Shown here: positions 1 through 56,446 of the stretch, piece by piece
Numbering within the stretch: the stretch's first letter is position 1
How the letters are laid out: each line of letters opens with the position of its first letter
NCBI GenBank assembly: GCA_945897955.1
Contig: CAMDGQ010000021.1
Coordinates: forward strand, 1 to 56,446
Direction: 5' to 3'
Origin: Tepidiphilus sp. J10
Lineage (GTDB): Bacteria > Pseudomonadota > Gammaproteobacteria > Burkholderiales > Thiobacillaceae
DNA length: 56,446 nt
The notes under the pieces: generated by a model
What the model was told of the DNA's origin: nothing
Seen by the model: the letters and a program-made list of their open reading frames with translations, nothing else
The model's database searches: none
Made by a program: the position numbers and the translations under genes

Positions 1-3000
1 CGCCGCCATGGAAACTGCCGATCTGGCCGCCTTGACCAGCGATCAGATTGAAGCACTGACTACCGCCCAGACCGCCGCGCTGACCACGGCACAGATTGCC
101 GCCATGACCACGACGCAGGTTGCCGCCCTGGAGACAGCGGATCTCGTCGAGCTGACCACCGCTCAGATCGCAGCGTTGACCACCGCACAGGTCGCAAACC
201 TGACCAGCGCCCAGATCGCGGCGTTGACCACGGCGCAGATCGCGGCCCTGGAAACCGTCGATGCGGCGGCTCTGACCACAGTGCAGCTCGGATCCCTTAC
301 CACCGCACAAATCGCTGCGTTGACCACCGCGCAAGTCGCGAATCTGACGACTACCCAGCTAGCGTCCTTGAGCACGGCGCAAACCGCCGCTATTGAAACC
401 GTCGATGTCGCCGCGCTCACCAGCGCGCAGATCAGCAGGTTGACCACGGCTCAGATCGAGGCAATGACCACTGCTCAGATCGCCGCCATCGAAACCGTCG
501 ATCTTGCCGCAATGACTACCGCACAGATTGCGGCGCTGACCACCGCGCAAGCTGCCAACCTGACCACCGCGCAGATTGTCGCGTTGACCACAGCCCAGGC
601 CGCCGCGCTGGAAACCGCCGACCTGGCCGGCATGACGACAACCCAGATTGCCGCCATCGAAACCGTTGACCTCGCCGCCATGGGCACAGCGCAGATCGCC
701 GCCTTGACCACCGCGCAAGCTGCCAACCTGACCACCGCGCAGATCGCGGCGCTGACCACCGCGCAAATCGCAGCCATTGAAACTGCCGATCTGGCCGCCA
801 TGAGCACAGCACGTATCGCTTCCCTGACCACAGCGCAAACCGTCGCCCTGACCACGGCACAGATCGAAGCCCTGACCACCGCGCAGATTGCCAATCTGAC
901 TACCACGCAGACGGCCGCCCTGACCACCGCGCAAATCGCAGCGCTGACCACCGCGCAAGCGGCCAACCTGACCACCGCACAAATCGTCGCCCTCACCACC
1001 GCGCAAATCGCGGCGCTGGAGACTGTCGATGTTGCGGCGCTGACCAGCGCACAACTGACCGCCATGGAAACGGTCGATCTGGCCGCCCTGACTACCGCTC
1101 AGATCGCCGCGCTGACTACCGCACAAATCAGCAAACTGACTACAGACCAGATCGCTGCCCTGACCACCGGGCAGATTGTGGTCATCGAAACTGCCGATCT
1201 CGCCGCCATGACCACTGCGCAAATCGCCGCGCTGACCACCGCGCAAATCAGCAAATTGACCACGGCGCAGATTCCCGCGCTGACCAGCGCCCAGATCGCC
1301 GCGATCGAGACCGCCGACCTGATTCGCCTGACCACCGCACAGATCGCGGCTCTCTCTACGGATCAGATCAGCAAGCTGGGAACAGCCCAGATCGAAGCAC
1401 TGACCAGCACCCAGATTGCCGCCATCGAAACTGTCGACTTGGCGGAAATGACCACCACCCAGATCGCGGCGCTCTCCACCACGCAAATCAGCAAACTGAC
1501 CGGCCAGCAAGTCGCTGCACTTGGCACCGCCCAGCTCGTCGCTATCGAAACAGCCGATCTTTCAAGGTTGACCACCGAGCAGATCGCTGCGCTGACAACG
1601 CTGCAAACACCGGCATTGACCACCGCACAACTTGCGGCATTGACCACGGCGCAGATTGCGGCGATTGAAACCGCTGATCTGGCCGCCATGACTTCGGCGC
1701 AGATCGCCGCATTGTCGGGTGCGCAAATCGCCAAGCTGACCACTGCCCAGATTGCGGCGCTGACCACCGAGCAGGTCGCCGCCATCGAAACAGCCGATAT
1801 CACGTCGTTGACCACCGCACAGGTTGCCGCACTGACCACCGCCCAGGCAGCGGCGCTGACCACAACGCAAGTGGCCGCAATGACGCCGACACAGATCGCT
1901 GCGCTGGAAACGGTCGACATGGCAGCGATGACCACCGCGCAAATTGTTGCGTTGACCACCGCACAGGCGAGCAACCTGAGTACCGCACAAATCGCCGCAT
2001 TGACTACCGCACAGATTGCGGCAATGGAAACCGCCGACTTCGCCAAGCTCACAACCGGTCAGATCGCAGCGTTGACCACGGCTCAGGCAAGCAATCTGAG
2101 TAACGCGCAAATCGCCGCATTGACCACCGAGCAGATCGGCGCGCTGGAAACCGCGGATATTGCCGCGCTCACCACAACGCAGATCGCCGCGCTGACAACC
2201 GCACAAATCCCGGCGTTGAGCAGTACGCAACTGGGAGCGCTGAGCACCGCGCAGATCGCCGCCATCGAAACTGCCGATATCGCCGCGTTGACCACCGCGC
2301 AAGCCAGCAAGTTGACTACGGCTCAGACCGCCGCGCTGACCACCGCTCAGATAGCAGCCATCGAAACGGTGGACCTGGTCACCCTGACCACTGCGCAGAT
2401 CGCCGCCCTCACCACCGCCCAGGCGGCAGCGTTGAGTGTCGGCCAGATTGCCGCGTTGACCACCACGCAGCTCGCCGCGATGGAAACCGTCGATTTCGCC
2501 GCGCTGACCACGCAGCAGATCGCCGCGCTGACCACTGCACAGGCAGCCAATCTGACCACCGCGCAGATCGTCGCGCTGACCACGGCGCAAGCCGCTGCTA
2601 TCGAGACCGCAGACCTGGCTGCTTTGTCCACCGCACAGATCGTCGCGATTGAAACCGCAGACCTCGCAGCGATGACCACGGCTCAGATCGCTGCGCTCTC
2701 GACAGCGCAGATCGCCAAGCTGACCACCGCACAGATTCAGGCGCTGACTTCAGCGCAGATCCCGGCCATCGAGACAGTTGACCTGGTTGCTCTGACCACG
2801 GCTCAAATCGCCGCGCTGACCACCGCGCAGATCAGCAAGCTCACCGTCGGCCAGATTGCCGCGCTGACCACCGCGCAGATCGCCGCCATCGAAACAGTGG
2901 ATGCCGCTGCGCTGAGCACGGCGCAGATTGCCGCGCTGACCACGGATCAGATTGGCAAACTCACCGTCGGTCAGGTCGCCGCACTGTCCACTGCCCAGGT

Positions 3001-6000
3001 CGCAGCCATCGAAACGGTCGATCTTGCCTTGATGACCACGGCGCAGATCGCCGCGCTGACCACTGACCAGGCCCGTCATCTGACGGTCGCGCAGATCGCC
3101 GCGCTGACCACCGCACAGATCGCCGGCATGGAAACTGTGGATATCGCCGCACTGACCACCGCTCAGATCGCCGCGTTGACGACTGCGCAAGCTCCGGCTC
3201 TTACCGCTGGCCAGATCGTCGCACTGACGCTCGAGCAGATCGCCGCCATCGAAACCGCCGACCTGGTGAGACTGACCACCGCACAGATCGTGGCATTGAC
3301 AACCGAGCAAGCCGCCTCGCTGACCTCCAGCCAGATCGCCGCGCTGACCACCACGCAACTGGCCGCCATGCAGACGGCAGACCTTGCTTCGCTGACCAAC
3401 ACCCAGATCGCTGCGCTGACCACCAGCCAGATTCCAGGTCTGACCACCGCGCAGATCGCGGCATTGACCACGGACCAGATCCAGGCGATGCAAACCGCCG
3501 ATGTAGCGGCCATGACATCCGGCCAGATCGCCGCGCTGACCACGGCTCAGATTACCGCGATGAGCGCCGCGCAAATCGGCAACATGACCACGACGCAGAT
3601 TGCCGCGATCGAAACGGCAGACCTGATCGTCATCTCGCCGGAGATCATTCCCGGACTCAGCACCGCCCAGGCGCGCGCATTGACCCAGACCCAGATATCC
3701 GTGCTGACCACCGATCAGATCGCCGCACTGGAAACAGTCGATCTGGCCGCACTCAGCACAGACCAGATTTCCGTTCTGACCGCGACCCAGGCTCCGGCGT
3801 TGACCTCTGGTCAGGTCGCTGCGCTGACCACCGCTCAATTGCTGGCCCTGAGCCTCGATTCGCTGGCCTCGTTGTCCACTGCTGCCATACCCGGCTTGAC
3901 CACGGCGCAGGTTGCCGCCCTGGGCACCGACCAGATTGCCTTCCTGACCACGGCGCAACTCCGCGCTATGGAAACTGCGGATATCGCGGTATTGAGCAGC
4001 AACCAACTGCTCGGCTTGTCGTTTGCCCAGATTGCCGCGCTGACCACCGATCAGATCGTCGCCTTGAGCAGCACGCAGTTTGCCGCCATCTCGCCCGACC
4101 AGATCGGTGTGCTGACCAGCTCACAGATTGCGGCGATCGAGACGGTTGACCTGGCCAACCTCAGCACCGCACAGATTCGCGCCATAGACAGCAAGGTTTC
4201 GGCGCTGACCACCAGCCAGTTGGCCGCGTTGACCACGGCGCAGATCGCCTCCCTGACCGCCGGTCAGATTCAGTCCCTGACCGTGTCCCAGATTCCGGCT
4301 ATAGAAACAGCCGACCTGGTCAAACTGAGCACTGCACAGGTAGCGGCACTGACGACTGCGCAGATTGCAGCACTCGGCACCGCTCAAGTCGCCGCGCTGA
4401 CCACCGATCAGGTGCCGAAGTTGAGTACCGCGCAAATCGCCGCGCTGACCACGGCACAGATATCGGCATTGACCACGGACGACGTGGCGCTGCTGACCAC
4501 AGCCCAGGTCGTCGCCATCGAAACCGCCGATCTGGCGCAGATGACCACAGCGCAGATTGCCGCGCTGACCACCGCGCACATGCCCGAGCTGACCACCGCC
4601 CAGATTGGCGCCCTGACCACCGCCCAGATCGCCGCACTTGAAACCGCCGATCTGGAGAAGCTGATCACCGCCCAGATCGCCGCATTGAATGCCGAGCAAC
4701 TGGCCGCCATCACCACCGCAGGCATCGTCGCCTTGACCACTGCACAGGTCGAGGCGCTGACTTCAACCCAATTGGCGGCGTTGACCACGGCGCAGATCGC
4801 TGCGATGCAGACAGCCGATCTCGAAAAACTGACCACGACCGCGATCCAGGGCCTGACCACGGCGCAGGCTGCCGCGCTCACCAACGCCCAGATCGCGGCG
4901 CTGACCAGCGACCAGCTGCCGAAACTGACCACATCCGCGATCGCCGCCCTGAGTACCGCGCAAATCGCCGCGCTGACCTCCGAGCAGACACCAGAACTGA
5001 CCACCGCACAGATTGTGGCGTTGACCACAGCTCAGATCGCCGCGATCGAAACGGTCGATTTCAAGGAACTCGATACGACCCAGATCGCCGCCATCGAAAC
5101 CATAGACTTCGCCGCGCTCACCACCGCACAGATCGTTGCGCTGACCACCGCGCAAGCCAATGCATTGACCGGCTCGCAACTGGGCGCGATGACGCTGACG
5201 CAACTGGCGCAACTGGCAACGGATGATGTTGAGGCGCTGTCCACCACCGCGATTCCGTCGCTGACCACGACGCAAACCGCCAACCTGACCACGGCGCAAC
5301 TTGCCGCCATCACCACCGAGCAACTGCAAGCCATGGAAGTTGCGGATATTGCCGCGCTGACCACCGCCCAGATCGTCGCGCTTTCCAGCGATCAGGCGAA
5401 AGCGCTGACCACCGCCCAGATCGCCGGGCTGACCACTGCGCAAGTCGCCGCCCTGCAAACCCTGGATCTGGCCGCGATGAGCACGACACAGATCGCCGCC
5501 TTTGAAAATGACGATCTGGCCGCGATGAGCACCACCCAGATCGCCAACATGACCACCGCCCAGATCGCCGCGTTGACCACCAGCCAGATCGTCGCCCTTA
5601 CCGGCGCACAGGTTGCCGGACTCACCACGGCCCAGGTCCAGGCGCTGACCGCAAGCCAGATTCCGGCCATCCAGGGTAGCGATCTTGCCGGCATGACCAC
5701 CGCCCAGATCGCGGCGCTCACTTCGGGCCAGTTCCAGGCGCTGAGTACGGCGCAGATCGTTGCTTTGACCACGGATCAGGTCGTCGCCATCGAAACGGTT
5801 GATCTCGCCGCGTTGTCCACGACCCAGATTCAGGCCATGCAGATACAGGATCTGCAAGTCCTCATCGCTGGCCAGATTCAGGCCCTGACCACGGCGCAGG
5901 TCGCCGCGTTGACAACAACCCAGGTTGCCGCGCTGACCACGACGCAGTTCGCCGCCATGGAAACGGTTGATGTCGCCGCGCTCACCACGACGCAGATTCA

Positions 6001-6937
6001 GGCCATCCAGATCGGTGATTTGCAGGCCATGTCCACCGCGCAGATCGCCGCACTGACCACCGCGCAGGTCGCCGCGCTGACTACCGGCCAGATCATCGGC
6101 CTGACCACCACGCAAATACCGGCCCTCGATACGGCGGACATCGCGGCAATGACATCGACTCAGTTTGCCGCCCTGCAACCGGCCGACTTCGCTGAATTGA
6201 CCACCGCGCAGATCGTTGCGATCGATGTTGTCGACATTCCCGCGTTGACGACCTCGCAACTGGCCAGCATGACCGCCGCGCAGCACACCGCGTTGACTGC
6301 GGGTCAACGTGCTGCCCTGTCGCCCGAACAGGAAGCAGCGATTCCGTTCGTGACTCCGTTGATCCTCGATCTGAACGGCGACGGCGTGCAAACCACCACG
6401 CTGGCAGATGGGGTGATTTTCGACCTCAATGCCGGCGGTGAAACGATACGCACTGCCTGGGTCGCTCAGGGCGACGCTTTGCTGGCGGTCGATCTCGATG
6501 GCGATGGCGCCATCAACGATGGTCGTGAATTGTTCGGTAGCGCATTCCAGTTGCCGGATGGCTCCCGCGCCAGCGATGGCTTCACCGCGCTGGCTTCGCT
6601 TGACGCCAACCAGGATGGCGTCATCGACAGCGCGGATGACGGATTCGCCGCGTTGCGCGCCTGGCTGGATGACAACAGCGACGGCATCAGCCAAAACGGC
6701 GAACTGGTCGATCTTGCCTCTCTGGGAGTGGTCTCCATCAACCTTGACGCCAGCGCGGGTACCGAGATCAACAATGGCAACTGGCTCGGCCTGAACTCAA
6801 GTTTCGTCACCGAGGATGGCGAGTCGCACGTTATCGCCGACGCCTGGCTGCACACCAGTGCAGTTCCGGTCGATACGCCGCCGGTCGAACTGCAACTGCT
6901 GGGCATTGCTGCAACTCCGCCGGATAGCGTGATCTGA
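1..6937 (+). CDS. Giant octapeptide-repeat surface or secreted protein with C-terminal Ca-binding loops (5' partial)
   Basis: The frame is open to the left window edge, so the ATG at 8 is probably an internal methionine and the gene starts upstream. Residues about 1-2110 (counted from that ATG) are roughly 260 degenerate octapeptides of the type A-x-L-T-T-x-Q-I; every fourth to sixth unit carries E-T-A/V-D in place of T-T-A-Q. From about residue 2115 the protein changes to a unique domain with acidic loops DLNGDG (2121), DLDGDG (2162), DANQDG (2199) and DDNSDG (2222), which resemble EF-hand or dockerin-type calcium sites. I see no RTX nonapeptides and no cysteines in the repeat stretch I read. 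The C-terminal region resembles ends of large type I-secreted proteins of betaproteobacteria, so export and a surface role are inferred. A strong terminator follows, so it is transcribed separately from the glycosyltransferase gene downstream. Confidence 0.85.
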   Translation, partial: AAMETADLAALTSDQIEALTTAQTAALTTAQIAAMTTTQVAALETADLVELTTAQIAALTTAQVANLTSAQIAALTTAQIAALETVDAAALTTVQLGSLTTAQIAALTTAQVANLTTTQLASLSTAQTAAIETVDVAALTSAQISRLTTAQIEAMTTAQIAAIETVDLAAMTTAQIAALTTAQAANLTTAQIVALTTAQAAALETADLAGMTTTQIAAIETVDLAAMGTAQIAALTTAQAANLTTAQIAALTTAQIAAIETADLAAMSTARIASLTTAQTVALTTAQIEALTTAQIANLTTTQTAALTTAQIAALTTAQAANLTTAQIVALTTAQIAALETVDVAALTSAQLTAMETVDLAALTTAQIAALTTAQISKLTTDQIAALTTGQIVVIETADLAAMTTAQIAALTTAQISKLTTAQIPALTSAQIAAIETADLIRLTTAQIAALSTDQISKLGTAQIEALTSTQIAAIETVDLAEMTTTQIAALSTTQISKLTGQQVAALGTAQLVAIETADLSRLTTEQIAALTTLQTPALTTAQLAALTTAQIAAIETADLAAMTSAQIAALSGAQIAKLTTAQIAALTTEQVAAIETADITSLTTAQVAALTTAQAAALTTTQVAAMTPTQIAALETVDMAAMTTAQIVALTTAQASNLSTAQIAALTTAQIAAMETADFAKLTTGQIAALTTAQASNLSNAQIAALTTEQIGALETADIAALTTTQIAALTTAQIPALSSTQLGALSTAQIAAIETADIAALTTAQASKLTTAQTAALTTAQIAAIETVDLVTLTTAQIAALTTAQAAALSVGQIAALTTTQLAAMETVDFAALTTQQIAALTTAQAANLTTAQIVALTTAQAAAIETADLAALSTAQIVAIETADLAAMTTAQIAALSTAQIAKLTTAQIQALTSAQIPAIETVDLVALTTAQIAALTTAQISKLTVGQIAALTTAQIAAIETVDAAALSTAQIAALTTDQIGKLTVGQVAALSTAQVAAIETVDLALMTTAQIAALTTDQARHLTVAQIAALTTAQIAGMETVDIAALTTAQIAALTTAQAPALTAGQIVALTLEQIAAIETADLVRLTTAQIVALTTEQAASLTSSQIAALTTTQLAAMQTADLASLTNTQIAALTTSQIPGLTTAQIAALTTDQIQAMQTADVAAMTSGQIAALTTAQITAMSAAQIGNMTTTQIAAIETADLIVISPEIIPGLSTAQARALTQTQISVLTTDQIAALETVDLAALSTDQISVLTATQAPALTSGQVAALTTAQLLALSLDSLASLSTAAIPGLTTAQVAALGTDQIAFLTTAQLRAMETADIAVLSSNQLLGLSFAQIAALTTDQIVALSSTQFAAISPDQIGVLTSSQIAAIETVDLANLSTAQIRAIDSKVSALTTSQLAALTTAQIASLTAGQIQSLTVSQIPAIETADLVKLSTAQVAALTTAQIAALGTAQVAALTTDQVPKLSTAQIAALTTAQISALTTDDVALLTTAQVVAIETADLAQMTTAQIAALTTAHMPELTTAQIGALTTAQIAALETADLEKLITAQIAALNAEQLAAITTAGIVALTTAQVEALTSTQLAALTTAQIAAMQTADLEKLTTTAIQGLTTAQAAALTNAQIAALTSDQLPKLTTSAIAALSTAQIAALTSEQTPELTTAQIVALTTAQIAAIETVDFKELDTTQIAAIETIDFAALTTAQIVALTTAQANALTGSQLGAMTLTQLAQLATDDVEALSTTAIPSLTTTQTANLTTAQLAAITTEQLQAMEVADIAALTTAQIVALSSDQAKALTTAQIAGLTTAQVAALQTLDLAAMSTTQIAAFENDDLAAMSTTQIANMTTAQIAALTTSQIVALTGAQVAGLTTAQVQALTASQIPAIQGSDLAGMTTAQIAALTSGQFQALSTAQIVALTTDQVVAIETVDLAALSTTQIQAMQIQDLQVLIAGQIQALTTAQVAALTTTQVAALTTTQFAAMETVDVAALTTTQIQAIQIGDLQAMSTAQIAALTTAQVAALTTGQIIGLTTTQIPALDTADIAAMTSTQFAALQPADFAELTTAQIVAIDVVDIPALTTSQLASMTAAQHTALTAGQRAALSPEQEAAIPFVTPLILDLNGDGVQTTTLADGVIFDLNAGGETIRTAWVAQGDALLAVDLDGDGAINDGRELFGSAFQLPDGSRASDGFTALASLDANQDGVIDSADDGFAALRAWLDDNSDGISQNGELVDLASLGVVSINLDASAGTEINNGNWLGLNSSFVTEDGESHVIADAWLHTSAVPVDTPPVELQLLGIAATPPDSVI
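11..6340 (+). repeat. 24-bp coding repeat array with a dominant 120-bp higher-order period
   Basis: The basic unit is 24 bp (one octapeptide). The E-T-x-D variant marks a higher-order block: its codons begin at 11, 131 and 251, then 395 and 491, so spacing is usually 120 bp (five units), with 144- and 96-bp exceptions. The later part of the array (after about 5,000) is more irregular. Units differ at many third positions, so the array is old or diversifying and not a recent perfect amplification. The repeat keeps several antisense frames open; these are by-products. Confidence 0.9.
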
Positions 6938-6959
6938 TTTTGCTGTCGGACTTGAAGTG

Positions 6960-6998
6960 AACTGGAACGCGCCCCGGCGCGTTCCAGTTGCCATTTTT
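6960..6998 (+). terminator. Rho-independent terminator after the repeat protein
   Basis: A perfect 12-bp inverted repeat (6960-6971 with 6978-6989, arms AACTGGAACGCG and CGCGTTCCAGTT) closes a six-base loop. Five T residues follow at 6994-6998. It lies 23 bp after the stop codon and separates the repeat-protein gene from the glycosyltransferase gene. Confidence 0.85.
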
Positions 6999-7029
6999 AC
7001 CCCTGAGTTTTTACAACCAAAGCCACACC

Positions 7030-8868
7030 ATGACCGTCGTCGCACTCTCCGATCCCGCTGTCGAACTGGATGCCGCCCTGGCCAATGCGCTGCATCTCGC
7101 GACTGCCGGCCGTCTTGATCCCTTGCCGGTCATCACCCTCGCCGACCGGCTGAGCAACTCCGGCCGCGCCCCGGATGTCATCCGGCTGTATCAAACCTGG
7201 CTGGCGCATCAGCAGACCCCGGTCAACCACATCATTCAGTTCAACCTTGGCGTCACGCTGTCCCAGCAGAACCAGTTAGCGGCGGCGGAAGCGGCCTATC
7301 GCGCCGCAATCATGCTGAAGCCCGATTTCGCCCAGGCCTGGTTCAATCTCGGCGCCATCATCGAGCGACTCGGACGCAAGGAAAACGCACTGGTCATCTG
7401 GCAATGCATGCTTGATCACCCGCTTGCCACGCCGGATCAGAACCGGGAACTCTATCTGCTGGTGGTCAACGGCATGGGCCGCTTGCTGGAAGAAATGCGC
7501 GAATTCGAGCGCGCCGAAGCCAAACTGCTCTCCAGTCTGCAATGCGATCCGGCGCAGCCAAAGGTCATTCAGCACTGGGTGCATCTGCGTCAGAAGCAGT
7601 GCAAGTGGCCGGTCTATTCCGACCTGGATGCGCCCAGCCCGGGCGAACTGCTGAAATTCACCTCGCCCCTGGCCATGCTGTCCGCGAGTGACGATCCAGG
7701 CCTGCAACTCGCCACATCCATTCGCTTCGTGCATGAACGTGTCAACCTGCGGGTACCCGCGCTGGCGCCGCCCGGAGGCTATCGACACAACAAGCTTCGC
7801 ATCGGTTTTCTGTCTTCCGATTTCTGTCTTCATGCCGTCTCGCTGCTGACCGTCGAGTTGCTGGAGCTGCTCGATCGCGACCGCTTCGAACTGTACGGTT
7901 TCTGCTGGAGCCGCGAGGACGGTTCGGCATTGCGGGCCCGCGTCATCAAGGCGTTCGACCAGTTCATCCGAATCGCCAGCCTGGATGATGCCGGCGCCGC
8001 CGCCGCCATCCGCCAGCATGAAATCGACGTCGTCATCGACCTGCAGGGTATTACTTCCGGCGCCCGTCCGGACATCATCGCCTGGCGCCCGGCGCCGGTT
8101 CAGATCACCTATCTGGGATTCCCCGGCCCGACCGGACACCCCGGCATCGACTATGTCATCGCCGACCGTTACCTGATCCCGGACGTGGAAAAACCCTATT
8201 ACAGCGAAACCCCGCTCTACCTGCCGCACGTCTTCCAGTGCAGCGACCGGCAGCGTCCGGTAGCGGCATTGCCGACACGGCAGGAATGCGGCCTGCCGGA
8301 GTCCGGTTTTGTTTTCTGCTGCTTCAACAACAATTACAAATTCACCCCGGAAATGTTCGCCGCCTGGATGCACATCCTGGAGCAGACACCTGGCAGCGTG
8401 CTCTGGCTGCTGGCCGACAACCCGTGGTCAAAGCAGGCGCTGCTTGCTCGCGCTGCCGAATACGGCATCGACCCCGGCCGTCTGCTGTTCGCCCCGCGCG
8501 TCTCGCCGGATCAATATCTGGCGCGCTACACCGCAGCCGATCTTTTCCTGGATGCCTATCCGTTCAACGGTGGCACCACCGCCAACGATGCCCTTTGGAT
8601 GGGCTTGCCGGTACTCACCCGTTCCGGCCGCACCTTCGCCGCACGCATGGCGGGCAGCCTGCTGACCGCGCTTGATCTGCCGGAACTGATCACCGTCACA
8701 CTGGAGGAGTACACCGCGCGCGCCATCGAAATCGCCGTCAACGCCACAATGCATGCGGATCTGAAACAGCGCCTGACAGCCGGACGGGCGACTTCTCCGC
8801 TGTTCGATATGCCCCGTTTCGTGCGCGACTTCGGCGATGCAATCAGCCGAGTGGCCGCGAAAAACTGA
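7030..8868 (+). CDS. TPR-containing O-GlcNAc transferase-family glycosyltransferase (GT41, SPINDLY/OGT-like)
   Basis: This is a 612-residue cytosolic protein. Tetratricopeptide repeats occupy about residues 60-125 (NLGVTLSQQNQLAAAEAAYR, then AWFNLGAIIERLGRKENAL). From residue 256 the protein matches the GT41 catalytic region: LRIGFLSSDFCLHAV, then LGFPGPTGHPGIDYVIAD, then FCCFNNNYKFTPEMF with the probable UDP-contacting lysine K437, and GGTTANDALWMGLPV near 514. Family members transfer a sugar from a UDP-sugar to Ser/Thr of proteins. The frame also extends to a TTG at 6988, but that codon lies in the terminator arm, so I chose the ATG at 7030. The gene directly follows a Thr-rich repeat protein, which makes that protein a candidate acceptor (inference). 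Confidence 0.88.
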   Translation: MTVVALSDPAVELDAALANALHLATAGRLDPLPVITLADRLSNSGRAPDVIRLYQTWLAHQQTPVNHIIQFNLGVTLSQQNQLAAAEAAYRAAIMLKPDFAQAWFNLGAIIERLGRKENALVIWQCMLDHPLATPDQNRELYLLVVNGMGRLLEEMREFERAEAKLLSSLQCDPAQPKVIQHWVHLRQKQCKWPVYSDLDAPSPGELLKFTSPLAMLSASDDPGLQLATSIRFVHERVNLRVPALAPPGGYRHNKLRIGFLSSDFCLHAVSLLTVELLELLDRDRFELYGFCWSREDGSALRARVIKAFDQFIRIASLDDAGAAAAIRQHEIDVVIDLQGITSGARPDIIAWRPAPVQITYLGFPGPTGHPGIDYVIADRYLIPDVEKPYYSETPLYLPHVFQCSDRQRPVAALPTRQECGLPESGFVFCCFNNNYKFTPEMFAAWMHILEQTPGSVLWLLADNPWSKQALLARAAEYGIDPGRLLFAPRVSPDQYLARYTAADLFLDAYPFNGGTTANDALWMGLPVLTRSGRTFAARMAGSLLTALDLPELITVTLEEYTARAIEIAVNATMHADLKQRLTAGRATSPLFDMPRFVRDFGDAISRVAAKN

Positions 8869-8882
8869 CTCCGGCTTTTCTT

Positions 8883-9479
8883 TCAGCCAACCGGCAAGCC
8901 GAACAACGCTTTCATCTCGGGGCCGGGTTCGCCCTTGAACGCCAGCATGTTCACTTCCAGGCTTTGCCCCTCGCCCTGAATTCTGTACATGCGCGTGAAT
9001 CCGGCGAGATATAGCGCTTTCAGCAAGGATTTCTGGGTAAACCCGGTCTTGTGGGCAAAAAAATCCTGGCCACTCTGTTCGATCTGTACCGTGTAGCCAT
9101 AGATCACGTCCATCACCATGATCGGCCCGAGCGCGGACTGGTATAGCTCATCCTCGATATCCAGCCCTTTTTCGACGCTGACCCGCATCACCTCGCCGAT
9201 ATCCGGCACGCGAATGTGCGCGACGCCGCCATCCTTCAGGACATGCAGAAACCCGGCCAATACCTTGGGGACATCATGCCGGTAATAGTGTTCCAGATTG
9301 TGCGAGCAATACACGGCGTCGAACTGCAGGTCGTCGAGCGTGCCGAGCTGGCGCGCATCGCAGACGATGTCCGGCTTGCCGGTTGGATCGATATCGAGCA
9401 GGAGATGCTCGAAGCCGGCATATTGCGGCGGCAGGGGAATGGCTTTGCTGTTGCCGCCGACGTTAAGAACTTTTTTCAT
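8883..9479 (-). CDS. Class I SAM-dependent methyltransferase
   Basis: A 198-residue protein with a short class I methyltransferase fold. It has a glycine motif near the N-terminus (LNVGGNSKAIPLP), an acidic strand-2 end (LLLDIDPTGKPDIVCDA) and a motif IV-like segment (FDAVYCSHNLEHYYRHDV), then LKDGGVAHIRVPD. This resembles Methyltransf_11 proteins found in surface-glycan loci. The substrate cannot be told from sequence. It is convergent with the GT41 glycosyltransferase gene (14-bp gap) and 16 bp downstream of the TylF-like gene on the same strand, so the two methyltransferases are probably co-transcribed and may decorate the same glycan or small molecule. Confidence 0.8.
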   Translation of the reverse strand: MKKVLNVGGNSKAIPLPPQYAGFEHLLLDIDPTGKPDIVCDARQLGTLDDLQFDAVYCSHNLEHYYRHDVPKVLAGFLHVLKDGGVAHIRVPDIGEVMRVSVEKGLDIEDELYQSALGPIMVMDVIYGYTVQIEQSGQDFFAHKTGFTQKSLLKALYLAGFTRMYRIQGEGQSLEVNMLAFKGEPGPEMKALFGLPVG

Positions 9480-9495
9480 ACGGGTGCTTCCTCCA

Positions 9496-10272
9496 TCAAC
9501 GTTTGATCAGCATGCCCTGTCCGGTTGGCAGGGGAACGACACGGTAACCGCGCGCTTCGAACCATGGGTCTTCCGCCTGCTTCTGGCCGCGATAGATCGA
9601 CCACTCGTAGTCATCCAGCACGATGACGCCGCCGCTGACCACGCGATCGAACAGGCTTTCCAGCGCCGCGATTTCACCGGCGGCATTGTTCATGTCGATA
9701 TGCAGATAGGCGATCTGTTCCGGCATGCCCTGCGCAAACGAATCCGGAATGAACCCCTTGATCAGCCTGACCTGTGGATAGCCATCGAAACGCGCCTGGA
9801 CCTGGTTGTAGAAACCATCGGCCTGACCGGCAAATGAATGGCCTTGCACCGGGTTGTAATCGAAAGTGTCGTAGCCCCAGAACGTCTTGGGAAACGCCTT
9901 GCCACCCAGGTAATCCATCACCGTCTTGATGCCGGAGCCGGCATATACGCCGCATTCGACGAAATCGCCCGGCTGCTGCATGCAATTGAACGCCAGACAA
10001 GCCAGCACATAACGCCGCCACGCAATCGCCTGATCGGCATCATTCTGGATGTTGTCGGTCCAGGCCTGGCGGAATGCCGCATCCTCGAACAGGGAATTGT
10101 TGCGGCCCCAGGTAAAAAGGTTGTCACCCAGGTAATAACCTGGCGTCACCAGAGTCTTGGCCTCTTCCATCAGGGCGTTGAAGCGAGCCGGGTCGCTGAT
10201 GCCCCAGGATTTCGGGGTGGAAAAATTGATCAGTTGATCAAGCTGAATAGCGCCCAGTTTAGGCAGTTCCAT
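9496..10272 (-). CDS. TylF/MycF-family (macrocin) O-methyltransferase-like protein
   Basis: A 258-residue protein. The SAM-binding motif is DFVECGVYAGSGIKTVMDYL. The metal/substrate region LHIDMNN followed by SGGVIVLDDYEW matches the HID...GGxxxxDDY pattern of TylF-type sugar O-methyltransferases, which use Mg2+ and methylate hydroxyls of deoxysugars. The frame extends to a TTG at 10287, but ATG at 10272 has a GGGGAAG ribosome-binding site about 6 bp upstream, so I chose it. It probably forms a two-gene unit with the methyltransferase gene just downstream. A role in methylating a surface glycan is inferred only from the neighbourhood. Confidence 0.82.
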   Translation of the reverse strand: MELPKLGAIQLDQLINFSTPKSWGISDPARFNALMEEAKTLVTPGYYLGDNLFTWGRNNSLFEDAAFRQAWTDNIQNDADQAIAWRRYVLACLAFNCMQQPGDFVECGVYAGSGIKTVMDYLGGKAFPKTFWGYDTFDYNPVQGHSFAGQADGFYNQVQARFDGYPQVRLIKGFIPDSFAQGMPEQIAYLHIDMNNAAGEIAALESLFDRVVSGGVIVLDDYEWSIYRGQKQAEDPWFEARGYRVVPLPTGQGMLIKR

Positions 10273-10387
10273 GCGAGTCTTCCCCAAAGTTTTTCAGCGG
10301 TTTCGAATGGTATCGACTAACGCGCATTTCCGGCACGCTTGTTAGCATAATCACCCGCATTTCCCGCCCACACCGGAGCCGGACCGC

Positions 10388-11356
10388 TTGCCCAAATTCG
10401 CCCTGCCCTACCTGCCCTGGCGTCCGCCGCGACTCGAACCCGGTCCGATTCGGCTGAATGCACGCCGGCTGTACATTCTGCCTACCCGCGCCGGTCTGGT
10501 GTTCGCACTGTTGCTGCTTGGTTTGCTGGTCGGCTCCATCAATTACGGCCTCAGCCTGGCCTATCTGTTCACGTTCTGGTTCGCCGGACTGGCAGTGGTT
10601 GCGATGCTGCATACGCAACGCAATCTGACGGGGCTGCTGCTTGCCGTACAAACGTCGCCACCGGTATTCGCCGGCGAGAGCGCCCGTCTGGTGCTGCTGG
10701 CCGAAAACCAGAGCGCGCTCCCGCGCCATCGCATCGGCCTGACACATGCTTCCGTCCAGAGTGAGGAATATGACATCCCCGCCAACGGCAAAGCCGAACT
10801 GGTGTTCAGCCTGAAGCCGACCGAGCGCGGCTGGCACGCGCTCGGCCGCTTCGGGATTTATTCGCGCTATCCGCTCGGCCTGTTTCGTTGCTGGAGCCTG
10901 CTGGAATTGACCGATGCGAACGCCACCCCTTTCGGCGTGCTGGTCTATCCCCGCCCGGCATCCGACGCCCTGCCGCCGCCAATGGCAGCGGGCTGGGAAC
11001 AGGAGCTCGCGTCGAGTCCAGGCGAGGGTGATGACTTCGCCGGACTGCGCGTTTACCAGGCCGGCGACGCGCCGCGCCGCATTGCCTGGAAAGCCGCCGC
11101 ACGCAGCCAGCATCTGCTGACCAAGCAATTCAGCGGCCAGCGTGGCGCAGCCTTGCATCTGGACTGGTCGCTCACGCCCGAGAAGGACACCGAAGCGCGT
11201 CTTTCACGCCTGACCCGCTGGGCGCTAGACGCCCACGCCGGCGGCCAGCCTTTTGCGCTGACGCTGCCCGGCCGAAGCATCGGCACCGGCAGCGGCGAAG
11301 CGCATCTGCGCCTATGCCTGGAAACCCTCGCCCGATTCGGCCATGCCCAGAATTGA
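10388..11356 (+). CDS. DUF58 domain-containing membrane protein
   Basis: A 322-residue protein starting at TTG, with a GGAG a few bases upstream. Two adjacent hydrophobic segments lie at about residues 33-75 (AGLVFALLLLGLLVGSINYG and LSLAYLFTFWFAGLAVVAML). The conserved DUF58 motif is GLRVYQAGDAPRRIAWKAAA near residue 220. DUF58 proteins are usually found between a MoxR-type AAA+ ATPase and a TgpA-like transglutaminase and are linked to envelope functions, but their molecular role is unsettled. Here the transglutaminase follows with a 14-bp overlap, while no moxR gene is next to it; the upstream neighbour is on the other strand. Confidence 0.88.
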   Translation: MPKFALPYLPWRPPRLEPGPIRLNARRLYILPTRAGLVFALLLLGLLVGSINYGLSLAYLFTFWFAGLAVVAMLHTQRNLTGLLLAVQTSPPVFAGESARLVLLAENQSALPRHRIGLTHASVQSEEYDIPANGKAELVFSLKPTERGWHALGRFGIYSRYPLGLFRCWSLLELTDANATPFGVLVYPRPASDALPPPMAAGWEQELASSPGEGDDFAGLRVYQAGDAPRRIAWKAAARSQHLLTKQFSGQRGAALHLDWSLTPEKDTEARLSRLTRWALDAHAGGQPFALTLPGRSIGTGSGEAHLRLCLETLARFGHAQN

Positions 11357-13325
11357 GCTCGATGCCGCCCTGCTCTGGCTGATCGTGCCGCTGGCGATGG
11401 TATTGGCGCCGCATGCGCTGGCCTTGCCGGCCTGGATCAGCCTGAGCTGGACCGCATTCGCGCTGGCCAGCCTGCACGCCAGCCGGCGCAAACGGGTCTG
11501 GCCGGGCTGGCTGACCATGCTGCTCGCCCTGGCCGGCGTCGCCGGTGTGCTGCTTCAATACGGCAGCGTCATCGGCCCGCAGGGCGGCGTCGCGCTGCTG
11601 GTGTTTCTGTCCGGCGCCAAGCTGCTGGAAACCCGAACCGCGCGCGACCGCCTCGGCCTGCTGTTCGTCGGCTGCTTCCTGCTGGTGGCGTACTTCCTGA
11701 ACTCGCAAAGCCTGGCCATGGCCGGCTACATGATCATCGCCGCCATCGCGCTGGTCGCGGCGATGATCGCCAACCTCCAGCCAGCGCCGGACGCGCGCGC
11801 CACGCTCGCCACGGCAAGCCGCCTGCTGGCGCAGGCGCTGCCGCTGGCGCTGCTGTTGTTCGTGCTGTTTCCGCGTCTGCAAGGTCCGCTCTGGGGTCTG
11901 CCGCAACAGGGCGCGGCACAGACCGGCTTGTCCGACCGCATGAGTCCGGGCGATTTCAGCCAGCTTACGTTGTCCGACGAGATCGCCTTCCGGGTGGAGT
12001 TCATCAATCGCCCCGGTCAAGCTGCCCCCGCCGCCAACGCGCTGTACTGGCGCGGCCCGGTGTTGTGGGATTTTGACGGCCGCACCTGGCAAACCCGCCT
12101 TGCCGTGCCGCCCAACCCGGTACGCGGCGAGGGGCGCGGCGAAGCGCTGAGTTACGCCGTCACGCTGGAACCGCATCGCCAACGCTGGCTGTTCCTGCTT
12201 GGCTTGCCGCAACGCTTGCCGCCGCTGCAAGCCGTGCTTGGCCCCGACCTGCAATGGTTGACAAGAGCGCCAGTCACGCAGCGTTTGCGCTATCGGATCG
12301 ACGCCCATCTCGACTATCGGCTTGACGCCGAGGGGCTCGGCGAAGCGACCCGTGCCCGCACGCTGGCCCTGCCGGAGGGCAATCCGCGCAGCCTCGCACT
12401 GGCCCGGCAATGGGCCGCCGAAGCCGGGGATGACAGCGCCATCGTCCAGCGCGCCCTGCTCAACTTTCGCCAGCAGCCGTTCTTCTACACGCTCAAGCCA
12501 CCGCTCCTGGGCGAACACAGCGTCGATGATTTCCTGTTCCTCAGCCGGCGCGGTTTCTGCGAACACTATGCCAGCGCCTTCGTCATTCTGATGCGCGCGG
12601 CCGGGGTGCCGGCGCGTGTGGTTACCGGCTATCAGGGCGGCGAACTGAATCCGCTCGGCGACTACTGGATCGTGCGCCAGCGCGACGCGCATGCCTGGGC
12701 CGAGGTCTGGCTCAACGATCAGGGCTGGACGCGCATCGACCCGACCGCCGCCGTGGCGCCCAACCGGATCGAGCGCGGACTCGACGCCGCCCTCGCCGGC
12801 CTGCCGGCGCCGGAGCGGCGCGCCGGATTGGTCGACCTGAACGCGAACTGGCTGCAACCGCTGCGCCTGAGCTGGGATTTGCTCAACAACCAATGGAATC
12901 AATGGGTGCTGGGTTACAACCAGGATCGCCAGCGGCAGTTCCTGGCCCGCCTGAACCCGTTTCTGTCGACCTGGCAGGGCATGGCCTGGGGCCTGGCCGG
13001 GGCCGGCGGCACTTTGCTGCTGTTGATGGCGATGCTGGCCATACCACGCATGACGAGAATGAAAGCCGATCCCGCAAGTCGGCTCTTCACGCGTTTCTGC
13101 CGCCGTTTGCACCGCCTCGGCATCGTGCGAGGCAATGCGGAGGGGCCGGCCGACTTCGCAATACGCGCCGCCACGCTGCGCCCCGATCTGGCAGACCCCA
13201 TTCAGCGAATCAGCCAGCTCTACCTGGCGCAGCGCTATGGCCGTGCGGAAGCGGAAGGATTGGCCGAACTCGAACGCCTGGTCGCTGCGTTCCGCCCGCG
13301 CAAAGTACACACAAGCGGAACCTGA
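11343..13325 (+). CDS. tgpA: TgpA-like membrane transglutaminase (DUF3488 plus transglutaminase core)
   Basis: A 660-residue protein. The N-terminal third has about six membrane segments (for example LTMLLALAGVAGVLLQYG and LLFVGCFLLVAYFL), matching DUF3488. A periplasmic part then carries a transglutaminase core with the catalytic triad C406 (RGFCEHYASAF), H450 (DAHAWAEVW) and D466 (RIDPTAAV). A further membrane segment follows near residue 560 (GLAGAGGTLLLLMAMLA), then a C-terminal DUF4129-like tail. In Pseudomonas TgpA is an essential periplasmic transglutaminase. The gene overlaps the DUF58 gene by 14 bp, which indicates translational coupling. It ends 19 bp from the convergent acetyltransferase gene. 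Confidence 0.9.
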   Translation: MPRIELDAALLWLIVPLAMVLAPHALALPAWISLSWTAFALASLHASRRKRVWPGWLTMLLALAGVAGVLLQYGSVIGPQGGVALLVFLSGAKLLETRTARDRLGLLFVGCFLLVAYFLNSQSLAMAGYMIIAAIALVAAMIANLQPAPDARATLATASRLLAQALPLALLLFVLFPRLQGPLWGLPQQGAAQTGLSDRMSPGDFSQLTLSDEIAFRVEFINRPGQAAPAANALYWRGPVLWDFDGRTWQTRLAVPPNPVRGEGRGEALSYAVTLEPHRQRWLFLLGLPQRLPPLQAVLGPDLQWLTRAPVTQRLRYRIDAHLDYRLDAEGLGEATRARTLALPEGNPRSLALARQWAAEAGDDSAIVQRALLNFRQQPFFYTLKPPLLGEHSVDDFLFLSRRGFCEHYASAFVILMRAAGVPARVVTGYQGGELNPLGDYWIVRQRDAHAWAEVWLNDQGWTRIDPTAAVAPNRIERGLDAALAGLPAPERRAGLVDLNANWLQPLRLSWDLLNNQWNQWVLGYNQDRQRQFLARLNPFLSTWQGMAWGLAGAGGTLLLLMAMLAIPRMTRMKADPASRLFTRFCRRLHRLGIVRGNAEGPADFAIRAATLRPDLADPIQRISQLYLAQRYGRAEAEGLAELERLVAAFRPRKVHTSGT

Positions 13326-13344
13326 TTTCGCAAAGCAACCGCGC

Positions 13345-16023
13345 TTACAGCGACCGCGAAATCATCCGTACCGAGTCATCCTCGGGATGCGCTTCGACCT
13401 TGAAGCCGAGTCCGGTGCACAGCTTCAGCATGCGGGTATTGGATTTCAGAACTTCGCCCTCGATCTTCCGCAAACCCTTGGCGCGCGCCAGATCCATCAG
13501 CACATCCATCAATTTGTGGCCGATGCCCTGATGCTGCCAATGATCGTCCACCACCAGCGCGAATTCGCAGGACGTTCCATCCGGATTCACGGCATAGCGC
13601 GCCACGCCCAGTTCGATGTGCTTGCCGTCCTGTTCGGTCACCACCAGCAATGCCATTTCCCGGTCGTAGTCGATCTGAGTCAGGCGCACCAGCATGCTGG
13701 GAGAGAGTTCCTGCACGGCATCCATATAGCGGAAATACTTGGTTTCCGATGACAGGCCGCGCACGAATTCCTGCGTCATTTCCGCATCTTCCGGGCGAAT
13801 CGGACGAATGGTGACATCGGCGCCGTTGGGCAGTTGCCATTGCGTGACCAGATGCGCCGGATACGGATGAATCGCCATGTGGCTGTAGCGGTCGGCTGCC
13901 GGCGGACGCGGCCGAATGATGATGCGTGCATCTGCGGCAAGGGCGCCGTTTTCATCGACCAGCAGCGGATTGATGTCGAGTTCTTCCAGCCAGGGCAACG
14001 CGCAGACCATTTCGGAAACGCGCAACAGAATTTTCTCCAGCGCCTCCATGTTCGCGGCCGGGCGGTTGCGGAACTTGCCGAGCAGCTTGTGGACGCGGGT
14101 ACGCTTGATCAGATCGTCGGCCAGATAGTGGTTCAGCGGCGGCAGCGCGACGGCGCGATCCTGCACCGCTTCGACATCGACGCCGCCGGCGCCGAACATG
14201 ATCACCGGCCCCAGCACCGGGTCGGTGGCCACGCCGATCAATACTTCGCGCGCGTTCGGGCGGCTGACCATCGGCTCGATCACGACGCCATCCAGCTTGG
14301 CATCGGGCTGATGTTTCCTGACCTCGGTCATCATGCCCATGAACGCACCGCGCACGGCCTGGCCGCTGGACAAACCGAGGCGGACGCCGCCGACATCGGA
14401 TTTATGGCTGATCTGTTGCGAATTGATCTTCATGACCACCGGGAAACCCATCTGCTGCGCCATCAGCATCGCTTCCGTCGCATCGCGCGCGATCAGCGTC
14501 TGCGCGACCGGTATATGGAAGGAGGCCAGCAGGGACTTCGATTCGACTTCGGTCAAGGTATGACGCCCCTGCGCCAGCGCGCTTTCGACAATCAGGCGAG
14601 CGCCTTCGACATCCGGCTCGGCTTGCTGCGACAGGGAGGCGGGTGTTTGCATGAGCAAACGCTGGTTTTCGTAGAACGCGGACAGATACGAAAACACCTC
14701 GACCGCGGGCTCCGGCGTGGTGAAGTAGGGAATGCCCGCCTCCTTGAACAGCTTGCGGCCTTCGGCGACCTGGCTTTCGCCCATCCAGCAGGTCAATACC
14801 GGCTTGTTGGACTGCTTCGCCACCTCGATCACTGCCTGCGCGGCTTCGGCCGGCTTGGTCATTGCCTGTGGCGTCAGCATGGTCAATACGCCATCGACGC
14901 CGGGGTCGGCCAGACAGGCCTCGATGGCGGCGTGATAACGCGCGGCGCCGGCATCGCCGATGACATCGATCGGGTTGCCATGCGACCAGGTCGCCGGCAG
15001 CGCCTGATTGAGCTTTTCCAATGTGGTTTCGGACAACTCGGCCAGACGGACGCCGACATCGATCGCCAGATCGGTCGCCATCACACCGGGGCCGCCGCCG
15101 TTGGTGACGATGGCGAGGCGGTTGCCGATCGGCTTGATATGCGTCGAAAGCGCGCGCGCGCAAGCGAACAATTGCATGATCGTCTTCACCCGCACCACGC
15201 CGGCGCGGCGCACCAGCGCATCGAACACCGCGTCGGAGCCGGCCAGCGCGCCGGTATGCGACTGCGCCGCCTTGGAACCGGCTTCATGCCGGCCTACCTT
15301 GATCATCACGATCGGTTTCAGGCGCGAGACGGTGCGCAGCGCACTCATGAAGCGGCGCGCGTCGCGAATGCCTTCGATATAAAGCAGGATGCCCTTGGTC
15401 TGCGGGTCATAAGCCAGGTAATCGAGAATCTCGCCGAAGTCGATATCGGCGGAGGCGCCGGTCGAAATCACGCTGGAAAAACCGATGCCGTTGGATTCCG
15501 CCCAGTCCAGCATCGCGGTACACAGCGCACCGGATTGCGAGACCAGCGCCAGATCGCCGGGCAATGCGGTGCCCAGTGCGAAAGTGGCGTTCAAACCGAT
15601 GGCCGGGCGCTGGATGCCCAGGCAGTTGGGGCCGATGAAGCGGATGCCGTGCTTCTTCGCCATGCTGACGATGGCTTCCTCCAGCAAGACACCTTTGGGA
15701 CCGATTTCACGGAAGCCGGCGGACAACACCACGACATTGCGGACGCCACGCTTGCCGCATTCCTCCATGATCTGGGCGACAGTAGGCGCCGGCGTGGCAA
15801 TGATCGCCAGATCCGGCGTTTCCGGCAGATCGCTGGCGTATGCATAGCATTTCTCGCCTAGCAGCACGTCGTACTTGGGGTTGACCGGGTAAACCTGGCC
15901 TTTGAAACCTGACTTGCGCAAGTTGGCGTAAATCACGCCGGCAACGGAGTCTTCACGGGCGCTGGCGCCAAACACGGCAACGGAACGGGGACTGAGCAGA
16001 GGATGCAGGTAATGACTGGACAT
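13345..16023 (-). CDS. Bifunctional acyl-CoA synthetase (NDP-forming)/GNAT protein acetyltransferase, Pat-like
   Basis: An 892-residue protein. Residues 1 to about 690 form a CoA-binding, succinyl-CoA-ligase and ATP-grasp arrangement (SPRSVAVFGASAREDSVAGV, IGPNCLGIQRP, VVMKINSQQISHKSDVGGVR). The last about 160 residues are a GNAT domain (LALVVDDHWQHQGIGHKLMD acetyl-CoA loop). This architecture is that of PatZ/YfiQ, which acetylates lysines of acetyl-CoA synthetase and other enzymes. The segment QSHTGALAGSD keeps His256 where active ADP-forming acyl-CoA synthetases carry their phosphohistidine; as I recall, enterobacterial Pat lost it. The frame extends 27 codons further up, but the ATG at 16023 is where homology begins. 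It is divergent from an HDAC-family deacetylase gene. Confidence 0.9.
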   Translation of the reverse strand: MSSHYLHPLLSPRSVAVFGASAREDSVAGVIYANLRKSGFKGQVYPVNPKYDVLLGEKCYAYASDLPETPDLAIIATPAPTVAQIMEECGKRGVRNVVVLSAGFREIGPKGVLLEEAIVSMAKKHGIRFIGPNCLGIQRPAIGLNATFALGTALPGDLALVSQSGALCTAMLDWAESNGIGFSSVISTGASADIDFGEILDYLAYDPQTKGILLYIEGIRDARRFMSALRTVSRLKPIVMIKVGRHEAGSKAAQSHTGALAGSDAVFDALVRRAGVVRVKTIMQLFACARALSTHIKPIGNRLAIVTNGGGPGVMATDLAIDVGVRLAELSETTLEKLNQALPATWSHGNPIDVIGDAGAARYHAAIEACLADPGVDGVLTMLTPQAMTKPAEAAQAVIEVAKQSNKPVLTCWMGESQVAEGRKLFKEAGIPYFTTPEPAVEVFSYLSAFYENQRLLMQTPASLSQQAEPDVEGARLIVESALAQGRHTLTEVESKSLLASFHIPVAQTLIARDATEAMLMAQQMGFPVVMKINSQQISHKSDVGGVRLGLSSGQAVRGAFMGMMTEVRKHQPDAKLDGVVIEPMVSRPNAREVLIGVATDPVLGPVIMFGAGGVDVEAVQDRAVALPPLNHYLADDLIKRTRVHKLLGKFRNRPAANMEALEKILLRVSEMVCALPWLEELDINPLLVDENGALAADARIIIRPRPPAADRYSHMAIHPYPAHLVTQWQLPNGADVTIRPIRPEDAEMTQEFVRGLSSETKYFRYMDAVQELSPSMLVRLTQIDYDREMALLVVTEQDGKHIELGVARYAVNPDGTSCEFALVVDDHWQHQGIGHKLMDVLMDLARAKGLRKIEGEVLKSNTRMLKLCTGLGFKVEAHPEDDSVRMISRSL

Positions 16024-16151
16024 GGATCGCTTTCGGTAAACAGAAGTTGAATTATGGTTTTTCGGCGGACATGCTATGCCACAACGGATTACAGTTCCAT
16101 GCATCAGGACGTATAGTCAACATTGTTTTTTGCATTGCACCATTTTTACTC

Positions 16152-17075
16152 ATGCACACTGCCTACATCACCCATCCCGAATGCCTGAAACATGACATGG
16201 GCCACTGGCATCCGGAGAGTCCGGCCCGTCTGCGCGCCATCGAGGATCGACTTCACGCCGCGCATCTGTTTGATTACCTGATCCACTACGATGCCCCGCT
16301 GGCACACCGCAGCCATCTGGTCCGCGTGCATGACCCGGCCTATATCGATGCCATCGAAGCGGCTTCACCCTACGAAGGCACGCATGAACTCGACCATGAC
16401 ACGGTCATGAATCCGCACACCCTGGATGCCGCCTATCACGCAGCCGGCGGTGCGGTGATGGCGGTCGATCGGATCATGCTGGGTAATGTCGGCAACGCAT
16501 TCGTCGCCTGCCGACCGCCTGGCCACCACGCCTCGCGCGACAAGGCCGGCGGCTTCTGCCTGTTCAACAATGTCGCCGTCGCGGCCGCGCATGCCATCGC
16601 TGCGCATGGACTGAAGCGGGTCGCCATCGTCGATTTCGATGTGCATCACGGCAACGGCACGGAAGACATTTTCAAGGACGATGAACGCGTCATGCTGTGT
16701 TCGACTTTCCAGCATCCGTTCTACCCATTCAGCGGGGCGGATACCGTCAATCCGCACATCGTCAACGTGCCGCTGCCTGCCGGCACCACCGGGAAACGCT
16801 ATCGCGAAGCGTTCGAGACCCTGGTCATGCCGCGTCTGGAAGCCTTCAAACCGGAAATGCTGTTCTTCTCGGCCGGCTTCGACGCCCACCGCGAAGACGA
16901 CATGGGTCAGTTCGGCCTGATGGAATCGGACTACATCTGGATTACCGAGCAGGTCATCGGCGTGGCCGAGCGGCACGCGCAAAGACGTATCGTTTCCGTG
17001 CTCGAAGGCGGCTATGACCTGAGTTCACTTGGCCGCAGCGTGGCGGCGCATATCAAGGTGCTGGCAGACTTGTAG
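16152..17075 (+). CDS. Histone deacetylase-family protein (AcuC/HDAC-like amidohydrolase)
   Basis: A 307-residue protein with all HDAC-fold hallmarks: the histidine pair H125-H126 (RPPGHHAS), Zn ligands D163 and H165 (DFDVHHGNGTEDIF), Zn ligand D244 (FFSAGFDAHREDDMGQF) and the C-terminal LEGGYDLSSLGRS. Family members deacetylate protein lysines (AcuC reactivates acetyl-CoA synthetase) or acetylpolyamines. The start at ATG 16152 is chosen because homology begins there; an open extension to 16047 runs through the divergent promoter region. Divergence from a Pat-like acetyltransferase gene argues for protein lysine deacetylation. Its 3' end overlaps the convergent pglF gene by 23 bp. Confidence 0.9.
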   Translation: MHTAYITHPECLKHDMGHWHPESPARLRAIEDRLHAAHLFDYLIHYDAPLAHRSHLVRVHDPAYIDAIEAASPYEGTHELDHDTVMNPHTLDAAYHAAGGAVMAVDRIMLGNVGNAFVACRPPGHHASRDKAGGFCLFNNVAVAAAHAIAAHGLKRVAIVDFDVHHGNGTEDIFKDDERVMLCSTFQHPFYPFSGADTVNPHIVNVPLPAGTTGKRYREAFETLVMPRLEAFKPEMLFFSAGFDAHREDDMGQFGLMESDYIWITEQVIGVAERHAQRRIVSVLEGGYDLSSLGRSVAAHIKVLADL

Positions 17076-18894
17076 CCTCAGGCCGGTATTCGCCGGGCAA
17101 CCAGGCCAGCAAGCGCGCCCTGACTTCGGCATCCGTCGCACCGGCAGCCACCTCGATCCAGGCCAGGAATCCGGCCACCAACTCCACATCGGCCCGCCGC
17201 GCGCTGGCCACGCGCAATTTCGGGTGCGGTGTCGGCAGGGTCGTTTCGCTGTCCGCCAGCACCTCTTCATACAGCTTCTCGCCTGGCCGCAAGCCGGTGA
17301 ATTCAATGGCGATTTCGTCTTCCTGCTTGCCGGAAAGCCGAATCATCAGCCGCGCCAGATCGGCGATCCTGATCGACTCGCCCATATCCAGCACGAAGAT
17401 CTCCCCTCCCCGCCCCATCAACCCGGCCTGCAGGACGAGTTGCGCGGCTTCCGGAATCGACATGAAGAAGCGGGTGATCTCCGGATGCGTCACCGTCACC
17501 GGCCCGCCCGCCTCAATCTGCTTCTGGAATTTCGGGATGACGCTGCCGGAAGAGCCCAGCACATTGCCGAAGCGCACGGAAATGAAACGGGTGCCCGCTT
17601 CCTGTTGCAACGACTGGCACACCATTTCCGCCAGCCGCTTCGACGCGCCCATGACATTGGTCGGGTTCACTGCCTTGTCGGTGGAAATCATGACGAATTT
17701 CTCGACGCCGGCATCACGCGCGGCGCGCGCCACGATCATCGTGCCGAACACATTGTTCTTCACCGCTTGCAGGGTATTGAGCTGTTCCATGAGCGGAACA
17801 TGCTTGTAGGCGGCTGCATGGTAGATCACCGCCGGTTTGAACTCGTCCAGCACCTGCCTCACCCGCGTTGCATCCTTGATGTCGCCGATGACGCAGGCAA
17901 TCGGCTGATCCGGGCAGGTGCGCAGGAACTCCTGCTCCAATTGATACAACGCGAATTCGCTCTGTTCGAACAAGACCAGACGCGCAGGTCGAAAGCGCAC
18001 GATCTGACGACACATTTCCGAGCCGATGGACCCCCCCGCTCCGGTCACCATCACCGCTTTTCCGGACAGACACTCCGCCAGCCCGGCATCATCCAGACGC
18101 ACCGGTTCGCGTCCCAGCAAATCGTCGAGTTCAATCTTGCGCAGGGACTCGACCGACACCCGGCCCTGCATCAAGTCGTTCATCGAAGGCACGGTCAGAA
18201 GATTCAGCCCCAGACCGGCACATTTCTCGACCACGGCCTTGCGCACCGACGCCGACGCCGAAGGCATGGCGAGAATGACGTCCTGTACGCCGGTTTGCTC
18301 CTGCCAGCGTTCTATGTCGCTCAGCCTGCCGAGGACTGTCACGCCCTGGATATGGCGGCCAATCTTGGTCGTGTCGTCATCCAGCAAACCGACCGCCTGA
18401 TAACCCGAAGGCGTGCGCGCCATTTCGCGCAGCAGAAAGTCGGCGGCGGAACCGGCTCCCAGAATCAGCACAGGCCTCGCATCGATCAATAACGCATTGA
18501 AGCGGTGATCCTTCCAGGCCCGATAAGCGAAGCGACTGCCGCCCATGATCAACACCAGCAGGATCGGATCGAGCAGAAGAACCGATCGCGGCACCACCTG
18601 CTCAACCCTGAACAGCACCAGGATGGCCGGCACAGCCACTGCGCCGACAGCAACCGCCTTCAGAATGCGTTGCAAGTCGGGCAGGCTGGCGAAGCGCCAG
18701 ATACCACGATAGAGACCAAAGAACCAAAAAACGAATGCCTGCACCGGCACGACCCAGAGCAAGGTCGCCAATGCGGAAGACTGGAACTCCGGCGGCAAGT
18801 CCAGATTGAAGCGTAGCCAGAATGCCGCCAGCCAGGCCAGGACGGCAGCTCCCAGGTCATGCAGTATCACCAGCAGACCACGACCGTGTTTCAT
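17053..18894 (-). CDS. pglF: Membrane UDP-GlcNAc 4,6-dehydratase, PglF/WbpM/CapD family
   Basis: A 613-residue protein. Four hydrophobic segments lie in about residues 8-125, then a nucleotide-binding-like linker (PVLILGAGSAADFLLREM), then an extended short-chain dehydrogenase domain with VMVTGAGGSIGSEMCRQI near 284 and the family motif STDKAVNPTNVMGASKR. This size and layout matches PglF/WbpM, which converts UDP-GlcNAc to the 4-keto-6-deoxy sugar at the inner membrane. It is the last gene of pglC-D-E-F and overlaps pglE by 4 bp (ATGA). Together the four genes give a complete route to UDP-diacetylbacillosamine and its transfer to undecaprenyl phosphate. WbpM-type roles in O-antigen are an alternative. 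Confidence 0.9.
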   Translation of the reverse strand: MKHGRGLLVILHDLGAAVLAWLAAFWLRFNLDLPPEFQSSALATLLWVVPVQAFVFWFFGLYRGIWRFASLPDLQRILKAVAVGAVAVPAILVLFRVEQVVPRSVLLLDPILLVLIMGGSRFAYRAWKDHRFNALLIDARPVLILGAGSAADFLLREMARTPSGYQAVGLLDDDTTKIGRHIQGVTVLGRLSDIERWQEQTGVQDVILAMPSASASVRKAVVEKCAGLGLNLLTVPSMNDLMQGRVSVESLRKIELDDLLGREPVRLDDAGLAECLSGKAVMVTGAGGSIGSEMCRQIVRFRPARLVLFEQSEFALYQLEQEFLRTCPDQPIACVIGDIKDATRVRQVLDEFKPAVIYHAAAYKHVPLMEQLNTLQAVKNNVFGTMIVARAARDAGVEKFVMISTDKAVNPTNVMGASKRLAEMVCQSLQQEAGTRFISVRFGNVLGSSGSVIPKFQKQIEAGGPVTVTHPEITRFFMSIPEAAQLVLQAGLMGRGGEIFVLDMGESIRIADLARLMIRLSGKQEDEIAIEFTGLRPGEKLYEEVLADSETTLPTPHPKLRVASARRADVELVAGFLAWIEVAAGATDAEVRARLLAWLPGEYRPEATSLPAP

Positions 18895-20147
18895 GTCGCC
18901 TCGCTTTCGTCGCAGGATTGCGTGTTGCAGGCTACCCGCATCACCTTGACCACTGCCGCACAGGTATCAAGCATATCCTGCTCGTTCAACGTCGGATGAA
19001 CCAGAAAAGCCAGGCTGGTCTTTGCCAGATGACTCGCGACCGGATGCGCGTGAGCCGGTTGCAAGCCCGCGCGCGTAAAGGCAAGTTCACGATAAATCTC
19101 GCCGCAACTGCCGACAAAACACGGCACCCCTTCGGCATTGATCGCGGCAATGACCCGCGTCTGGTCCCAACCTGGCAATAAGCGGCTTTCCTCCAGGAAA
19201 GCGTAATAACGGTAATAAGCATGCCCGATATCGACTGGCGGCAGCGTCAAACGCAAGCCGGCCACGCTCGCCAATCCGGCGCTGAGCACAGCCGCATTGC
19301 GATTGCGCGCAGCGCACCACTCGCTCAGTTTGGCCAACTGGGCGCGGCCGATCGCCGCCTGCATTTCAGTCATTCGCCAATTGCTGCCGAACGATTCATG
19401 CAACCAGCGGAAACCCGGTGGATGTTCACGCTGAAAAACCGCCGCATAACTCTTGCCATGATCCTTGTATGCCCAGGCCTTCGCCCAGAGTTCCCGGTTA
19501 TTGGTGAGCAGCATGCCGCCTTCACCGCCGGTACTGATGATCTTGTCCTGGCAAAAGGATAAAGCCGCCGCATCGCCAAAACTGCCGACCGGACGGCCTT
19601 TGTAACTGGCGCCGTGCGCCTGGGCGCAATCCTCGATCACAAATAGATGGTGCTCACGCGCCAAGGCGAGCAGCGAATCCATATCGCAAGGCCAGCCGGC
19701 CAGATGCACGATAACGATGGCGCGCGTGCGCGGAGTGATCAGCGCCCTGACTGTCGCAGCGGTAAGGTTCTGGCTGACCTGATCGACATCGGCGACAACC
19801 GGGCGGGCGCCACGAGCGACGACGCAGCTCGCTGAAGCGATGAATGTGCGGCTGGTCGTAATCACCTCGTCGCCCGGCCCGATGTCCAGCGCGAAGAGCG
19901 CCAGTTCCAGCGCCAGCGTGCCGTTCGCCAGGGCAATCGCATACTCGACGCCGACGGCTTGCGCATACTCCGTCTCGAAGCGGGTACACATCTGACCGGT
20001 CCAGTAATTCACTTTTCCCGAGGCGAGCACCTGACTGACCGCGTCGATCTCGTCCGGCGCATAGACCGGCCAGGGGGCGAAACTTGCCGCGCGTAGCGGT
20101 ATACCCCCTTCGACTGCAAGTTGCCGCTGTAACGCTTTCTGCATCAT
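18891..20147 (-). CDS. pglE: PLP-dependent sugar aminotransferase (DegT/DnrJ/EryC1 family), PglE-like
   Basis: A 418-residue protein with DegT-family motifs: NGTLALELALFALDIGPGDE, ITTSRTFIASASCV, VIEDCAQAHGASYKG (PLP-contacting Asp) and the PLP lysine in SFCQDKIISTGGEGG near residue 198. It would aminate C4 of the keto sugar made by PglF. The start follows from the 4-bp ATGA overlap with pglD; a second ATG is the next codon. It also overlaps pglF by 4 bp, so the operon is tightly coupled. The specific product (UDP-4-amino-trideoxy sugar) is inferred from gene order, not from residues that decide stereochemistry. Confidence 0.9.
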   Translation of the reverse strand: MMQKALQRQLAVEGGIPLRAASFAPWPVYAPDEIDAVSQVLASGKVNYWTGQMCTRFETEYAQAVGVEYAIALANGTLALELALFALDIGPGDEVITTSRTFIASASCVVARGARPVVADVDQVSQNLTAATVRALITPRTRAIVIVHLAGWPCDMDSLLALAREHHLFVIEDCAQAHGASYKGRPVGSFGDAAALSFCQDKIISTGGEGGMLLTNNRELWAKAWAYKDHGKSYAAVFQREHPPGFRWLHESFGSNWRMTEMQAAIGRAQLAKLSEWCAARNRNAAVLSAGLASVAGLRLTLPPVDIGHAYYRYYAFLEESRLLPGWDQTRVIAAINAEGVPCFVGSCGEIYRELAFTRAGLQPAHAHPVASHLAKTSLAFLVHPTLNEQDMLDTCAAVVKVMRVACNTQSCDESEAT

Positions 20148-20788
20148 GCCTCCGTCCGCATTGGGCTTGCCGGCGATCCCGCCACACGAGACGCATCCGC
20201 CAAATCGCCGATGACGGTCGATCCGGCGCCAACCAATACCGATTCACCTATCCGTACCGAAGGAATGACCACGGCCCCCGCGCCAAGAAAACTGTACTTG
20301 CCGACGGTGACATGACCGCACAGCCGACACCCCGGCGCCAGATGAACCGCAGTACCGACAATGCAATCGTGATCGACCGAAGCAGCGGTGTTGACAATGA
20401 CATTGGGCGCCAGGACAGCATCGCAATTCACCACCACCCCCGCCGCCAGGAAGCAACCTTCACCGATCCGCACCCCGTTTCCAAGTTGCACTGAAGGATG
20501 GATCACCTTCGCCAATTCAAACCCCTGTTCGAGCAGCCAGCCTGCGACTTCGGCGCGCGTGCTGTTGCGGCCGATTGCGACGATGACCTGCGGCCGTTCA
20601 CCGGCAAGCGCCAGCAATGCCTCGCGGCCTCCGATCACCCGATAGCCAAGAACCTGCCTGTGCCAAGTAGCAGGGTCATCATCGGCCAACTGAATTTCGG
20701 AAAACTGGCGTGATTTTTCCGCTGCATCAATCACCACCTTGGCATGACCGCCACCGCCAAAAACAACAAGCCTGGGAAGCATGGACAT
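20144..20788 (-). CDS. pglD: Sugar N-acetyltransferase, PglD/NeuD family
   Basis: A 214-residue protein with an N-terminal Rossmann-like PglD_N domain (LVVFGGGGHAKVVIDAAEKS) and a C-terminal left-handed beta-helix of hexapeptide repeats (for example NGVRIGEGCFLAAGVVVNCD and VGKYSFLGAGAVVIPSVRIG). The catalytic histidine is probably in SVDHDCIVG. The family acetylates the 4-amino group of UDP-4-amino sugars. It lies between pglC (3-bp gap) and pglE (4-bp overlap), which fits UDP-diNAc-bacillosamine synthesis. NeuD-type sialic acid roles are less likely because no neuA/neuB neighbours are present. Confidence 0.9.
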   Translation of the reverse strand: MSMLPRLVVFGGGGHAKVVIDAAEKSRQFSEIQLADDDPATWHRQVLGYRVIGGREALLALAGERPQVIVAIGRNSTRAEVAGWLLEQGFELAKVIHPSVQLGNGVRIGEGCFLAAGVVVNCDAVLAPNVIVNTAASVDHDCIVGTAVHLAPGCRLCGHVTVGKYSFLGAGAVVIPSVRIGESVLVGAGSTVIGDLADASRVAGSPASPMRTEA

Positions 20789-20791
20789 GAC

Positions 20792-21394
20792 TCAGGAAGC
20801 GTCCCGTTTTGAGCCGGTAAAACGAGGCATGGTGACATGCCCGGCATGATTGACATCGCCGCGCTGAAACAGGCGCGCAAAGGTGAGCAGCAGTATTTTC
20901 ATATCGAGCAGCAGACTGTGGTTTTCAACATACCAGGCATCGTACTCAAGCCGGGTCTCCCAGGAGATCGCGTTACGCCCATTGATTTGAGCCCAGCCGG
21001 TAATACCCGGCCTGACCTGGTGCCGCAAGGCCTGACGGAGCGAATACAGCGGCAGGTATTCCATCAGCAAAGGCCTCGGCCCGACCAGACTCATATCGCC
21101 CTTCAACACGTTGAGCAACTGAGGCAACTCGTCGAGGCTGCTGCGTCGCAACCAGGTTCCAAATGGCGTCATGCGCTGCGCATCGGGCAACAGCTCGCCT
21201 GACGCATCACGGGTTTCCAGCATGGAACGAAACTTGAGAAACGCAAAAGGAACCCCGTTCAAGCCTGGCCGAGTCTGACGGATCAGAACGGGAGAACCCA
21301 TTGCGACAAGGACTGCCAACGCGGTCAAAAGCATAAGCGGCGCGCACAGTATCAACAACAGAAACGCGGTCACCGCATCGAGTAATCGTTTCAA
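20792..21394 (-). CDS. pglC: Undecaprenyl-phosphate sugar phosphotransferase, PglC-type
   Basis: A 200-residue monotopic phosphoglycosyl transferase. It has the N-terminal re-entrant hydrophobic segment (LLDAVTAFLLLILCAPLMLL), then the KFRSM motif, the catalytic Asp-Glu pair in RRSSLDELPQLLNVLKGDMS, LVGPRPLL and the QVRPGITGWAQINGRN motif. It would load a UDP-linked amino sugar onto undecaprenyl phosphate at the inner membrane. The start is TTG, with an AGAGG about 10 bp upstream; no in-frame ATG lies nearby. It is the first gene of the pgl operon and is preceded by an unusual hairpin-rich gap. Confidence 0.92.
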   Translation of the reverse strand: MKRLLDAVTAFLLLILCAPLMLLTALAVLVAMGSPVLIRQTRPGLNGVPFAFLKFRSMLETRDASGELLPDAQRMTPFGTWLRRSSLDELPQLLNVLKGDMSLVGPRPLLMEYLPLYSLRQALRHQVRPGITGWAQINGRNAISWETRLEYDAWYVENHSLLLDMKILLLTFARLFQRGDVNHAGHVTMPRFTGSKRDAS

Positions 21395-21689
21395 CCTGGA
21401 AACCTCTGTTGAACGCGCCCGAGTGTGCAGTTATCGGGCTGGCTGGCAAGGCGCAACGACGCAGCGGGGCGGGCCCCGCAAGGATAAGCAGGGACTTGGC
21501 CGCCGTCTTTTGGCGGCTTAGTCCTTCGCTTAGTAGCTTCATCAGGAGCAACGCAGCCAGACGGCTTCTCCACCCCGACAGCGGGCGGGTAGTGGGCTCA
21601 CCCAAATGGTGAGCGTCGTCGAAGCGCAAAACATCAGCCAGCATGGAACCTCACGAGGGATAAGGAGCGGTCAACTGCTGTTTCAAGGT
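21395..21689 (-). other. Structured 295-bp gap between gspK and pglC (possible leader RNA or terminator set)
   Basis: No convincing gene. Three inverted repeats stand out: 21596-21614 (perfect GCTCACC/GGTGAGC, five-base loop), 21485-21532 (long imperfect stem built on GACT-x2-GCCGCC and GGCGGC-x2-AGTC with outer TAAGC/GCTTA) and 21464-21479 (GCGGGG/CCCCGC). None is followed by a clear T-run on the minus strand, so plain termination is not obvious. I could not match a known riboswitch class. The pglC ribosome-binding site lies at its left end. Confidence 0.5.
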
Positions 21690-22619
21690 TCAACGTTGTT
21701 GCAACCACAGCAGCAGAGGCCAATTCTGCCCTTGGCGCAGGTAAAGCGCCAAATATCGCTGCCGCACGCGGCCGAACTCGACATGGAGATCGACCTGAAA
21801 ATAATCGCTGGCAACGCCGAGCAGGCTTTCCTGCAAACCCAGCGCCTGCGCGGCGCTGAGCTTGCCGCGAAACTCGGCCAGCGTCTGGCTGCCATCGCCG
21901 CGATCCGCCGTCAGTGCGCGGGCTTCATCCAGATTGAGCCCGGGAATGACGGCGGAGAGCACTTCGGCGCCCGCAGTATTGACGTTGATCGGCGTCGGTA
22001 CAGGCAGGACGCTGACAAACGGGGCGAGTTTTTCCACGCTGGCCGTGTCGAACCCGCGCACCAGGCGCAATTCGGCCAGATCGACGAGGGGGCGGTTGGC
22101 CGGGAAATACGGCTCCGGCAAGGCCAGGTAGTAAGCATCTTCCGCGCCGTCGCCGCCATTCGGCTGGCTGTCGGCATCGAGCCAGTCGACCAGGGCATCG
22201 GCCAGACCGGCAGGCAGTTCAAGCAGGTCGAGCAGTCGCTTGAAGGCGGCGATGTCGGAGATGCTGGCCTGACCCTGGCCTTGTGCACCGCGTACCAGAT
22301 TATTCAGATTGAACCGCGCCTGCTGGTCGCTCAGACCGCCTGCGACCCGGCCGCGCTCGACCGGCAGCACGACGTGCTGCGCCCAGCCTTCACCAAGATG
22401 ATCGACCTGATTCTGGCGACGATCTTCGCTCAGGATTGCACCCGCCCAATCCACACCGGCGCGCGCCACCGCGCCGCTCTGGGCGGCATCGCGCAGGTTT
22501 TCCACCTGCCGCGTCCAGACCTGCTGCCGCCAGGCGACGAAGCTCGCCACCGTCGTCGCCAACGCGACGATCAGGATGACGGTAATCAGGGCAATGCCGC
22601 GCTGGCGATCAATACGCAT
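21690..22619 (-). CDS. gspK: Type II secretion minor pseudopilin GspK
   Basis: A 309-residue protein with a short prepilin-type leader (RIDRQRG, cleavage before IALITVILIVALATTVASF). Downstream it has the GspK-typical periplasmic domain: NLNNLVRG, LVDWLDADSQPNGGDGAED and a helix-hairpin-helix-like PINVNTAGAEVLSAVIPGLN. GspK caps the pseudopilus tip with GspI and GspJ and is the only one lacking Glu5. It overlaps gspJ by 11 bp and is the last gene of gspG-H-I-J-K; gspC-F and gspL-N are not in the window. Confidence 0.93.
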   Translation of the reverse strand: MRIDRQRGIALITVILIVALATTVASFVAWRQQVWTRQVENLRDAAQSGAVARAGVDWAGAILSEDRRQNQVDHLGEGWAQHVVLPVERGRVAGGLSDQQARFNLNNLVRGAQGQGQASISDIAAFKRLLDLLELPAGLADALVDWLDADSQPNGGDGAEDAYYLALPEPYFPANRPLVDLAELRLVRGFDTASVEKLAPFVSVLPVPTPINVNTAGAEVLSAVIPGLNLDEARALTADRGDGSQTLAEFRGKLSAAQALGLQESLLGVASDYFQVDLHVEFGRVRQRYLALYLRQGQNWPLLLWLQQR

Positions 22620-23211
22620 ACATGCGGGTCAGCACTTCACCCGATTCCAGTTTCAAGTTCACCTTCACCGCCGACGGCTTGACCAGGTTGGCGGATGGCG
22701 GCCAGCGTGGTGACCAGATTCCGGCGCTGTCGCGATAGGAAAACTCCAGCAACGCGACCCGCTCCAGCACCACGGCGACATCCGGCGTGGCGCGCGGGCC
22801 GCTGTCCAGTGCCGGCCAGCGCAGCCACTCCACCTTGCCGTCGCGCAGTCGGTACGCCACCCGCTCGGGCGGCGTGGCGCCGGCATCGGCGGCGCCGAGA
22901 CGGGTCAGTTCGAGCTGAGCGGCGAATTCGCCCATGGCCATCGGCTCGCCCAGAAATGCAGCTTGCGGTGCGCCGCCGCGCAGGCGCGCGGGACGTTCGA
23001 CGAAAGCCGACAGATCGCGCTCCAGACGCACCCAGAACAGCGCCACCGCGCGCCATTGGCGATTCTCGTCATCCAGCCGGGCGCGCGCCTTGAGCACCGC
23101 ATCCAGGCCGGAATAGGCGGCCATGCCAAGCAGCGCGAAGATGGCCACTGCAACCAGCACCTCCAGCAGGGTGAAGCCGTTTTCGCGCCGGTGGAATGCG
23201 TTGCCGGGCAT
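22609..23211 (-). CDS. gspJ: Type II secretion minor pseudopilin GspJ
   Basis: A 200-residue protein with prepilin leader MPGNAFHRRENG, then FTLLEVLVAVAIFALLGMAA with Glu at mature position 5. The rest (QWRAVALFWVRLERDLSAF, YRLRDGKVEWLRWP) is typical of GspJ. The open frame runs about 240 codons further upstream, but that part is a wrong-frame reading of gspI and gspH; the ATG at 23211 overlaps the gspI stop in TGATG. It forms the pseudopilus tip complex with GspI and GspK. Confidence 0.92.
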   Translation of the reverse strand: MPGNAFHRRENGFTLLEVLVAVAIFALLGMAAYSGLDAVLKARARLDDENRQWRAVALFWVRLERDLSAFVERPARLRGGAPQAAFLGEPMAMGEFAAQLELTRLGAADAGATPPERVAYRLRDGKVEWLRWPALDSGPRATPDVAVVLERVALLEFSYRDSAGIWSPRWPPSANLVKPSAVKVNLKLESGEVLTRMYAY

Positions 23212-23594
23212 CAGCGATTCACCAGATAGCCGACCAGGATGGCCAGCGCATGCGGATTGTCGGCGCTTGCGCCGACCCGGATTTCGACGCGTTCGACATA
23301 GGGGTTGGGTGTCGTGCTGACCTGGCTTTGCCAGTGGAACCTGATGCCGGCCTGGCTTTCCTCGCCACGCGTCTCGCCGGTTGGCGGCAGCGTGCGCAGC
23401 GCGCGCAGTTCGGCCAGGCGATTTTCCGCCACCCAGCCTGCCAGCAGGCGCTGCTTGAGTTCGAAGGCATTGTCGAGCGAGCCGGACACCGCGCGCTGCA
23501 CGGCGGCAAGCGCGATGGCCAGGATGGCCAGCGCGACCAGCATTTCGATCAGCGTGAAACCGGCGATATTCCGCCCGATCCGTCTGCGCATCAT
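23211..23594 (-). CDS. gspI: Type II secretion minor pseudopilin GspI
   Basis: A 127-residue protein, the normal size for GspI. The leader MMRRRIGRNIAG precedes FTLIEMLVALAILAIALAAV, with Glu at mature position 5 for assembly. The GspI signature WVAENRLAELRA follows. It overlaps gspH by 4 bp upstream and gspJ by 1 bp downstream, so the operon is translationally coupled. It nucleates the minor pseudopilin complex at the inner membrane. Confidence 0.93.
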   Translation of the reverse strand: MMRRRIGRNIAGFTLIEMLVALAILAIALAAVQRAVSGSLDNAFELKQRLLAGWVAENRLAELRALRTLPPTGETRGEESQAGIRFHWQSQVSTTPNPYVERVEIRVGASADNPHALAILVGYLVNR

Positions 23595-24187
23595 TCCCCC
23601 GCCTCGCCGAGATCGTCCTCGACCCGCAAATTGCCGAGCGCGTCGGATTCCACCAGAACGCGCAGATCGCCGAGTGCCAGCACCACCGAGAAAGGCGGAT
23701 GCATGCCGGCGGGCGAAAACACCACCCGCTCCGGGTCTGTCGTCGAACGCGACACCGGCCGCTGGCGGATGCGTACTTCGGCGATCCGGATGCCCGCCAG
23801 CATCTGCCTCCCGGCAAACAACTCGTCGCCGGGCCGGGTGCGCCAGCGCACCTGGAGACTCTGGCTCTGCGCGGGGTTTTGTGTGGGGTTTTGTGCCGGT
23901 TCGTCGGCACCGGCCTGGTCTTCCTCGCGCTCCCAGAACGCATATCCCTGTTCGCTGAACGAGACCGCCAGCGGTGCGCCGCTGGTCACCGTTTCATCGG
24001 CCAGCGCGGTGAGCAGGGCGGCCAGTCGCTCGCCTTCGGTGCGCAAGCGGCGGGCATCGTCGGAGAACAGGTTGATCTGAATTGCGGCCACCACCACGCC
24101 TACCACCACCAGCACCACCAGCAACTCGATCAGCGTGAAGCCGGCGGATGCGGAACGCCGATTCAGGAAGCCGATCCGGCGCTTCAC
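23591..24187 (-). CDS. gspH: Type II secretion minor pseudopilin GspH
   Basis: A 198-residue protein. The leader MKRRIGFLNRRSASAG precedes FTLIELLVVLVVVGVVVAAI (Glu5 present). The periplasmic part contains the GspH-like LRTEGERLAALLTALADETV and SFSEQGYAFW. A low-complexity insertion (EPAQNPTQNPAQSQ near residue 100) looks lineage-specific. It lies 12 bp after gspG and overlaps gspI by 4 bp. Confidence 0.9.
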   Translation of the reverse strand: MKRRIGFLNRRSASAGFTLIELLVVLVVVGVVVAAIQINLFSDDARRLRTEGERLAALLTALADETVTSGAPLAVSFSEQGYAFWEREEDQAGADEPAQNPTQNPAQSQSLQVRWRTRPGDELFAGRQMLAGIRIAEVRIRQRPVSRSTTDPERVVFSPAGMHPPFSVVLALGDLRVLVESDALGNLRVEDDLGEAGE

Positions 24188-24199
24188 CTGGCAGGACGA

Positions 24200-24634
24200 T
24201 TAGAGATTCCAGGAACCGACATCCGCGCCATCGGTTTCGCCACCGGATTCGCGGTCTGCGCCAAAGGAGAACACGTCGATTTCGCCATGCACGCCCGGAT
24301 TCAGATATTGATAGGGCGAGCCCCAGGGATCTTTCGGCAGTCGGTCGAGATAGCCGCCACCTTTCCAGTTCGGCGGCAGCGGCTCGGTCGCCGGTTTCAC
24401 AACCAGCGCATCAAGGCCCTGTTCCGTGCTCGGATAGCGGAAGTTGTCCAGACGGTAAAGCTTCAGCGCCTGCAACAGCGCTGCAATATCCTGCTTGGCG
24501 GCAACCTGGCGGGCTTCATCCGGACGGCTCATGACCTTGGGTACGACCAAAGCGGCGAGAACGCCGAGGATGACCACGACGATCATGATTTCCAGCAGCG
24601 TGAAGCCGCTCGAACGGGAAGGATGGGAACGCAT
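24200..24634 (-). CDS. gspG: Type II secretion major pseudopilin GspG
   Basis: A 144-residue protein with leader MRSHPSRSSG, then FTLLEIMIVVVILGVLAALV with Glu5, then PKVMSRPDEARQVAAKQDI, and the calcium-site and C-terminal motifs KDPWGSPYQYLNPG and DVFSFGADRE of major pseudopilins. The frame is open further upstream, but ATG 24634 has AGGA about 10 bp before it and gives the normal leader. It is the first gene of the gspG-H-I-J-K operon, divergent from dsbB with a 143-bp shared control region. Confidence 0.95.
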   Translation of the reverse strand: MRSHPSRSSGFTLLEIMIVVVILGVLAALVVPKVMSRPDEARQVAAKQDIAALLQALKLYRLDNFRYPSTEQGLDALVVKPATEPLPPNWKGGGYLDRLPKDPWGSPYQYLNPGVHGEIDVFSFGADRESGGETDGADVGSWNL

Positions 24635-24777
24635 CGGGCTAGAGTCCTGTTGAATTGAAAAAACCGTCGCCGATTCTATCGCGCCGACATGGCGTTTTCT
24701 CGACGCCAAATAGATGCAATGTCTGTTGCCGCCGCGCGCCAGTCTGTATCTAATTCGCCGGCCATGAGGAGAAAACC

Positions 24778-25284
24778 ATGCAATCCCCGACACCCCGACT
24801 GATCTGGTCGCTTATCACGGCGGGTTGCTTCGGCCTGGTGGCGGCAAGTCTGCTGCTGACCGCCTGGCTTGACCTGCATCCCTGCCATCTGTGCATCTTC
24901 CAGCGCCTGCTGTTCATGGTTCTTGCCTTGCTCGGCCTGATTGCGGCCGGGTTGTCACCACGCCCGTCCGCGCGCTGGGCCGGGCTGGCCAGCCTGCCCT
25001 TCGCCGCTGCCGGCATTGCCGTGGCAAGCTACCAAAGCTGGCTTCAGGCGCAACCGCCGGGCAGCATTTCCTGCATGGCGGGCGAACCCAGCCTGATCGA
25101 ACGCCTGGTCGAATGGCTGGGCCAGCATCAACCCGGATTGTTTCTGGCCACCGGTTTTTGCGAGGAAGCGGAATGGGGCATCTTCGGCCTGTCGCTCGCC
25201 AACCTGGCCCTGTTAGCCTTTGTCGCCTGTCTGACCGCCGCCATCTGGGCACTTTTCCGCGCCCGCCAGGTCCATGCCGACTGA
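24778..25284 (+). CDS. dsbB: Disulfide bond formation protein DsbB
   Basis: A 168-residue inner-membrane protein with four hydrophobic segments. The quinone-proximal redox pair is in HPCHLCIFQR; the second cysteine pair lies in the periplasmic loop (SISCMAGEPS and ATGFCEEAEW). DsbB reoxidises DsbA and passes electrons to quinones. The next gene is dsbA, 19 bp downstream, which supports the assignment. The start has AGGAG about 7 bp upstream. Confidence 0.93.
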   Translation: MQSPTPRLIWSLITAGCFGLVAASLLLTAWLDLHPCHLCIFQRLLFMVLALLGLIAAGLSPRPSARWAGLASLPFAAAGIAVASYQSWLQAQPPGSISCMAGEPSLIERLVEWLGQHQPGLFLATGFCEEAEWGIFGLSLANLALLAFVACLTAAIWALFRARQVHAD

Positions 25285-25303
25285 TTTTCCGGAGACCGTT
25301 CCC

Positions 25304-25999
25304 ATGACTCTTCCCACAACTCTTCCAATGACCCGCCGTCAATTCAACCAGGCAATCCTGGCCTCGCTGACCAGCGCAGCCATCCCCTCCGTCCACGCAG
25401 CCACCGCGCCGGCCAGGCCCGCCTCGATCGCACTGGTCGAGGGCCGCGACTGGGAAGCCATCAATCCCCCCCTGCCGGGAGACAGTCCCGGCAAGATCGA
25501 AGTGCTGGAGTTCTTCTCCTACGGCTGCTCGCACTGCAATGAATTCAACCCGATGGTGCACCGCTGGGCGGCGAAACTGCCACGGGATATCAGTTTTAGG
25601 CGCGTACCGGTCAGCTTTGACCGCGCCGCCTGGAGCAACCTGTCACGCCTGTTCTACAGTCTGGAATCTACCGGCAACCTGCCCAGACTGGATCAGGCCG
25701 TATTCGATGCCATCCACCTGCGCAAAACCAATCTCTACACCGAGCAAGCCGCCATCGACTGGGTAGCGAGCCAGGGCGTCAACGCCAAAACCTTCCGCGA
25801 TGCAATGCGCTCCTTCGCTGTCGAGTCGCGCGTCATGCGCAGCGAGCAGCTTTCCCGCGCCTACAAGGTCAAGGGCGTGCCATTCCTTACTGTGGATGGC
25901 CGCTACGGCGTGGTCGGCCAGGCCGCCAACCATTTGTCCGAACTGCTTGGCATCGCCAACGCACTGATCACGAAAGCGCGGAGCCTGCCGAAAAAATAG
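25304..25999 (+). CDS. dsbA: Thiol:disulfide interchange protein DsbA
   Basis: A 231-residue periplasmic thioredoxin-fold oxidase with active site FFSYGCSHCNEFNP (CSHC) and the cis-Pro loop KGVPFLTVDG. A leader (TRRQFNQAILASLTSAAIPSVHA) directs export; it starts with twin arginines but lacks a full Tat consensus. I chose ATG 25304 because GGAG lies 9 bp upstream; an earlier ATG at 25274 overlaps dsbB, and a later one at 25328 is possible. It forms an operon with dsbB. It probably oxidises T2SS substrates and envelope proteins. Confidence 0.92.
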   Translation: MTLPTTLPMTRRQFNQAILASLTSAAIPSVHAATAPARPASIALVEGRDWEAINPPLPGDSPGKIEVLEFFSYGCSHCNEFNPMVHRWAAKLPRDISFRRVPVSFDRAAWSNLSRLFYSLESTGNLPRLDQAVFDAIHLRKTNLYTEQAAIDWVASQGVNAKTFRDAMRSFAVESRVMRSEQLSRAYKVKGVPFLTVDGRYGVVGQAANHLSELLGIANALITKARSLPKK

Positions 26000-26017
26000 G
26001 GCGTGTGCAGGACGCCC
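25991..26017 (-). terminator. Terminator for ygiQ (minus strand) at the dsbA/ygiQ convergent ends
   Basis: The six-base arms GGGCGT (25999-26004) and ACGCCC (26012-26017) form a hairpin. Read on the minus strand it is followed by TATTTTTT, which overlaps the dsbA stop region. It lies 5 bp after the ygiQ stop codon. On the plus strand it has no good T-run. Confidence 0.6.
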
Positions 26018-26021
26018 GCCT

Positions 26022-28421
26022 CTATTTTCCGGGTTTGCCTTCGCCACGCCCCCGCCGGCCATTGCCGGCGGGCGGTGATTCAGGCCGGCTGCCGGGTTTG
26101 GCGACACGTCCGGCGCCGCGTCGGGGCGGCAAGGCTTCCGCCTCGGTTGCGCGCGGCCCCCGGCTCGGAACGCTCTGGCGCGGGATGTCCTTGCCGAAGC
26201 GATCGTTGCGTTGCGGACTCTTCGGTTTGGCGGCAGGTTGCGTGCGTGGATTCGGTGGCGAATGGATGTAGGCGCGTTCTTCGCCTGCCGGCTTGACGGC
26301 GCCACCGGGTTCAAACCATCTGCCCGTGCCGGCCGGCTGGAAACTCGGAATCAAATGGTGCTTGCCGTTGCCGATCAGTTCTTCGCGGCCCATTTCCTTC
26401 AGGGCTTCGCGCAGCATCGGCCAGTTTTCCGGGTCGTGATAGCGCAGGAAGGCCTTGTGCAGTTTGCGCACGCGGCCCTGTTTGGTCACGGCTACAGGCT
26501 CGCCGCCGCGCAAAACCTTTTTCAACGGGTTGCGCTCGCTGTGATACATGGTCGTCGCCAGCGCCATCGGCGTCGGTAGGAAGGTCTGCACCTGATCCAG
26601 GCGGAACTTGTTGCGCTTCAGCCAGAGCGCCAGATTGAGCATGTCCTCGTTGGTCGTGCCGGGGTGGGCGGCGATGAAATACGGGATCAGGTACTGCTCC
26701 TTGCCCGCTTCCGCCGAGTACTTCTCGAACAGTTGCTTGAAGCGGTCGTAGGCGCCCATGCCGGGTTTCATCATGTGGTTGAGCGGGCCGTCTTCAGTGT
26801 GTTCCGGCGCGATCTTGAGATAGCCGCCGACGTGATGCGTGACCAGTTCCTTGACGTATTCCGGCGACTTCACGGCCAGGTCGTAGCGTACCCCGGAGCC
26901 GATCAGAATCTTCTTGATGCCGGGCAGCGCGCGCGCCTTGCGGTAAACCTGAATCAGCGGGCCGTGATCGGTGTTGAGGTTTTCGCAGATATCCGGAAAG
27001 ACGCAGCTCAAACGTCGGCAGGCGGATTCGATCTTCGGGTCCTTGCAGGCCAGTCGGTACATGTTTGCAGTGGGGCCGCCGAGATCGGAAATGATGCCGG
27101 TGAAGCCGGGCGTCTTGTCACGGATGGCTTCAATCTCGTGCAGGATCGATTCTTCCGAACGGCTCTGGATGATGCGGCCTTCGTGCTCGGTGATCGAGCA
27201 GAAGGTACAGCCACCGAAGCAGCCACGCATGATGTTGACGCTGAAACGGATCATCTCCCAGGCAGGGATTTTCGCTTCGCCATAACTGGGGTGCGGCGCG
27301 CGGGCGAACGGCGCATCGAACACCGCATCCATTTCCGGCGTGGTCAACGGAATCGGCGGCGGGTTCAGCCAAACATCGCGCAAGCCGGCGCCATCGCCAT
27401 GCGCCTGCACCATGGCGCGGGCATTGCCGGGGTTGGATTCGAGGTGGAACACGCGCGAGGCGTGGGCGTACAGGATGGGGTTCTTCTCGACCTGCTCGTA
27501 GGCCGGCAGGCGCACCACGGTATGTGCGCGGGCGGCGTGGATGGCGGCAAGACGGGCTTCCCTGCTGAGGAAGCGGATGGGTTGGGCATCCCCCGGATTT
27601 CGCTGCGCTTCGTTATGGACACCCGCCGGGCTGCTTTCGGTTGAACTTGCCACGCCGGTCATCGCATACGGGTCCGGATGTTTGTCCACCCGCCCCGGCG
27701 TATCCATCGCCAGTGAATCGAGTTCACTCCATTCTTCGGAAGGTTTCCAGCCGTGGCTGACCATGAACGCGCTGCCACGCAGGTCGCGGATGTCCTTGAT
27801 CGACTCGCCGCCTGAGAGGCGGTGGGTGAGTTCGACCAGCGCGCGTTCGGCGTTGCCGAACAGCAGCATGTCGGCCTTGGAGTCGAGCAGCACAGAGCGG
27901 CGCACGGTGTCCGACCAGTAGTCGTAATGCGCGATGCGGCGCAACGAACCCTCGATGCCGCCGATCACCACCGCCACATCCTTGTAGGCCTCGCGGCAGC
28001 GCTGGGCATAGACGGTCAGCGCGCGGTCCGGGCGCTTGTCGGGTGAGGCGCCCGGCGTGTAGGCGTCGTCGGAGCGGATTTTGCGTTCCGAGGTATAGCG
28101 GTTGACCATCGAATCCATATTGCCGGCGGTGACACCGAAATACAGGTTCGGTCGGCCCAGCGCGCGGAATGGATCGGCGGACTTCCAGTCCGGTTGCGCG
28201 ATGATGCCGACGCGAAAACCCTGCGCTTCCAGCAAGCGTCCGATCAATGCCATGCCGAAGCTGGGATGGTCGATATAGGCGTCGCCGGTGACCAGGATGA
28301 CATCGCAACTGTCCCAGCCGAGCGCGTCCATTTCCTTTTTCGACATCGGTAGAAAGGCGGAAACGCCGAAACGCTTGGCCCAGTATGGACGATATGAGAA
28401 TAGATTTTTTGCGGTTTCCAT
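26022..28421 (-). CDS. ygiQ: YgiQ-family radical SAM protein
   Basis: A 799-residue protein. It has the YgiQ N-terminus ([41 protein letters not shown]), a radical-SAM CxxxCxxC cluster in [20 protein letters not shown], the downstream APEHTEDG and [14 protein letters not shown] motifs, and a DUF3362-like C-terminal region ([20 protein letters not shown]). The last about 90 residues are rich in R, P, K and G and probably disordered. The biochemical role of YgiQ is unknown as far as I recall. It is transcribed alone. Confidence 0.93.
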
Positions 28422-28440
28422 CAGGAACTCCGGTCAAGAT

Positions 28441-28486
28441 AAAAACCCCGTCCCCGGATATCGCTCACGGCGATATCCGGGGACGG
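28441..28486 (-). terminator. Strong terminator downstream of the NtrX-like gene
   Basis: A perfect 17-bp inverted repeat (28448-28464 with 28470-28486, core CCCCGGATATCGC) with a five-base loop. On the minus strand it is followed by GGTTTTTATC, and it lies 15 bp after the stop codon at 28502. It closes the rsmB-DUF4390-ntrY-ntrX operon. Confidence 0.9.
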
Positions 28487-28501
28487 CCTTGCGAGGATCG
28501 T

Positions 28502-29761
28502 TCAGTCCTTTTCGCGCCCCGGCGCTTCGATGCCCAGTTGCTTGACCTTGCGATACAGGTTGGTGCGGTCGAGTCCGGCACGTTCGGCAGTCTTGCTCAT
28601 GGCCCAGCCGCATTGCGCAAGCAGCGCTTCCAGATAGGCTTTTTCGAAGGCGTCGCGTGCGTCTTTCAAGGGCAGATGCAGCATCAGGTCGATGCCGACC
28701 GGACTGGCGGCTTCCTTGCTGATGCCCAGCATGGCTTCGACCGTTTCGGTTTCGATCACTCCCTGGCCGGGTTCCAGCGCCAGTCTTCCGGCCAGCGCTT
28801 CAAGTTCCGCCAGATTGCCCGGCCAGTCGTAGGCGGCAAGGGCTTCCAGCGCCGGGTCGGAAAAACGGCGGGGTGGAATCAGCAGGCGGACAAAGGCGTC
28901 TTCCAGAACGCGTGCGGCGAGGGCGGGAATGTCCTCCCGGCGGGATTTCAGTGGCAGCAGTTCAACCACGGCATGAATGAGCTGGTCATGCAGTTCCTGC
29001 GTCAGTCGATTCTGAGCCAGCAGTTGCGGCAGCGGCTGCGGACTGGCGACGACGATGCGCGCGGAAAATTCGACCCGACGCGAGATCAGCAGAACGAGCC
29101 CCTTCTGCTGCATGGTGGACAGTACTGACAGGTCGGGCACGAAAATCAGTCCGCCCTTGGCCTGCGCGAGCAATTCAGCCGGACGGTCGGCGAGCGCGGC
29201 GGGCGTGTCGACTCGGACGAAGGCTGCATCCGGCGGGGTCAGAAACTGGACAATGATTTCCTCGCCGGCCCCGGGGTGCGTTTGCAGCAGCAGGGGCAGG
29301 CCGGCGCTGATTGCCAGGCTCAGGCGTTGCGTCAGACGCCGTGTCGATTCGCCCGCACCGAGCAGGTCAAGGTTGCCGGTTGTGGTTGGGCGAGCGCGCC
29401 GGCTGTCCATCGCCTTGCGCACGGTTTCCAGCAGATGCTTGTAGGAAACCGGTTTTTCCAGGTAGTCGAAGGCGCCCAGCCGAGTGGCTTCAACAGCCGT
29501 GTGCACCGTGCCGTGGCCGGACATCATGACGACCGGCATGGTGAGCCGGCCTTGCGTTTTCCATTCCTTCAGCAGCGTGACGCCATCGACATCCGGCATC
29601 CAGATATCCAGCAGCACCAGATCGGGAACCTTTTCGTCCAGCGCGGCGCGCGCAGCGGCGCCATGTTCGGCCATGCGTACTTCAAAACCTTCCTCTTCGA
29701 GGATTTCCCGCATCAATTCGCGAATGCCGGGCTCATCGTCGACCACCAGAATTTCAGACAT
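28502..29761 (-). CDS. ntrX: NtrX-like response regulator with degenerate AAA+ domain and Fis-type HTH
   Basis: A 419-residue protein. The receiver domain (about 1-120) is intact, with D8-D9, phospho-acceptor D52 (LLDIWMPDVDG) and K in YLEKPVS. The middle aligns with a sigma-54 AAA+ domain but is decayed: the Walker A lysine is lost (HPGAGEEII), Walker B reads GGLIFVPDLSVL without DE, and the GAFTGA loop is missing. The C-terminal Fis HTH is normal (MSKTAERAGLDRTNLYRKVK). It therefore probably binds DNA but cannot drive sigma-54 open-complex formation. ATG 29761 has AAAGG about 7 bp upstream; the longer frame begins at TTG. It pairs with the sensor kinase 42 bp upstream. Confidence 0.88.
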   Translation of the reverse strand: MSEILVVDDEPGIRELMREILEEEGFEVRMAEHGAAARAALDEKVPDLVLLDIWMPDVDGVTLLKEWKTQGRLTMPVVMMSGHGTVHTAVEATRLGAFDYLEKPVSYKHLLETVRKAMDSRRARPTTTGNLDLLGAGESTRRLTQRLSLAISAGLPLLLQTHPGAGEEIIVQFLTPPDAAFVRVDTPAALADRPAELLAQAKGGLIFVPDLSVLSTMQQKGLVLLISRRVEFSARIVVASPQPLPQLLAQNRLTQELHDQLIHAVVELLPLKSRREDIPALAARVLEDAFVRLLIPPRRFSDPALEALAAYDWPGNLAELEALAGRLALEPGQGVIETETVEAMLGISKEAASPVGIDLMLHLPLKDARDAFEKAYLEALLAQCGWAMSKTAERAGLDRTNLYRKVKQLGIEAPGREKD

Positions 29762-29803
29762 ATCCAACCTTTCCAATCAGGAACATGCGGTGGCGGGGCA
29801 ATT

Positions 29804-31954
29804 TCACTTCTTGTTTGCCATGCCGCCTTCAGCCAACACCGGCAAGCGCACACTGATGCGCGCGCCGCCTCCTTCGATATTGCATACATCAATCTCGCCG
29901 TGGTGCTCTTCGACAATTTTCTTGACCACCGGCAAACCCAGGCCGGTCCCTTTGGGTTTGGTTGTCGCGTAAGGCTCGAACATACGATTCTTCAACTCCT
30001 CCGGGAACCCCGCACCATTGTCTTCTACGCACAGCTCGATGCGCTCGCTTAATTCTTCGCCTTCGCGGCGGGTAATAACGCGGATATGCGGCGCTGGCGC
30101 AGTTTCCTGCGCTTCCTGCGCATTCTTCATCAAATTGACCAGCACCTGCCGCAACAGAGAGGGGTCGCCGGCCACCGGCGGCAGATTTGGCGCCAGTTCG
30201 ACCTTGAGCGGAATGCCGCCGGCATAGAGTTCCAGCACCTCGCCCACCAGGCTGTTCAGATCGACCCGTTCGATGCGCGGCGAGGGCAGGCGGGCATATT
30301 GCGCGAATGCATCGACCAGACCTTTCAGCGCGGACACCTGGCCGACGATGGTGGCAACGGCGCGGGTCAGGGTATCGCGCGCGGCGCCTTCCAGGCGGTC
30401 AGCCAGTTTTGCTTCCAGACGTTCGGCCGAGAGCTGGATCGGAGTCAGCGGATTCTTGATTTCATGCGCCATGCGCCGCGCCGCTTCACCCCAGGCGGCG
30501 TCCCGCTGCGCCTGGATGAGCTGGGTGACATCGTCCAGCACTAGAACGTAGTCGGGCATGTCGCCGCTCGACAATGGCGTTCCGCGCACCAGCAGGATGC
30601 GGCTGCTGGTCGACATGGCCAATTCGAGCTGTTCGCGCCACGGGCGCGTCGGCGAGGTGGTGAAATGGGCGGCGATTTCCTGCGCGAAATGGCGCAGTCC
30701 GCTGTTTTCCGCGCCCCATTCGGCAAGGCCGCGGCCTTCAAGTTCGTTGCGCGGCAGGCCGAGTATGGCGCTGACCGCCGGGTTGGCCAGGCGCACGCCG
30801 AGTTGGTGGTCAAGCGTCACCACGCCGGCGGTGACGCCCGAGAGCACACCTTCCAGATAGGCGTTGGCTTCCAGCAGTTTGTCATGGCTATCCAGGGCGG
30901 CGGCGCGGGCGTCGGCGAGTTGCCGTGTCATCCGGTTGAATGACTGCGTCAGCATGCCAAGCTCGTCGCGGCTGGCAACGGTATGCACCTGGGTGAAGTC
31001 GCCCCGCGCCACTGCCCGCGTGCCCCTGGCCAGCGCGCGCAGCGGTGCGGCCAGACGCTCGGAAATCAGGAAAGCGAGACTGAGCGCCGAAAACAGCGCG
31101 AGCGTCAGCGCCATGGTCAGCGAAATGCCGTACATGCGCTTCAGGCCAAGACGCGAAAGCAGCAGTTCCTGATAGCCCTGGCGCGCGGTTTCGACCTGCT
31201 GCGCGTCGCGCGCCAGTTCGAGCGGCACGGGTTGCGAGACTTGCAGCAGGCGCAGTCGCTCGCTCAACGCGACCACGTTGACCGGAACCACGACCTGCAC
31301 GGATATTCCGCCATCGGGCATGGCTTCCAGGCGTGACCAGGGCTGCATTGCGCGCGCCTGCCAGACTGCGCCTTGTGCCAGCGCGGGTGGAATCAGCGTG
31401 GCTCGGTTGGCGGAGGAAAAGCCGAGCAGTTTGCCGTCGTCGTCGAGCAGCGCGGCTTCCTGCAGACCGGCAGCCTCGCGCAGTTCGTCCAGCCGACTGG
31501 TCTGCAACAACGGCGGCAATTCGCCAAGCTGGCGTGAGAGGGTTTCGCTTTTTCGCACCACTTCGCGCTGGACATGGCCAAGCGCCGAACGTCCAAGCGC
31601 AAGTCCGCCTTCGAGCGCGCTCTCCATGCGTACGTCGAACCAGGATTCAATCGAACGGATCAGGAACTGTACCGAGACGCCATAAACCACCATGCCGGGC
31701 ACCAGGGCCATCAGACTGATGATCAGGAACATGCGGGCGGTGAGCTTGGCGCCGAATACGCCGGCGCGGATCCGCCGCACCAGGATGAAACCCTGATAAC
31801 CGATAAGCAGCACCAGGCCGATGGCGGCGGCGACGGTGAGACCCAACAGCAACGAGAGATGGCCGGCGAAAAACTCGGTGTTGTCGGCAGCGGTGGCAAG
31901 CAGGCCGATCAGCGCGGAGCCGAGCAGCAGGCTGGCTGCGACCAGGTAAATCAT
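29804..31954 (-). CDS. ntrY: NtrY-like membrane sensor histidine kinase
   Basis: A 716-residue protein. Membrane segments lie near residues 1-20, 32-60 and 80-110, and a periplasmic sensing region follows to about 280 (MYGISLTMALTLALFSALSL is the next membrane segment). HAMP is RLAAPLRALARGTRAVARGD; a PAS domain follows (VVTLDHQLGVRLANPAVSAI). HisKA has the phospho-histidine in RRMAHEIKNPLTPIQLSAER; HATPase has NLMKNAQEAQ, DNGAGFPEEL and GTGLGLPVVKKIVEEHHGE. NtrY-NtrX systems respond to nitrogen or redox state and envelope cues. It starts 5 bp after the DUF4390 gene, in the same operon. Confidence 0.92.
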   Translation of the reverse strand: MIYLVAASLLLGSALIGLLATAADNTEFFAGHLSLLLGLTVAAAIGLVLLIGYQGFILVRRIRAGVFGAKLTARMFLIISLMALVPGMVVYGVSVQFLIRSIESWFDVRMESALEGGLALGRSALGHVQREVVRKSETLSRQLGELPPLLQTSRLDELREAAGLQEAALLDDDGKLLGFSSANRATLIPPALAQGAVWQARAMQPWSRLEAMPDGGISVQVVVPVNVVALSERLRLLQVSQPVPLELARDAQQVETARQGYQELLLSRLGLKRMYGISLTMALTLALFSALSLAFLISERLAAPLRALARGTRAVARGDFTQVHTVASRDELGMLTQSFNRMTRQLADARAAALDSHDKLLEANAYLEGVLSGVTAGVVTLDHQLGVRLANPAVSAILGLPRNELEGRGLAEWGAENSGLRHFAQEIAAHFTTSPTRPWREQLELAMSTSSRILLVRGTPLSSGDMPDYVLVLDDVTQLIQAQRDAAWGEAARRMAHEIKNPLTPIQLSAERLEAKLADRLEGAARDTLTRAVATIVGQVSALKGLVDAFAQYARLPSPRIERVDLNSLVGEVLELYAGGIPLKVELAPNLPPVAGDPSLLRQVLVNLMKNAQEAQETAPAPHIRVITRREGEELSERIELCVEDNGAGFPEELKNRMFEPYATTKPKGTGLGLPVVKKIVEEHHGEIDVCNIEGGGARISVRLPVLAEGGMANKK

Positions 31955-31959
31955 GCCGG

Positions 31960-32547
31960 TCAGTACCTGAAACCGCGCTCTTGCCAGCCCGAATCGAGCT
32001 GCCAGCGCGCAGACGAGGCCAGCGCGTTGACTTGCAACGGTTTCGGCAACTGGGCGATATCCAGATACATGCGGACAAAGGCCTTGAAGTCAGACTTCCG
32101 TGTCATCTGCTTGACATTCAGCACGGACCAGTCGCGCAGGTCGCCAACCGCGCGCAGCGCCGCAGCAAGACTGTCGTGCGTGCTGGAAACCCCGGACAAC
32201 GTAACGTAGTAATGACGCAGCAGGGCGTTATAGGACAGACGAATGCTGCGTTCGATGTCGATCAGGTCTTCCGAAAGCCAGAAATCGCGCAGACGCTCGG
32301 CCTCGAAGGCTTGTACAAACGTCAGTTGCACGCCTCGCATCAATGCATTTTCCAGGGTGGCGGAGAGTTGAATGTCGAACGATCCGGACAACTGGAACAG
32401 CTCGCCCTTCTGGCTGATCTCGGCATGTTCCAGCGTGATGCCGCCGCCGGAAGCCCTGCCGCTCTGGGCATGGCCGACGCGAACGACCGCGAATCCCGCC
32501 ATGGCGCTGGCGGCACGCAGGAAGTCACGTCTTGAGCAGGCGGGCAT
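31960..32547 (-). CDS. DUF4390 domain-containing exported protein
   Basis: A 195-residue protein. The N-terminus SRRDFLRAASAMAGFAVVRV followed by GHAQ looks like a twin-arginine export signal with an AxA-like cleavage site. The remainder (LQLSGSFDIQLSATLENALM in similar form, FWLSEDLIDIERSIRLSYNA, LRHYYVTLSG) matches DUF4390, a family encoded next to ntrYX in betaproteobacteria with no known function. The start at ATG 32547 overlaps the end of rsmB by 23 bp. Its fixed place between rsmB and ntrY suggests a periplasmic partner of the NtrY sensor (inference). Confidence 0.8.
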   Translation of the reverse strand: MPACSRRDFLRAASAMAGFAVVRVGHAQSGRASGGGITLEHAEISQKGELFQLSGSFDIQLSATLENALMRGVQLTFVQAFEAERLRDFWLSEDLIDIERSIRLSYNALLRHYYVTLSGVSSTHDSLAAALRAVGDLRDWSVLNVKQMTRKSDFKAFVRMYLDIAQLPKPLQVNALASSARWQLDSGWQERGFRY

Positions 32548-33853
32548 AAAAGAATCCGTCCATTTCTGCGCTTGGCAGCAACGCATTCATCAACATCGGG
32601 GCATCCATCCGGCCTTCACTCGCACCAGGCATATCGACCGGCTCGTAACAGGCATCGGAATGGCGGGCGAGAAAAGCAGTCATTTGTTCGCGGTTTTCCG
32701 CCCTGAACAGGCTGCAAGTGGCGTAAAGCATTTTGCCACCCGGTTTCAGCAGCGGCCATAAAGCTTCCAGCAGCCTGGACTGTTCGTGTGCCAGATGTTG
32801 CATATCTTCCGCGCGTTTCAACCACTTTCCGTCCGGATGTCGCCGGGCGACACCCGAGGCGGTACAGGGCGCGTCGAGCAGGATGCGGTCGAAAGGCTTC
32901 CCGTCCCACCAGAGCGAGGTCTTGCCGGCGTCTTCGGCAAGCAGGCGCACCGCTCCGGGTCTGAACAGATCGAGGCGCTCCAGGTTGTCCTTCACGCGCC
33001 GCAATCGCTCGGCATCGCTATCGAGTGCGACCAGTTCGAGATCGGACCTTTCCAGCAGGTGACCGGTCTTGCCTCCGGGCGCCGCACAGGCATCGAGCAC
33101 GCGCATGCCGTCGCCGGCATCCAGAAGCGGCGCCGCCCATTGCGCGCCAAGATCCTGCACGGAGACCTGGCCTGAAGCGAAGCCGGGCAATTCGGATACC
33201 GGCAGCGGGGCATGCAGTATCAGGCTCGCCTCGGCCAGGTCGTGCTCAGGTACATGTTGCTCGATGCCGACAGCGTCGAGCATGGCCTGGTAGTCGGCGC
33301 GCGTGGTCTGGCGCAGGTTGACGCGCAAAGTCATCGGCGGACGGCTGTTCTGGATGTCGACAATGCGTTGCCAGTCGGACGGGTACTCGGCCTGCAAACG
33401 TTGCAGCCACCATTTTGGAAAGTTCCAGCGCGCCTCGGGATCCTGGCGAGCAGCCCGCTCCAGATTCTCGCGACCGCGCTGGAAGTTGCGCAACACGGCA
33501 TTGACGAATGCGCGGGCAAAGGGAAAGCGCTGGGCGGCAACGCTGACGGTTTCGTTGACTGCGGCATAGGCTGGCGACAGCCCGGCATCGAGTTCGTGCA
33601 ACCCCACCAGGAGATGTCCGATCAATTCGTCCGGCTGCACCGGACGCTGGGTCAGTCGCGCGAGAAAGAAGCGCAGACGCCCGGCTTCTCGCAACACGCC
33701 GTAAGCCAGATTCTGGGCGGCAGCCAGTTCTCTTGCATCGGCCGAAGCGGCGGCGCGCAATTTGGCGAGCGTGGCGGTAAGGCTGTAGCCATCCAGAAGA
33801 ACGGCGTTGACCAGATTGGCGGCAAGAAGTCGGGGCGAGGCGGGCGAAGTCAT
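32525..33853 (-). CDS. rsmB: 16S rRNA (cytosine-967-C5)-methyltransferase RsmB
   Basis: A 442-residue protein. It has an N-terminal NusB-like domain (LAYGVLREAGRLRFFLARLT, VNAVLRNFQRGRENL) and a C-terminal Rossmann methyltransferase: VLDACAAPGGKTGHLL, VALDSDAERLRRVKDNL, then the TC motif-IV cysteine in ILLDAPCTASGVARRHPDGK and the catalytic motif-VI cysteine in LYATCSLFRAENREQM. It methylates C967 in helix 31 of 16S rRNA. Longer starts exist at 33895 and 33922, but similarity begins at MTSPASPRLLAANLV. It is the first gene of the rsmB-DUF4390-ntrY-ntrX operon. Confidence 0.92.
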   Translation of the reverse strand: MTSPASPRLLAANLVNAVLLDGYSLTATLAKLRAAASADARELAAAQNLAYGVLREAGRLRFFLARLTQRPVQPDELIGHLLVGLHELDAGLSPAYAAVNETVSVAAQRFPFARAFVNAVLRNFQRGRENLERAARQDPEARWNFPKWWLQRLQAEYPSDWQRIVDIQNSRPPMTLRVNLRQTTRADYQAMLDAVGIEQHVPEHDLAEASLILHAPLPVSELPGFASGQVSVQDLGAQWAAPLLDAGDGMRVLDACAAPGGKTGHLLERSDLELVALDSDAERLRRVKDNLERLDLFRPGAVRLLAEDAGKTSLWWDGKPFDRILLDAPCTASGVARRHPDGKWLKRAEDMQHLAHEQSRLLEALWPLLKPGGKMLYATCSLFRAENREQMTAFLARHSDACYEPVDMPGASEGRMDAPMLMNALLPSAEMDGFFYARLLKT

Positions 33854-33992
33854 GCCGCTATTGTCGCTGAAGCCGGCACGCGGGGGCGCGGTCATGCCGG
33901 CATGTGTGCAAACAAGGTTCAAGAAACCCGAGCCATCGCCGATAGCGGGGCCAGGCGCTGATCCGCGCCGCTTTTGGTCCGGGAGTCAGGCA

Positions 33993-34508
33993 ATGAGTAA
34001 TGTCGATACACTGCGTCACGATCTCGTCGGTATTGTGGGCGAGTTGCATACGGCCTTGCGGGAGATTGGCGGTGACGAACTGCCGCAGGCTGGCATCGTC
34101 AATAATGCCCGCGATCGCCTGCGCTATATCGCCACGCTGACCGAACAGTCGGCCAGCCAGACTTTGCGTGCCGCCGAGGCGCTCAGCGACAGCCTGCATG
34201 ACCAGCGAGCCCGCGCGCGTTCGCTGCAGAAGGTCATCCGCTCGCCCGCCGCGCGCAGCTTTCTGGTGGATCTGGATGCGCAACATGTCGATGCTCTTGG
34301 TCAGGTCAGCGAAATCATCCAGGCGCAGGCTTTTCAGGATCTGGTCGGACAGGTCGTCAACAGATTGATGCTGACTGTCGAGAAGATCGAAACCAGCCTG
34401 GCTCATCTGCTGCTGGAGGAGGACAGCGATGCCAGCCGACTCGCGGGGCCGCAAGTGCGTGCTGAACAGGCGGTCAGCCAGGCGGATGTCGATACCTTGT
34501 TCGATTGA
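33993..34508 (+). CDS. cheZ: CheZ-family CheY-P phosphatase
   Basis: A 171-residue helical protein, shorter than the E. coli protein (about 214). The catalytic segment IIQAQAFQDLVGQVVNRLM keeps Asp116 and Gln120, with the same four-residue spacing as E. coli D143 and Q147. The extreme C-terminus QADVDTLFD resembles the CheY-binding peptide. The start has GGGAG 7-12 bp upstream. It is a single gene, divergent from rsmB and convergent with the GGDEF gene, and no other che or fli genes are in view. It implies CheY-controlled motility elsewhere in the genome. Confidence 0.85.
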   Translation: MSNVDTLRHDLVGIVGELHTALREIGGDELPQAGIVNNARDRLRYIATLTEQSASQTLRAAEALSDSLHDQRARARSLQKVIRSPAARSFLVDLDAQHVDALGQVSEIIQAQAFQDLVGQVVNRLMLTVEKIETSLAHLLLEEDSDASRLAGPQVRAEQAVSQADVDTLFD

Positions 34509-34526
34509 CCGGCCGTCTGGCTGAAG

Positions 34527-35486
34527 TCAGTTGGAAACCTTGATCTGGTTGCGACCGCTGTTCTTGGCCAGGTAGAGCGCTTCATCGGCGCGGCGAAGCA
34601 AGGCATGGCCGTTTTCCTCCTGGTGCAAAGTGGCGACACCGGCGCTGAAGGTCGTGTTGATCTGCTTGCCCTCGTAGTTCAACGGCGACCGCGCCATCAG
34701 TTGCTGCAGACGACCCAGCACAAAATACGCGCCACGCGCGTCGGTATCCGGCAGGATCAGGGTGAACTCCTCACCGCCATAACGCACCAGCGCATCGGAT
34801 TTGCGCATGACCGATTTGATCAGGCTGGCGAAGTGAACCAGCATCTGGTCGCCGGCTTCATGGCCAAACGTGTCGTTGACCTTCTTGAAGAAATCGAGAT
34901 CCAGCATCCCGATCGACAAGGCGCCCGCGCCACGATGGGCGCGAGCAATTTCACGCGCAAGCGTCTGGTCCAGTCCGCGGCGATTGAGGCTGCCGGTCAG
35001 TGCGTCTTCATTCAATAGCTGACGGGTCTCGGCCATTTCCGCTTGCAGTGCGTTCAGTGCCTGCTTGGTTTCGATCAGATCCTTGTGACTGGCTTCAACG
35101 GTGTTCTGTATGCCGCCGGCCTGCATGACCACGGTGGAGAGCAAACGCAGGATTTCGTTCTTGTCGCGACTGCTGCGCAAGCTGCTGACATTGCCGGCCA
35201 GATGCATGTTCTTGTCGCCCAGATCCCTGGCCAGGGTTTCGGTTTTGTCCGTCACCTCCTGCACCATTTTCCTGAGCATCACCAGAAGCTCGCTGCAGAA
35301 CTCCTTGTTTGGCTGCTCCGGAGCGATTTCAGTCGAAGGTTGCGGTGTCGCATCCGTGTTCTCGTGATGCTGGTCACCCGCGAACCTGTGGTAGTGATCC
35401 GCATAGTTTTCCGGCGTCGGCGGGATGCCTTCATCCTTCAGACGCTGCATGACGGCCATGCCGATGACATTGGGGGTCTGTGCCAT
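34527..35486 (-). CDS. GGDEF diguanylate cyclase
   Basis: A 319-residue protein. The C-terminal GGDEF domain has the active site RYGGEEF (237-241) and an I-site RKSD (228-231) exactly five residues before it, so the enzyme is predicted active and product-inhibited. The N-terminal about 150 residues are soluble and helical (EFCSELLVMLRKMVQEVTDK, then a heptad-rich stretch), with no membrane segment and no named sensor domain that I recognise. It sits beside cheZ, which suggests a link to motility control. It ends 18 bp from cheZ, convergent. Confidence 0.9.
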   Translation of the reverse strand: MAQTPNVIGMAVMQRLKDEGIPPTPENYADHYHRFAGDQHHENTDATPQPSTEIAPEQPNKEFCSELLVMLRKMVQEVTDKTETLARDLGDKNMHLAGNVSSLRSSRDKNEILRLLSTVVMQAGGIQNTVEASHKDLIETKQALNALQAEMAETRQLLNEDALTGSLNRRGLDQTLAREIARAHRGAGALSIGMLDLDFFKKVNDTFGHEAGDQMLVHFASLIKSVMRKSDALVRYGGEEFTLILPDTDARGAYFVLGRLQQLMARSPLNYEGKQINTTFSAGVATLHQEENGHALLRRADEALYLAKNSGRNQIKVSN

Positions 35487-35627
35487 GGTGCGAATCGGGG
35501 TCGAATTGAGGGTTTTGGTTGCAACGACTCGCGCCTTATCGGCGAACTGGCGGCATTCTTTAACCCAACGGATAATTGTTGCCGCCTATATCCTTGTGCC
35601 GCATCCAGTCCAGCCAACCTCATCCTC

Positions 35628-36998
35628 ATGCATATCCATATTCTCGGTATCTGCGGCACCTTCATGGGCGGTATCGCCGTTCTTGCTAAACAGGCCGGCC
35701 ATCGCGTGACCGGATGCGACGCCAATGTCTATCCGCCGATGAGCACACAACTGGAGGAGCAGGGGATCAGTCTGACCGCAGGTTTCGGACTTGAGCAACT
35801 GGACCTTGTGCCGGATATTTTCGTCATCGGCAATGTGGTCGCGCGCGGCAAGCAGCCGTTGATGGAGGAAATCCTGAATCGCGGTTTGCCCTATATCTCC
35901 GGCCCGCAGTGGTTGTTCGAAAACGTGCTCCACGACAAATGGGTGCTGGCGGTGGCCGGCACCCACGGCAAGACCACTACCTCTAGCATGCTGGCCTGGA
36001 TACTGGAGGACTGCGGCCTTGATCCGGGTTACCTGATCGGCGGCGTGCCGATGAATTTCGGCATTTCCGCACGGCTGACCGACAGCCCGTTTTTCGTCAT
36101 CGAGGCCGATGAATATGACACCGCGTTCTTCGACAAGCGTTCCAAGTTCGTGCATTACCGCCCGCGTACGGCGGTATTGAACAATCTGGAATACGACCAT
36201 GCCGACATTTTTCCCGATCTGGCTGCAATCGAAACCCAGTTCCATCATCTGGTGCGCACCGTACCGGGGAATGGCCTGGTGGTTGTCAACGGTGGAGACA
36301 ACAATCTCCTGCGCGCGCTCGGACGCGGCTGCTGGAGCCCTGTCGAGTACTTTGGCGGTCCCGGCTTCGGCTGGAAGGCGAAGCCGATCAGCGCCGATAC
36401 CTTCGATGTGACCTTGAACGACCAGCCGGCGGGGCAACTCAACTGGGCTTTGCAGGGCGAACACAATCGCCTCAACGCGCTGGCCGCAATCGCCGCTGCC
36501 AGACATGCCGGCGTGCCTGCGAAGGATGGCATTGATGCATTGAGCCGCTTCATCAACGTCAAGCGACGCATGGAACTGCGTGGCGAGGCGGGCGGGGTGG
36601 CCGTCTATGACGACTTCGCGCATCACCCGACGGCGATCGCGATGACGCTGGACGGCCTGCGCGCCAGGATCGGCGCATCCGGCAACCCCGCCGGCCGCAT
36701 TCTGGCGGTGCTCGAACCGCGCTCCAACACGATGAAGCTGGGTGTCATGAAAGACCTGTTGCCGGCCAGTCTGGCGCAGGCCGATCGTGTGTTCTGTTTC
36801 AGCGGCGGTATTGACTGGGATGTCGCGGCGGCAATGGCGCCGCTGGGCGACAAGGCGACCACCGAGACCGATCTGACCACCTTGATCGAGCGCATCGCGG
36901 AGCAGGCGCGGCCTGGTGATCAGATTGTGGTGATGAGTAACGGCGGCTTTGGCGGTATTCACGACAAGCTGCTTGCGCGATTGGCCGGGCCGGCCTGA
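35628..36998 (+). CDS. mpl: UDP-N-acetylmuramate:L-Ala-gamma-D-Glu-meso-DAP ligase (Mpl)
   Basis: A 456-residue Mur-ligase-family protein, the usual size for Mpl. It starts MHIHILGICGTFMGGIAVLA; Mur ligases proper have GIGGxGM here. The ATP loop is VAGTHGKTTTSSMLAW near 111; FVIEADEYDTAFFDKRSKF and the substrate motif YDDFAHHPTAIAMTL follow. It recycles murein tripeptide by joining it to UDP-MurNAc. The open frame continues about 195 codons upstream in antisense to the GGDEF gene; similarity begins at the ATG at 35628. Its stop codon overlaps the next start (TGATG), so it leads the mla operon. Confidence 0.94.
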   Translation: MHIHILGICGTFMGGIAVLAKQAGHRVTGCDANVYPPMSTQLEEQGISLTAGFGLEQLDLVPDIFVIGNVVARGKQPLMEEILNRGLPYISGPQWLFENVLHDKWVLAVAGTHGKTTTSSMLAWILEDCGLDPGYLIGGVPMNFGISARLTDSPFFVIEADEYDTAFFDKRSKFVHYRPRTAVLNNLEYDHADIFPDLAAIETQFHHLVRTVPGNGLVVVNGGDNNLLRALGRGCWSPVEYFGGPGFGWKAKPISADTFDVTLNDQPAGQLNWALQGEHNRLNALAAIAAARHAGVPAKDGIDALSRFINVKRRMELRGEAGGVAVYDDFAHHPTAIAMTLDGLRARIGASGNPAGRILAVLEPRSNTMKLGVMKDLLPASLAQADRVFCFSGGIDWDVAAAMAPLGDKATTETDLTTLIERIAEQARPGDQIVVMSNGGFGGIHDKLLARLAGPA

Positions 36999-38119
36999 TG
37001 ACCGGCCCCGCACCCAGCCTGGACTGTGTCGTGACGGCGACGGGCTGTGTGTTGAAACCGCGCGGCTGCTGGAGCATCGACAATCTCGAACAGATCGACC
37101 GGCTGCTGGGTAGTACCCTTGTACCGCATGACATCAGGGTGTGCATCGACGCCAGTGAATTGAGCGATCTCGACAGCGCCGGCGTCATGCTGGTGGTCAA
37201 CCGCCTGCGCGCGCAGGGTGTGGTGTGGTCGAGCCTTGAACTGGTCGACTTCAACACGCATCAACTCGATCTGATCCATCTTGTCGCGGAACGCCTCGAC
37301 GCCCGCGCGCAGCCACGACAGCGCAGGCGATCGCTATTGCCGTTTCTCGGCCGGAAAGCGGCAAACTGGGTAGCGGCGCTGGTATCCCAATTCGTTTTTT
37401 TCGGGCGCATCGTCGAAGGCATTGTTGAAGTTGTGCGCCGCCCCCGCCTTCTGCGCCTGCGTGAATTCACCACGCAGCTCGAAGTGGTCGGGCTGAATGC
37501 ATTGCCCATCGTGATGTTGATGACCTTTCTTATAGGCGTCGTGTTCGCTTTTCTGCTCGGCATCCAGGTTCGCAAGTTCGGCGCCAACATCTTCATTGCC
37601 GACGGGGTTTCCATTGCCGTTGCGCGTGAACTCGCCCCGCTGCTGACCGCAATCCTGATCGCCGGCCGCTCCGGCGCAGCCTTCACCGCGCAGATCGGCG
37701 CAATGAAGGTGACCGAGGAAATCGATGCAATCTCGACGCTGGGACTGTCGCCGGTCCAGGTGCTGGTCCTGCCCCGACTGTTCGCGATCATCATCGCCAT
37801 GCCCTTGTTGACCTTTGTCGGCGATGTCATGGGCATGGTCGGCGCGTCGATCGTCGCCTATGCGCAACTGGATATCACCTATTACACCTTCTTCGAGCGC
37901 GTCAAATCGGCGCTATCACTCGAGACGGTCGTATTCGGTCTCGCCAAGTCGCCGGTTTTTGCGGCGGCCATCGCATTGATTGCCTGCCGCAACGGCTTTG
38001 CGGTGCAGCGCGACGCACGCAGCGTCGGTGAATTCACCACCAGCACCGTTGTGCAAAGTTTGGTCGCGGTGATCCTGATCAATGCGCTGTTCGCCATCGC
38101 TTTTCCGGAGATCGGCTGA
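36998..38119 (+). CDS. mlaE: STAS-MlaE fusion: phospholipid ABC transporter permease
   Basis: A 373-residue protein. The first about 100 residues form a STAS domain (VCIDASELSDLDSAGVMLVV), the equivalent of MlaB; the rest is a MlaE permease with about five membrane segments and the motifs LTAILIAGRSGAAFTAQIGA and EEIDAISTLGLSPVQVLVLP. It would move phospholipids between inner membrane and MCE protein. The fusion of STAS and permease is a known variant and explains the absence of a separate mlaB. It overlaps both mpl and mlaF by 1 bp. Confidence 0.92.
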   Translation: MTGPAPSLDCVVTATGCVLKPRGCWSIDNLEQIDRLLGSTLVPHDIRVCIDASELSDLDSAGVMLVVNRLRAQGVVWSSLELVDFNTHQLDLIHLVAERLDARAQPRQRRRSLLPFLGRKAANWVAALVSQFVFFGRIVEGIVEVVRRPRLLRLREFTTQLEVVGLNALPIVMLMTFLIGVVFAFLLGIQVRKFGANIFIADGVSIAVARELAPLLTAILIAGRSGAAFTAQIGAMKVTEEIDAISTLGLSPVQVLVLPRLFAIIIAMPLLTFVGDVMGMVGASIVAYAQLDITYYTFFERVKSALSLETVVFGLAKSPVFAAAIALIACRNGFAVQRDARSVGEFTTSTVVQSLVAVILINALFAIAFPEIG

Positions 38120-38901
38120 TGCAACCGGACCGCGCCAACGCAGCCTTGATGGAGACCCCTTCGGTCTTGCAGGTAGAAGGTCTGCATACGCAGCTTGGCG
38201 GCCAGTGGCTGCACAAGGGCATCGACTTTTCCATCGGACGCGGCGAAGTCGTCGCGCTGATTGGCGGCAGCGGCACCGGCAAGAGCGTGCTGCTGCGCGA
38301 ATGTATCGGCTTGTCACGACCGACCCGTGGCCGCGTGCGGCTGTTCGGGAAAGACATCTGCGAACTGTCGCGCGAAAACCTGAACCAGGTGCGCGGTCGC
38401 TATGGCGTGCTGTTCCAGGAAGGCGCACTGTTTTCTTCGCTGAGTGTGGCGGAAAACGTCGCGGCACCCTTGGTCGAACACACCACGCTGCCGTTGAAAC
38501 TGCGCAACGAAGTTGTCGCGATGAAGATACGTCTGGCCGGCCTGCCGATGGATGCCTGCGACAAGCGTCCGAGCGAGCTTTCCGGCGGCATGAAAAAGCG
38601 CGCCGCCCTGGCGCGCGCACTCGCTCTGGAGCCGGAACTGTTGTTTCTGGACGAACCGACCTCCGGCCTCGATCCGATCAGCGCGCGGGAATTCGATCAT
38701 CTGTTGCGTGTGCTGTGCGACAGTCTCGGCCTCACCGCGTTGATGGCCACGCATGACCTCGATACCCTGTGGGGCATGGTCGATCGCGTCATCGTTCTGC
38801 ATGGCGGCAAAGTGATCGCCGACGGGCCGGTGAAAGAAGTGGCCGAGCTCGATCACGAATGGATACGGGCCTATTTTTCCGCCCACTCAAGAAGCAGATA
38901 G
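38119..38901 (+). CDS. mlaF: MlaF-like ABC transporter ATP-binding protein
   Basis: A 260-residue ABC ATPase. Walker A GGSGTGKS begins at residue 49; the Q-loop is GVLFQEGALFSSLSVAENVA; the signature is LSGGMKKRAALARAL; Walker B is LLFLDEPTSGLDP; the H-loop is MATHDLDTL. The FQEGALF Q-loop is typical of MlaF/Ttg2A. It powers the Mla complex with the STAS-MlaE gene product. The start overlaps the mlaE stop by 1 bp (TGATG); a later ATG at 38149 cannot be excluded. Confidence 0.93.
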   Translation: MQPDRANAALMETPSVLQVEGLHTQLGGQWLHKGIDFSIGRGEVVALIGGSGTGKSVLLRECIGLSRPTRGRVRLFGKDICELSRENLNQVRGRYGVLFQEGALFSSLSVAENVAAPLVEHTTLPLKLRNEVVAMKIRLAGLPMDACDKRPSELSGGMKKRAALARALALEPELLFLDEPTSGLDPISAREFDHLLRVLCDSLGLTALMATHDLDTLWGMVDRVIVLHGGKVIADGPVKEVAELDHEWIRAYFSAHSRSR

Positions 38902-38910
38902 GGGAACGAT

Positions 38911-39903
38911 ATGGAATCGGATGCGCGCTATGCCTGGGTCGGTTTTGCCGTGGTGGCGCTCATCGCAGCCCTGGCGTCGGGTTTTTACTGGCTGGGGGGC
39001 GGCAGCGAGCAGGAAGTTAAGCGCTACACCGTTTACTTCCAGAACCAGTCGCTGGAAGGGCTGCAACTCAACAGCGATGTCCGCATGCAGGGCATCAAGG
39101 TCGGCAAGGTGGCCGACTACACCATCCTGCCGGGCCAGGCCAAGACCGTGCGCGTACTGCTTGAAGTCGATGCGCGCACGCCGGTATGGGAGGGTGCCGA
39201 AGCCGTGGTCAGCCGCAATCTGGTCACCGGTCTGGCCGCGATTGATCTGGACAATGTCTGGAAAGGCGGCGCCGATATCGGTCCGCCGCCGCCCGGCGAG
39301 CAATATCCGGTGCTCGACGAAGGCGTGCCGCAGATGGCGCGCATCTCCAGCACGCTGGAAGGCCTCGGCAAGTCCAGTGGCGAAGCGGTCGAGCGGATCA
39401 ACATCCTGCTCTCCGAGCCGAATCAGAAGGCCTTCAGCGCCATGCTGGGCAATGCGGCGGCATTGAGCGGCGAACTGCGCGGGGAATTGCGCCAGATCGG
39501 CCCCGAGTTGCGCGATACGCTGGCCGCAACGCGGCAGGCAGCCGTGCGACTGGACACGGTCGGGGCGGAACTGACGCCGGCGCTGCGCGACGGCGCGCGC
39601 CTGCTGCGCGAAGGCGGGGTATGGGTTGAGCGGGCCGGCCAGCGTTTCAACAGACTCGCCGACGAAACCGAGTCCACGCTGGGCGTCGCGCGCAGCACCC
39701 TGCTGAGCATGGATGCCAGTCTGCGTGAAGCGCAGACCCGACTCCGCCTCAGCCTCGATCTGGGCATGCAGGAACTCCAGAGCACGGCGTTGTCGCTACG
39801 CACTTCCAGCGATACGTTGCAGACAACCAGTGAGGAGTTTTCCGATCCTGGCCGCCTGCTTTATGGTCCGCACAAGGCCGAACTGGGTCCGGGGGAAGAA
39901 TGA
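38911..39903 (+). CDS. mlaD: MCE-domain periplasmic lipid-binding protein, MlaD family
   Basis: A 330-residue protein. A single N-terminal membrane anchor (WVGFAVVALIAALASGFYWL) is followed by the MCE domain (TVYFQNQSLEGLQLNSDVRM, GIKVGKVADY). The last about 180 residues are a helical, Ala- and Arg-rich tail (residues about 140-330), much longer than in E. coli MlaD (183 residues), so it is closer to longer MCE proteins. It probably forms a hexameric ring feeding lipids to or from the permease. It has GGGGA upstream of its start and a 4-bp overlap with the lipoprotein gene. Confidence 0.9.
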   Translation: MESDARYAWVGFAVVALIAALASGFYWLGGGSEQEVKRYTVYFQNQSLEGLQLNSDVRMQGIKVGKVADYTILPGQAKTVRVLLEVDARTPVWEGAEAVVSRNLVTGLAAIDLDNVWKGGADIGPPPPGEQYPVLDEGVPQMARISSTLEGLGKSSGEAVERINILLSEPNQKAFSAMLGNAAALSGELRGELRQIGPELRDTLAATRQAAVRLDTVGAELTPALRDGARLLREGGVWVERAGQRFNRLADETESTLGVARSTLLSMDASLREAQTRLRLSLDLGMQELQSTALSLRTSSDTLQTTSEEFSDPGRLLYGPHKAELGPGEE

Positions 39904-40538
39904 ATCGAAGCCAAATCTGCGCATTTTTCTATCTTGCCGTCTTCGTCGCCGGTTGCAGCCTGCCAGGAGCGCGCAAGCAGGCGATCAGCCATTTCGTGCT
40001 GGAAACCCCGCCGCCGGCAAGTGCGCCCGCCTTGCCGGCCCATTCGGCGCGTCCTGTCCTGCTGCTGCATGACGCCGAACCGGGCGGTTTCGCGGAAAGC
40101 CTGCGCCTGATCTATAGCCGCATACCCGGCACCCAGGCGCATTACCAGTATGCCTACTGGCATGAAGCGCCGCGCAAACGGCTGCAAATCCTGTTGCGCC
40201 AGCAATTGCTGGCCAGCGGCCTGTATGCCGGTGTGGTGCCGCTGGGCGCCGGGGTGAGCGGCGAATATCAATTGAACTTCCGTCTGCTCGATTTTTTCCA
40301 CGATGCCACGCAAACGCCGGGCATGGCGCGCGTCAAGCTGGATGTCGAACTGGTCGAGCGGGGCAGCGCGCGCCTGATTGCGCAGCAGGTCTTTGTCGGT
40401 CAGGCGCCATTGAGCAGCCAGACCGCCGCTGCCGCCGCTGCTGCTCTGGGCCAGGCCAGCGGCCAGACCTTCGACGCGGTCGTCACCTGGCTGGTGCGCG
40501 TGCAGCCTTTCCCGATGGAGGCGGTGCAAGCCCGCTAA
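39900..40538 (+). CDS. PqiC/ABC-type auxiliary lipoprotein of the Mla-like system
   Basis: A 212-residue lipoprotein. The signal peptide ends in the lipobox VAGC at residue 19, predicting Lgt processing; the +2 residue is Ser, which favours the outer membrane. The body (YAYWHEAPRKRLQILLRQQL, LDFFHDATQTPGMARVKLDV) matches the ABC-transport-auxiliary lipoprotein family, which includes PqiC. It would link the MCE ring to the outer membrane. The 4-bp overlap (ATGA) with mlaD indicates the same operon. Confidence 0.87.
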   Translation: MNRSQICAFFYLAVFVAGCSLPGARKQAISHFVLETPPPASAPALPAHSARPVLLLHDAEPGGFAESLRLIYSRIPGTQAHYQYAYWHEAPRKRLQILLRQQLLASGLYAGVVPLGAGVSGEYQLNFRLLDFFHDATQTPGMARVKLDVELVERGSARLIAQQVFVGQAPLSSQTAAAAAAALGQASGQTFDAVVTWLVRVQPFPMEAVQAR

Positions 40539-40570
40539 AATGCCGCTTTTCGTAATTTAGCCCGCCAATC

Positions 40571-41128
40571 ATGCTGCTCTACATCCACGGCTTCAACAGC
40601 TCATCCCGATCCGGCAAGGCGCAGGAACTCGGCGATTGGCTCAACCAGCGCGGCCTCGGTGAAGCCTATTGCTGTCCCGATCTGCCGCATCATCCGGAAG
40701 CGGCGATTGGCATGCTGGAAGCGCTGATCGCAGCCAGTCCCGCTCCGGTGAAGTTGATCGGCAGTTCCCTGGGCGGCTTTTACGCGACCTGGCTGGCGGA
40801 AAGGCACGGCCTCAAGGCAATTCTGGTCAACCCCTGCATCGCTTGTCATGAGAAGCTTGCCGGCAAGGTGGGCGAGGCCCAGAGAAACTGGCACAGCGGT
40901 GAGGAGTACATGTTCAGCGCCGCGCACGCGGCCGCGTTGAACGACATTGCCGTTGCAGCGATCAGCCGGCCGGAACGCTATCTGCTGCTGGCCGAAACCG
41001 GCGACGACGTACTCGACTATCGCGAAGCGGTGAGTTACTTCGCCGGCGCCGAGCAGGTTGTGCTGCCTGGCGGCGACCATGGCTTCACACGTTTCATCGA
41101 CTACATTCCGGCCATCCTGGCTTTTTGA
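40571..41128 (+). CDS. yqiA: YqiA-family alpha/beta-hydrolase (esterase)
   Basis: A 185-residue small alpha/beta-hydrolase: LLYIHGFNSSSRSGKA, nucleophile Ser66 in GSSLGG, acid in the segment ETGDDVLDY and His170 in GGDHGFTRF. E. coli YqiA hydrolyses short acyl esters; the cellular substrate is unknown. A TAAAAT box at 40536-40541, in the tail of the preceding gene, could be a -10 element, so this gene may have its own promoter as well as read-through from the mla operon. Confidence 0.9.
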   Translation: MLLYIHGFNSSSRSGKAQELGDWLNQRGLGEAYCCPDLPHHPEAAIGMLEALIAASPAPVKLIGSSLGGFYATWLAERHGLKAILVNPCIACHEKLAGKVGEAQRNWHSGEEYMFSAAHAAALNDIAVAAISRPERYLLLAETGDDVLDYREAVSYFAGAEQVVLPGGDHGFTRFIDYIPAILAF

Positions 41129-41172
41129 ATTCAACTTTGACGCGGCCTCAACCGGATCGCGGGTAGCCTTTC

Positions 41173-43011
41173 ATGTATGTTCTTTACGAAGAAGACGGCG
41201 ATATCAAGGCCGGCAGCATCCTGGCCGACAACGACAGTTCGCTGCAGATCGAATCCCAGCACGGCAAACGCGGCAAGCTGAAAGCGGCGCATGTCCTGCT
41301 GCGCTATGCAGCGCCCGCGCCCGCGCAAGTGATGGACGCTGCGCGTGCGCTGCGCGAGGAACTCGATCTGGATTTCCTGTGGGAAGCGGCGGGCGACGTC
41401 GAGTTCGGTTTCGAGGCGCTGGCACAGGACTATTTCGGCCGCAAGCCGGATGCACCGGAAGCCGCTGCGATTGCACTGGCGCTGCATCAGGCGCCGATCT
41501 ATTTCCAGAAGAAGGGCAAGGGGCGCTACAAGGCCGCGCCGGCGGAAACGCTTGCCGCCGCCAAGCTCGGCCTGGAACGCAAGGCGCGCGAAGCGGCGTT
41601 GCGAGCCGAGTGGGTCGCCATGCTGGTGCGCGGCGAATTACCGGACGCGATCCGCGCCAAGGTGTTCGAGCTGGCCCACAAGCCGGACAAGAACAGCCTG
41701 GAATTCAAGGCATTGTCGGATGCCTGCGCGGAAACCAACCTGTCTGTCGTGCGCCTGCTGGACCGCTGCGGCGCGATCGAGTCCAGCCTTGAATACCACC
41801 GCCAGGCTTTCCTGCTGACCCATTTTCCGCGCGGTCTGGCCTTCCCCGTCCTTGCCGCACCGTTGCCTCCCCCCGAGTTGCCGCCCGGCGACGCGCCGGC
41901 CTTCAGTATCGACGATGCCGCCACGACCGAGATCGACGATGCTTTCTCGGTGATCTTCCGCGCCGATGGCTCGGTTCGCGTCGGCATCCACATCGCCGCA
42001 CCGGCGCTGGGCATTACACCCGGCTCCGATCTGGACAAGCTGGCGGCAACGCGGCTATCGACCATCTACATGCCCGGGGACAAAATCACGATGTTGCCGG
42101 AGGGCCTCATCGCGCAATACACATTGGCTGAAAACCGCGATTGCCCGGCGCTGTCGCTGTATGTCGAAGTCGGGCCGGATTACACCATTCAGAACCTGTC
42201 CACCAAGGCCGATTCGATCCGCATCGCGGCCAATCTGCGGCATGAAACACTGGAACCGCTGTTCAACGAGTCAACGATTGGTCAGGCCGGCGACGACTAT
42301 CTTTTCCGGCGCGAACTGGAATGGCTCTATGGTTTCGCCAGGCAGCTCGAAATCGGGCGCGGCAAGGCGGATCAGGTGCAGCGCAACGACTATGTGTTCA
42401 AAGTCGATGGCGAACATGTGGATATCGTGCCGCGCGCGCGCGGCAATCCGATCGACAAGCTGGTCTCGGAAATGATGATCCTGGCCAACAGCCGCTGGGG
42501 CGGCATGCTGGCGGATCGCAACGTGGCCGGCATTTATCGCGCGCAAACCGGCGGCAAGGTGCGGATGACGCTGAAACCGGCGCCGCACGAAGGGCTCGGC
42601 GTCGCGCATTACACCTGGAGCACTTCGCCGCTGCGACGCTATGTCGATCTGCTCAATCAGCGCCAGATACTGGCCGTTGCGTGCGAGGAAGCGCCGCCCC
42701 ACGCCGGCAACGATCCGATGCTGTTCGCGGCGGTGCGCGATTTCGAACTCGCCTATGACGCCTACAACGAATTCCAGCGCGGCATGGAGCGTTACTGGTG
42801 CCTGCGCTGGTTGCGGCAGGAGAACGTGCAGGAAATCGATGCCACGGTCTGGCGCGAAAATCTGATTCGTCTCGACGGCCTGCCCTTCGTCGCCAAGGTC
42901 ATCGGCGCACCGACGCTGAATCCGGGCGAGCGGATTCGGGTCGCGCTGGCGGATATCGACCTGCTCGATGTTGATCTGACATGTCGTTTTCTGGTTCAAC
43001 ACGCCAACTGA
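41173..43011 (+). CDS. RNase II/R-family exoribonuclease (RNB domain)
   Basis: A 612-residue protein. The RNB catalytic stretch is FSIDDAATTEIDDAFSVIF: D247, E253, D255 and D256 correspond to the metal-binding D201, D207, D209 and D210 of E. coli RNase II, so one Asp is Glu. Then come YMPGDKITMLPEG, ENRDCPALSLYVEV and TWSTSPLRRYVDLLNQRQI, all RNB motifs. The protein is shorter than RNase R and no clear C-terminal S1 domain is seen. It degrades RNA 3' to 5'. Its end overlaps the TonB gene by 31 bp. Confidence 0.88.
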   Translation: MYVLYEEDGDIKAGSILADNDSSLQIESQHGKRGKLKAAHVLLRYAAPAPAQVMDAARALREELDLDFLWEAAGDVEFGFEALAQDYFGRKPDAPEAAAIALALHQAPIYFQKKGKGRYKAAPAETLAAAKLGLERKAREAALRAEWVAMLVRGELPDAIRAKVFELAHKPDKNSLEFKALSDACAETNLSVVRLLDRCGAIESSLEYHRQAFLLTHFPRGLAFPVLAAPLPPPELPPGDAPAFSIDDAATTEIDDAFSVIFRADGSVRVGIHIAAPALGITPGSDLDKLAATRLSTIYMPGDKITMLPEGLIAQYTLAENRDCPALSLYVEVGPDYTIQNLSTKADSIRIAANLRHETLEPLFNESTIGQAGDDYLFRRELEWLYGFARQLEIGRGKADQVQRNDYVFKVDGEHVDIVPRARGNPIDKLVSEMMILANSRWGGMLADRNVAGIYRAQTGGKVRMTLKPAPHEGLGVAHYTWSTSPLRRYVDLLNQRQILAVACEEAPPHAGNDPMLFAAVRDFELAYDAYNEFQRGMERYWCLRWLRQENVQEIDATVWRENLIRLDGLPFVAKVIGAPTLNPGERIRVALADIDLLDVDLTCRFLVQHAN

Positions 43012-43925
43012 AGGGGATTCTGGCCGATGTGGCGGCGCCGGTTCGCTATGCGCCACAGACTTCGGTGGATTGGGATGACCGCTTCACGCAGGCCATCCTG
43101 ATCTCGGCGATATTGCATGTGTTGTTCATCTTTGGCATGCAATTCAAGCCTGCCAACCCAAAGCTGTTTGAAAATTCATCGCCCCCCATCGACGTGGTGC
43201 TGGTCAATGCCAGGACCAAGGCAAAGCCGTTACAGGCCGATGTGCTGGCGCAGGCGAATCTCGATGGCGGCGGCAATGTTGAAGAAAACTTGCGCGCCCA
43301 GTCCCCGTTACCTGCGGCCGATCGCGACCAGACGCTGAACACCGAAGCAGAATTCAACGCGCGCGTGCAGGCGCTGGAACAGAAGACGCAGGAGTTGATG
43401 CGGCAAATCAAGTCTGATTACCAGACAACGGAGCAGAAACCCGCGCCGGTTGAAGCGCCGCAACCTCCGACCCCGGATCCGTCGCCGAACAATCTGGCCG
43501 CGCGCAGCATTGAAATGGCGCGTTTGCAGGCCAGCATCGCGCAGCAGCGCGTGGAGTATCAGAAACGCCCGCGCCGCATGTTCGTCGGCGCGCGCGCGAA
43601 GGAATCCACCTTCGCGCAATACGTCGATGACTGGCGCATCAAGGTAGAGCGGGTCGGCAACCTCAATTACCCGGAGGCCGCCAAGCGGAATGGCCTCTAT
43701 GGCACCCTGTTGCTGACTGTGAATATTTTCGAGAACGGGAAAATCGAGTCGATCCAGATCGACCGCTCTTCCGGCTCAAAAGTGCTCGATGCCGCAGCGA
43801 TCAAGATCGTGGAAATGTCGGCGCCGTTCCCGCGTTTCCCGGAAGCCATTCGCAAAAAAGTGGACATTCTCGGCATAACCCGCAGTTGGACCTTCACTCG
43901 TTCAGACCAATTGACGTCTCAATAA
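42981..43925 (+). CDS. TonB-like energy transducer
   Basis: A 314-residue protein. A single membrane segment near residue 37 (FTQAILISAILHVLFIFGMQ) is followed by a helical, Pro-containing periplasmic spacer (EQKPAPVEAPQPPTPDPSP) and a C-terminal TonB domain (residues about 220-300): YPEAAKRNGLYGTLLLTVNI and SSGSKVLDAAAIKIVEMSAP. It would couple the proton gradient to an outer-membrane receptor. The overlap with the nuclease gene suggests co-transcription. No exbB/exbD are adjacent, and the family also includes cell-envelope proteins of unknown receptor. Confidence 0.85.
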   Translation: MSFSGSTRQLKGILADVAAPVRYAPQTSVDWDDRFTQAILISAILHVLFIFGMQFKPANPKLFENSSPPIDVVLVNARTKAKPLQADVLAQANLDGGGNVEENLRAQSPLPAADRDQTLNTEAEFNARVQALEQKTQELMRQIKSDYQTTEQKPAPVEAPQPPTPDPSPNNLAARSIEMARLQASIAQQRVEYQKRPRRMFVGARAKESTFAQYVDDWRIKVERVGNLNYPEAAKRNGLYGTLLLTVNIFENGKIESIQIDRSSGSKVLDAAAIKIVEMSAPFPRFPEAIRKKVDILGITRSWTFTRSDQLTSQ

Positions 43926-43956
43926 GCATCCTTTTATGCCGATAGAAACAGCGAGC

Positions 43957-43974
43957 CGCTAAAATTAGCGTTTT
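43957..43974 (+). terminator. Weak terminator between tonB-like gene and fbp
   Basis: A short CGCTA/TAGCG hairpin is followed by four T residues, 32 bp after the stop codon. The same AT-rich stretch (TAAAAT at 43960) could instead be a -10 element for fbp. Confidence 0.35.
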
Positions 43975-43997
43975 CTAATGTTTCAAAGGAAGCCCTC

Positions 43998-45002
43998 ATG
44001 CATACCGGCACCACGCTCACCCAATTCATCATCGAAGAACAGCGCCACATCGCCGGCGCGACCGGCGAGTTCACCGCGCTGCTGAACGACATCGTCACCG
44101 CGATCAAGACCATTTCCAACGCCGTCAACAAGGGCGCCCTGATCGGCGTCATGGGTGCGCTGGAAACCGAGAACGTACAGGGTGAAACCCAGAAGAAGCT
44201 GGACGTGATCACCAATGAAATGATGATCCGCAGCAACGAATGGGCCGGCCATCTGGCCGGCATGGCGTCGGAAGAAATGGATGAGGTGTATCCGATTCCG
44301 ACCCGTTACCCGCTCGGCAAGTACCTGATGGTGTTCGATCCGCTCGATGGCTCCAGCAACGTCGATATCAACATCTCGGTCGGCACCATCTTCTCGATCC
44401 TGCGCGCGCCGGTGCCCAATCGCGCCGCTTCGGCGGCCGATTTTCTGCAACCCGGCGTCAAGCAGGTCTGCGCCGGTTATGCGCTGTACGGCTCCTCCAC
44501 CATGCTGGTGCTGACCACCGGCCATGGCGTCAACGGCTTCACGCTGGACCGCGACATCGGCGAGTTCATCCTGACTCACCCGGACATGAAGATTCCCGCC
44601 GACACCAAGGAATTCGCGATCAACGCCTCCAACCAGCGGTTCTGGGAGGCGCCGGTACAGCGTTATGTGTCTGAATGCCTGGAAGGCAGCACCGGCCCGC
44701 GCGGGCGCGACTTCAACATGCGCTGGGTGGCCTCGATGGTCGCGGAAGTGCATCGCATCCTGACTCGCGGCGGCATCTTCATGTATCCGCGCGACACCAA
44801 GGACGCCAGCAAGCCCGGCAAACTGCGCCTGCTCTACGAAGCCAACCCGATGAGCTTCATTGTCGAACAGGCCGGCGGCGTGTCTTCAACCGGCTACGAA
44901 CGCATCCTCGACATGGTCCCGGAAAATCTGCACCAGCGCGTGCCGGTAATTCTGGGGTCCAAGAACGAGGTGGAAGTGGTGCTGGGGTATCACAAGACTT
45001 GA
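43998..45002 (+). CDS. fbp: Fructose-1,6-bisphosphatase class I
   Basis: A 334-residue protein, the normal class I size. Metal-site motif [19 protein letters not shown] begins near residue 112; the acidic EMDEVYP and GGIFMYPRD plus [19 protein letters not shown] are family signatures. It converts fructose-1,6-bisphosphate to fructose-6-phosphate in gluconeogenesis or the Calvin cycle. AAAGGAAG lies about 8 bp before the start. It is separated from upstream genes by a small hairpin and ended by a strong terminator. Confidence 0.96.
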
Positions 45003-45015
45003 CTCTTGAACCTTG

Positions 45016-45050
45016 AAAAAACAAGGGCTCCGTTGGAGCCCTTGTTTTTC
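45016..45050 (+). terminator. Bidirectional terminator between fbp and the convergent 45065 gene
   Basis: A stem of about 15 bp (AACAAGGGCTCC at 45020-45031 paired with GGAGCCCTTGTT at 45035-45046) closes a GTT loop. It is followed by T residues on the plus strand and preceded by A residues, which gives a T-run on the minus strand, so it can end both convergent transcripts. Confidence 0.9.
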
Positions 45051-45064
45051 GGTATTGCGTGCTC

Positions 45065-45673
45065 TTAGTGGTACAGCACGTCGATGTAATTCTTGACATC
45101 CGGATTGTAGTTCCAGGTGACATTCGGGTTGGTATCGACAAACTGGGGGTGCGCAAGGTCGGCGGCCGATTTGAACAAAAGCCTGGCCTGGAATTCTGTC
45201 AGCGGATAAGTGCTGGTATCGGACAGACCCTTGGCGTTCAGCAGCAACACCAGGGCGCGCTGGGCGTAGAGCAGATCACCGGCAAGCGACGCGGACAGAA
45301 CTTCCTGGATCGTGGCGGCCGTATTGCCCGCGCTGGTCAAGGTCAGTAAACCGCCCGAGTCCTTGAAAATATAGTCATTCACCAGAAGGGGAAACTGAGC
45401 AAGGATCGTTGTTGACGGGAGGGAGGCATATTCACTGGTCAATGTTGAATGGCTCTTGCCGAGGGCAGCGCAGGTTTCTGTCTCGTGTCCCGACACATTG
45501 CCGGAGAGTTGGCCGGAAACAGTGCACTTCCACGGTGTTGCACCCAGTACCGGGCGACTGAGCAACGTGCCGATAACGACGGGCGCAGCCAGGCCGCCTT
45601 TGGCCAGACGGCGGCGCTGTTGGTCAATTTTCGGGCTGGCTTCTGGGGTGCTGTGTTCAATCGGATTGTTCAT
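45065..45673 (-). CDS. Twin-arginine-leader protein of unknown function, candidate substrate of the HPr-rel-A cluster
   Basis: A 202-residue protein. Near residues 20-45 it has QQRRRLAKGGLAAPVVIGTL followed by LSRPVLGA, a Tat-like or leader segment with three arginines. Then come two cysteines 18 residues apart (WKCTVSGQLSGNVSG and HETETCAALGKS) and a helical C-terminal half ending NPDVKNYIDVLYH. I do not recognise a catalytic domain. GGxxAPVV leaders and CTVSG-type starts are, as far as I recall, common among proteins encoded with HprK-related kinases, so I propose it as the cluster's target. The frame extends to TTG at 45712; the ATG at 45673 has GAGGGA upstream and is preferred. It lies 126 bp after the nucleotidyltransferase gene, same strand. 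Confidence 0.6.
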   Translation of the reverse strand: MNNPIEHSTPEASPKIDQQRRRLAKGGLAAPVVIGTLLSRPVLGATPWKCTVSGQLSGNVSGHETETCAALGKSHSTLTSEYASLPSTTILAQFPLLVNDYIFKDSGGLLTLTSAGNTAATIQEVLSASLAGDLLYAQRALVLLLNAKGLSDTSTYPLTEFQARLLFKSAADLAHPQFVDTNPNVTWNYNPDVKNYIDVLYH

Positions 45674-45799
45674 GGCGGGAATTCCCTCGGTAATTGCATG
45701 TTTATTAAGCAATATTGGTGCCAGGTTAAAAGCGACATATAAAACAATGGCTTGAAAACTGATGCCGGATGGATTGTAAAAAATATCGACACATCCTCG

Positions 45800-46885
45800 T
45801 CAATCCTGTTCCCGATCCCGTCGTCCTGCCTGGTGCAGCAAATGCGGCAGCAACAGCCGCCACGGCATGCGCAGGTAATGACCGCGAACGTACAGGGCTT
45901 GCTTGGCCAGTCCGGACCAGCGTCCTTGGCAGGAAGCATGCGAAGAAGCCAGCCCGGCATCGAACAGTCGCCGCATCATCGGGCGCTGCCAGATAGGCGG
46001 CGGCGATGGACAACCGGCGAGGGTGGCTTGCGGAATCGGGGTTTGCAGCCAGCGAAGGCAACAATCCATCGCGTAATACAAAGGTCGCCCCAGGTTCAGG
46101 GTTCGCGCGCGCGCCAGCAGGTCGGTCCAGAAGCATGGTGCGGTTGAAAATGCACGCAGCATGGCATCCAGATCAACCAGATCGCGCAAACCATGACCCC
46201 ATTCACCTTCGTGAAACAAATGGCAGGCGGAATGGAGTACCAGATCGGTTGGCGCCGGAATATGCAGTCCGGGCAGGTCGGGCAAGGCTTGCGCGGCAGC
46301 AAGGATCGGATCGGCATGGGTGGGGATGCGTGCGGTTTCCGGCAACAAGTTGTGATGCACGTCCAACACCGTGCCGCGCCGGATGTGGGTCATCGGCGGC
46401 AGTTCATGCATCCATTGCCGGTAATAGCGCTGGTCGTAGGCGTCCTGTTTCTGCGTGTGCCAGCCGGCCAGCAGGAGTGCGGCCTCGGTCTGGTCAAGTT
46501 GAGCGCGCGGCACAAGAATGTCGATGTCGCTGAACAACCGACCGGCGGCCGGAGGTAAATCGGCAATGGCATAGGCGGCACCCTTGAGCAGCAGGACCGG
46601 GCCGTCGATGCCGGCCAGCGCATGCGCCACCCGGCGCGCTTCCCAGCGCACCGCCTGGCGTTGCTTGGCGGCAATGCTGCGCGCAGCGGTCAGATGCGGT
46701 CGTACCGACCCCGGCAACCGGCCATCCAGCCCCAATGCTTCGGCCTTTACCGCCAGGCGCGACAGCAAGCCGGCGCTGGCCGCCTGGCGCAGCAACAGAT
46801 CCCAGGCCGCCAGGTCGAGTATTGCCATGCGGGTCGGATCGCGCAGGACGTCGAGCAGGGGCTGGCAGCGGCGCGCGAAACTCAT
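45800..46885 (-). CDS. Nucleotidyltransferase-fold protein (NTP_transf_5 type) of the HPr-rel-A cluster
   Basis: A 361-residue protein. The nucleotidyltransferase core reads GPVLLLKGAAYAIADL, then RLFSDIDILVPRAQLDQTEA with metal Asp residues D120 and D122. The rest (TVLDVHHNLLPETARIPT, LVLHSACHLFHEGEWGHGLR) fits the uncharacterised nucleotidyltransferase family found beside HprK-related kinases. It may transfer NMP to a protein or other acceptor; the substrate is unknown. The ATGA overlap with the kinase gene indicates coupling. A start 23 codons upstream is open but overlaps the kinase gene more than needed. Confidence 0.8.
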   Translation of the reverse strand: MSFARRCQPLLDVLRDPTRMAILDLAAWDLLLRQAASAGLLSRLAVKAEALGLDGRLPGSVRPHLTAARSIAAKQRQAVRWEARRVAHALAGIDGPVLLLKGAAYAIADLPPAAGRLFSDIDILVPRAQLDQTEAALLLAGWHTQKQDAYDQRYYRQWMHELPPMTHIRRGTVLDVHHNLLPETARIPTHADPILAAAQALPDLPGLHIPAPTDLVLHSACHLFHEGEWGHGLRDLVDLDAMLRAFSTAPCFWTDLLARARTLNLGRPLYYAMDCCLRWLQTPIPQATLAGCPSPPPIWQRPMMRRLFDAGLASSHASCQGRWSGLAKQALYVRGHYLRMPWRLLLPHLLHQAGRRDREQD

Positions 46886-47784
46886 GCCGCCAACTCCGCG
46901 AACATGCGCAACGCGTCGTCCAGACGCGAGTACTCGAAGTCGTGGCAGGCGCAAGCGTCCATCAGGCCGGCGTTGAGATCGAAACCGAGACTGCCCAGCA
47001 GGCTGTAGTTGAAGGCATGGCTGGCGGTGTGCAGGAACGCATCGGCGCGCGAATGCGGGCTCAAGCGCGCCTCGGCGCCTTCGCGCCAGCGCGGGAAGAT
47101 GACCCAGGCCGGCCGCGCTTTCTCGCCGACGCGGGCGACGCTGTCCGCGCTTGGCCGCACATGCGCCACCGTCCCCTTGTGCGTGTCATACGCCGGCGCG
47201 CCGATCACCGCGTCGGGAAACGCGTGCCGGATCACGTCGATGGATGCGTTCTTCAGGCTGACCGGACGTGCCAGTCCGACCAGCAGTCCATCGTCGCGGT
47301 CGATCAAGGTGATTTCATCGGACAGCAGGCGCCAGCCGGACAACATCAGCGCGGCGGTGAGTGTGCTTTTCCCGGCGCCGGGATCGCCCGGCAGCACGAC
47401 GGCGCGGCCGTTCATTTCCAGCACGGCGGCATGCAGCATCAGGTAATGGTGGGCGTGGCCGGCGATGCACCAGTTCATGCCCCACTCCAGCAAGGCAAAG
47501 GCGTGGTTGGCAGGCAAGGGTTTGAATGGCGAGTGGCCGTCGAACCAGAAATTGATTTGCGGTCGCAGCCAGCGACGCAAGCCGGTCGGGGAGCCGACTC
47601 GAACATGAAAATCACTGAACTCGCCGCTATCGAGCGGGAAATCGGCATAAAGCCGCAGCAAGCCTTCGGCTACCTGGGGCATTGGGCTGTGGATGCGAGT
47701 GGCGAAGGGGCCGGTGCGCAGCGCCAGTTCATTGTCGGCAAGACGGCGACGAACCTGCGCCAGCGACAGGTCACCCAGTTTCAT
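46882..47784 (-). CDS. HprK-related kinase A
   Basis: A 300-residue protein. The P-loop GDPGAGKS spans residues 133-140, followed by TLTAALMLSGWRLLSDEITL with a Walker B-like segment, as in the C-terminal domain of HPr kinase/phosphorylase. The first about 115 residues (LSLAQVRRRLADNELALRTG, FHVRVGSP) are specific to the related family. No HPr or PTS genes are nearby, so the target is probably not HPr. It is linked by 4-bp overlaps to a PqqD-like gene upstream and the nucleotidyltransferase gene downstream. Confidence 0.85.
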   Translation of the reverse strand: MKLGDLSLAQVRRRLADNELALRTGPFATRIHSPMPQVAEGLLRLYADFPLDSGEFSDFHVRVGSPTGLRRWLRPQINFWFDGHSPFKPLPANHAFALLEWGMNWCIAGHAHHYLMLHAAVLEMNGRAVVLPGDPGAGKSTLTAALMLSGWRLLSDEITLIDRDDGLLVGLARPVSLKNASIDVIRHAFPDAVIGAPAYDTHKGTVAHVRPSADSVARVGEKARPAWVIFPRWREGAEARLSPHSRADAFLHTASHAFNYSLLGSLGFDLNAGLMDACACHDFEYSRLDDALRMFAELAA

Positions 47785-48071
47785 GCCACCGGCTCCGCGA
47801 ATTCTCGCTTGGCAAGCTCGTCAAGAATGCCGGTCAAGGCGGTATTGGCCTCGTTTTGAGCAACTTCCGCGGCTTCGGCGAGCAGGCTGGCCAGGCTGGA
47901 TTCATCGCTTGGCGTCGTCATCAGACGCAACAATATCAACGCAGCGGCATCCGAAAACCGGTGCGTGTCGCCTGCGGCGCCATGAAAAAAGACGTGTTCA
48001 CCCTCCCATTCGCGGTGATGCAGATCGGCTTCCGGGGGAATGCGCCAAAGTCGGGCGGAATCGGGGGTCAT
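47781..48071 (-). CDS. PqqD-family peptide chaperone-like protein of the HPr-rel-A cluster
   Basis: A 96-residue protein of PqqD size with the conserved beta-wing start RLWRIPPEADLHHREWEGEH and a helical second half rich in Leu, Ala and Glu (LLRLMTTPSDESSLASLLAE). PqqD proteins are winged-helix domains that bind leader peptides of ribosomally made, modified peptides (RRE). The frame continues upstream into prmC; ATG 48071 is the sensible start because the upstream part is antisense-free junk of prmC. It overlaps the kinase gene by 4 bp. Confidence 0.8.
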   Translation of the reverse strand: MTPDSARLWRIPPEADLHHREWEGEHVFFHGAAGDTHRFSDAAALILLRLMTTPSDESSLASLLAEAAEVAQNEANTALTGILDELAKREFAEPVA

Positions 48072-48105
48072 CGTTGCAAAGCCTGTTTGAGTCGGCGCAA
48101 GTGTA

Positions 48106-48978
48106 TCAGTCTGCCGCACCCGGCCAGCGGCCGCCGCTGACGCGTTCCAGCCCGGCCAGATCGCGTGCGGTGAAAATCTGCTCGAAGCCGGTCTGTCGCA
48201 GTAATTCACCGACGGCGGCAGCCTGATCGAATCCATGTTCCAGCAACAGCCAGCCTGTTGCGCTCAAATGCGCCGGCGCGCCGATGATGATGGCGCACAG
48301 GTCGCGCAGCCCGTCGTGGCCGGAGGAGAGCGCCAGGCCAGGCTCGAAGCGCAGGTCGCCGGCGGTCAGGTGCGGGTCGGCAGCGGCGATGTAGGGTGGG
48401 TTGGAGACGATCAGGTCGAATTGCTGATCGCCGAGTGCCGCATACCAGTTGCCCGCCGCGCAGTGCATATTGCCGGCGCCCAGTTTGTGCGCATTGGCTT
48501 GCGTGACAGCCAGCGCCTCGATCGAGATATCCACCGCCAATACCCGCGCCAGCGGGCGCTTGAGCGCCAGCGTGACGGCAATGGCGCCGCTGCCCGAGCC
48601 CAGGTCGAGGAGATGGCTGGAGACGTGTTCGGGAACGTGCTTCAAAGCGATTTCAACCAGCAATTCGGTATCCGGGCGTGGAATCAGTACAGCCGGTGAA
48701 ACGCTGAATTCGAGACCGAAGAACTCGCGCTGCCCCAGGATATAGGCGACCGGCTCGCCGCCTGCACGGCGTTCGATCAGGTCCGCAATGGCGCGTTGTT
48801 GCACCGGGCTTGGTGTATCGCGATCATGTGCGATGAGCCAGGCGTGATCGACCGCGAGCGCATGCGCAAGCAGCACGCGGGCCTCGATGCGCGCTTCGCG
48901 TTTGTCCAGTTGCAGTGCTTCGGCCAGCCGTTGTGTGGCGTCGGCCAGCAACCCGGCAACGGTTGCGGAAACATTCAT
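48106..48978 (-). CDS. prmC: Peptide chain release factor N5-glutamine methyltransferase PrmC (HemK)
   Basis: A 290-residue protein with the N-terminal helical domain and the SAM-binding [32 protein letters not shown] and the catalytic motif [17 protein letters not shown]. It methylates the Gln of GGQ in release factors. It overlaps prfA by 4 bp, the classical prfA-prmC arrangement. The PqqD-like gene begins 34 bp downstream, so the HPr-rel-A genes may share its transcript. Confidence 0.95.
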
Positions 48979-50057
48979 TCTTCGCCGGACAACGCGGACA
49001 GCAGTTCGGTCTGATGCTCGGCAGTCAATGCGTTGATCAGTTCATCCAGGCCGCCTTCCATGATCGCGTCGATCTTGTAAAGCGTCAGGTTGATGCGGTG
49101 GTCGGTGACGCGGCCCTGCGGGAAGTTGTAGGTGCGGATGCGGTCGGAGCGATCGCCGGTGCCGATCAGGCTTTTGCGCGTGCTGGCTTCCTTCGCGTGT
49201 TGCTCGCGTTCCTGCTGGTCCTTCAGGCGCGCGGCCAGGACCGACAGGGCTTGCGCCTTGTTCTTGTGCTGCGAGCGGTCGTCCTGGCATTCCACCACCA
49301 GGCCGGACGGCAGATGCGTGATGCGCACGGCGGAATCGGTCTTGTTGATGTGCTGGCCGCCGGCGCCGGAGGCGCGAAAGGTGTCGATGCGCAGATCGGC
49401 CGGATTGATGTCGATCTCGGCGGCGGCGTCGGCTTCCGGCATCACCGCGACGGTGCAGGCCGAGGTGTGGATGCGGCCCTGGGTTTCGGTATCCGGCACG
49501 CGCTGAACGCGATGGCCGCCGGACTCGAACTTGAGCTTCGAATAGGCGCCAGCGCCGATGATGCGGGCGATGATTTCCTTGTAGCCGCCAACCTCGCCGT
49601 CGCTGGCGGAAACCACTTCCACTTTCCAGCGTTGGCGTTCGGCGTAGCGCGTGTACATGCGGAACAGGTCGCCGGCGAATAGCGCGGATTCGTTGCCGCC
49701 GGTGCCGGCGCGGATTTCCAGAAAGATGTTGCGTTCATCGTTGGGATCGCGCGGCAGCAGCAGGATCTGCAATTCGGCGTCGAGTTCGAGCAGGCGCTGT
49801 TTGGCCGCCTCGATTTCATCCTGCGCGAATTCCTTCATGTCCGGGTCGGCCAGCAGACCTTCGGCGGTGGCGAGGTCGGCCTGCGCCTGTTGCCAGTCGT
49901 GGTAATGCTTGACCACCGGCATGAGTTCGCTGTGTTCCTGGTTCAGCTTGCGGTACTGCGCCATGTCCGCCGTGGCGTTCTGGTCGGCGAGCAGGCCGTT
50001 GATCTCGTCGAGGCGATAGGCGAGCTGCTGAAGTTTGTTTTGCAGGCTGGGTTTCAT
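48975..50057 (-). CDS. prfA: Peptide chain release factor 1
   Basis: A 360-residue RF1. The UAG/UAA-specific tripeptide is in [16 protein letters not shown] (PDT, the PxT motif), and the peptidyl-tRNA hydrolysis motif is in [27 protein letters not shown] and the C-terminal [20 protein letters not shown] are typical. ATG 50057 gives the normal N-terminus [13 protein letters not shown]; an 18-codon extension runs through the repeat-rich spacer. It lies 74 bp after hemA. Confidence 0.96.
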
Positions 50058-50066
50058 GTTGGCGAG

Positions 50067-50131
50067 TGACGAGTAGCGGGTAGCAAGTGGCGAGTCGGTG
50101 CGACTTGCCACTTGCTACTCGCTACTTGCCA
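50067..50131. repeat. 30-bp inverted repeat built of tandem heptamers between hemA and prfA
   Basis: Left arm 50067-50096 and right arm 50102-50131 match at 26 of 30 positions; three of the four differences would be G-U pairs in an RNA read from one strand. Each arm is made of about four degenerate heptamers of type GC(G/A)AGT(A/G). The right arm ends at the hemA stop codon. Confidence 0.85.
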
Positions 50132-51397
50132 CTAATCCCCGTGCAGGTTGTACAGATGCGAGACCAGCCGGGCGAGCTCTTCGCGCTCGCTTTCGCCGGC
50201 CTGATTCAGTGCGTGGCTGGGGTCATGCAGCAACTTGTTCATCAGGCAGCGGCTCATGGCTTCCATCACGGCGGCCGGGTTTTCGCCCTTGGCCAGCGCT
50301 TTCTGCGCCTTTTCCATTTCGTGTCGGCGCAGGCGCTCGCCATGATCGCGCAGCGAGCGAATAACCGGCACTGCCTGGCGCGTATCCATCCAGTGCATGA
50401 ATTCGTTGACGCGTGACTGGATGATCGCCTCGGCCTGGGTCACCGCCGACTGGCGGCTGTCCTGGCCGGCGCGCACGACTTCGCCGAGGTTGTCGACTGT
50501 GTACAGGAACACGTCATTCAACTGGCCGATTTCGGTTTCGATATCGCGCGGCACCGCCAGATCGACCATGAACATGGGCCGATGTTTGCGCTGCTTGATC
50601 GCGCGTTCGACCATGCCGAGACCGACGATGGGCAATGGGCTGGCAGTGGAGGTGACGACGATGTCGAACTCGGCCAGCAGGTCGGGCAGATTGGTCAGCG
50701 CGGCGGCCTCGCCGCCAAACTTGTTGGCGAGATCACGGGCGCGCTCGATGGTGCGATTCACCACCATCAGCCGGCGCGGCTTGCGCGCGGCGAAGTGGGT
50801 AGCAACCAGGTCGATCATTTCGCCCGCGCCGATGAATAGCACGGCCTGCTCGGCGATGGACGGAAAAATCCGCTCCGCCAGCGTCACTGCGGCAGCAGAC
50901 ATGGATACCGTGCTGGAACCGATTTCGGTCGCGGTACGCACTTCCTTGGCGACCGAGAACGTGCGCTGGAACAGTTTGTTGAGCAGCAGGCCAAGCGTGC
51001 CGGCATCATGCGCCTTGTCCGCCGCCTGCTTCATCTGGCCGAGGATCTGGGTTTCGCCCAGAACCATCGAATCGAGGCCGGAGGCGACGCGGAAAGCGTG
51101 ATTCGCCGCTTCCTGCTGCGGCAGCAGATACAGATACGGCTTCACCTCGCGCGGAGGCAGGCCGTGGAAGTTGGCCAGCCATTCCGCGACACCTGCAGGT
51201 TCCTGTGTATTGCAGTAGATTTCGGTGCGATTGCAGGTCGAAAGAATCGCCGCCTCGCGCGCGATTTTGGCGGCACCGGGCCGCGCCCCGGTCACATCGG
51301 ACAGGGCTTTCTGGAGGATATCGGGCGGAAATGCCACCCGCTCGCGGATTGAAACCGGAGCGGTATGGTGGTTTACGCCGCAGGCAAAAAGCTGCAT
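50132..51397 (-). CDS. hemA: Glutamyl-tRNA reductase
   Basis: A 421-residue GluTR: N-terminal [16 protein letters not shown], the catalytic cysteine in [23 protein letters not shown], the NADPH motif [17 protein letters not shown] and [16 protein letters not shown], and the dimerisation helix [20 protein letters not shown]. It reduces glutamyl-tRNA to glutamate-1-semialdehyde, the first step of C5 heme synthesis. It is first in hemA-prfA-prmC, and a TACAAT element lies 33 bp before its start. Confidence 0.96.
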
Positions 51398-51429
51398 TTA
51401 GCTAATAAATCAATGAGCTAGGGGCGCGC

Positions 51430-51435
51430 ATTGTA
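51430..51435 (-). promoter_or_regulatory. Candidate -10 element for hemA
   Basis: TACAAT on the minus strand, just inside the gap after the mutarotase gene and 33 bp upstream of the hemA ATG. No good -35 hexamer is visible at 16-18 bp, so this is weak. Confidence 0.35.
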
Positions 51436-51438
51436 CGC

Positions 51439-52344
51439 TCACAATGTTTCCGCCGAATACTCCACCGACATGCGGTGGGTTTCGCCGGCGGCGACGATGA
51501 CCACATTCTCCAGCGCGTTGACCGATTCCACGCAAACCATCTGCCGCCAGCCGTCCGGGCCAAAGTCACCCATCTTGTCGGCCTTCTCGTTCCACGGTGT
51601 CCATACCACGGTGGAACGGGAGCCGCTCTTGGCGATCTTGATGCGACGCTCGTAAGCCGGATCAACGATATAGCAGGTGGTTTCGGTATCGACATAGACC
51701 CGATCCACTTCGCCGCTGAAGGTGACAGGCCCGTTTTGCGTCCTGCGTGTCGCTTCGCCCACCTTGTCGAGGTAAACGGTGTTTTCCAGACCGGTGACCT
51801 GCACGGCCTCGATGTCGCTGATCTGGAAATAGGTATGCAACGCTTCGCCGATCTGGATGGGCGCATCGCCCAGATTGGTGGTGTCGAGACTGGCTTTCAG
51901 GCTCTTGCCGACGACGACGTTGAGTTCGACGCGAGACTTGTGCGGCCACTGTGTCCGGGTTTGCTCGTTTTCCAGCAAGGCCAGCGTGATTTCCGTCTCG
52001 CCGCTCGGCAACGCTGCGCTTTGCGTCACTTCCCACATCACCGTGCGGGCGAAGCCATGGCCGGGAAAGCTCGCTTCCGTGGCATGCGCGCCAAACCAGG
52101 GCCAGCATACCGGCGCGCCGCCGCGAATCGACTTGCCTGGCGCGAACTTGGCGAACTTGGACACCCAGATCACCGGCTCGACCTGATCCTTGGGGCGGAA
52201 GGTGGTGATGTGGGCGCCCTGCAGGCAGATGTAAGCTGTGCCGAGGGCATTGTCGATCTCGGCAAACACCAGGCCGTTCGGGCCTTCGATGAATTTGAGT
52301 TGTTCATTGATGCCAAAGCGGGTGTTGAGGTCGGCGAGGGACAT
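51439..52344 (-). CDS. D-hexose-6-phosphate mutarotase (YeaD-like aldose 1-epimerase family)
   Basis: A 301-residue protein: QGAHITTFRPKD, IRGGAPVCWPWFGAH, EASFPGHGFARTVMWEV, EALHTYFQISDIEAVQVTGL and VVWTPWNEKADKMGDFGPDG match YeaD-type glucose-6-phosphate 1-epimerases, with the likely catalytic His in PGHGFAR and LHTYF and Glu in CVESVN. It interconverts anomers of hexose-6-phosphates. ATG 52344 has GGAG 8 bp upstream and is preferred over a 15-codon longer frame. It is upstream of hemA on the same strand. Confidence 0.88.
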   Translation of the reverse strand: MSLADLNTRFGINEQLKFIEGPNGLVFAEIDNALGTAYICLQGAHITTFRPKDQVEPVIWVSKFAKFAPGKSIRGGAPVCWPWFGAHATEASFPGHGFARTVMWEVTQSAALPSGETEITLALLENEQTRTQWPHKSRVELNVVVGKSLKASLDTTNLGDAPIQIGEALHTYFQISDIEAVQVTGLENTVYLDKVGEATRRTQNGPVTFSGEVDRVYVDTETTCYIVDPAYERRIKIAKSGSRSTVVWTPWNEKADKMGDFGPDGWRQMVCVESVNALENVVIVAAGETHRMSVEYSAETL

Positions 52345-52385
52345 ACAGGTTCTCCAGTGGGATGAATTGAGGAAACAAGGCAGCT

Positions 52386-52745
52386 TCAAGCCGCGAAAAG
52401 GGTGATCCAGTTGGCGGCGATCATGAATATGCTCAGCAGTGCGTAGATCGCGCCGCCGGTCTGATTGTTTTCGTCACTGGCCTTGCCGAGCTTGATCATG
52501 AACACGATATAGAGCGCCGTGGCGATAGCGTTGAATGGCAGCCAGACCAGTACCTTGAACCAGATCGCGACGCCGGGATCCGCCGTGTTGTTCCACATGC
52601 CATAGGTGAACAACACATTGACCGCGATGGCGGCGGCGAGGAAGCCGCGCCAGTTGCGGAAACGCGAGAGCGGGTCCGTTTGCGGCTCTGCCGCGTTGTT
52701 TTCCGGTTCGTCGGCTTGCGCTTCAGGGGGATCGAATATCCGCAT
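52386..52745 (-). CDS. Small membrane protein of unknown function
   Basis: A 119-residue protein. A hydrophilic N-terminus (residues 1-32, acidic) precedes three hydrophobic segments: FLAAAIAVNVLFTYGMW, WFKVLVWLPFNAIATALYIV and AIYALLSIFMIAANWITLFA. I do not recognise a family. The frame is open further up, but that part overlaps the Uma2 gene; ATG 52745 leaves a 5-bp gap. It lies 41 bp upstream of the mutarotase gene on the same strand. Confidence 0.7.
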   Translation of the reverse strand: MRIFDPPEAQADEPENNAAEPQTDPLSRFRNWRGFLAAAIAVNVLFTYGMWNNTADPGVAIWFKVLVWLPFNAIATALYIVFMIKLGKASDENNQTGGAIYALLSIFMIAANWITLFAA

Positions 52746-52750
52746 GCGCT

Positions 52751-53359
52751 TCAGTACTCGGGTTGCGGCAGGCGGGCGGCGAGTTCGTCCCATTGGATGG
52801 TGACGCCATCAAGCACGCTTACCGGCGTTTCGCCGACGAGTTCCTGGGTATAGGGACGGCCGTATTCGGGTTTGCCACTCTTGCCATTGGTCAGCGTGTA
52901 AACGGTCAACACCTTGTCGCGCGGATGCACCATCCAATATTCACGCACACCATGGCGCTCGTAGAGACGGAGTTTCTTGACCTGATCGTGTCCGGCTGTT
53001 GACGGTGAAAGCACTTCCAGCACCCAATCGGGCGCGCCACGCACGCCGCGTTCACTGACCTTGTTCTTGTCGCAGACCACCAACACATCGGGTTGCACCA
53101 CGGTATCGATTTGCTCGTCAGCCTCATCCGCTTTCGGCAGACGCACATCGACCGGGGCGATCAACGCGCGGCAGGGTTTGCCTTGCAGGGCGTTGCCCAG
53201 TTGCCTGTACACCTCGCCGGCGATGTCCTGGTGGCTCACCGTCGGCGCCGGCGCCATCATGTAAGCCTCGCCGTCGATCAGTTCATAGCGCACATCCTCC
53301 GGCCAGGTCAGGTAATCGCCATAGGTGTGATATTCCGGGTCACGCAACGCCAGTCCCAT
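52751..53359 (-). CDS. Uma2-family (DUF820) restriction-endonuclease-fold protein
   Basis: A 202-residue protein with the PD-(D/E)XK-like Uma2 core: YELIDGEAYMMAPAPTVSHQ, VVQPDVLVVCDKNK, APDWVLEVLSPSTAGHDQVK, then LYERHGVREYWMVHPRDK. Asp of QPD, Glu of LEV and Lys of QVKK form the expected metal site. The family is abundant in cyanobacteria and some betaproteobacteria, and its role is unclear (putative nuclease, perhaps from mobile elements). It starts 9 bp after ilvD. Confidence 0.85.
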   Translation of the reverse strand: MGLALRDPEYHTYGDYLTWPEDVRYELIDGEAYMMAPAPTVSHQDIAGEVYRQLGNALQGKPCRALIAPVDVRLPKADEADEQIDTVVQPDVLVVCDKNKVSERGVRGAPDWVLEVLSPSTAGHDQVKKLRLYERHGVREYWMVHPRDKVLTVYTLTNGKSGKPEYGRPYTQELVGETPVSVLDGVTIQWDELAARLPQPEY

Positions 53360-53368
53360 GTCCTTCTC

Positions 53369-55222
53369 CTATTTCCGTTCCACCTGCGTCACATCGCGCA
53401 CCGCGCCGAACGCCGCGCTGGTGGTCATCGCGGCATAGGCGCGCAGCGCGGCGGAAACCGGGCGATCGCGGTTGACCGGCTGCCAGGCTTGCGCGCCTTT
53501 CGCTTCCATCGCTGCGCGCCGCTGCGCAAGTTCGTCGTCGGAAACCGCCAGGCGAATGCCGCGATTGGGAATGTCGATCTCTATGCTGTCGCCTTCCTCT
53601 ACCAGCCCGATCAGGCCGCCTTCAGCCGCTTCCGGCGAGACATGGCCAATGCTCAAGCCCGAGGTGCCGCCGGAGAAACGGCCATCGGTGATCAGCGCGC
53701 AGGCCTTGCCGAGACCTTTCGATTTCAGATACGAAGTGGGATAGAGCATTTCCTGCATGCCGGGACCACCGCGCGGACCTTCATAACGAATCACCAGCAC
53801 GTCGCCTTGCTTGATTTCGTCGGCCAGAATCACCGCTACCGCCGCGTCCTGGCTTTCGAAGATGCGCGCCGGGCCGGTGAATTTGAGGATGCTTTCATCG
53901 ACGCCGGCGGTCTTCACGATGCAGCCATCCAGCGCCAGATTGCCGTACAGCACGGCCAGCCCGCCATCCTGCGAATAGGCATGCGCCTTGTCGCGCAGGC
54001 AGCCGTTGACGCGATCCAGGTCGAGTTCCGGGAAGCGGCGGTTCTGCGAGAACGCCACTTGTGTCGGCACGCCGCCGGGCGCGGCCTTGAAGAAGTCGAA
54101 CACGGAAACGTCATGCGCCCGGATCACATCCCAGACTTCCAGCGCGCCGCCCATCGTGCGGCTATGGACAGTGCCGCAGTCGCGATGAATCAGCCCGGCG
54201 CGATCTAGTTCGCCCAGGATGGCCATGACGCCGCCGGCGCGATGCACGTCTTCCATGTGATAAAGCTGGGTCGACGGCGCCACCTTGGCCAGGTTGGGCA
54301 CTTTTCTTGACAGCCGATCAATGTCCCGCATCGTGAAGTTGACACCAGCTTCATGAGCGGCGGCCAGCAGATGCAACACGGTATTGGTCGAGCCGCCCAT
54401 CGCGATGTCCAGACATACAGAATTTTCGAATGCCTCGAAGGTTGCAATTGAACGCGGCAGCACGCTGGCGTCATCACCTTCGTAGTAGCGTTTCGCCAGA
54501 TCGACCACCAGGCGGCCGGCGCGCAGGAACAATTCCCTGCGGTCGGCATGCGTCGCCAGCAGCGAACCGTTGCCCGGCAAACTCAGGCCCAATGCTTCGG
54601 TCAGGCAGTTCATCGAATTGGCGGTAAACATGCCGGAGCAGGAACCACAGGTCGGGCAGGCGGAACGCTCGGTGGCTTCCACTTCCGCGTCGGAGCGGCT
54701 GCTGTCGGCGGCCTGCACCATCGCATCGACCAGATCCAGCTTGATCGTCTTGCTGTCCCAGATCACCTTGCCGGCTTCCATCGGCCCGCCGGAAACGAAT
54801 ACGGTCGGGATGTTCAGACGCAACGCGGCGTTGAGCATGCCGGGAGTGATCTTGTCGCAATTCGAAATGCATACCAGCGCATCTGCGCAGTGTGCGTTGA
54901 CCATGTATTCCACCGAATCGGCGATCAGGTCGCGGCTGGGCAGCGAATACAGCATGCCGCCGTGGCCCATTGCGATGCCGTCATCCACCGCAATGGTATT
55001 GAATTCCTTCGCAACGCCGCCGGCAGCCTCGATCTCGCGCGCCACCAGTTGGCCCATGTCCTTCAGATGCACGTGGCCGGGCACGAACTGGGTAAACGAA
55101 TTGGCGATGGCGATGATCGGCTTGTCGAAGTCGCCATCCTTCATGCCTGTGGCGCGCCACAGGGCGCGGGCGCCGGCCATGTTGCGGCCGTGGGTGGTGG
55201 TGCGGGAGCGGTATTGGGGCAT
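53369..55222 (-). CDS. ilvD: Dihydroxy-acid dehydratase
   Basis: A 617-residue Ilv[41 protein letters not shown], the Fe-S cysteines in CISNCDK and [40 protein letters not shown]. It performs the third step of branched-chain amino acid synthesis and needs a 4Fe-4S or 2Fe-2S cluster. It is divergent from lgt, with a 53-bp gap. Confidence 0.96.
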
Positions 55223-55241
55223 GGGTTCAACCTGTGTTCTC

Positions 55242-55247
55242 TATAAT
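55242..55247 (+). promoter_or_regulatory. Candidate -10 box of lgt
   Basis: TATAAT, a perfect sigma-70 -10 hexamer, 28 bp before the chosen lgt start. No good -35 hexamer is seen at 16-18 bp; TTGGGG lies 22 bp upstream. Confidence 0.5.
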
Positions 55248-55275
55248 CCTCGGCATTTTAGCCCAGGCCGCCAGC

Positions 55276-56076
55276 ATGCTAGTTCATCCGCAGTTCGATC
55301 CCGTCGCCATTGCCATCGGTCCGCTCGCCGTGCATTGGTACGGGTTGATGTATGTCTGCGCCTTTGCCGCCTTCATTCTGCTTGGTCGCCAGCGTATCCG
55401 CAGCCAGCCGGAAACCCGCTGGAGCGTGCAGGAACTGGACGATCTGTTGTTCCTGGGTGTGCTCGGCGTAGTGCTGGGCGGCCGTCTCGGCCAAGTCCTG
55501 TTCTATGAACCCGCTTACTATTTCAGCAACCCGATGGAGATTTTTGCGGTCTGGAAAGGCGGCATGTCGTTCCACGGCGGCCTCATCGGCGTGCTGCTGG
55601 CGCTGGCCTGGCACGCCCGTAAAACTCGCCGGAGTTTTCTCCAGGTCGGCGATTTTGTCGGCCCGCTGGTGCCGCTCGGCCTGATGTTCGGGCGCATCGG
55701 CAACTTCATCAACGGCGAACTCTGGGGTCGGGCCGCCGACTCAAGCTTGCCCTGGGCAATGATTTTTCCGCAGGTCGATGCTGTGCCGCGCCACCCCTCG
55801 CAGCTTTATCAGGCCGGCATGGAAGGTCTGCTGTTCTTCCTGTTGCTCTGGCTGTACTCGGCTCGTCCACGCCCGGTAGGCGCGGTATCCGGCGCTTTTC
55901 TTGTCGGCTATGGAGTGTTCCGCGTTCTGGGCGAGTTCTTCCGTTCGCCCGACTCAGGCATCTTTGGCCAATCGTACATCGTCAGCATGGGCCAATGGCT
56001 CTCACTGCCGATGATTTTGATCGGCTTCTGGCTGATCTGGCGCGCTTATCGGCACAATCGCTCGCCTATGCTCTGA
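55276..56076 (+). CDS. lgt: Prolipoprotein diacylglyceryl transferase
   Basis: A 266-residue membrane protein with seven hydrophobic segments. The Lgt signature [20 protein letters not shown] (catalytic His/Arg region nearby) and [44 protein letters not shown] are present. It adds diacylglycerol to the lipobox cysteine of lipoproteins such as the PqiC-like protein in this window. The frame extends to a GTG at 55234, but the -10 element lies in it, so ATG 55276 is preferred. Confidence 0.95.
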
Positions 56077-56108
56077 AAGGCTTTTTTGCTATATTTCGCG
56101 CCTCGCGT

Positions 56109-56183
<75 letters not shown>

Positions 56184-56199
56184 CGACTTAAACTTTAAG

Positions 56200-56222
56200 A
56201 GCCTGATAATTCAGGCTTTTTT
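56200..56222 (+). terminator. Terminator after the tRNA-like element
   Basis: AGCCTGA (56200-56206) pairs with TCAGGCT (56211-56217) around TAAT; six T residues follow, the first shared with the arm. It can end transcripts from lgt and the tRNA-like element. Confidence 0.75.
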
Positions 56223-56335
56223 CGTTTCTATCGTCAGTGAATAGCTTTCGGTTCATCAGCCCCGCATTAGTTTCAGGGTGACGCACGGTGACAGCCTCAA
56301 TGTCCGACTGCCTGAGTTCAAGTTATCACGCTCAA

Positions 56336-56446
56336 TTATCGGTTCACAAGTAATTTTGCTTGTGCATAGCCTGCATTGAAATGTTTACGGTCATGCCCAC
56401 GTGCTGATTCTTGTTGAAGCAAACACTGAGAGGCGTGCATGGCAGG
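56336..56446 (-). CDS. Possible 3' end of a gene entering from the right window edge (5' partial)
   Basis: A minus-strand frame open from the edge for 36 codons to TAA at 56336-56338; it ends ESARGHDRKHFNAGYAQAKL and LVNR. The composition is plausible for coding DNA and it has no competing gene. No family is recognised. The 56223-56335 stretch between it and the terminator shows no gene and nothing else I can name. Confidence 0.35.
   Translation of the reverse strand, partial: PAMHASQCLLQQESARGHDRKHFNAGYAQAKLLVNR

Follow-up and report, generated by a model that had tools for sequence, protein, structure and literature searches.

A four-gene cassette on the minus strand of a contig from Tepidiphilus sp. 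J10, at positions 45065-48071 of the analysed window (the whole stretch of 56,446 nucleotides), probably encodes a leader-guided system for protein modification and export, in which the product of the fourth gene is the modification target. A probability of roughly 0.6 is assigned to this reading. Based on sequence comparison, three enzymes or helpers travel with a fourth gene whose product combines a constant twin-arginine leader with a changeable body bearing a conserved Cys/Ser motif. An earlier note on this DNA had proposed a modification system and, as its candidate substrate, a leader-bearing protein. The core of that proposal stands, as the partner gene is seldom absent and tracks kinase-positive genomes, but the leader is of the Tat type, the system is already catalogued by NCBI, and its putative chemistry has a near precedent.

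Gene arrangement

Four open reading frames (ORFs) were confirmed on the minus strand, encoding a PqqD-like protein of 96 aa (47781-48071), an HprK-related kinase A of 300 aa (46882-47784), an NTP_transf_5 nucleotidyltransferase of 361 aa (45800-46885) and a leader-bearing protein of 202 aa (45065-45673), referred to here as the partner. The 4-bp overlaps described in the note are the common bases 47781-47784 (PqqD-like protein and kinase) and 46882-46885 (kinase and nucleotidyltransferase), and the fourth gene lies close by, with its ATG at 45673, 126 bp past the nucleotidyltransferase stop codon. Upstream on the same strand lies prmC (TIGR03534, 287.3 bits), which ends at 48106, 34 bp from the PqqD start, and is itself preceded by prfA- and hemA-like ORFs identified by eye. 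The reported linkage to hemA-prfA-prmC is real but local: of the loci examined, those with a recognised prmC next to the cassette came mostly from the window's own family. The operon is closed by a strong terminator-like hairpin 3' of the partner gene (about 45010-45053, minus strand; -25 kcal/mol, z -6.85), which is absent from the consensus scan listing, and an opposite-strand ORF ends at 45002.

The kinase, the PqqD-like protein and the nucleotidyltransferase

The kinase matched TIGR04352 with 397.8 bits against a cut-off of 200. Alignment with 18 homologues and with HPr kinase 1jb1 indicated that the catalytic His, Lys and Asp are in place: H118, K139, D156 and E157 are invariant across the homologues, as are G136, G138 and K139 of the P-loop GDPGAGKS (47365-47388). 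A true HPr kinase/phosphorylase was ruled out, the TIGR00679 score being 25.9 bits against a cut-off of 240.

The PqqD-like protein, for which leader binding is predicted, passed TIGR04353 narrowly (36.4 bits, cut-off 35) and scored under the cut-off of PF05402 (22.4 bits against 23.4). Its identity is 60-75% in five close relatives but falls to 29-38% in another eight, in which the kinase is 66-71% and the leader 52-73% identical. It was not recognised beside 19 of the 186 kinases, and PqqD and kinase form a single ORF in three loci of one genus (L056, L062 and L064). The divergence, the narrow pass and the unrecognised cases count against a leader-guided function.

PF14907 was the sole family found on the nucleotidyltransferase (195.7 bits, cut-off 31.2). 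D120, D122 and D175 are invariant in alignment A3, which contains 43 sequences (42 of the 51 listed nucleotidyltransferase ORFs and that of the window), and D120 and D122 form a DxD motif (46520-46528) with a putative catalytic role. The AF2 model has a nucleotidyltransferase fold (pLDDT 95.7), and Foldseek searches with it returned MenAT1, ANT(2'')-Ia and LnuA, the top match being a chain of the MenAT1 complex (E 1.3e-3, probability 1.00); a profile search against PDB sequences gave no match at E ≤ 1. By its Asp residues and modelled fold, the protein qualifies as a predicted Pol-beta type nucleotidyltransferase. In a lasso-B2-annotated protein on a Deinococcus plasmid, PF14907 is fused with a transglutaminase-like domain, and lasso-type proteins thus share this enzyme family.

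The leader and the body of the partner

The GG-A-P-V-V leader of the earlier description requires reinterpretation: a leader exists, but GG-A-P-V-V belongs to a twin-arginine signal (RRRLAKGGLAAPVVIGTLLSRPVLG). The predicted leader comprises residues 1-44 (45542-45673), with RRR at 20-22 and a cleavage site placed by eye. R20 is conserved in 127 of 128 aligned partner homologues and R21 in all 128, and among 176 distinct partners RR was found in 175 and RRx0-2[FLIM] in 173. The twin arginine precedes a stretch that was judged by eye to be moderately hydrophobic, and by these sequence features the leader is an export signal of the Tat type. The genome encodes a Tat translocase, with TatC matching TIGR00945 at 233 bits (G000:C34). 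A double-glycine leader was excluded because the conserved part consists of RR, TLxSxP and an [AG]-type end. Tat targeting alone could explain the conserved twin-arginine leader, which speaks against guidance of the modification enzymes by it.

Neither Pfam nor NCBIfam gave a match to the partner at E ≤ 1, and no model of either collection covers the scanned partners (63 of type 1, 9 others). Profile A2 was built from 62 of the 73 listed partners, with scores above 60 bits, and the window's own; searched against PDB sequences, the partner profile gave no match at E ≤ 1. No fold is claimed for the partner (AF2 model, pLDDT 70, pTM 0.61), since its best Foldseek match in the PDB was only at E 5.4.

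Conservation was read from a 129-row alignment of type 1 partners that left out partner ORFs below 25 bits. The two conserved cysteines reported before were borne out (C50 in 128/129, C68 in 121/128), and besides them R20, R21, S53 (128/129) and S57 (127/129) stand out. The near-invariant motif C50-x2-S53-x3-S57 of type 1, present in the window as C50-T-V-S53-G-Q-L-S57-G-N (45497-45526), is the candidate modification site. C-x2-4-S-x2-3-S occurs within residues 26-95 of 117 of the 129 type 1 rows, the 12 misses mostly differing in spacing. Of the 45 other partners, 31 carry [ST]C[WFY]xS within their 42 C-terminal residues, whereas 1000 shuffles gave 0.12 on average and never more than 2. This significance is overstated because the sequences are not independent, and the motif had been found in the same sequences that served for the shuffles. 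On a FastTree tree of 164 kinases, partner type needs 6 changes where 3 is the least possible, so type follows kinase lineage. A single S-x-[aromatic]-x-S motif for all types was dropped, as the middle position in type 1 is mixed (F 28, M 22, Q 18 and A 18 of 129).

Several of these features count against leader-guided modification. In type 1 the motif opens the mature part, whereas in the other partners it lies close to the C-terminus. The 202-aa protein has conserved positions throughout its length and is far larger than a RiPP core, and the conserved Ser and Cys residues could be structural (a disulfide or the fold) instead of modified.

Co-occurrence with the kinase and with exosortase A

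The candidate substrate gene is seldom missing from other clusters: a homologue or another leader-bearing protein is encoded within 3.5 kb on the same strand for 177 of 186 distinct HprK-A genes. Three of the nine partner-less genes are truncated by contig ends. The remaining six kinases (L163, L203, L204, L208, L220 and L232) have the usual partner side in view and no partner was found there, a point against the leader-guided reading. A partner hit was obtained in 79 of the 80 named genome_contigs loci, and the order partner-PqqD-kinase-nucleotidyltransferase is found in 135 of the 177 loci with a partner. In a set of 399 genomes from the order, 57 of 66 kinase-positive and 5 of 333 kinase-negative genomes gave a hit to the partner profile. 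The five kinase-negative matches rest on the domain or a generic leader alone, and all nine kinase-positive genomes missed by the profile encode another leader-bearing protein at that place; the examined exceptions reinforce the association.

In five close relatives the leader is 70-85% identical. The mature part reaches 76% identity in one of them and 20-33% in the other four, where the kinase (85-90%) and the leader (70-82%) stay similar while the body diverges. Four loci (L035, L036, L041 and L046) contain two partner genes per single enzyme set. The near-constant company of a kinase, a nucleotidyltransferase and a helper with a protein of constant leader and variable body makes that protein the likely modification target.

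Exosortase A (XrtA) scored above its cut-off in 62 of 66 kinase-positive and 28 of 333 other genomes. XrtA and the kinase share a contig in 26 genomes and are at most 84 kb apart in 19 of these (about 105 kb in G027); in the window's genome the cassette is on contig C21 and the XrtA locus on C19. Within-genus contrasts argue for a link beyond relatedness: in genus g27, for example, four genomes carry both kinase and XrtA, and eight listed have neither over the cut-off. This tie suggests a role of the product in the exopolysaccharide matrix.

Proposed route and alternative explanations

In the proposed route, the PqqD-like protein would bind the leader in the cytoplasm and pass the partner to the HprK-type kinase, which would phosphorylate a motif serine, S53 or S57 in the window's partner and, in many other partners, the serine of the [S/T]-C-[W/F/Y]-x-S motif near the C-terminus. 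The NTP_transf_5 enzyme may then add a hexose or nucleotidyl group to the phosphate, by analogy with PsmN after PsmK. Tat would export the modified protein, after which the leader would be removed. A more specific version is offered tentatively, as a possibility of clearly lower probability: the cassette may perform substrate-swapping protein phosphoglycosylation coupled to Tat export, the constant leader bringing unlike small proteins to the kinase and nucleotidyltransferase, which would place a phosphate-linked sugar or nucleotide on the motif Ser, with the product tied, perhaps covalently via the phosphate, to the exosortase A exopolysaccharide. If the leader-guided reading is true, such kinase chemistry, known from short lasso peptides, would also act on larger exported proteins and be linked to biofilm exopolysaccharide. 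An orphan cassette across Proteobacteria gains a concrete, testable substrate and candidate site, and a role is proposed for a set of "hypothetical proteins", the scanned partners, for which no family model was found.

The partner might instead be a matrix or surface protein that is simply exported by Tat, with the enzymes acting on another protein or on a polysaccharide precursor and the genes kept as neighbours by a common process. The strong exosortase A tie fits this explanation, as does the L204 kinase, which sits amid genes judged by eye to be of the exopolysaccharide type. In addition, large ORFs in G194, G257 and G363, of which that of G363 was read, match type 1 from profile position 79 onward without leader or cassette. 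It is nevertheless considered rather unlikely. Bodies diverge or are swapped under leaders and kinases that remain similar, which is better explained by recognition of the leader by the cassette than by mere co-location; duplicate partner genes accompany single enzyme sets, and the presence of a PqqD-like protein implies that the ligand is a peptide.

Production of a peptide-derived small molecule (a cofactor or RiPP), with the partner as a precursor trimmed after modification, appears improbable. The PqqD family, the leader and the short Cys/Ser motif are compatible with it, as are the PF14907 domain of the lasso-B2-annotated protein and the kinase, PqqD and nucleotidyltransferase genes that lasso clusters also contain. 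Against it, the cluster showed neither a protease nor a cyclase gene, the conserved positions of the type 1 mature domain run up to the C-terminus, and the leader resembles an export signal. MenA3 inactivates MenT3 by phosphorylation, and the MenAT1 chain as best structural match recalls a toxin-antitoxin-like unit, in which a MenT/AbiEii-type nucleotidyltransferase would be restrained by the kinase. This agrees poorly with the presence of a PqqD-like protein and an exported partner, with the stability of the gene order, with the small number of partner-type changes on the kinase tree and with the exosortase link, and it is given very little credence. The leader-guided modification and export of the partner is retained as the preferred explanation.

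Comparison with known systems

The cassette had been described as unexplored and without a known product. No paper on HPr-rel-A was found in the literature searched, which agrees with the first point, but the kinase and the PqqD-like protein are already catalogued by NCBI under that name (TIGR04352, HprK-related kinase A; TIGR04353, PqqD_rel_X); in the window they are adjacent and both over the curated cut-offs. The NCBI model names give no function, and the scanned partners lie outside the NCBIfam and Pfam models. The chemistry has a near precedent in lasso peptides. In pseudomycoidin, the HprK-type kinase PsmK reportedly targets the C-terminal Ser, and PsmN adds hexose to the phosphate (PMC9266682, PMC8498205). 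The pseudomycoidin system, with which PadeK and ThcoK are grouped, shares with the cassette the combination of an HprK-type kinase and a nucleotidyltransferase; for PsmN the likeness concerns its role as a nucleotidyltransferase. Lasso systems have a B2 protease, a C cyclase and short precursors, whereas the cassette has neither enzyme and its partners are Tat-type proteins of about 130-290 aa. A lasso peptide cluster was ruled out on these grounds, as neither a B2 protease nor an asparagine-synthase-type cyclase is present (the nucleotidyltransferase matches only PF14907, and the neighbours are prmC, the prfA- and hemA-like genes and the opposite-strand ORF) and the window's partner has 202 aa. 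HprK-like kinases are also found in the SynChlorMet cassette (ScmC) and as HprK-related kinase B; the window's kinase matches these weakly (22.6 and 27 bits), far below the cut-offs of 125 and 200. With the exosortase A exopolysaccharide systems the cassette shares its genomes, while its partner bears a Tat-type leader.

Organization and sampling of the cassette

Four genes on the minus strand constitute the cassette: a PqqD-like protein (47781-48071; PqqD_rel_X curated model, 36.4 bits against a cut-off of 35), an HprK-related kinase A (46882-47784; curated model, 397.8 bits, cut-off 200), a nucleotidyltransferase (NTase, 45800-46885; PF14907, 195.7 bits) and a leader-bearing protein of 202 aa, here called the partner (45065-45673), an open reading frame (ORF) without any model match at E ≤ 1. 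The cluster was found as the earlier note described it, with overlaps of 4 bp and a gap of 126 bp before the partner. A strong hairpin lies 3' of the partner gene and is absent from the list of the consensus scan. The genome assembly comprises 128 contigs and is 92% complete.

The kinase scored over cut-off in 71 of 149 relatives, and 60 regions were fetched from part of these 71 genomes (kinase in 57; L089-L091 are weak matches outside the family; L-numbers denote fetched loci, G-numbers genomes). Eighty further loci from named genomes, the best 80 of at least 191 confirmed relatives and including some duplicates of contigs already fetched, carry beta-, gamma- and alphaproteobacterial titles; the nearest three among these 80 come from MAGs, one assigned to Thiobacillaceae and two named to phylum only. 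An order-level search added regions from 20 places (kinase in 16), and a phylum search, with the kinase over cut-off in 51 of 397 genomes, listed 53 places, of which 40 contributed regions. Removal of kinases identical in sequence reduced 193 to 186.

Association of kinase and partner

It had been asked whether the fourth gene always accompanies the other three. For 177 of the 186 distinct kinases, a same-strand gene no more than 3.5 kb away encodes a partner, recognized by its leader or by the type-1 profile (type 1 being the window's own partner class). This count is descriptive more than a test, because the leader profile (type-1 leaders plus 17 others) derives from these same proteins. Of the nine others, L048, L056 and L064 are truncated on the partner side by contig ends, and no partner was detected at L163, L203, L204, L208, L220 and L232, of which L203 and L208 also lie close to a contig end. 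The home-made type-1 profile matched near 133 of the 138 kinases of L033-L172, some matches being weak and leader-only, and in 79 of the 80 named loci (best 80 of at least 191). All loci sampled contain 22,402 ORFs, of which a further 41 scored at least 8 bits against the leader profile; 14 of the 41 are second copies or partners in duplicate or split loci.

An independent test was made in 399 genomes of the order, where absences are soft because only the 6-8 best first-look candidates per genome were scored. The kinase was over cut-off in 66 genomes, the partner profile matched in 62, and both were present in 57 (Fisher p 3e-53, kinship between genomes left in). All nine kinase genomes lacking a profile match (G178, G204, G236, G281, G294, G308, G321, G404, G429) encode another small protein with a like leader just upstream, recognized in two of them by a weak profile match and otherwise by a pattern. 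Five genomes had the partner profile only: the match in G194, G257 and G363 is confined to profile positions from 79 onward and falls within open frames of 1046, 1301 and 342 aa, and in G214 and G453 the leader part matched weakly. The later part of the profile, again lacking the leader part, was also seen in G022:C22 and G156:C65; across G194, G257, G363, G022 and G156 the frames span 342 to 2888 aa, and that of G363 is the only one read. Plasmids of Vibrio alfacsensis (leader-bearing "hypothetical protein" 5' of kinase and NTase) and Sphingomonas parapaucimobilis (the same, 5' of PqqD, kinase and NTase) are consistent with this partnership.

Constant leader and variable body

The order partner-PqqD-kinase-NTase occurs in 135 of 177 loci and the window's order, PqqD-kinase-NTase-partner, in 18. 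The predicted Tat-type leader contains RR in 175 of 176 distinct partners. Among 129 type-1 sequences (rows below 25 bits excluded, columns with at most 30% gaps considered), the columns at least 98% conserved besides the start Met are R20, R21, C50, S53 and S57, and many show the motif C-x(1-3)-S-[GA]-x2-S-[GA]-N.

Compared with the window, the close relatives L037, L049, L052 and L067 share 85-90% identity in the kinase and 70-82% in the leader but 20-33% in the mature part; eight further relatives share 66-71%, 52-73% and 24-49%, respectively, and 29-38% in PqqD. Among the close relatives L033 is the exception (leader 85%, mature part 76%), and L047, with a kinase at 68%, yet has a mature part at 49%, exceeding the 33% of L037. 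This pattern is the one that would be expected of cargo behind a constant leader.

The 177 partners comprise type 1 (132; at least 38 bits against its profile), type 2 (35), type 3 (6) and other (4). Non-type-1 bodies score 0-32 bits with the type-1 profile and are dissimilar by eye; [ST]C[WFY]xS, a motif picked after inspection of the sequences, lies within the final 42 residues in 31 of 45, and a looser form in 41. The L187 partner (6179-6625) has a low-complexity mature part rich in Ser and Asn/Gly, and in the window's genus two partner genes accompany a single enzyme set at L035, L036, L041 and L046. No convincing Pfam/NCBIfam match was obtained for 63 type-1 members (two stray single-member Pfam matches) or nine other partners (one stray NCBIfam match, E 0.04), and the two plasmid partners had none in Pfam, the database scanned for them. 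Partner type tracks the kinase tree with six changes, among sequences related to each other. At the sequence level, the comparison shows a gene partnership, a constant leader and exchangeable bodies.

Kinase, PqqD-like protein and exosortase A

Residues H118, K139, D156 and E157 are kept in 18 kinase sequences and align with the His, Lys and Asp-Asp of HPr kinase 1jb1 (E 0.0013); D120, D122 and D175 are conserved in the NTase. The alignments show a near-invariant Cys/Ser motif in type 1 and conserved catalytic-type residues in the enzymes.

PqqD was unrecognized next to 19 of 186 kinases. These include L056, L062 and L064 (all genus g11), where the PqqD domain and kinase are fused in one ORF of 434-441 aa, and L046, which ends at a contig end; none was recognized at L176, L178, L203, L204, L208 and L220, nor at L215, L217-L219 and L221-L225, nine loci that belong to the window's class but to other orders. 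The latter nine have an ORF of 62-96 aa at or near the PqqD position, not established as PqqD because hhalign scores are low (best L215, E 2e-4, probability 24; L225, E 1e-3, probability 9). On the Vibrio plasmid, an unannotated 84-aa ORF at that position (L235:3859-4113) gave no significant hhalign match to the PqqD profile. L067:7453-12862 (G085) holds two cassettes of differing lineage head to tail, the first PqqD-kinase-NTase-partner of the window's type (kinase 87% identity), the second a kinase-NTase pair (50% and 40%) with PqqD unrecognized by profile.

Exosortase A (XrtA) was over cut-off in 90 of the 399 order genomes, including 62 of the 66 with the kinase (p 2e-45, kinship left in; exceptions G094, G183, G217, G447). 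In the window's genome it lies on a different contig from the cassette. Where both share a contig (26 genomes), the distance, which short contigs bias, is 12-84 kb in 19, about 105 kb in G027 and 0.6-2.8 Mb in six. The L204 kinase is surrounded by exosortase-A exopolysaccharide-like genes (named by eye).

Proposed function and comparison with lasso peptide systems

The partner is the predicted substrate of the cassette, with a probability of roughly three in four. The PqqD-like protein would bind its leader, a Ser would be phosphorylated, a second group would be added, and the partner would be exported by Tat, the product possibly having a role in the matrix. Phosphorylation is somewhat favored as a prediction, and a hexose or nucleotide on top of it is proposed tentatively.

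In literature searched mostly without subscription content, no paper naming HPr-rel-A or HprK-related kinase was found (a wider search returned papers that, from their entries, look unrelated), nor anything on PF14907 or five short motifs. Searches pairing XrtA with HPr kinase, exosortase with PqqD or nucleotidyltransferase, or PqqD with Tat, HprK or RiPP terms gave nothing apparent on this cassette other than the lasso reviews. Term searches found neither HPr nor kinase in two RRE papers (PMC12710340, PMC7470986).

The NTase model (pLDDT 95.7) matches a MenAT1 complex chain and aminoglycoside nucleotidyltransferases, none at E ≤ 0.001. A tblastn match (29% identity, E 1e-4) connects the NTase with a Deinococcus protein whose annotation is lasso B2 and which consists of PF14907 and a transglutaminase-like domain; such fusions do occur according to excerpts of two reviews (PMC9266682; PMC8498205). 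In L195, L201 and L209 kinase and NTase are separated by a TPR-sulfotransferase-like gene, and in L201 and L209 an asparagine-synthase-like gene lies 3' of the NTase (both named by eye); one review also mentions a sulfotransferase gene for lasso clusters of Firmicutes. A survey of rumen genomes (PMC7533575) reported HPr kinase, PqqD and nucleotidyltransferase, in the lasso-cluster context, for roughly 58%, 46% and 30%, respectively, of the genomes it covered. Lasso kinases reportedly require a His-Lys-Asp-Asp motif (PMC9266682). In pseudomycoidin, the nucleotidyltransferase PsmN reportedly puts one or two hexoses on the phosphorylated Ser made by the kinase PsmK, prior nucleotidylation by PsmN being left undecided in one of the two reviews (PMC9266682; PMC8498205).
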